A stretch of DNA of 29,565 bases from a virus, in the IMG/VR virus record IMGVR_UViG_3300032313_000291, positions 1-29,565 of that record, one strand, 5' to 3'. Made by a program: the position numbers and the translations under genes. The notes beneath the pieces are model-generated. The model was not told where the DNA came from. It did no database searches and saw only the letters and a program-made list of their open reading frames with translations. Of this stretch, positions 1 through 29,565 are shown in pieces (position 1 is the first letter of the stretch; each line of letters opens with the position of its first letter).

Positions 1-1218
1 GCATACGATAACGCTGATGCTATTCACAATATTTTATTTTATAAGGTTGGAAAGGCAGGCAGTGGCTCAACTGAGCAAAGGGCTGTACCAATAAAGCTTT
101 GGGGTGGCCTAGCACAGATTCTTGTAGATGATGGTAAGTTTACTGGTCAGTATCGCATGGCTAATGAGCAAAATCCAACGGTATATGATCTAGCAGTTGA
201 ATATCAGGACATTGGATCATCAAGAAGATTCTTCCTATACATCAACAACAAGTTAATTGCTACAGTTGTAGACGAATCACCACTTCCAATATACAACAAT
301 ATGGCATTGTTTGTTCGTGGGTCATCTAGGCTAATGTTTGAAAACATTTATGCTATTACAAATAACTATTCTCAGAATACTGTATATGCTTTAGACACGC
401 CAGTCAATGCAGCATTCTCTGATGACGAGATTGACATGAACGAGTCTTTCCGAAAGTATTCTATGAGCGGAATTGTTCAGTCTAGCTATCTGTCTGGTAT
501 TAGCCCTGCAGAGTCACCACAATATAATATGTACTTTGAAGAATTCGGAACCATTATGCGTGAAGCTGCATACTTTAATGTTCGATATGACAAAGCATTC
601 CCTGCTCTGTATGCAAAGCTATCCCCAACCTTTAATAAAATTAAGGGATATACAACTTCTGGATTTATCGCAAGTGCCTACGGTGCAGAGTTCATGGTCT
701 TTAATGCTACAGATACAGCATTAAGCCTAGATGAAACCAGCGGAAACTATTTAAGAATTCAGGGAGTAACATTTACCCAGGAATCAAGGCACGAGTATAG
801 CGTAGACGAATACTTTGACAAGAATAGCGATTATTCTAATCCACAGTTCTCTGGTAATGAGCTAGTGTCTTATCCAGTCAAAACTAAGAAAGACTATCAG
901 GATATTAAGGTTAGTCGATTGACGCATGGTAAAAAAGAGTTTACCCTAGATGCTCCATACATTCAGTCACACGATGATGCAGAAAACCTGCTTGGCTGGA
1001 TGATTTCAAAAATTATGAAGCCAAGAAGATCTATTGGACTAAAGGTGTTTGCTATGCCAATCCTGCAACTTGGTGATATAGTTGAGATTGATTACAAAGA
1101 TAGTGACGGCATCAATCAAGCGTCACTTGACGGTGCAAAGTTTGTTGTATATCAAATAGAGTATGCTAAGTCGCAGGATGGACCAGAGATGACTGTATTT
1201 TTGAGTGAGGTAGTGTAA
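1..1218 (+). CDS. Tail hub/minor tail protein, 5'-truncated by the window edge
   Basis: The frame is open from base 1, so the ATG at 157 is internal and the gene starts outside the window; 405 codons are visible. The first ~110 residues alternate strands and end in VRGSSRLMFENIYAI, resembling a concanavalin/LamG-type jelly roll. The C-terminal half (pattern LQLGDIVEIDYKD, then a final strand ending FLSEVV) resembles the end of siphophage tail hub or tail-tip proteins. Four more structural-looking genes follow, the next starting at a TAATG overlap, which supports a tail module. The structural role is inferred from order and fold-like patterns; the exact position in the tail is unknown. Confidence 0.6.
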   Translation, partial: AYDNADAIHNILFYKVGKAGSGSTEQRAVPIKLWGGLAQILVDDGKFTGQYRMANEQNPTVYDLAVEYQDIGSSRRFFLYINNKLIATVVDESPLPIYNNMALFVRGSSRLMFENIYAITNNYSQNTVYALDTPVNAAFSDDEIDMNESFRKYSMSGIVQSSYLSGISPAESPQYNMYFEEFGTIMREAAYFNVRYDKAFPALYAKLSPTFNKIKGYTTSGFIASAYGAEFMVFNATDTALSLDETSGNYLRIQGVTFTQESRHEYSVDEYFDKNSDYSNPQFSGNELVSYPVKTKKDYQDIKVSRLTHGKKEFTLDAPYIQSHDDAENLLGWMISKIMKPRRSIGLKVFAMPILQLGDIVEIDYKDSDGINQASLDGAKFVVYQIEYAKSQDGPEMTVFLSEVV

Positions 1219-1727
1219 TGGATTCTAGACCAGCATCAGTTACTAGCAATAGCTATGACTCCGAAACAAACGATTCTGTAAAGGTTGCTACGCCAGATAT
1301 CCTAATCCTGACAGAAGAGGCTATGTCTCCAGAGGTAATGACTGACTTAATCTTTGAAGATATTGGTGGTCAAGAGATTATTAGCATTGCCAGAAATGAT
1401 ATCATTAATGGTCAAAATGTTTTATATCAGCCAATTAAAAATATCACTAGCCTTTTTTATCAATACAACCCTCAAAACATTGTGGCTCTGCAAAAAACTG
1501 ACAAGGATTATTTTAAGAACTTTCCAATATCGCTACAGTCTCATATTCCAGAATGTGGTACTGGATACGATATTGTAAGCAACGCAGAGGTTTCTAACTG
1601 TAAGTATGTCTATGTTGATCCAGCAACAGGTAACTTAATTATTAATGTGATTAATATGTTGCCAGGTCAAGAAGTCGAGGTACAGATAATGACCACAGCA
1701 AGCGTTCTAGATGATACAATATATTAG
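1218..1727 (+). CDS. Putative minor tail protein
   Basis: A 169-residue protein whose ATG overlaps the previous stop (TAATG), implying translational coupling. It has a low-complexity Ser/Asp/Thr N-terminus (~1-30), then a region with PEVMTDLIFEDIGGQEII and a beta-rich C-terminus with two cysteines (~113 and ~128). No catalytic motif is visible. Its place between the hub-like protein and the fibre-like protein suggests a small tail or baseplate component. Family not recognised with certainty. Confidence 0.5.
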   Translation: MDSRPASVTSNSYDSETNDSVKVATPDILILTEEAMSPEVMTDLIFEDIGGQEIISIARNDIINGQNVLYQPIKNITSLFYQYNPQNIVALQKTDKDYFKNFPISLQSHIPECGTGYDIVSNAEVSNCKYVYVDPATGNLIINVINMLPGQEVEVQIMTTASVLDDTIY

Positions 1728-1733
1728 GATATT

Positions 1734-3125
1734 ATGATTACTAACACTGGAAAAGGCATTCTTGCCAAATACTTGATCGGACAAGCTCCATCATACGCAT
1801 CTTACATTGCCGTTGGCTGTGGGCCTCAGGCCTTGGATAGCGAAGAGCCTGGATTTACTACAGATCAGATTAGAGAGTACTCTGCCAAGAATGCTCTAGA
1901 CTTTGAGATGTTCCGTGTCCCAATTATTTCTAGGGGATATGTTAATGACGGTGGCGACGTTAAGCTAGTGCTAACTGCTGAGCTGCCAACTGAAGAGCGA
2001 TATGAAATCACAGAAGTTGGTGTATTCTCTGCTGGATCTAACCCATCAGCAGGTGCATTTGACAGCAAGAGTGTTTATTCGTTTGCTGAGACAGAGGGGT
2101 GGGAATATCACACTAACACTGGTGTGAAGGAAATCCCAACCATATACTCACCGCTAGACGATAGGGTTGTTAAAATAATTGGAGCAACGGCATCTGGTGT
2201 TAATATAACATATACTACCGATGCAGCACATGGTCTTGCTGTTGGAACTGTCATCTCTGTATCTGGAATATCTCCAAGTGTATTTAACTTATCTGGAAAA
2301 GCAATTGCAGCTGTCCCAACTTCAACAACTTTTAGACTTATTGCAGACTCTGCAGTAACTGGAACATTTGCATCTTCTGGTTACCTAATTAATGATGTTG
2401 ACACAAATATTATAAATCAGATTTATCCAGTGTTTTATACAAATGCTGACAACAAAACCTTTACAAATACAACAAGGCTTGCTCGCAATGAGCGATGCAG
2501 GTTCCTAAATAATATTGTTATGATTGCTGGAAATGATTCTGTTTTATCTAAGAATCAAGACGGGGCTCTTGATGTCGATTCTGGAAACCACATTCACATT
2601 ACTAATGCATCCTTTAACTTCAACAAAAACTCTCCAACAGATGAGCTTAAACTAGCTTTTTCAGTTATCAGTAAAAACCCTGCTTTAAATGTTGCTCCAG
2701 ACAACGTAAAAATTTTGGTAGAGTTTTCATCTTCTGATACATCCTCTTCTGGAGAGCATGCAAAATTTTCTGTAAATCTAGATAATGAAGGGTTTTCTGG
2801 AGACGGAGATAAAACTGTTGATTTTGGTGCTAACAGGTATTTCGTAGTTTCAAAGCAACTTCAAGAGTTGTCCTATACATCAGGATTTAACTGGGATATT
2901 GTGACAACTGTAAGAGTTTATGCTTATGTTGAGGTTGATGGCGAAGCGTCAAGTGGTTTTTATGTCGCCCTAGATTCAATGAGGCTAGAAAATCTCACTA
3001 CAAATAATCCATTATACGGATTGACAGGATATTCTGTTATGAAAACAGCTGGAGCCCTGCCAATTGTAAAGCTTGCAAACACATCTAATTTTATAGAGTT
3101 TAGAATTGCAATTGGAGTACAATAG
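1734..3125 (+). CDS. Tail fibre/receptor-binding protein
   Basis: 463 residues, preceded by AGGAT 5 bases before ATG. The N-terminus (ITNTGKGILAKYLIGQ, then YEITEVGVFSAG around 105) matches the pattern of phage tail-fibre or baseplate-attachment N-domains that carry a conserved GVF strand. A ~65-residue beta domain at ~140-215 (HGLAVGTVISVSGISP) is a module widespread in phage and metagenomic structural proteins. The C-terminal ~200 residues are beta-rich and could be a carbohydrate-binding jelly roll. Receptor binding is inferred from position and architecture. The stop overlaps the next GTG (TAGTG). Confidence 0.6.
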   Translation: MITNTGKGILAKYLIGQAPSYASYIAVGCGPQALDSEEPGFTTDQIREYSAKNALDFEMFRVPIISRGYVNDGGDVKLVLTAELPTEERYEITEVGVFSAGSNPSAGAFDSKSVYSFAETEGWEYHTNTGVKEIPTIYSPLDDRVVKIIGATASGVNITYTTDAAHGLAVGTVISVSGISPSVFNLSGKAIAAVPTSTTFRLIADSAVTGTFASSGYLINDVDTNIINQIYPVFYTNADNKTFTNTTRLARNERCRFLNNIVMIAGNDSVLSKNQDGALDVDSGNHIHITNASFNFNKNSPTDELKLAFSVISKNPALNVAPDNVKILVEFSSSDTSSSGEHAKFSVNLDNEGFSGDGDKTVDFGANRYFVVSKQLQELSYTSGFNWDIVTTVRVYAYVEVDGEASSGFYVALDSMRLENLTTNNPLYGLTGYSVMKTAGALPIVKLANTSNFIEFRIAIGVQ

Positions 3126-3550
3126 TGGCAGACAGGGGAATAAAAAACGTAGTGGTTTTAAAGCAAGACCTTCCTGCTGTAAATGCTGAAAATCAATACA
3201 GTGTCAGATATAGAATAGTTTCAGATGACAAAAACAGGTATTCTGAATGGTCACCAACTTTTCTAGTAACTGGTAATGGCATAACTCAAGTAACTGCTGA
3301 AGCCTCCGTTTCTGGTAAAGTTATTTCTATTGTTTGGAGTGATCCACAGCCAAGAGCTGGATATGATATTTTTATTAAGTTTGATAATGGGCAGGACTAC
3401 GCCTACCACGGTAAATCTACAACTACAAGCTACTCTTTGATTAGTACAGGCACCACCTCTTTTAAGTTTTTAATTCAGGTAGAGAGCATGTCTAAACAAA
3501 TTAATCAATCAATCAAAATCTATGAATCACAAGTGATTCCTCTGGTATAA
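3125..3550 (+). CDS. Fibronectin-III-like virion protein
   Basis: 141 residues with a GTG start overlapping the preceding TAG. The core (VSGKVISIVWSDPQPRAGYD, then YDIFIKFDNG and TSYSLI) has the Trp/Tyr spacing of a fibronectin type III or similar Ig-like fold at ~55-135. Such domains are common on phage tails, where they may bind the cell surface weakly. The N-terminus (VRYRIVSDDKNRYSEWSP) is also FN3-like, so there may be one and a half repeats. Structural role inferred from neighbours. Confidence 0.55.
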   Translation: MADRGIKNVVVLKQDLPAVNAENQYSVRYRIVSDDKNRYSEWSPTFLVTGNGITQVTAEASVSGKVISIVWSDPQPRAGYDIFIKFDNGQDYAYHGKSTTTSYSLISTGTTSFKFLIQVESMSKQINQSIKIYESQVIPLV

Positions 3551-3551
3551 T
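3524..3551 (+). promoter_or_regulatory. Extended -10 promoter with 16-bp palindrome
   Basis: TGGTATAAT (TATAAT at 3546-3551 with the TG extension) lies just before the gene at 3568. Immediately upstream is a perfect dyad, GAATCAC-AA-GTGATTC (3524-3539), covering where a -35 contact would be. It sits at the very end of the upstream coding region. An operator role is inferred. Confidence 0.45.
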
Positions 3552-3567
3552 GTCTTAGGAGAAAAAT

Positions 3568-4020
3568 ATGGCAAACATTCCAGTACCAGAGCGTGGTCAG
3601 CCTTTAGACCTAACGTATATCTATCAGCTAGCTAATGCTGTAAACCAGCTATCGCTACAGTCTGCTTATTCAGCAAACAAATTTGTTTCTATTGAGACCC
3701 CAGCAGCCAACGTTGGTAGACAAGATGTTAAGATTACAGACAGCAGAATTATTGGTGGATACCAGCAGCTTGCACCTAATAGCAACGTGACTGCAGGATC
3801 GTCTGTTGACTTTTCATATAATTTCCCAGGTGCTGACTTTAAGTATCCTCCAATTGTAACTGCAACTCCAGTAAATATTTCTGGAACAGAGGCAGGTAGT
3901 GATGTTACAATCATTCTTAAGCTTATCACTACTTCCCGTGTAGAGGGCGTAGTTAAGTTCGGAACAGGTGGTACTGCATCTGTAGGTATCAACCTAATTG
4001 CTGTAGGTGTACCAAACTAG
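3568..4020 (+). CDS. Small virion-associated protein
   Basis: 150 residues with a strong ribosome site (AGGAG, 6 bases before ATG). Residues ~10-35 are helical; the rest is beta-rich, ending in a Gly/Val/Thr stretch (VVKFGTGGTASVGINLIAVG). This resembles short tail-associated beta-sandwich proteins but has no diagnostic motif. It has its own putative promoter and dyad upstream, so it may be expressed separately from the preceding tail genes. Function unassigned. Confidence 0.5.
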   Translation: MANIPVPERGQPLDLTYIYQLANAVNQLSLQSAYSANKFVSIETPAANVGRQDVKITDSRIIGGYQQLAPNSNVTAGSSVDFSYNFPGADFKYPPIVTATPVNISGTEAGSDVTIILKLITTSRVEGVVKFGTGGTASVGINLIAVGVPN

Positions 4021-4028
4021 GATATCCT

Positions 4029-4559
4029 ATGGCTCTAGTAGACATGAAGTCTTACAATGATGCACCAGTAATTCCTGGTAGCAAAAAAGTATGGTTTTTA
4101 AATAATGACCTTGTAAGGGTGCACCATCTGAATAAATCTAATGGTATCATGTCTGTCTACAACATCACAAAAGATCAGCTTGAGAGCTGCCTAATTTCTG
4201 ACTTTAAAAGAAATCGTGAAAGAGCCTACACCGTAGGAGAAACGGCACAGTTAGTAAACAGGCACAAGAAGTACTTGCCAAACTTAATGAAGCGTGGTAT
4301 AATTCCACATCCAACAGGATCTCAGAAGGGTGGGGCAACTGGATGGCAAGTAAGAAGTTACTATTCAGAGTCGCAAGTTCGTGACATTCGTGATATACTA
4401 GCTTCCTACCATATGGGAAGACCCCGTAAGGATAAGCTAATTACAAATGATATAACACCTTCGCCACAAGAGTTGACACGGCGTATGGGTGATGGTATAC
4501 TGACTTATACAAGGACCGAAGACGGTCGATTCATTCCAGTGTGGTCTGAATCAATTTAA
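4029..4559 (+). CDS. MerR-like HTH protein with AT-hook motif
   Basis: 176 residues, ribosome site AGGAT. Residues ~66-124 (AYTVGETAQLVNRHKKYLPN ... RGIIPHP ... YYSESQVRDIRDIL) have the layout of a MerR-type winged helix: recognition helix, wing, then helix. Directly after it, GRPRKD at 130-135 is an AT-hook-like minor-groove motif. DNA binding is therefore likely. No effector-binding domain is seen. It lies at the switch from tail genes to replication genes, so a transcriptional role is plausible but inferred. Confidence 0.6.
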   Translation: MALVDMKSYNDAPVIPGSKKVWFLNNDLVRVHHLNKSNGIMSVYNITKDQLESCLISDFKRNRERAYTVGETAQLVNRHKKYLPNLMKRGIIPHPTGSQKGGATGWQVRSYYSESQVRDIRDILASYHMGRPRKDKLITNDITPSPQELTRRMGDGILTYTRTEDGRFIPVWSESI

Positions 4560-4575
4560 CAGAAAGAAAACGGGT

Positions 4576-4785
4576 ATGAATAACGAAGACACTAAGGTAC
4601 GTGTAGCACTAGGCTATACTCTTAATCTAGGCAACTTCCAGTCACTGCGTATTGATCTTGAGGTATCAGACAATAAGCGTGAAGGTGAAAACACCAATGA
4701 AGCATTTGAGCGTGTGTACAAGTTTGTTGAGGACAAGCTTGCTGATAAGGTCAAGGAAGCATCTGCTGAGGTAGAGGCAAAGTAA
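4576..4785 (+). CDS. Small hypothetical protein
   Basis: 69 residues with a highly charged composition (many Glu/Lys). A beta-like N-half (VALGYTLNLGNFQSLRIDLEVSD) is followed by a helical tail rich in Glu/Lys/Ala. The purine-rich AGAAAGAAAACGGG precedes ATG. Its stop is immediately followed by the ATG of the next gene. Family not recognised. Confidence 0.55.
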   Translation: MNNEDTKVRVALGYTLNLGNFQSLRIDLEVSDNKREGENTNEAFERVYKFVEDKLADKVKEASAEVEAK

Positions 4786-5094
4786 ATGGCTGACCGCAAA
4801 GACCAAATGGCTTTGCTAAGTAAGTTTGAAAAGCATTACAAGTTCAAGTACGACGTAAAGCCAAATTTAAATCGCTGGGCGGAAGCCTGGGCAGCTGATG
4901 CAATCATAGACTCATTCGGTTTACATAAGTGTTATGAGATGTTAGAATACTATTTTGATGTTCACCCATCTCCCACATGGAAGAATTTTGCAAACCAAAT
5001 TGACAACCTGATTGAGTCAAAGAGTCGTCTAGAAGATGACAGCATTGAAAGACTAGAACGAAGAAAGAAAGCAAGAGAGTGGCTAAGTGACTAG
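4786..5094 (+). CDS. Small protein upstream of helicase; possible helicase-loader-like
   Basis: 102 residues, largely helical, with a Trp-rich middle (LNRWAEAWAADAIIDS) and a very basic/acidic C-terminus (ERLERRKKAREWLSD). It overlaps the start of the DnaB-like helicase gene by 8 bases. Small proteins directly before phage DnaB genes are often loaders or helicase partners, but no sequence motif proves this. A helicase-associated function is inferred from position only. Confidence 0.5.
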   Translation: MADRKDQMALLSKFEKHYKFKYDVKPNLNRWAEAWAADAIIDSFGLHKCYEMLEYYFDVHPSPTWKNFANQIDNLIESKSRLEDDSIERLERRKKAREWLSD

Positions 5095-6310
5095 CGTAGA
5101 AGATAGAATTATATCTGCGGTATTGGAAGACAAGCAGCTTCACGTTTTGCTACAAGCAAACGTTGAGTCGCTGCTAAGAACCCATGGAGACATTTGGCAA
5201 TTCATTCGCAAGTATGCAGAGCTTAATGGATCTGTTCCACCAACATCTCTAGTTGTCGAAAAGTTTAGGGACTTCTCTCCTGTTTCTGGTATTGGTGCTA
5301 CTAAGCATCACCTAGAAGAACTTCAGGCATCATATCTAGAAGACAGCCTAAAGGAAATTCTAGTTTCTGCAGCCACTGATGTGCAAAATGGTAAAGGTGT
5401 TCAGGTCCTTGAGTCGCTAATTACAAAGACATCTGAGCTAAAGAAAAATACATCTGTTATTCGTGACATTGATGTTACAGATCTAGAGTCTGCAGTAGCA
5501 TACTATGAACATGTTCAGAAGCAGCAAGAGTTAGGCACAATTGGTATTAAGACTGGTCTGCCAGGATTTGACAACTACCTTCCTGCTGGTATTATGCCAG
5601 GACAGCTAGGCGTTATGCTTGCTTATCCAGGTATTGGAAAGTCTTGGCTATCGCTATACTTTGCGGTACAGGCATGGAAGCAGGGTAAGTCACCAATGGT
5701 TATCAGCCTTGAGATGAGTGAGACAGAGGTTCGCAACCGTGTCTTTGCAATCATGGGTGAGGGTCTGTGGTCACACAGAAAACTTTCTAATGGACAGATG
5801 GACATTGCGGACCTAAAGCGTTGGCACGAAAAGACTCTTAAGGGTAAGCCAGAGTTCCATATTATTTCTAATGATACTGGTGGAGACATTACGCCATCTG
5901 TATTGCGTGGAAAGATTGATCAGTACAAGCCTGACTTTGTTGTGGTTGACTACTTGCAGCTTATGTCTCCAAACCAAAAAGCAGATAATGAGACGGTACG
6001 TATGAAGAACCTTTCTCGTGAGCTAAAGCTTATGGCAATTGGAGAAGAAGTTCCTATTATCGCTATCTCATCTGCAACGCCAGATGACGTTACAAAGCTA
6101 GATACAGTACCTACCCTGGGTCAGACTGCTTGGTCTCGTCAAATTGCCTACGATGCTGACTGGGTGCTTGCTTTGGGTCGTGCTACAAACTCTGATATTA
6201 TTGAATGTGTATTCCGCAAAAACCGTAATGGTTTTATGGGAGACTTTTTAGTTCAGGTTGATTTTGATAAAGGCTGGTATAGGTACAAGGATTATGAAGA
6301 CAAGTCCTAA
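5087..6310 (+). CDS. dnaB: DnaB-like replicative DNA helicase
   Basis: 407 residues with a GTG start overlapping the upstream gene. A helical N-domain (~1-125) is followed by a RecA-fold motor. Walker A is AYPGIGKSW (179-187); Walker B is DFVVVDYLQL (283-292), with the YLQLM signature typical of DnaB/gp4-type helicases. A later RQIAYDADWVLALGR (~351-365) matches the arginine/strand region near the end of the motor. It unwinds DNA at the phage fork as a hexamer. The DnaG-like primase (7127) and DnaE (8774) nearby complete the replisome. It is slightly shorter than cellular DnaB (~450-470). Confidence 0.9.
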   Translation: MTSVEDRIISAVLEDKQLHVLLQANVESLLRTHGDIWQFIRKYAELNGSVPPTSLVVEKFRDFSPVSGIGATKHHLEELQASYLEDSLKEILVSAATDVQNGKGVQVLESLITKTSELKKNTSVIRDIDVTDLESAVAYYEHVQKQQELGTIGIKTGLPGFDNYLPAGIMPGQLGVMLAYPGIGKSWLSLYFAVQAWKQGKSPMVISLEMSETEVRNRVFAIMGEGLWSHRKLSNGQMDIADLKRWHEKTLKGKPEFHIISNDTGGDITPSVLRGKIDQYKPDFVVVDYLQLMSPNQKADNETVRMKNLSRELKLMAIGEEVPIIAISSATPDDVTKLDTVPTLGQTAWSRQIAYDADWVLALGRATNSDIIECVFRKNRNGFMGDFLVQVDFDKGWYRYKDYEDKS

Positions 6311-6863
6311 GATAGATAATGATTTTGTGACAGTATATTCAAATGAGATTGATGCTAAAAAATGCATTGATTTAATTGAAAAAATTAGCACCACCTCAGA
6401 CTATTTTTTAGAGGATGTTGAAAGAAGACCTCATAAGACTATGATCATGCCAGCATTTTATGATAAAGAGGATTCTACAGAACAAATAGAGCTAAAGAGT
6501 ATAGTCTTGTCTATATTTACAAAATATATGTATGAGTACATTTGTAAAAAAAGAATATCAAATATAGAACTTTTTGGTGGAGGAATGATTGTATCAAAGC
6601 TTTCTCCAGGCAGATCTATGGAAACCCATATTGATGTAAAGTATCCAGAATTAAACCCAAATGGCTTTATAGCAATGATATATATAAATGACGACTATGA
6701 AGGTGGAGAAATTTATTTTGAAAATCATAATTTTTCATATAAGCCATCTAGTGGAGATATAGTTTTTTATCAGATGGCAGAGCCACATGGAGTAAGGGCA
6801 TGCTCTATAAATGATAGATATAATATAGGATTTGTTTTTAGAGGCCAGCATATGTCAATATAG
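6294..6863 (+). CDS. 2-oxoglutarate/Fe(II)-dependent oxygenase
   Basis: 189 residues from ATG 6294, chosen because AAGG lies 4 bases upstream and it begins inside the helicase 3' end. The core shows the Fe(II) triad H112-x-D114 (in METHIDVKY) and H165 (EPHGVRAC), plus R175 for 2-oxoglutarate; GGEIYFEN (137-144) is typical of the prolyl-4-hydroxylase-like superfamily. Substrate unknown: a protein side chain, nucleotide or small metabolite are all possible. The gene is much more AT-rich than its neighbours, with heavy use of ATA isoleucine codons, suggesting recent acquisition. Confidence 0.8.
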   Translation: MKTSPKIDNDFVTVYSNEIDAKKCIDLIEKISTTSDYFLEDVERRPHKTMIMPAFYDKEDSTEQIELKSIVLSIFTKYMYEYICKKRISNIELFGGGMIVSKLSPGRSMETHIDVKYPELNPNGFIAMIYINDDYEGGEIYFENHNFSYKPSSGDIVFYQMAEPHGVRACSINDRYNIGFVFRGQHMSI

Positions 6864-6868
6864 ACTAG

Positions 6869-6874
6869 TATAAT
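6869..6874 (+). promoter_or_regulatory. -10 element for the gene at 6882 (possible leaderless start)
   Basis: TATAAT ends 7 bases before the ATG at 6882, where transcription would be expected to begin. No ribosome site is visible and no good -35 is seen. A leaderless mRNA is inferred. Confidence 0.35.
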
Positions 6875-6881
6875 ATGTTAT

Positions 6882-7208
6882 ATGATAAGCTATCATCATA
6901 GAGCTATTAAAAGGTTTAGCCTGGATGGAAACATCCACGATGATTCGGCTATTGCCAGACTAAAAATTGAATATTTAAATCTATTGGCTACAGAGATGAA
7001 GTTGTCTGGATATGTGCCAAGGATTGACATTAACCCAGACTTTACGATAAGATATAATGAACAGCACAAATATTTTGAATTTGAATTAAGTATTTATGGA
7101 GTATACGTAGGAAAGAAAAAGAGCGAATGGATATCAGGAGTAGACGAAACAAGACCAATCTTTACACCGCAGAACAAATTAAAAGAGTTCTCGAAGGAGC
7201 AGGTCTAA
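6882..7208 (+). CDS. Hypothetical protein
   Basis: 108 residues with a His-rich start (MISYHHRAIKRF). A predicted helix (~20-45) is followed by beta strands (YFEFELSIYGVYVG) and a basic tail. The first part shares the high AT content of the preceding oxygenase gene. The last 82 bases overlap the primase gene in another frame. No family recognised; it may be a replication accessory by location. Confidence 0.45.
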   Translation: MISYHHRAIKRFSLDGNIHDDSAIARLKIEYLNLLATEMKLSGYVPRIDINPDFTIRYNEQHKYFEFELSIYGVYVGKKKSEWISGVDETRPIFTPQNKLKEFSKEQV

Positions 7209-8071
7209 GCATTGAGTCTGAGGTAGACTCTGACTACATACTATTTTGCCCATTTCATGGCAACCACCGCACTCCAGCAGGTGAGGTTGACAAATCTACT
7301 GGTCTTTTCTTTTGCTTCTCGTGTCACCATGTCTGTGATCTTATCGAACTGATGATGCATACTACTGGTAGAACATACTTTGAGTCTGCCAGATATATCA
7401 AGAGCAAAGAACAGGAGTCATCCCTTATTGACTCAGTGGCTAAGCAGCTGGTTGTAAAGCCAGATTACATCCAATATGATAAAGCCATGATTGATAGACT
7501 TAACACTCAGGCTTTAGGTTCTAGTAGAGCAATGTCTTACTATGCTAAGAGGCAGATTACTGCAGAGTCAGTTCAGAAATTTAAGCTAGGGTATTCTGAA
7601 AAGCAGGACATGGTAACAATTCCAGTACATTCTCCAGACGGAATGGAAGTTGGTTTTGTTGGCAGATCTGTTGAGGGTAAAGACTTTAAGAATACTCCAG
7701 GACTGCCAAAGAGCAAAGTTTTATTTAATCTGCATAGGGTAAAGACCTCTAATAGCATCTACATTGTAGAGTCATCTTTTGATGCTATTAGGCTAAGCCA
7801 ATGCGGATTCCCAGCGGTAGCTACATTGGGTGCAAATGTATCCAGCTACCAAACAGACCTACTCAAAAAATACTTCAATAACATTATCGTTATTGCAGAC
7901 AATGATGAAGCAGGCGGTAACATGAAGGACAAGATTATTGAACGTCTTGGATCTCGTGTTACTGTTATCAAACTAGATAAACAATATAAAGATATTGGCG
8001 ACATGGACGACACAGCGATAAAATCTTTGGACCAATCGTTTGACAAGTCTATTGCTGCCATGCTAAACTAA
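7127..8071 (+). CDS. dnaG: DnaG-type DNA primase, shortened
   Basis: 314 residues, about half the length of bacterial DnaG. The N-terminal CHC2 zinc ribbon uses C41, H44, C63 and C66 (CPFHGNH ... FCFSC). The Toprim domain has the catalytic Glu at 215 (YIVESSFDAIRL) and the DND motif at 258-260 (VIADNDEAGG). The C-terminal helicase-binding domain of cellular DnaG is absent. It makes RNA primers for lagging-strand synthesis with the phage helicase. The only in-frame ATG is at 7127, inside the upstream gene; no strong ribosome site precedes it, so translation may be coupled. Confidence 0.85.
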   Translation: MDIRSRRNKTNLYTAEQIKRVLEGAGLSIESEVDSDYILFCPFHGNHRTPAGEVDKSTGLFFCFSCHHVCDLIELMMHTTGRTYFESARYIKSKEQESSLIDSVAKQLVVKPDYIQYDKAMIDRLNTQALGSSRAMSYYAKRQITAESVQKFKLGYSEKQDMVTIPVHSPDGMEVGFVGRSVEGKDFKNTPGLPKSKVLFNLHRVKTSNSIYIVESSFDAIRLSQCGFPAVATLGANVSSYQTDLLKKYFNNIIVIADNDEAGGNMKDKIIERLGSRVTVIKLDKQYKDIGDMDDTAIKSLDQSFDKSIAAMLN

Positions 8072-8108
8072 AAAACCAAAATATAAATAAAGTATAAAGG
8101 AGAATATT

Positions 8109-8765
8109 ATGGGAGTTGTAAAAGGGCTAAAGAATATCAACGCACTACTTGATAAGCCAAAGTATGATGAAACCAAGGCCAAGGTTCGTTGGCTAAAGCT
8201 TGCTGACGGTCAGTCAGTAAAGATCCGCTTCATTGAGGAGCTAGACGAGGACAGCCCAAGCTATGCGGAAGAGCGTGGACTTGCTCTGGTTGTTAAGGAG
8301 CACACTAATCCAAAGGACTACCGTCGTAAGGCTGTAGATACTATGGACACTGAGGGTCGTGACTGGGCAGAAGAGATGCACCGCAAGGATCCTAAGGCTG
8401 GTTGGAGAGCACGTATGCGTTTCTACTGCAACGTTCTAGTAGACGATGGCCTAGAGGACCCATATGTAGCAATTTGGTCAATGGGTGTCAGCAAGCAGTC
8501 TGCTTTCAACACCATTCGTGAGTACGCTATCGACACTGGTAGCATCTCAAATCTTACCTGGAAGGTAAAGCGTAACGGTCAGGGTACCGAAACTAGCTAT
8601 ACCCTCATTCCATCTACACCAGACAAGGAGCCATTCGACTGGAAGGACATCCGTCCATTCCCACTAGAGTCTGCTCTTAGCAAGGTACCGTATGCTGAGC
8701 AAGAGGCATACTACCTAGGATTTGACACTCCGTCAAGTTCTTCGTCTGCAAGCATGGATTGGTAA
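8109..8765 (+). CDS. Phage single-stranded-DNA-binding protein
   Basis: 218 residues, strong ribosome site AAAGGAG. The pattern WLKLADGQSVKIRFIEEL (28-45) followed by alternating strands (RARMRFYCNVLVDD, PYVAIWSMG, LTWKVKRNG) is the OB-fold layout seen in T4 gp32-like and other phage SSBs. A Ser-rich linker near the end and the final acidic/aromatic residues (SASMDW) resemble the flexible C-terminal tip used to recruit partners. It sits between primase and polymerase. No Zn ribbon is visible. Assignment rests on pattern and context. Confidence 0.65.
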   Translation: MGVVKGLKNINALLDKPKYDETKAKVRWLKLADGQSVKIRFIEELDEDSPSYAEERGLALVVKEHTNPKDYRRKAVDTMDTEGRDWAEEMHRKDPKAGWRARMRFYCNVLVDDGLEDPYVAIWSMGVSKQSAFNTIREYAIDTGSISNLTWKVKRNGQGTETSYTLIPSTPDKEPFDWKDIRPFPLESALSKVPYAEQEAYYLGFDTPSSSSSASMDW

Positions 8766-8773
8766 AATATTAA

Positions 8774-11700
8774 ATGAGCTACATTGGTCTACATGTCCAC
8801 ACCCACTACAGCCTATTTGATGGCATCGCTACACCTCTAGAGTATGTGCAGCGAGCCAAAGAACTTGGTATGAATGCACTAGCTATCACTGACCATGGTT
8901 CTCTATCTGGTCACCGTGAGTTCTACCGTGCTGCTAATGAAGAGGGCATTAGGCCAATTCTTGGCGTAGAAGGATACATTACCGCTGATAGGTTTGACAA
9001 GCGAGACAAGGAAGATCGTAAGGGTCTCCTGGATCTTGTTTACAACCACATCATTATCCTTGCTAAGAACGACATTGGGCTAGAAAATCTAAACAAGCTC
9101 AATGAGATTGCGTGGACTGAGGGTTACTACAAGAAGCCACGTATTGACTATGAGGTACTAGAGAAGTACTCAGAGGGACTAATTGTTCTTTCTGGGTGCC
9201 TCTCTGGTGCCCTAGCCAAAGCTATTGAAGCTGAAGAGCTAGCTGAGGCTAAGCGTATTATTGAGTGGCACAAGCGTGTCTTTGGTGATGACTACTACAT
9301 TGAGGTCATGCCACACAATCCTGCAGAAGTAAACAATCAGTTGCTTGCACTTGCAGATGAGTTTGGGGTAAAGGCTGTAGTAACTCCAGACTGCCACCAC
9401 GCACACACTGGTCAGAAGGAAATTCAGGAGCTAAAACTTATTCTGAATACCTACAGCAATAAGGTTGCTAAGGATGCAACCTACGACAAGTCACTACAGT
9501 ATGACAATTTGATGGATAAGCTAGATTACCTTTATGGTGCAGATCGTCAGATGTCATTTAATAAGTTTGAGATTCATCTTCTATCTGATGAAGAAATGCA
9601 CAATGCTATGGGAAGCCAGGGCATCAATCGTGAAGACATTTATGACCACTCTGTAGAGATTGCAAACAAGGTATCGTCTTATGATATTAAAGACCACCTA
9701 GACCTGCTTCCTGCACAGTATCAGGACCCAGATGGCGAGCTAAAGTCTCTAGCTCTAGAGGGTCTTACAGAGCGAGGACTTTCTGGAAAGCAGGAATACC
9801 TTGATCGACTAGATGAAGAGCTTAAGGTTATTAGCGATAAGAACTTTGGTCCATACTTTTTGGTTGTGCGAAACATGATTTCGTGGGCAAAGAAGGAAGG
9901 CATTATGGTTGGACCAGGACGTGGTTCGGCTGCAGGCTCTTTGCTTTGCTATGCCTTGGGTATTACAGACATCGATCCCATCCAGCATGGTCTACTGTTC
10001 TTCCGTTTTATTAATCCAGAGCGTAATGACTTCCCAGATATCGATACAGATATTCAGGACTCACGTCGTGAAGAGGTTAAGGATTATCTAGTTAGGCAGT
10101 ATCGCCACGTGGCTTCTATTGCTACCTTCCTAGAGTTTAAAGATAAGGGCGTAGTGCGTGACATCGCACGTGTCCTCAACATTCCGTTGGCAGATGTCAA
10201 CAAGGTTATGAAGGTGGTGGACACTTGGGATGATTACTGTACGTCAAAACAAGCAGCATGGTTTAGGGAAAAGTATCCAGAAATTGAAAGATATGGTGAC
10301 CAGCTTCGTGGTCGCATTAGAGGAACTGGCATTCACGCTGCTGGTGTTGTCACTTCTAAGTCTCCAATCTTTAAGTATGCTCCGATGGAGACACGCACGT
10401 CGCCAGGCAGCGGAGAAAGAATCCCAGTAGTAGCTGTAGATATGGAAGAGGCAGAGCGTATTGGTCTTATTAAGATTGATGCACTAGGCCTAAAGACATT
10501 ATCAGTTCTAAGAGACACTCTTGATATTATCAAGGATAGGTCTGGCGTAGAGATTAACCTTCTAGAGCTAGACATGGAGGACCCAAAGGTTTATGAAATG
10601 CTTTCTTCTGGATATACCAAGGGTGTATTCCAGTGTGAAGCTACACCATATACAAACCTGCTAGTCAAGATGGGTGTTAAGAATTTTGCAGAGCTTGCAG
10701 CATCTAACGCTCTAGTTCGCCCAGGTGCTATGAATACTATTGGTAAGGACTACATTCTTCGCAAGCACGGTAAGCAGAACCTGGATTACAAACACCAGAA
10801 GATGAAGGCGTTTACACAAGAGACCTATGGTTGCATCTTGTATCAGGAACAGGTTATGCAGGCTTGTACAGAGCTTGGCGGTATGACAATGGCTGAAGCT
10901 GACAAGGTTCGTAAGATCATTGGTAAGAAGAAGGACGCTAAGGAATTTGACCAATTTAAGGAAAAGTTCGTTAAGGGAGCATCTCAATACCTATCTCCAA
11001 ACGTCGCAGAAGAGCTCTGGACGGACTTTGAGGCACACGCTGGATACTCTTTCAATAAGTCTCACGCTGTGGCTTACAGCACCCTTTCGTACTGGACGGC
11101 ATGGCTAAAGAAGTATTACCCAATTGAGTTTATCTACTCTATCCTAAAGAATGAAAAGGATAAGGATGCTCGCACTGAGTACCTGATTGAAGCAAAGCGT
11201 ATGGGCATTTCGATTCGCCTACCACACATCAATGAGTCAGACATTGACTTTAAGATTGAGGGCAAGGGTATTCGGTTTGGACTGTCTGCAATCAAGTACA
11301 TCTCTGACAACATTGCTCAGAAGTACATTGCTCGTAGACCATTTGCATCCTATAAGGATCTAGAAATGTTTACCTTTGGTAAAGGCAATGGTGTAAACTC
11401 TCGTGCCTTGCAGGCTATGCGTTTGGTTGGGGCTGCAACCTTTGATGATAATCCAAGGAATGAGGATGAGGTTCGTGAGAACCTATACGAATTCTTGAAC
11501 CTACCAGAATTCAATATTGATATTCCATCACACTACTACGCATTTATTAATGACGTAGAAGAGTTTGAGGAAAAGGGTTCATTCATTCTGATGGGCATGG
11601 TTAAGAACATCAAGCGTGGCAAGGGATGGTCTCGTGTAGAGATCCTAGACAAGACAGGAAGCGTTGGTATCTTTGATGAAGAGCAAACAGCTATTGAGCC

Positions 11701-12055
11701 AGGTCACACGTATCTTCTATTGGCTAGTGATAACAGGATTGTTACTGCAATCCCTGCTGATGAGTTAAAGGGGAATGCCTCTGCACTGGTTAAGTTCTTG
11801 AACTACAAGCAACTGCCATACAAGGAAGATGAGATGTATGTCATGGCGTTCAAGCCACGTATTACAAAGACTGGTAAGAAGATGGCATCGCTAACGCTTG
11901 TAGATGCTGCCAGAGATCTGCATTCAGTAACAGTCTTCCCTACTGCATTCCCTAAGGCATATATGAAGGTGCAAGAGGGTAATGCCTACAAGTTTGAATT
12001 TGGAAAAACAAAAGATGGAACAGTCATATTGGAGGATATAATTGACAACAATTGA
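8774..12055 (+). CDS. dnaE: DNA polymerase III alpha subunit
   Basis: 1093 residues, near the ~1160 of cellular DnaE. The PHP domain is N-terminal (LHVHTHYSLFDG at 6-17, ITDHG at 38-42) and keeps metal-binding histidines, so intrinsic proofreading is possible. The palm has GPGRGSAAGSL (380-390) and PDIDTDI (421-427; D422 and D424); the third catalytic Asp is D570 in KIDALGLKTL. Fingers and helix-hairpin-helix regions follow, then a C-terminal OB fold (~935-1000; GMVKNIKRGKGWSRVEILD). It is the replicative polymerase of the phage fork. No separate epsilon exonuclease, clamp or clamp loader is seen in this window. Confidence 0.93.
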   Translation: MSYIGLHVHTHYSLFDGIATPLEYVQRAKELGMNALAITDHGSLSGHREFYRAANEEGIRPILGVEGYITADRFDKRDKEDRKGLLDLVYNHIIILAKNDIGLENLNKLNEIAWTEGYYKKPRIDYEVLEKYSEGLIVLSGCLSGALAKAIEAEELAEAKRIIEWHKRVFGDDYYIEVMPHNPAEVNNQLLALADEFGVKAVVTPDCHHAHTGQKEIQELKLILNTYSNKVAKDATYDKSLQYDNLMDKLDYLYGADRQMSFNKFEIHLLSDEEMHNAMGSQGINREDIYDHSVEIANKVSSYDIKDHLDLLPAQYQDPDGELKSLALEGLTERGLSGKQEYLDRLDEELKVISDKNFGPYFLVVRNMISWAKKEGIMVGPGRGSAAGSLLCYALGITDIDPIQHGLLFFRFINPERNDFPDIDTDIQDSRREEVKDYLVRQYRHVASIATFLEFKDKGVVRDIARVLNIPLADVNKVMKVVDTWDDYCTSKQAAWFREKYPEIERYGDQLRGRIRGTGIHAAGVVTSKSPIFKYAPMETRTSPGSGERIPVVAVDMEEAERIGLIKIDALGLKTLSVLRDTLDIIKDRSGVEINLLELDMEDPKVYEMLSSGYTKGVFQCEATPYTNLLVKMGVKNFAELAASNALVRPGAMNTIGKDYILRKHGKQNLDYKHQKMKAFTQETYGCILYQEQVMQACTELGGMTMAEADKVRKIIGKKKDAKEFDQFKEKFVKGASQYLSPNVAEELWTDFEAHAGYSFNKSHAVAYSTLSYWTAWLKKYYPIEFIYSILKNEKDKDARTEYLIEAKRMGISIRLPHINESDIDFKIEGKGIRFGLSAIKYISDNIAQKYIARRPFASYKDLEMFTFGKGNGVNSRALQAMRLVGAATFDDNPRNEDEVRENLYEFLNLPEFNIDIPSHYYAFINDVEEFEEKGSFILMGMVKNIKRGKGWSRVEILDKTGSVGIFDEEQTAIEPGHTYLLLASDNRIVTAIPADELKGNASALVKFLNYKQLPYKEDEMYVMAFKPRITKTGKKMASLTLVDAARDLHSVTVFPTAFPKAYMKVQEGNAYKFEFGKTKDGTVILEDIIDNN

Positions 12056-13052
12056 GGAAGCTCTAGCTCAGCTAGATCCTAAGCTAAGAAAGCGTCTGGG
12101 TCCTGCTGTGGGCATTAAGACGGAATTGCAGCCAACACCTAGCCCAGGTCTTAATCGTGCCTTAGGTGGCGGTTTGCCATACGGTAGGCAGGTATTGCTA
12201 TGGGGTAGCAAGTCTAGTGCAAAGTCATCGCTATGCTTGCAGATGATTGGAATGGCACAAAAAGAAGGCAAGCTCTGTGCATGGGTTGATGCTGAGATGT
12301 CTTATGATGAGGAGTGGGCAAAGAAGCTAGGCGTAGATACGTCACAGCTAATCTATTCCGAGGCACGAAGCATTAACGACATGGTTGATGTTGGTGTTGC
12401 ACTTCTAAATGCAGGTGTAGATATTATCGTAATTGATAGTATCAGTTCGCTATTGCCAGCGGTATACTTTGAGAAAGATTCTACAGAGCTAAAGCCATTG
12501 GATCAGACCAAGCAGATTGGTGCAGAGTCTAAGGACCTAAAGCATGCATGGCTAATGCTTAACTATGCAAATAATCGTGAGAAGCCTGCACTGATTATTG
12601 CAATCTCTCAGGCACGTAATAACATTCAACAGACATATACCCAGGCTGCACCAACAGGTGGGCTGACTACACAGTTTATGTCTTCTACTATTGTTAAGTT
12701 GTTCTCATCCAGCTCTGACTCTCAGGCCATCAAGGGCAAGGTTCAGATTGGAGATAAATTAATTGAGCAAAAGATCGGACGTAAGGTTCGTTGGGAAGTT
12801 TTAAATTCTAAGACATCTCCACCAGGGGATAGTGCTGAGTATGACTTCTATTATAGAGGTGACTATATTGGTATTGACTCTGTGGGGGATCTTGTTGACA
12901 CAGCAGAGATGCTTGGATTTGTAAATAGAACTGGTGCATGGTACTTGCTACCTGACGGTTCTAAAGTTCAGGGTAGAGATGCATTCGTCAACAAGGTAAA
13001 GGAAGACAAGGAACTATACGACTCACTATATGAGAAGGTACACAGTGTCTAA
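12042..13052 (+). CDS. recA: RecA recombinase with altered P-loop
   Basis: 336 residues. The TTG start is supported by GGAGG 6 bases upstream and overlaps the dnaE end. It has the RecA pattern: Walker A at 55-62 (GSKSSAKS), WVDAEMSYDEEWAKKLGVD with the catalytic Glu at 85, Walker B VDIIVIDSISSLLP (126-139), and a Q/G-rich loop region (~190-210). The usual Walker A Gly before Lys is Ala60. It catalyses strand exchange and probably supports recombination-dependent replication with the resolvases downstream. It lacks much of the E. coli RecA C-terminal tail. Confidence 0.85.
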   Translation: MTTIEEALAQLDPKLRKRLGPAVGIKTELQPTPSPGLNRALGGGLPYGRQVLLWGSKSSAKSSLCLQMIGMAQKEGKLCAWVDAEMSYDEEWAKKLGVDTSQLIYSEARSINDMVDVGVALLNAGVDIIVIDSISSLLPAVYFEKDSTELKPLDQTKQIGAESKDLKHAWLMLNYANNREKPALIIAISQARNNIQQTYTQAAPTGGLTTQFMSSTIVKLFSSSSDSQAIKGKVQIGDKLIEQKIGRKVRWEVLNSKTSPPGDSAEYDFYYRGDYIGIDSVGDLVDTAEMLGFVNRTGAWYLLPDGSKVQGRDAFVNKVKEDKELYDSLYEKVHSV

Positions 13053-13230
13053 GTATTCTGTTTATAATGGTAAGTTTCCTTGCCACACATGCAAAGAAGT
13101 GGTGAATAGTCTTCGTATGTATGCCGAAACCAAAGAAGTGACATGGATGTGTTCTCAGAAGCATATCTCTAGTGTTTTTCTAATTTCTAAAAAGAACAAG
13201 AAAGATTATGAGCGAGAGATCAGAGAGTAA
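13045..13230 (+). CDS. Small zinc-ribbon protein
   Basis: 61 residues from GTG 13045, preferred over ATG 13030 because GAGAAGG lies about 5 bases before it. FPCHTC near the N-terminus and WMCSQKH around 37 could bind one zinc ion (C-x2-C ... C-x3-H). The C-terminus is Lys/Arg/Glu-rich. It overlaps the recA end and the next gene. Function unknown; such small ribbons in phages are often nucleic-acid or RNA-polymerase binders. Confidence 0.5.
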   Translation: MSKYSVYNGKFPCHTCKEVVNSLRMYAETKEVTWMCSQKHISSVFLISKKNKKDYEREIRE

Positions 13231-13492
13231 ACGAATTGGTGCTCAGCAGCACAAAAACTCTGGTAGAAATACCAAGAAGGGCGATGCCAGCTGGGAAAAC
13301 TTTGTTATTGACTTTAAAGAATACCCCAAGGGTATGACTATTAATAAGGACGTATGGGCCAAGGCAGTTACGGATGCAATGCGTTCAAATGCAGACCCAG
13401 CGATTGTTCTTGTTTTAGGAGAGGGAAATAAAAAAGTTAGACTAGCAATTATTGAGTTTTCTCTTTTGGAACAGCTAGTGGATGGTGTATAA
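13208..13492 (+). CDS. PD-(D/E)xK Holliday-junction-resolvase-like nuclease
   Basis: 94 residues. The order SGRNTKKGDA (18-27), VIDFKEYP (33-40), a helix with DAMRSNADP and a final strand VRLAIIEF matches small phage resolvase-like nucleases (SG-x-KGD ... (I/L)ExK ... P-x-hhhh). Candidate catalytic residues are D26, D35 and K37. It is short for archaeal Hjc (~130). It follows recA and precedes another nuclease gene, fitting a recombination role. The family call is by motif only. Confidence 0.6.
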   Translation: MSERSESKRIGAQQHKNSGRNTKKGDASWENFVIDFKEYPKGMTINKDVWAKAVTDAMRSNADPAIVLVLGEGNKKVRLAIIEFSLLEQLVDGV

Positions 13493-13493
13493 T
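13466..13493 (+). promoter_or_regulatory. Putative sigma70-type promoter
   Basis: TTGGAA (13466-13471), a 16-base spacer and TATAAT (13488-13493) sit at the end of the resolvase-like gene. Transcription would start at about 13500, almost at the second ATG (13502) of the next gene, which lacks a ribosome site. Confidence 0.4.
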
Positions 13494-13495
13494 AA

Positions 13496-13810
13496 ATGGT
13501 AATGGAAACACAAAACAAAAATACAATTGACATGGTTAATGGTCTGGCAGAGATTGCTGACTACATGCAGGATGAAGAGCTGACTCAAGCACTTACCTTT
13601 ATTGCAAAGGTAATTCTAAAGCCAGACATTCCTATGCAGGTAGCAACTCTAGAGGTTGTTAGATTGCAAGCGATCGCAGCTAAGATGGCGTTTAAAGCAA
13701 CATGGCTAACTAACGTAGATAAGGGAGACAGAGCGAAGAAGAATATTTATTATACCGCTGCTGAGTCAATCAATGACTTAGTTGCAGCTCTTAAATATAT
13801 TATTCGCTAG
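13496..13810 (+). CDS. Helical hypothetical protein
   Basis: 104 residues (102 if the ATG at 13502 is used, which fits a leaderless start from the promoter just upstream). Almost entirely helical: NGLAEIADYMQDEELTQAL and a long helix at ~45-70. Related in appearance to small structural or scaffolding-like helical phage proteins, but no family is recognised. Its stop touches the start of the Cas4-like nuclease gene. Confidence 0.5.
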   Translation: MVMETQNKNTIDMVNGLAEIADYMQDEELTQALTFIAKVILKPDIPMQVATLEVVRLQAIAAKMAFKATWLTNVDKGDRAKKNIYYTAAESINDLVAALKYIIR

Positions 13811-14625
13811 TGGTTATTATGGCTAAAAACTTTTTGCAGCAAGTGATGCTGAAGAAACTAGAAACAAAGCAAGATTCTTTCTTGGATACTCAGGAGCTAA
13901 TCGATAAGATCCAGCATGGATATATTGCAAAGCGTGAGACAAAGTTCACACAGAAGAAGACTTTTGCTCCAAGCACAATTGCATACTCCCATGGAGAGTG
14001 CCCTCGTTACTGGTACCTGGCTTTTGAGGGTGCTATGTTTGAGGACAATGCAGATGCTTATGGCGGTGCCAACATGACTAACGGTACCAAGTCTCACGAG
14101 CGTATTCAGCAGGCTATGGCAGATGCAGGAATCCTCAAGGATGCAGAGTTTAAGGTGGTATCTAACGACCCACCAATCTTTGGATTCGGAGATGTTATCC
14201 TTGACTGGGCAGGGGAGGATCTCCTTGGCGAGATTAAGACTATGCCAAGCGAAGGCTTTGAGTATCGTAAGGCAAGTGGCAAGGCTAAGCTAGGTCACCT
14301 AGTTCAGTTGCTAATTTATATGAAGATTCTAAACAAGACGAAAGCTGTCTTGATTTATGAAAACAAGAACAATCATGATCTTCTGGTAATCCCAGTTCAG
14401 ATTAATGATTATTACATCAGGTGGGTAAACCAGACGTTTGATTGGATGAGAGCAGTTCGTAAGGCTTGGGAAGACAAAAAGCTTCCTGAGAAGAACTATC
14501 GATCAAACTCAAAGATTTGCAAGACATGTCCTATTCAAAAGACGTGTGCAGATGCTGGCAAGGGACTAATTAAGATCAAGTCCCTGGAGCCAATCGATGA
14601 AAACCAAGCACTGTCAATGGTGTGA
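13810..14625 (+). CDS. Cas4/RecB-like Fe-S exonuclease
   Basis: 271 residues with a GTG start; ATG 13819 is an equal alternative. The PD-(D/E)xK core is visible: H96 (SHERI), GDVILDW with D128, GEIKT with E141 and K143, and the QxxxY motif at 166-170 (GHLVQLLIYM). A lone Cys64 (ECPRYWY) plus C237, C240 and C246 (CKTCPIQKTC) match the four-cysteine [4Fe-4S] clasp of Cas4/AddB nucleases. It likely degrades or resects DNA ends during recombination. No Cas1/Cas2 or CRISPR array is present, so a role in adaptation is not supported. Confidence 0.8.
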   Translation: MVIMAKNFLQQVMLKKLETKQDSFLDTQELIDKIQHGYIAKRETKFTQKKTFAPSTIAYSHGECPRYWYLAFEGAMFEDNADAYGGANMTNGTKSHERIQQAMADAGILKDAEFKVVSNDPPIFGFGDVILDWAGEDLLGEIKTMPSEGFEYRKASGKAKLGHLVQLLIYMKILNKTKAVLIYENKNNHDLLVIPVQINDYYIRWVNQTFDWMRAVRKAWEDKKLPEKNYRSNSKICKTCPIQKTCADAGKGLIKIKSLEPIDENQALSMV

Positions 14626-14893
14626 TAATCAGTTTGAAACATCAGTTTCATATCAGATCTATTGTTCTGCTACCTGTAGAGAAGCAGCAACGAAAGAAAA
14701 GATAGCAGAGAGGTACGTCCATACTCGCAGAACCCGTAGGCTTAACAGCAAGGTTCGTAAATGCAAGTCATGTGACGTGCCTCTTTCTGCGTACAATGAT
14801 GAAGATCTTTGTGCAGAGTGTATCGTAAATCCAATAGATGTAAAAAAGGCACTAAAAGAAATTAAAGGATTTGCCAATGGTAAATCTGAATAA
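14597..14893 (+). CDS. Double zinc-finger protein
   Basis: 98 residues, ribosome site GGAG 7 bases upstream. Two four-cysteine modules are visible: C6-x2-C9 ... C23-x3-C27 and C56-x2-C59 ... C72-x2-C75, separated by an Arg-rich helix (~35-55). DNA or RNA binding is probable. It overlaps the Cas4-like gene and the RuvC-like gene. The specific role is unknown. Confidence 0.55.
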   Translation: MKTKHCQWCDNQFETSVSYQIYCSATCREAATKEKIAERYVHTRRTRRLNSKVRKCKSCDVPLSAYNDEDLCAECIVNPIDVKKALKEIKGFANGKSE

Positions 14894-15452
14894 GTTTGTC
14901 AACCTTCCAGAAACATTTGTCTCTATTGATGCAAGTACAAACAACATTGCCTATGCAGTGTTTAAAAATAAAGAGCTTGTTGCCTATGATAAGATTCACT
15001 TTTCTGGGACTAACGTATTTCAAAAAATTGGTAGTGCAGTTATTGAGGTCCATAACGTTTTTAAATATTTGCATGTTCAGGCTTTGGTTATTGAGAGAGC
15101 AGTCTTTATCAATAGCCCAAAGACAATGTCAGAGTTATCGATGGTACAGGGAGCAATCCTTGCAGGTGCTGCTTTGGCTGGGGTAAAAATATTTAAAGGC
15201 ACTAACCCAATAGCATGGCAAACATTTATTGGCAATGGAAAGTTAACTAAAGATGCAAAGCTTTTGATGAGGTCAAACAATCCAGGTAAATCTGAGTCCT
15301 GGTACAAGACTCACGAGAGAGATCAAAGAAAGCAGAAGACAATTTCTTTTGTTAATATTAATTATGATATTAATATTGATGACAACGATATTGCAGATGC
15401 AATTGGTATTGGGCACTACTCGCTCAAAAATTGGGATAGGCTAGGAGATTAA
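14877..15452 (+). CDS. RuvC-like Holliday junction resolvase
   Basis: 191 residues from ATG 14877, preferred over TTG 14871 because AAGGA is correctly spaced. RNase-H-fold motifs: VSIDASTNNIAYAVF with D18, ALVIERAVF with E73, and DDNDIADAIGIGHYSL with D171 and D174. This D/E/D-D set and the length match RuvC-type resolvases. It would resolve branched DNA before packaging. A second resolvase-like gene lies at 13208. Confidence 0.75.
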   Translation: MVNLNKFVNLPETFVSIDASTNNIAYAVFKNKELVAYDKIHFSGTNVFQKIGSAVIEVHNVFKYLHVQALVIERAVFINSPKTMSELSMVQGAILAGAALAGVKIFKGTNPIAWQTFIGNGKLTKDAKLLMRSNNPGKSESWYKTHERDQRKQKTISFVNINYDINIDDNDIADAIGIGHYSLKNWDRLGD

Positions 15453-15454
15453 AA

Positions 15455-15616
15455 TTGACACCTTCTAATAAGCTATATACTAACGAAATGTGGCTCAAGA
15501 AAAGATATCATTTCGATAAGAGAACACCTGAGCAGATTGCAAAAGAGTGTGGAATAAGCGTAGAGACAATCTATGTTTATCTTGCTAAGTTTGGATTAAG
15601 AAAGTCAAGGCGATGA
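15455..15616 (+). CDS. Short HTH DNA-binding protein
   Basis: 53 residues with a TTG start and a near-ideal AGGAG 7 bases upstream. After a basic stretch (LKKRYHFDKR), TPEQIAKECGISVETIYVYL (25-44) is a classic homeodomain-like helix-turn-helix, followed by a basic tail. It is short enough to be missed by length cutoffs. It may regulate the promoter/dyad at 15770-15810. Repressor or activator role not determined. Confidence 0.65.
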   Translation: MTPSNKLYTNEMWLKKRYHFDKRTPEQIAKECGISVETIYVYLAKFGLRKSRR

Positions 15617-15780
15617 GATATCTAAAACACTTTGTAAAAGTTGCTGGGTATTTGATCAAGCGTAATTTTTGTAAACATTCTGACTATAGAATTGCATCAT
15701 GCCCATTCACAGGATTAACATATACAACCTGCAACAGCTGTGGTTATAGGCTCAGCATAGTGAATACAATAGACAAATAG
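15613..15780 (+). CDS. Short Cys-rich protein
   Basis: 55 residues, ATG overlapping the HTH gene stop (ATGA), so translation is probably coupled. Cysteines C20, C30, C40 and C43 with H22 (NFCKH ... TTCNSCGYR) could form a zinc site. The N-terminus is hydrophobic/basic (MRYLKHFVKVAGYLIKR). No family recognised. It ends just inside the region of the next promoter's -35 element. Confidence 0.5.
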   Translation: MRYLKHFVKVAGYLIKRNFCKHSDYRIASCPFTGLTYTTCNSCGYRLSIVNTIDK

Positions 15781-15810
15781 GCCAGTTAGTGGTACAATAG
15801 AATACCACTA
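15770..15810 (+). promoter_or_regulatory. Promoter with operator-like dyad
   Basis: TAGACA (15770-15775), a 17-base spacer and TACAAT (15793-15798) with a TG extension form a good promoter. A perfect 8-bp inverted repeat, TAGTGGTA/TACCACTA (15787-15794 and 15803-15810), brackets the -10. A bound protein there would block transcription of the gene at 15828 and the terminase genes. The HTH protein just upstream is a candidate binder. Confidence 0.5.
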
Positions 15811-15827
15811 TGATATAGGAGAAAGTT

Positions 15828-16121
15828 TTGGCACGTAGACCAAAGTATGAAAAGCCAGAGATTGCAAAAAAGTTTTCTAGAGAAGACACTCTGTTTCTTG
15901 ATGGTTTTGTAATTAGTCGTGGTGACTTTTTTAAGGTCCGTGGCGAGCACGGTGGTAAGTTTAAGTTTCATTCTTTTGTTACTAACACAGAGACTGGGGC
16001 ACAGTGGGTAGATTGCTTTGAGGTTATTTCTGGTATGACATCTATATTTAGATCATTTAAGACAGAAAGAATCAAGCGAATCCCAAACAGAGGTAGAAGG
16101 GCTAAGAGAATTGTCAATTGA
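15828..16121 (+). CDS. Small basic protein upstream of terminase
   Basis: 97 residues, TTG start with AGGAG 6 bases upstream. It is strongly basic at both ends (MARRPKYEKPEIAKK; RIKRIPNRGRRAKRIVN). The middle (RGDFFKVRGEHGGKFKFHSF, then GAQWVDCFEV) suggests a small SH3-like barrel; similar proteins are recalled near the terminase in actinobacterial phages. Nucleic-acid binding is plausible. It is the first gene after the promoter/dyad and likely starts the terminase transcript. Confidence 0.55.
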   Translation: MARRPKYEKPEIAKKFSREDTLFLDGFVISRGDFFKVRGEHGGKFKFHSFVTNTETGAQWVDCFEVISGMTSIFRSFKTERIKRIPNRGRRAKRIVN

Positions 16122-16647
16122 AGACATGACCGTAGAGCACCTTGATCAGGTCAATAGAGTTGTAGAAAAGTATTTAGCTGGCCAGGAGCCAACGCAGATT
16201 TCTAAAGAGCTTGCACTACCAAGACAGAAGGTTGTTGCATACCTTAATGAGTGGCGAGTCATGGCAGCAGACAATGCAGCAATTCGTGCACGAGCTAAAG
16301 AGGCATTGGTAGGTGCCGATGCACACTACAATAAGCTAATTCAAAAAGCATATGAGGTTATCGATGATGCAACCACTACTGCTAACCTAACTGCTAAAAC
16401 ATCTGCTATCAAGCTAGTTCTTGACATTGAAGCTAAGCGTATTGATATGCTACAGAAAGCTGGTCTTTTGGAAAACAAGGAGCTTGCTGAAGAGATGCTA
16501 GAGATTGAGCATAAGCAAGAAGTTCTTGTTGGAATCCTAAAAGACATTGCCTCTGAGTACCCACAAGTTCGTGATGAAATTATGAGAAGGCTGTCTTCTG
16601 TTTCTAAAGACCAGGAAGTTGTTACGGTAGTTCATAGAGATGTTTGA
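16111..16647 (+). CDS. terS: Terminase small subunit
   Basis: 178 residues from TTG 16111 (ATG 16126 is the alternative). A helix-turn-helix at ~18-48 (YLAGQEPTQISKELALPRQK) and a long helical middle (~55-150) match the DNA-recognition and oligomerisation domains of small terminases. It overlaps terL by 8 bases. It would recognise the packaging site and recruit TerL. The family was recognised by layout and its position next to terL. Confidence 0.75.
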   Translation: MSIEDMTVEHLDQVNRVVEKYLAGQEPTQISKELALPRQKVVAYLNEWRVMAADNAAIRARAKEALVGADAHYNKLIQKAYEVIDDATTTANLTAKTSAIKLVLDIEAKRIDMLQKAGLLENKELAEEMLEIEHKQEVLVGILKDIASEYPQVRDEIMRRLSSVSKDQEVVTVVHRDV

Positions 16648-18415
16648 TGATTTCTTAGAAGCACTCAAGTCTGATAATTTTGAGGAGAGGCCAGTAGATG
16701 CCAAAACCTTTGTTGAGGGTGAAGCCTATCTAAACCAACCGCCACTCTCTCAGGTTCAGTATGACATTGTGGAAGCAATGAGTCAGATATATAGGCTAGA
16801 AGATGTTATAGAACTTCTTGGCGATGCTGAAGGGAGAAGGTATTATAAAAAGTATACTAAGAACGAAATTATTCTCCAACTGGGCAAGGGGTCTGGTAAA
16901 GACTTTACGTCTACAGTTGCTTGTGCGTACATCGTATATAAACTACTTTGTCTTAAAGATCCAGCACGGTATTTTGGTAAACCTGCTGGCGATGCCATTG
17001 ATATTATTAACGTTGCGATTAACGCCCAGCAAGCGAAAAATGTATTCTTTAAAGGCTTTAAGACTAAGATTGAAAGGTCGCCTTGGTTTGCTGGAAAGTA
17101 TAATCCAAAAGCCGAGTCTATCGAATTTGACAAGTCTATCACTGTTTATTCAGGACACTCCGAAAGAGAGTCACACGAGGGTCTCAACCTTATTCTTGCG
17201 GTCCTTGACGAGATCTCTGGATTTGCTACAGAAGTTGGAACTGGAAATGATCAGGGTAAGACAGCAGACAATATCTACAAAGCCTTCCGAGCCTCAGTTG
17301 ATTCACGATTCCCAGACCTAGGTAAGGTAGCCCTTCTATCTTTCCCACGTTTTCCAGGAGACTTTATCTCTACAAGGTATGAAGCGGTAATTGCTGAAAA
17401 GGAAGTTGTAACAAAGACTCACAGGTTTGTTATGAATCCTGACCTTCCAGAAGACCAAGAAGGAAACTATCTCGATATTGAGTGGGATGAGGATACGATC
17501 ATTAGCTATAAGTATCCAGGTATGTTTGCAGTTAAGCGTCCTACTTGGGTAGTTAACCCAACCCGTAAGATTGATGACTTCAAGCTAGCATTCTTTACAG
17601 ACATGGGGGATGCTATGCAACGTTTTGCCTGTGTTCCAACATTCTCTTCTGACAGATTCTTTAAGCAGACAGAGAAGGTTCAGGCAGCCATGACAATCAG
17701 AAACCCACTGGATGCTATTAGAAGGTTTGATGAAAGCTTTAAGCCAGATCCAAATAAGAAGTATTACGTCCATGCTGACCTTGCACAGAAGCATGACAAG
17801 TGTGCCGTTGCTATTGCTCACGTAGATAAATGGGTAAACATTCAGGTTATTAAAGACTATCAGCAGATTGCTCCAGTTGTTGTTGTGGATGCCGTGGCTT
17901 GGTGGGAACCAAAATCAGAAGGTCCTGTAAATCTTTCTGAGGTTAAGCAGTGGATTCAGAACCTACGCAGGCTTGGCTTTGATATCGGAATGGTATCATT
18001 TGACCGCTGGCAGTCATTTGATATTCAGAATGAGCTGAAGGCAGTGGGCATGAGAACAGAAACAGTTTCAGTTGCAAAGAAGCACTATGAGGATATGGCG
18101 ATGTTAATCTATGAAGAGAGACTAGCTATGCCTATGATTGATCTATTATTCGAAGAGCTTTCAGAGTTGAAAATTATGAATAATAATAAAGTTGACCACC
18201 CACGTAAAAAGTCTAAGGACTTGGCAGACGCTGTGTGTGGGGCAATCTTTGGTGCTATCTCTCACACGCCTAGAGATCTTAACCTTGAGGTTGAGATTCA
18301 TACGTTTAAGGATAGGCCAAAGGATCAGGTTGACAAAGACTCTGATGGTATGGTAAAATATAAGCCTATGCCAAATGATGTCAAAGAATACTTGGCTAGA
18401 TTCGATCTAATCTAG
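16640..18415 (+). CDS. terL: Terminase large subunit
   Basis: 591 residues. The ATPase has Walker A LGKGSGKDFT (81-90) and Walker B LILAVLDEISGF (184-195; D190, catalytic E191). The C-terminal RNase-H-like nuclease has acidic residues D380 (YYVHADLAQKHDKCAVAIAH), D455 (MVSFDRWQSFD) and D530 (SKDLADAVCGAIFG). It cuts concatemeric DNA and drives packaging into the prohead. Length is typical. No portal or capsid genes follow in this window; instead a secreted-protein gene follows. Confidence 0.92.
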   Translation: MFDDFLEALKSDNFEERPVDAKTFVEGEAYLNQPPLSQVQYDIVEAMSQIYRLEDVIELLGDAEGRRYYKKYTKNEIILQLGKGSGKDFTSTVACAYIVYKLLCLKDPARYFGKPAGDAIDIINVAINAQQAKNVFFKGFKTKIERSPWFAGKYNPKAESIEFDKSITVYSGHSERESHEGLNLILAVLDEISGFATEVGTGNDQGKTADNIYKAFRASVDSRFPDLGKVALLSFPRFPGDFISTRYEAVIAEKEVVTKTHRFVMNPDLPEDQEGNYLDIEWDEDTIISYKYPGMFAVKRPTWVVNPTRKIDDFKLAFFTDMGDAMQRFACVPTFSSDRFFKQTEKVQAAMTIRNPLDAIRRFDESFKPDPNKKYYVHADLAQKHDKCAVAIAHVDKWVNIQVIKDYQQIAPVVVVDAVAWWEPKSEGPVNLSEVKQWIQNLRRLGFDIGMVSFDRWQSFDIQNELKAVGMRTETVSVAKKHYEDMAMLIYEERLAMPMIDLLFEELSELKIMNNNKVDHPRKKSKDLADAVCGAIFGAISHTPRDLNLEVEIHTFKDRPKDQVDKDSDGMVKYKPMPNDVKEYLARFDLI

Positions 18416-18437
18416 ACGTAAACTAAGGAGAAAACCA

Positions 18438-19334
18438 ATGAAGCTTAATAAGCTTGCTATTGGCCTGGTCGCAGCATTGACCCTAGGCCTAACTGGTGTT
18501 GCAGCATCTGCAAACACCCAAACACTAACCGTTGCAGCATCTTCTGCAACTGGTGGCACAACTACTGCTAATGCAATTGCGTTGCCAGTCCCAGCCGACA
18601 ACGTGGTATCGTCAAGTGCACTAAGCATTTCTGTTTCGGGAGTAGCCTCTGGCACTACCGTTTCTGCAACTGCTAATAATGCACTGCTACTATCAACCCT
18701 AACTGGTGCAACTGCAGCTTCTGGTTCAGCAACCCTGACCGTAAATGCAAGCACTAGCGGAAGCGTAGAGCTGTTCGTATTCACCAAGACCACGGCTGTA
18801 GGTTCTGTAACCGTTACTGTTGGTAACACTCAGACAACCTACTATGTAAAGGGAACCGCAGGTGACCTTGCTAAAATTGCACTAGCTGCACCAGCAACTG
18901 GTCTAGCTGGCTCAACCCAGTCTGTAGTTGTATCTGCATTTGACAAGTACAACAACGCAAAGGCTGGCGGTACTGTTAATCTAGTAATCAACACTAATGG
19001 TGTCATTACTACTGCAACTGCGACTACCACCACCTCTGGCACTGTAAGCCACGTAGTAACCTTGCCAGCAACTGGTAATGTTACTGTAACTGCATTCGCT
19101 GCCAGCTCTTCTGCTGTAGCTACCATTGCAGTTAGCCAGCCACGCAACATTGAGGCTGAGCTAGGTGCAGCACTGGCTGCCGTAGCAACCCTGACTGCAG
19201 ATCTAGCCACAGCAAACACTGCTAAGGCAGACCTGGATAAGGTTGTTCGTAAGCTAAAGTGGCAGTACAACGTGCTTGTAAAGAAGTACAATGTTGGAAA
19301 GCCAAAGGCTGAGAAGCTTGCTTTTATCAAGTAA
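18438..19334 (+). CDS. Secreted Ig-like surface protein
   Basis: 298 residues, ribosome site AAGGAG. The N-terminus (KLNK, then AIGLVAALTLGLTGVAASA) is a clear Sec signal peptide with probable cleavage after Ala25. The mature part is rich in Ala, Thr, Val and Ser and contains at least one invasin/Big-type Ig-like repeat (~140-235; SVVVSAFDKYNNAKAGGTVN). A coiled coil (~236-265) and a basic C-terminus (WQYNVLVKKYNVGKPKAEKL) follow. GC content is higher than in neighbours. A phage gene for an exported cell-surface protein suggests host-surface change or superinfection exclusion; this is inference. No sortase motif. Confidence 0.7.
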   Translation: MKLNKLAIGLVAALTLGLTGVAASANTQTLTVAASSATGGTTTANAIALPVPADNVVSSSALSISVSGVASGTTVSATANNALLLSTLTGATAASGSATLTVNASTSGSVELFVFTKTTAVGSVTVTVGNTQTTYYVKGTAGDLAKIALAAPATGLAGSTQSVVVSAFDKYNNAKAGGTVNLVINTNGVITTATATTTTSGTVSHVVTLPATGNVTVTAFAASSSAVATIAVSQPRNIEAELGAALAAVATLTADLATANTAKADLDKVVRKLKWQYNVLVKKYNVGKPKAEKLAFIK

Positions 19335-19350
19335 TTAAGATAAAATAGTA

Positions 19351-19385
19351 GAGGGGAAGGGGACTAAAAATCTCTTCCCCTTTAT
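19351..19385 (+). terminator. Rho-independent terminator after the secreted protein gene
   Basis: GGGGAAGGGG (19353-19362) pairs with TCTTCCCC ending at 19380, giving a ~10-bp stem with G-U pairs and a short A-rich loop, followed by TTTATT. It separates the secreted protein gene from nrdI. Confidence 0.75.
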
Positions 19386-19417
19386 TGTCACCAGATTAAA
19401 AAGAGGGAGTAAAATAG

Positions 19418-19802
19418 ATGTCCATAGACATTGTCTATTTCTCAAATTACTCTGGTAATACCAAGAAGTTTGTAGAAAAATTGGGAATGCCAGCTACCAG
19501 GATTGAAATCCAAGCAGGCCACATAGAGATGGACAGGCCATTTGTCTTATTCGTTCCAACCTATGGTGGCGGTTCTGATAGGTCTGCTATTCCTAAACAG
19601 GTGAGAGCCTTTTTAAATGTTCCAAATAACAGGGACCTTCTCCAGGGGGTTGTTGGATTTGGCAACACAAATTTTGGAGAGCATTTTTGCAAAGCAGCAG
19701 ATGTGATCTCTGCTAAAACTGGAGTGCCCATTGTTGCCAGGGTAGAGATATTTGGCACAGAACACGATGTACAAAAAGTAAAAGAGAGGTTAGAAATACT
19801 GT

Positions 19803-19810
<8 letters not shown>
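19418..19810 (+). CDS. nrdI: NrdI flavodoxin for class Ib RNR
   Basis: 130 residues, GAGGGAG ribosome site. [17 protein letters not shown] (7-23) is the NrdI FMN-binding loop; PTYGGG (~49) and [12 protein letters not shown] (~81) are further conserved NrdI stretches. Reduced NrdI supplies the oxidant that forms the Mn(III)2-tyrosyl radical in NrdF. The ATG of nrdE overlaps its end by 8 bases. First gene of an nrdIEF operon; no nrdH is present. Confidence 0.92.
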
Positions 19811-22861
<3,051 letters not shown>

Positions 22862-22877
22862 TTATTTAGATTAACAT

Positions 22878-22907
22878 AAGGGGTGTAGCTTCGGCTATGC
22901 CCCTTTT
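22878..22907 (+). terminator. Rho-independent terminator with UUCG loop
   Basis: AAGGGGTGTAGC (22878-22889) and GCTATGCCCCTT (22894-22905) form a 12-bp stem (two G-U pairs) closed by a stable TTCG tetraloop and followed by TT. It ends the nrdIEF transcript. Confidence 0.85.
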
Positions 22908-22923
22908 ATCTTATATAAGCTAG

Positions 22924-22929
22924 TATAAT
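22924..22929 (+). promoter_or_regulatory. -10 element for the secreted lectin-like protein
   Basis: TATAAT 17 bases after the UUCG terminator and about 45 bases before the proposed start at 22974. No convincing -35 is seen. Confidence 0.4.
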
Positions 22930-22973
22930 AGTACCAGAATACATTCCAGCTACCCCAACAGGAGTGATAAAAA

Positions 22974-25265
22974 ATTAACAACAAAGTAGGAAGAGCTGTA
23001 TTATCCATAGCCATGGCAGTCTTGCCATTGTTTTGGGCTACCCCTGCCACCGCTAATCAGATAAGCTTGTTAGAAGCTCAGCAACAATTGGTTGTAGCAC
23101 AGCAAGAGCTATCTAGTGCATCTGCTGCTTTGCAGGTAGCCAATAGCAGCGTTTCGGCTGCAACTATTGTTCGGGATCAAGCTCAGGCAAGTTATAGTGC
23201 TGCCCTACAAGAATGGAGTGCTTCAAGAGTTACAACTCCTGGCACCACATCTATGGCAAGCCAGAACGTTGTACTAAATGGAAACTTTAATGACGCATCA
23301 AACTGGTCAAACATCGGAATGGGATCCAACGATACGATTTTAAACTCAAACATCCCTCGTGTGTACAATGGCGTATTGATTGGTTCTTACATTTACCACT
23401 TTGTATATCAGGCTGGAAACTTCCCATCTCTAACCAGACAGGTCACATTCTCATATGACATGTCTAACAACAACACCAATGATGGAACCCGACCACAAGC
23501 AGACAGCTATCGAGTAGAGTTTCGAACCTACAACGCTGCAGGGCAAGTATTGAACTACTATGATACTCGTAACCGTGCAGACAGTTTTCCTTGGACATTC
23601 TTTACTGCCACCTACAATCTAAGCGATGACGCTGTCCGTTGGGATGTTGGCTTCCGCATGGCGGATAACGGTTACTGGAATGGTAACTTCGCAGGAAGCA
23701 TTGACAACGTATCCGTTGTAACTCAGGTGCAGACCACATCCCCAGAAACATATACCTATGGAGCAACTGAGACAGCAGCCAAAGACTCTGCATCTCAGAC
23801 TCTTCAGTCTGCCCAAGTGTCACTAAGCTCAGCCATTGCAGACAAGACTGCAGCCGAGACAAGATTTGCTATTGCTACTGCCGAGGTACAAAGATTGACA
23901 CAGCTAGTATATGACCTAACTCCCAGACTAGCTTCCCCAAGTAACCTAACAATAGAGACAACTGGGTCTGAAATAGTGCTTTCATGGACTGCACCAACCC
24001 CAAACCTGTCTGGAGTTACACCTGAACGATATGCTGTATTTTGGTCTACAACAAACTTTACTCAGAACGGCTGGGGTATTGCAAGCACAACAACTTCAAT
24101 AACAATACCATTCTCAACCCTATACTCTACAGCACCACAGGGAAGTACATTTCAGTTTGCCATTAGATCTGATAATGATACCCTTAGACTATACTCAGGA
24201 CAGTCAAACATTGTTTCATTGGTAACGATTGCCCCACCTTGGTGGATGGTTTCATTTAGTGAGGGAGATGTAGTTTCTATTAGTGCTCCAGCAGGATATG
24301 TATTTGCAAGTGCTACCGCTTGGTATGGATCTCCAGATGATGTGTCTTGTGGAGCTACAGTATCTGATGTTGTTAATCAAGTTCTCTCTGGCAGTTCAAG
24401 TGCATCATTCTATGCAGATAATGGAATGTTTGGAGATACTTGTGGTGGTGTTGTTAAGGTTTTGAGAATGAAGACACCTATAACACCAATTGTTATTGTG
24501 CCACCAGTTGTTGTAGAACCTACGCCTACACCAACACCTACACCAACACCAGAGCCACAGCCTAGTCCTCAGCCAGAGCCTACCCCTGAACCAAGTCCTG
24601 AACCAGAGCCAACTGAAGAGCCTACTCCAGAACCTACAGAAGAACCTACACCAGAACCAGAGCCTACGGAGGAACCTACAGAACCTGAGCCAGAGCCCAC
24701 ACCAGAGCCAACATCAGAGCCTGAGCCAGAAATAACAGAGGAACCAACCCCAGAAGTTTCAGAAACACCAGAACCTTCGCCTTCACCAGAACCTCCTATC
24801 GAAGAAAAACCTGAACCAATTGTACCAGAAGAGAGGGTTGAAATAAAGGAAGAGATTTCTGCTGAGAATATTGAAAGCCTGGTAGAAGAACTTGCAGAGA
24901 TTCAGCCACAACTACTGACTGAAGAACAGCAGACCCTAATTGTTGCAGCAGCTATGGAAGTATTTGCTGAAGCAGAACAGGGATCTCCCGAGTATGAGGC
25001 AGCTCTTGATGCCCTTTTAGTAGTAGCTCAGGCAGATGACATCGTATTAGATGAAGAATTAGCAGCAATTCCACTGATTGGAAATGTTGCAGGGGCAGCG
25101 GTAGAAGTATTCAATGCCCTTGGGAATGCTGGAGCAGACATGTCTCCACAGGTCCGTGAGCAATCAGAAAAGGTTGTTATCGCAGCCGTCATCGTAGGAC
25201 AAGTAGCGATGACTGCTACGGCAGCAGCAACTAGTGCAGCAGCGTCTGCAGCAAGGAGGCCATAA
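22974..25265 (+). CDS. Large secreted multidomain lectin/adhesin-like protein, probable ATT start
   Basis: 763 residues if started at ATT 22974: AGGAG lies 9 bases upstream, and the sequence then reads as a complete signal peptide (NKVGR, hydrophobic [14 protein letters not shown], cleavage at TATA|NQ). The usual-looking ATG 23013 has no ribosome site and would remove the basic region. Mature domains in order: coiled coil (~30-85), jelly-roll carbohydrate-binding-like domain (~97-250), second coiled coil, FN3 (~320-418), and a ~70-residue domain with YGSPDDVSC and FGDTCGG like SUEL-type galactose lectins (~425-500). A Pro/Glu/Thr repeat stalk (~515-620) follows, then a helical region, then a C-terminal hydrophobic segment ending ARRP. 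It overlaps a holin-like gene (TAATG). Confidence 0.7.
24510..24815 (+). repeat. Low-complexity Pro/Glu/Thr-coding repeat
   Basis: Degenerate CCTACACCA/GAACCA-type repeats encode a PTPTPTP then EPTPEP stalk of the secreted protein. Such regions form stiff extended spacers and vary in length by slippage. In frame with the host gene throughout. Confidence 0.8.
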
Positions 25266-25450
25266 TGGTTAAATTCATTAAAGCGTTATTTAAGGACATC
25301 ATCGACCAGGCATGGACCCTGCTAGGTATGTTCGTAGCTTGGGTAGTTCTAGAAGGCTCAGCCAAAGATGTAGTTGGCATGCTTATTTGGATTACTCTAG
25401 GCGTTTGGGTAATTACATTCCCACTACGCTATGAAAAAGAAGATGAGTAA
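25265..25450 (+). CDS. Small two-helix membrane protein, holin-like
   Basis: 61 residues, AAGGAGG 5 bases before ATG, which overlaps the secreted protein stop. Two hydrophobic segments (~15-30 and ~36-53) flank a short loop; both termini are charged (N-terminal KFIKALFKD, C-terminal RYEKEDE). This fits a class II holin or antiholin. A second similar gene follows after 22 bases. Holin role is inferred; no direct proof. Confidence 0.55.
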   Translation: MVKFIKALFKDIIDQAWTLLGMFVAWVVLEGSAKDVVGMLIWITLGVWVITFPLRYEKEDE

Positions 25451-25472
25451 TCATCAGAAAGGTAGGTAAAAA

Positions 25473-25745
25473 ATGGAAGATCAGGAACTAGGAGTAACTG
25501 GTGGCTGGCACACCGTTAAGAATATCTTGCTCAGAATTGTAGCGGTATTCGCAGCGTCAGGACTAACAGTCTTAGGTGCAGGAGCTGTGGTAGGAGTTGA
25601 CCTATTGTCAGCTGTATTCATGGCTGGTATACTTGGTGTAGCTACTGTTGTAGAAAGACTAGCAAGATCATTCCTGGACGACGGCAAGTTGACCATGGAT
25701 GAGATTAACCAGGCTTTTGCTAAAGTAGATAAAAACGCTAAGTAA
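25473..25745 (+). CDS. Holin-like membrane protein
   Basis: 90 residues with two hydrophobic segments (~18-40 and ~43-60) and a charged C-terminus containing DDGKLTMDEINQAF, a helix-loop sequence seen at the tails of many phage holins from Gram-positive hosts. It would permeabilise the membrane to release the endolysin. Its transcript probably ends at the hairpin starting at 25757. The M23 enzyme lies ~670 bases further on. Confidence 0.65.
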   Translation: MEDQELGVTGGWHTVKNILLRIVAVFAASGLTVLGAGAVVGVDLLSAVFMAGILGVATVVERLARSFLDDGKLTMDEINQAFAKVDKNAK

Positions 25746-25751
25746 AAATAC

Positions 25752-25780
25752 TTGACAACCCCTCTTGTAAGGTATACAAT
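25752..25780 (+). promoter_or_regulatory. Consensus sigma70-type promoter
   Basis: TTGACA (25752-25757), exactly 17 bases, then TACAAT (25775-25780). Expected start ~25787, giving a ~23-base leader with GAGAGGGG as ribosome site for the gene at 25810. The best promoter in the window. Confidence 0.75.
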
Positions 25781-25807
25781 TAGTATATTAATACGAGAGG
25801 GGTTTTC
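25757..25807 (+). terminator. Hairpin overlapping promoter and ribosome site
   Basis: AACCCCTCTTGTA (25757-25769) pairs with TACGAGAGGGGTT (25792-25804) over 13 bp with one G-U, loop 22 bases, followed by TT. On read-through RNA it could terminate the holin transcript and hide the GAGAGGGG ribosome site; on RNA started at the internal promoter the left arm is absent and the site is free. Confidence 0.5.
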
Positions 25808-25809
25808 AT

Positions 25810-25992
25810 ATGAGTGAAGCATATGAAGAGCAAGACTTTAGTGCTTGGTTGCAAGTCGGAATTAAAAAGGGCTGGGTGTCAGATCCGTTTTGTTTTACCC
25901 ACGATGGTGACGCATACATGACTGAAGAAGAAGAGCAAGAGTGGGAAGCTGGCGGAGATCCATGTTGCCATGTGGTTAAGTTTTTAGTATAA
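25810..25992 (+). CDS. Small acidic hypothetical protein
   Basis: 60 residues with GAGAGGGG upstream and its own strong promoter. Very acidic (MTEEEEQEWEAGGDP) with C28, H31, C52, C53 and H54 (FCFTHDGDAY; DPCCHVV), possibly a metal site. The GWVSDPFCFTHDG motif is recalled from small proteins of actinobacterial phages, of unknown function. The independent regulation suggests it is expressed early or at high level. Confidence 0.6.
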   Translation: MSEAYEEQDFSAWLQVGIKKGWVSDPFCFTHDGDAYMTEEEEQEWEAGGDPCCHVVKFLV

Positions 25993-25993
25993 T
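25965..25993 (+). promoter_or_regulatory. Promoter for the tRNA cluster
   Basis: TTGCCA (25965-25970), 17-base spacer, TATAAT (25988-25993). The predicted start coincides with the first base of tRNA-Asn at 26001. Confidence 0.6.
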
Positions 25994-26000
25994 CAAATAT

Positions 26001-26072
26001 TCCTCCTTAGCTCAACGGCAGAGCAGAGAGCTGTTAACTCTAAGGTTCCTGGTTCGAATCCAGGAGGGGGAG
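26001..26072 (+). tRNA. tRNA-Asn (GTT)
   Basis: Complete cloverleaf: acceptor TCCTCCT/AGGGGGA (one G-U), D-arm GCTC/GAGC, anticodon loop CTGTTAA (anticodon GTT), T-arm CCTGG-TTCGAAT-CCAGG. CCA is not encoded. The outermost anticodon-stem pair is G-A. Confidence 0.92.
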
Positions 26073-26127
26073 CAGAGATCTACGGGCACAGAAATGTGGA
26101 TGCGGTTTATGTCTGGTTGCAAACGGA

Positions 26128-26133
26128 TATAAT
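26128..26133 (+). promoter_or_regulatory. TATAAT upstream of tRNA-Asp
   Basis: TATAAT lies 15 bases before tRNA-Asp in the 76-base spacer after tRNA-Asn. No -35 match or TG extension, so promoter function is uncertain. Nothing else recognisable is seen in the spacer. Confidence 0.3.
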
Positions 26134-26148
26134 TTGAGATCACTTTAA

Positions 26149-26222
26149 GGCTTCGTAGCTCAGTAGGTTAGAGCACCACCCTGTCACGGTGGGGGTCGTG
26201 GGTTCAAGTCCCATCGGAGTCG
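26149..26222 (+). tRNA. tRNA-Asp (GTC)
   Basis: Acceptor GGCTTCG/CGGAGTC (two G-U), D-arm GCTC/GAGC, anticodon stem CACCC/GGGTG-like with loop reading CTGTCAC (anticodon GTC), T-arm GTGGG-TTCAAGT-CCCAT. CCA not encoded. Confidence 0.93.
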
Positions 26223-26225
26223 CTT

Positions 26226-26298
26226 GGTCCCATCGTCTAGAGGCCTAGGACACCGCCCTTTCACGGCGGTAGCACGGGTTCGAATCCCGTTGGGACTG
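26226..26298 (+). tRNA. tRNA-Glu (TTC)
   Basis: Acceptor GGTCCCA/TGGGACT, anticodon stem CCGCC/GGCGG with loop CTTTCAC (anticodon TTC), T-arm ACGGG-TTCGAAT-CCCGT. CCA not encoded. Only 3 bases separate it from tRNA-Asp. Confidence 0.93.
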
Positions 26299-26305
26299 CT
26301 ATAAT
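26297..26305 (+). promoter_or_regulatory. Extended -10 before tRNA-Thr
   Basis: TGCTATAAT; its TG comes from the last bases of tRNA-Glu. TATAAT ends 9 bases before tRNA-Thr. Confidence 0.4.
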
Positions 26306-26314
26306 TAAATACTT

Positions 26315-26389
<75 letters not shown>

Positions 26390-26398
26390 TGATATAAT
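26390..26398 (+). promoter_or_regulatory. Extended -10 promoter for the M23 gene
   Basis: TGATATAAT directly after the tRNA-Thr CCA; start expected near 26405, with AAAGGAG as ribosome site before the ATG at 26419. Confidence 0.5.
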
Positions 26399-26418
26399 TG
26401 TCTCTGAAAGGAGATATT

Positions 26419-27096
26419 ATGGCCAAATATCAATTTCCAATTGACGGAATCCCAGGAAAAGCCTGGAAAGTCAAAAGCAAGATGGGGTGGAGAATCCACC
26501 CAGTAAAGAATGAGAAGAAGCACCACAACGGTACTGACATCATTCCTGGTAACGTAAAGGGACCAGTATATATTGAAGCAGCATATCCAGGTAAGGTTAT
26601 GTATGCTGGACCATCTAAGGCTAAGAAGTCTAATGGTGAGCCAGATGGCTTTGGATATTATGTAAAGGTATCATCACTTATTGACGGTGAGTGGTACAGC
26701 CACCTATATGCACACCTTGAGAAGGGTTCTCTGCAGGTTAAGACTGGCGACAAGATTGAAGCTGGAAAGGTCCTAGGTAAGATGGGAACTACTGGCATGT
26801 CTACTGGTGTTCACCTACACTGGGAAGTCTGGAAGGGCAAGGAGCATGGCTGGTCTGCTGATGGTAAGGGATTTGTTGAGCCAATTGAGTTCACCAAGGC
26901 ACTTATTCAGGCAGAGAAGGCAAAGGGTTTTGCTAAGGAATCCACACCAGAAGATGCACCAGTTGCAGATGATGGCGTTAAAGAACCTGTAGCTAAGAAG
27001 GCTGCTGCACCAAAGCCAGCTGCTCAGCCAGCTGCTCAGAAGCCAGTAGCGAAGAAGTCCTCAGGCGGAGGAACTTCCGCAAACAAAATCCAGTAA
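26419..27096 (+). CDS. M23-family peptidoglycan endopeptidase (endolysin)
   Basis: 225 residues from ATG 26419 (AAAGGAG upstream). Zn ligands of the lysostaphin fold are visible: H36 and D40 (HHNGTD), with H99 (YAHL) and H132/H134 (VHLHWE) completing the active site. It cleaves peptide cross-links in peptidoglycan. There is no signal peptide, so export probably depends on the holin-like proteins at 25265-25745. The Lys/Ala/Pro C-terminus (~183-225) is basic and disordered and could bind acidic wall polymers. A virion-associated role is an alternative. Confidence 0.85.
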   Translation: MAKYQFPIDGIPGKAWKVKSKMGWRIHPVKNEKKHHNGTDIIPGNVKGPVYIEAAYPGKVMYAGPSKAKKSNGEPDGFGYYVKVSSLIDGEWYSHLYAHLEKGSLQVKTGDKIEAGKVLGKMGTTGMSTGVHLHWEVWKGKEHGWSADGKGFVEPIEFTKALIQAEKAKGFAKESTPEDAPVADDGVKEPVAKKAAAPKPAAQPAAQKPVAKKSSGGGTSANKIQ

Positions 27097-27107
27097 GAAA
27101 GAAATAA

Positions 27108-27290
27108 ATGCCAGCATACGATTATCAATGTAAGTCTTGTGACGGACACATCTCTGTAACTAGGTCAATCAATGATCCAGACCCAGGGTATTCTTGCAAG
27201 ACTTGCAATTTACCAATGATTAAGGTATACTCTATAGGAGCGATTACGTTTAATGGTAGCGGATTCTATAGAACTGATAAAGGAAATTAA
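27108..27290 (+). CDS. FmdB-type zinc ribbon protein
   Basis: 60 residues. MPAYDYQCKSCDGH (C8, C11) and YSCKTCN (C30, C33), with VYSIGAITFNGSGFYRTD after them, match the FmdB/CxxC regulatory zinc-ribbon family, whose function is poorly known. Overlaps the next gene (TAATG). Confidence 0.8.
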   Translation: MPAYDYQCKSCDGHISVTRSINDPDPGYSCKTCNLPMIKVYSIGAITFNGSGFYRTDKGN

Positions 27291-27532
27291 TGCAGGTATT
27301 AACTGATCAATCTGAGTGGACCCTGACTGCTTTGGATAGGTGTGATGCTGGTTGTACAGCACAGGCTTATGTCAAGGCAGTTGGGGTTTCTGGCGAACTG
27401 CTATTTTGCTCTCATCACTATAATAAGATTACTAGTGATGCCGTTGGGTATGCTAACCTAGAAAAGTTTGCATATCAGATTGTAGACGAACGAGACAAGC
27501 TAATTGAAAACAGGCTCGTTGGAGAAAACTAG
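27290..27532 (+). CDS. Small Cys/His protein, DUF7455-like
   Basis: 80 residues, AGGA upstream. DRCDAGCTAQAYVKA, then GELLFCSHHYNK, is the pattern of the DUF7455 family common in Actinobacteria and their phages; C18, C22, C40 and H42/H43 could bind zinc. The family normally reads CxxC; here the first pair is C-x3-C. Function unknown. It supports an actinobacterial host. Confidence 0.7.
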   Translation: MQVLTDQSEWTLTALDRCDAGCTAQAYVKAVGVSGELLFCSHHYNKITSDAVGYANLEKFAYQIVDERDKLIENRLVGEN

Positions 27533-28344
27533 TGATACGTTTTAACTGGATGTGGCGTTACAATAAGCCAATGGATCAATCCGACTTAATAAAAATTTCT
27601 GATGAGCTAGACGCTGTAGGATACTATTCTATGCTGGTTACGGTTCACTCCAGGTCATCCGACTACCTTCCAATAATTTCAAGTGTTTTGGATAGAGGTC
27701 ACAAGCTTAAGTACATTCTTGCAATTAGACCGTACCTTCTTAGTCCGCAATACCTTATGATGCTTCTTGCTGGAATGGAAGAGGTGGCTAGGGATAGAAT
27801 AATGCTTAACTGGGTTCACGGTACCCTTGGACCTAAAGAAAACTTCGATGCGGTCCTTAGCTTGCCAGGCGACATGAATGATCCAGAAGTTAGAAGAAAG
27901 CATATGATTGATTTTATAGAAGCCTTAGACAAGACAAATATGCATCAGGACATCAAAATACCAGAATCTATGATGTCTGGAGGTAATCCAAATACAATAA
28001 ACCTTGTAAAAAGGTTTGGAATGCATCTTGGAAGTGGATACGATGTTTTTATAAATAACTATGAAAGTTATAGAAAGTATGAGTTTCCTAAAATATTTGT
28101 TCAAGTGTCCTTGCTGATTAGAGACACTGACGAGGAAGCTTTAGCAATTAAAGATGAGCGTGTTGTTGAAAACATAAACGTTATAGCTGGTTCAAAAGAA
28201 ACCATAGAAAAGAAAATTTTAGAACTTTACTCCATGGGAGCAACTGACTTACTTGTAAGTAATGCATTTGGTGAGCAAGGAGAAGAAAGGCAGAGGATCC
28301 ACGAATTGGTAAAGTCAATGAAGGATAGAGGTTTGGCAATATGA
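27532..28344 (+). CDS. Luciferase-like flavin-dependent monooxygenase
   Basis: 270 residues, GTG start with GGAG upstream. The TIM-barrel pattern of the bacterial luciferase/SsuD group is visible: ISDELDAVGYYSMLV (22-36), ILAIRPYLLSPQYLMMLLAG (62-81) and, near the end, AGSKETIEKKILELYSMGAT (219-238) followed by LLVSNAFG. Members use FMN or F420 to oxidise small molecules such as alkanesulfonates. It is slightly short for SsuD (~380), lacking some insertions. Substrate unknown. The stop overlaps the next ATG (ATGA), so both are likely made together. Confidence 0.75.
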   Translation: MIRFNWMWRYNKPMDQSDLIKISDELDAVGYYSMLVTVHSRSSDYLPIISSVLDRGHKLKYILAIRPYLLSPQYLMMLLAGMEEVARDRIMLNWVHGTLGPKENFDAVLSLPGDMNDPEVRRKHMIDFIEALDKTNMHQDIKIPESMMSGGNPNTINLVKRFGMHLGSGYDVFINNYESYRKYEFPKIFVQVSLLIRDTDEEALAIKDERVVENINVIAGSKETIEKKILELYSMGATDLLVSNAFGEQGEERQRIHELVKSMKDRGLAI

Positions 28345-29096
28345 TTATTCAGATTATAGGACTTCCTGGTTCGGGCAAGACAACGTTAGCCCTATCACTA
28401 AAGGAAAGGGTCAATGCCATACACGTTAATGCTGACGAGGTTCGATCAGACCTGAGCTCTGACCTAGGATTTTCTGAAGGAGACAGGCTAGAGCAAGCTA
28501 GAAGGCTTGGTGCTGTTGCTAGACTACTGTCTGGCCAGGGACACACGGTAATTGTTGACTTTGTATGTCCTACCGAAGCCACCAGAGCAGCTTTCGGACC
28601 TGCCAATATTGTAGTTTGGATGGATACAATCAGCGAGAGTAGGTTCGCTGACACCAATTCCATATGGGAAGCCCCTACAAATTTTGATATTGGGTTCAAT
28701 GACTTAGAGCAAGAAAATAAAGCTGATATAATTATTTCAACATTCAGTTTATTTGACTGGTCAGCACCTACCACCCTGCAGCTTGGTAGGTATCAGCCTT
28801 GGCACGAAGGGCATCAGGCACTTAAAGAAGAGGCACACAAAAGAACATCTCAGGTGTTGGTAGGAGTAAGGAATACTTATGGAACTTCGGAAAAAGATCC
28901 GCTCACTTATGAAGAAGTTGAACGATACATACGTGAAGGTGTCGGATACGATGGGAATACCCTGGTAGCAAGGCTACCAAACATAACTAATATAGTTTAT
29001 GGTAGAGACGTAGGATATAAGATTGAGCAGGTTGATCTACCGCCAGAAATCCAGGCTATCTCCGCAACACAAAAAAGGAAAGAACTTGGAATCTAA
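28341..29096 (+). CDS. APS-kinase-like/nucleotidyltransferase fusion protein
   Basis: 251 residues. N-terminal kinase (1-142): P-loop GLPGSGKTT (7-15), NADEVRSDL (30-38), FSEGDRLEQARRLGAVARLL (44-63) and the VCPTEATR region match adenylylsulfate kinase (CysC). C-terminal cytidylyltransferase-like domain: LGRYQPWHEGH (148-158), the HxGH-type motif, and ISATQKRKEL (240-249), the ISxTxxR-type motif. It probably phosphorylates and nucleotidylates a small molecule; the true substrate is unknown. It is compact compared with cellular two-domain enzymes. Related fusions are recalled in other phages. Confidence 0.75.
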   Translation: MIIQIIGLPGSGKTTLALSLKERVNAIHVNADEVRSDLSSDLGFSEGDRLEQARRLGAVARLLSGQGHTVIVDFVCPTEATRAAFGPANIVVWMDTISESRFADTNSIWEAPTNFDIGFNDLEQENKADIIISTFSLFDWSAPTTLQLGRYQPWHEGHQALKEEAHKRTSQVLVGVRNTYGTSEKDPLTYEEVERYIREGVGYDGNTLVARLPNITNIVYGRDVGYKIEQVDLPPEIQAISATQKRKELGI

Positions 29097-29292
29097 CGCA
29101 AGGTCAATAACAAAGGCATTAACATATCGTTTTTGGCAGAGCCTAAATACTTTCTTGATATCTTTAATAGTTACTGGTAAAATAGAAATGGCTACAGCAA
29201 TTGTAAGCCTAGAGGTTATAATCAAGATAGTGGTTTACTTCTGGCATGAAAGAATCTGGAGCAAGATTAAATGGGGAAGAAAAGATGTATGA
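29086..29292 (+). CDS. DUF2061 small membrane protein
   Basis: 68 residues from TTG 29086: AAGGA lies 6 bases upstream, and an earlier in-frame TTG at 29023 would add an unrelated coding shadow. ARSITKALTYRFWQSLNTFL, then VTGKIEMATAIVSLEVIIK and YFWHERIW-x-KIKWG are the DUF2061 signature. Two membrane helices (~15-30 and ~34-53). In bacteria this family is recalled near sulfate-assimilation genes, which suits the APS-kinase-like neighbour. Overlaps the upstream gene end and the next start. Confidence 0.75.
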   Translation: MESNARSITKALTYRFWQSLNTFLISLIVTGKIEMATAIVSLEVIIKIVVYFWHERIWSKIKWGRKDV

Positions 29293-29494
29293 GTATTTTG
29301 TAAAAGAAGTTACCAAGGTAGTTGATGGAGATACCATCGACGTTATTATCGATCTAGGTTTTGACATTATGTTTGCTTCTAGAGTAAGACTGGCTGGAAT
29401 TGATACCCCAGAATCACGTACTGCAGATAAGCATGAGAAGGCATGTTTCAGCTTCCACATCAGACCAAGTTGGAGGACTCATCGGATATCTTAA
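29285..29494 (+). CDS. Thermonuclease-like (SNase) gene, 3' part replaced
   Basis: ATG 29285 is preceded by GGGGAAGAAAAG. Residues 10-53 match the staphylococcal nuclease start: TKVVDGDTIDVIIDL with D14/D16, VRLAGIDTPESR with R35, D40 and E43. After DKHEKAC (codon 54, base 29446) the reading continues FSFHIRPSWRTHRIS and stops, which is not SNase-like; the second half of the domain is missing. Either the contig is chimeric here or the gene is broken. Only bases up to ~29446 are trusted as nuclease. Confidence 0.6.
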   Translation: MYEYFVKEVTKVVDGDTIDVIIDLGFDIMFASRVRLAGIDTPESRTADKHEKACFSFHIRPSWRTHRIS

Positions 29495-29565
29495 AGATAA
29501 TGCAGCGGTAAGCAATTCTTACGCGACAGGTAATGTCTTGGGCGATGACAAAGTCGGTGGGTTGA
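29445..29565 (+). other. GLUG-repeat coding fragment (probable chimeric join)
   Basis: In another frame the last ~120 bases read VSASTSDQVGGLIGY, then SNSYATGNVLGDDKVGGL, a clear GLUG repeat typical of very large bacterial surface proteins. There is no start, and the frame runs off the window. It has nothing in common with the preceding SNase gene. A misassembly is the simplest explanation. Confidence 0.65.

Follow-up and report, generated by a model that had tools for sequence, protein, structure and literature searches.

A phage-borne kinase–nucleotidyltransferase fusion and its DUF2061 partner as a probable module for the activation of sulfate to PAPS

Three coupled genes near the end of a virus fragment

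The window, that is, the whole stretch of DNA analysed here, is a linear fragment of 29,565 bases from a freshwater phage. Three tandem open reading frames were confirmed in it, coding in this order for a luciferase-like protein (LLM), a fused two-domain protein (KIN) and a DUF2061 protein:

27532..28344, + strand: LLM, GTG start, 270 aa; short SsuD-clade flavin-dependent monooxygenase-like protein
28341..29096, + strand: KIN, fused two-domain reading frame, ATG start, 251 aa
28341..28745, + strand: N-terminal domain of KIN, shortened CysC-like (APS kinase-like) P-loop kinase
28746..29096, + strand: C-terminal domain of KIN, compact HxGH nucleotidyltransferase (NTase); candidate sulfate adenylyltransferase of a new lineage
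29086..29292, + strand: DUF2061 small membrane protein (PF09834), TTG start, 68 aa

The tight coupling noted in the preliminary description of this locus is borne out, since the frames lie in tandem, LLM and KIN are joined by an ATGA overlap and the TTG start of DUF2061 falls within KIN. The TTG at 29086, which gives an overlap of 11 bp with KIN, is more likely to be this start than position 29023, given that a TTG at this place begins the gene in the closest relative (L002) too. The GTG start of LLM is found in L002 as well.

The terminase (16640-18415) is about 55% identical to the terminases of Streptomyces phages of about 128 kb, and the host is therefore likely to be an actinobacterium. 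Upstream of an M23 peptidase gene, four consecutive tRNA genes (Asn, Asp, Glu, Thr) occupy positions 26001-26389, and adjoining genes for the large and small subunits of ribonucleotide reductase lie at 19803-22861. The homology to relatives ends at about 29442 and the final 120 bases or so are foreign: the stretch 29443-29565 is without homology to the relatives, reads as a GLUG-like repeat (VGGLIGYLKDNAAVSNSYATGNV) and cuts an SNase-like gene, and is probably a chimeric assembly end.

Sequence and fold of the three products

The identities first proposed for the three products (luciferase-like protein, CysC-like kinase fused to a nucleotidyltransferase, DUF2061) are backed by Pfam matches. 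The N-terminal domain of KIN matches APS_kinase (7.2e-17), its best Foldseek matches are the APS kinases 4rfv and 3cr7, and it has a Walker A P-loop (GLPGSGKT). Compared with E. coli CysC, the region of the APS site is kept, as NADEVR and DLGFSEGDRLEQARR (Asp/Arg of DGDNVR; DLGFS..DR..NIRR), with two substitutions, of the first Asp by Asn and of the APS-binding Asn by Gln. The full lid of CysC (KKARAGELRNFTGID) is not present, 10 of its residues being gone from KIN, and the position of Ser109 (E. coli CysC numbering) is a Cys in all the KIN sequences that were compared. KIN is recognised by the NCBIfam model apsK (1.4e-17), but with 64 bits it stays below the equivalog cut-off of 138.7. It is also a full-length member of PHROG 10255 (8.7e-65), which is annotated as a kinase, without further functional assignment.

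The C-terminal domain matches CTP_transf_like (4.4e-4) and has the conserved motifs GRYQPWHEGH, YGRDVGY and ISAT..R. Its profile is nearest to the NMN adenylyltransferases 2qjt and 1f9a (NadM, NMNAT/Nudix), with which it shares the GRxQPxHxGH motif and a Rossmann-like fold. The structural model of full-length KIN is poor across this domain, which was therefore modelled alone (pLDDT 84); the best Foldseek matches of this model are NMNAT and PPAT. The domain differs from NMN adenylyltransferases in its C-terminal half, which carries YGR(D/G)VGY, and in its genomic context, which is that of sulfate rather than NAD; its scores are far from the NCBIfam equivalog cut-offs of this family (27.2 bits versus 397; 23 versus 127). 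The ATP sulfurylase Sat has the HxGH, GRDxxG and ISxTxxR (ISGT..R) motifs in common with the NTase, where the first and the last read HEGH and ISAT..R, but the QxRN sulfate motif of Sat is missing (GRYQPWHEGH in KIN, QTRNIPHLGH in Sat) and the Sat domain PF01747 gives no match on KIN. Judged by its sequence, the NTase is not recognisable as an ATP sulfurylase.

DUF2061 matches PF09834 (2.2e-15) with 57.2 bits, for a gathering score of 23.1.

LLM matches Bac_luciferase (5.6e-7). Its closest PDB chains are MsuD and SsuD, which are about 110 residues longer and with which LLM can be aligned over its N-terminal third (E 8e-7); the score of LLM against the SsuD equivalog model TIGR03565 is 34 bits, for a cut-off of 518. 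An SsuD-like enzyme linked to KIN could mean that the cassette scavenges sulfonates, LLM releasing sulfite which KIN and DUF2061 would process. We find this highly improbable, because all six of the SsuD active-site positions that were checked are changed (there are substitutions at C54, W196, R226, H228 and Y331, and a deletion of the R297 loop), and LLM is missing from most KIN loci. The suggestion that the cassette may scavenge or activate a sulfur compound thus survives in its second half, sulfate to PAPS being the most likely activation, while scavenging of sulfonates is disfavoured.

Partners of the cassette in viruses and bacteria

Relatives of KIN are encoded on at least 600 viral stretches. 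The counts of neighbours given here for KIN are those of the best 80 of these loci; many of the viral contigs are near-duplicates, so that the counts are not independent. DUF2061 begins at most 1.2 kb downstream of KIN in 73 of the 80. As a single-sequence query LLM finds no match among the viral contigs, whereas an alignment-based search finds 300 viral relatives. KIN is present within 51 of 80 loci centred on LLM; LLM immediately precedes KIN in 16 of these 80, and DUF2061 comes next in 14 of the 16, so that the order LLM-KIN-DUF2061 is beyond chance. The adjacency of homologues, whose complete lack in other phages would have spoken against a functional cassette, is therefore common.

The preliminary description had missed a recurring partner, the sulfotransferases. 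Genes of three sulfotransferase families (F33, F35 and F38) are found near KIN in 30 of the 80 loci, and within three genes of it in 19; F35 and F33 have both PAPS motifs (PKTAGSS or PRSG; RNP..R..S). In loci centred on F35, KIN is present in 51/80 (median distance 1.2 kb), compared with 9/78 for a glycosyltransferase family chosen by the same procedure as a control, the loci of which are shorter; when only loci of at least 12 kb are retained, the proportions are 47/66 and 7/31, respectively. Loci centred on F38 contain KIN in 19 cases out of 80, which is no excess over the control, and the two genes are about 1 kb apart where both occur. A recurring order is LLM, sulfotransferase, Asp/Asn-hydroxylase-like protein, KIN, DUF2061, Trp-halogenase-like protein. 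KIN relatives adjoin PAPS-type sulfotransferases in freshwater phages. Among cultured phages, five records contain a full-length KIN (about 40% identity). A Sulfotransfer_4-like gene lies just upstream of KIN in the Stenotrophomonas phages Bhz60 and Suzuki, in Clavibacter phage 33 and in Xanthomonas phage AhaSv, and Casjensviridae phages have a sulfotransferase-like gene two genes upstream.

In Stenotrophomonas phage Bhz60, a NADAR-domain gene (L500:4553-4996) is located between the sulfotransferase-like gene and KIN. A role in anti-phage defence was considered and set aside, PADLOC returning nothing beyond weak P-loop matches.

The bacteria of the ocean include few groups as common as SAR11 and SAR86. 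In their genomes and in other marine genomes, the kinase and the NTase are encoded by neighbouring genes, and all 77 cellular loci found to have the two domains carry them paired or fused. Relatives of KIN lie beside PAPS-type sulfotransferases in SAR86. Among 34 genomes with the domain pair, Sulfotransfer_3 is present in 28 and Sat in 2; matches to PAPS_reduct/CysD are weak only, in frames whose inferred sizes are those of GMP-synthetase or TilS, and the short kinase is the sole APS_kinase match in most of them.

In the SAR86 order (151 genomes, which are incomplete; NTase calls are strong hits), 76 genomes encode both the NTase and a sulfotransferase, 4 the NTase alone, 11 a sulfotransferase alone and 60 neither, an association with a Fisher probability of 1e-25, uncorrected for phylogeny. 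In the 11 genomes of this order that were checked, the sulfotransferase and the NTase are on one contig, separated by 544-573 bp, between which the kinase would fit.

The other point that had escaped the preliminary description is that a DUF2061-kinase-NTase trio replaces cysDNC in bacteria. In an alphaproteobacterial MAG (L175), the gene order is cbiX, uroporphyrinogen methyltransferase, cysI (701 bits, cut-off 457), cysH (250 bits, cut-off 154), DUF2061, kinase, NTase: DUF2061, kinase and NTase occupy the place expected for cysDNC in an operon of assimilatory sulfate reduction. CysH requires APS or PAPS, and this operon is therefore without activating enzymes unless the kinase and the NTase play that role. 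Two other loci, L507 and L510, have the core CysI/CysH-like-DUF2061-kinase-NTase in common with L175. Sat was not found in the approximately 610 kb, a part of the genome, that are covered for G446, the L175-type genome of L507.

These observations bear on the possibility that KIN is an enzyme of NAD salvage (nucleoside kinase and NMN adenylyltransferase), which might restore NAD during defence, for example. The NTase is nearest to NMNAT in profile and in fold, and a NADAR gene is adjacent in Casjensviridae. We nevertheless hold it to be very unlikely, since the kinase is CysC-like in sequence and fold, the NMNAT cut-offs are far from reached, the genes form an operon with cysI-cysH and the NTase tracks the sulfotransferase.

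Another possibility is that only the kinase acts on sulfate, converting APS to PAPS, while APS is supplied by Sat, CysDN or AprBA working in reverse, and the NTase does another job. The marine alphaproteobacterium G314, which has the cysI-cysH operon of L510, indeed encodes, in addition to the pair, a Sat whose motifs are complete; the pair adjoins aprB/aprA in some SAR11 loci, and a few SAR11 genomes contain Sat or a full-length CysC. On the other hand, Sat is found in 1 of the 151 SAR86-order genomes and a strong CysD also in only 1 (G229, which has a sulfotransferase and no NTase), although 87 have sulfotransferases, and the kinase and the NTase are paired or fused in the 77 cellular loci. 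We therefore regard this possibility as unlikely, if the least so of those considered.

The Sat gene of G314 (L563:355-2857) is next to a pyruvate-kinase-like gene, inside a surface-glycan gene cluster.

DUF2061 also has sulfur partners of its own. In three Mesorhizobium symbiosis plasmids, in the nodCI region, it lies between a sulfotransferase gene and cysD-cysN, whose cysN contains an APS kinase domain; a CysN-CysC protein in L531 and a CysN-like protein in L530 end in a DUF2061 domain. The Mesorhizobium genes for Nod-factor sulfation (sulfotransferase and nodPQ/cysDN) thus resemble the viral cassette, in that sulfotransferase, DUF2061 and PAPS-synthesis genes adjoin; they differ in having a canonical CysD and CysN-CysC in place of KIN, and the acceptor of the Nod system is known. 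Most other cellular DUF2061 loci examined have no sulfur gene within 1.5 kb, among them six loci of Gammaproteobacteria and those of halophiles, Phaeobacter and a Bradyrhizobium plasmid, and the link of DUF2061 with sulfur therefore holds for a subset.

In the phosphoramidate (MeOPN) pathway of Campylobacter, an NTase and a CysC-like kinase work by the same chemical logic. By analogy, KIN might make another 3'-phosphonucleotide-activated group, to be moved by enzymes of the sulfotransferase fold. There is little chance that it does so, considering the assimilatory sulfate operon of L175 and the association of DUF2061 with cysDN and nod sulfation genes.

A candidate route to PAPS

The sulfur connection that had been suspected for KIN and DUF2061 is strengthened by the cysI-cysH operon, the sulfotransferase partners and the CysN-CysC fusion, while no evidence was found for the alternative of DNA modification. 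We conclude that KIN and DUF2061 probably form a phage-borne module that activates sulfate to PAPS for sulfotransfer. Gene order, homology, co-occurrence and the replacement of cysDNC in an operon are direct observations; the catalytic activities, sulfate as the substrate, the acceptor and what DUF2061 and LLM do are inferred. The C-terminal NTase would join ATP and sulfate to give APS, and the N-terminal kinase would phosphorylate the 3'-OH of APS to give PAPS, from which sulfotransferases of these phages, or of the host, would transfer the sulfate to an acceptor. DUF2061, a small membrane protein, would be a partner in the synthesis of PAPS and might serve as an anchor or as a conduit for sulfate. 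That the NTase itself is the sulfate adenylyltransferase is the least certain of these steps. In the case of the phage of the window, the final transfer is deduced from relatives, because the window, itself a truncated record, contains no sulfotransferase.

The predicted overall reaction is that of human PAPSS1/2 and of bacterial CysDN/CysC or Sat/CysC, and in PAPSS, as in KIN, the APS-kinase domain precedes the adenylyltransferase domain. KIN differs from all these systems by its size (251 aa), the shortened lid of its kinase and its adenylyltransferase, which is NMNAT-like and is neither Sat (no PF01747) nor CysDN. With somewhat less confidence than for the module as such, we favour the idea that the NTase, of about 115 aa, represents a class of ATP sulfurylase that is independent of the others and has not been described before; together with DUF2061 and a mini APS kinase it would make PAPS for sulfotransferases in SAR86, in SAR11-like and other marine alphaproteobacteria and in very many aquatic phages, and would serve sulfate assimilation in some bacteria.

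In viruses, cysC genes and sulfotransferase genes have each already appeared in lists of auxiliary genes (PMC8066274, PMC8290583), and we found no description of a joint cysC-like/sulfotransferase system in the open-access literature on sulfotransfer and sulfate activation in phages, SAR86 and Pelagibacter. Most of the genomes examined have sulfotransferases yet no recognisable ATP sulfurylase, and the kinase-NTase pair would be the missing source of PAPS in SAR11 and SAR86. If this is true, viral "cysC" genes that are now filed under sulfate reduction (PMC8066274, for instance) would need rereading, DUF2061 would gain a process, and many freshwater phages would sulfate something during infection.

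Regarding LLM, its steady neighbours are hydroxylases, a halogenase and sulfotransferases, which suggests that it is a tailoring oxygenase accessory to the same module; its role would then be similar to that of the hydroxylases and halogenase which neighbour KIN in the relatives.

Genes for tryptophan-halogenase-like proteins and carbamoyltransferases are found near KIN in related phages (L025:8135-9682 and L049:10846-12276), which suggests a wider tailoring island. In the window, the reading frame at 6258-6863, which has no Pfam match, matches the profile of a 2OG-dioxygenase-like family from neighbourhoods of the cassette (1.7e-27).
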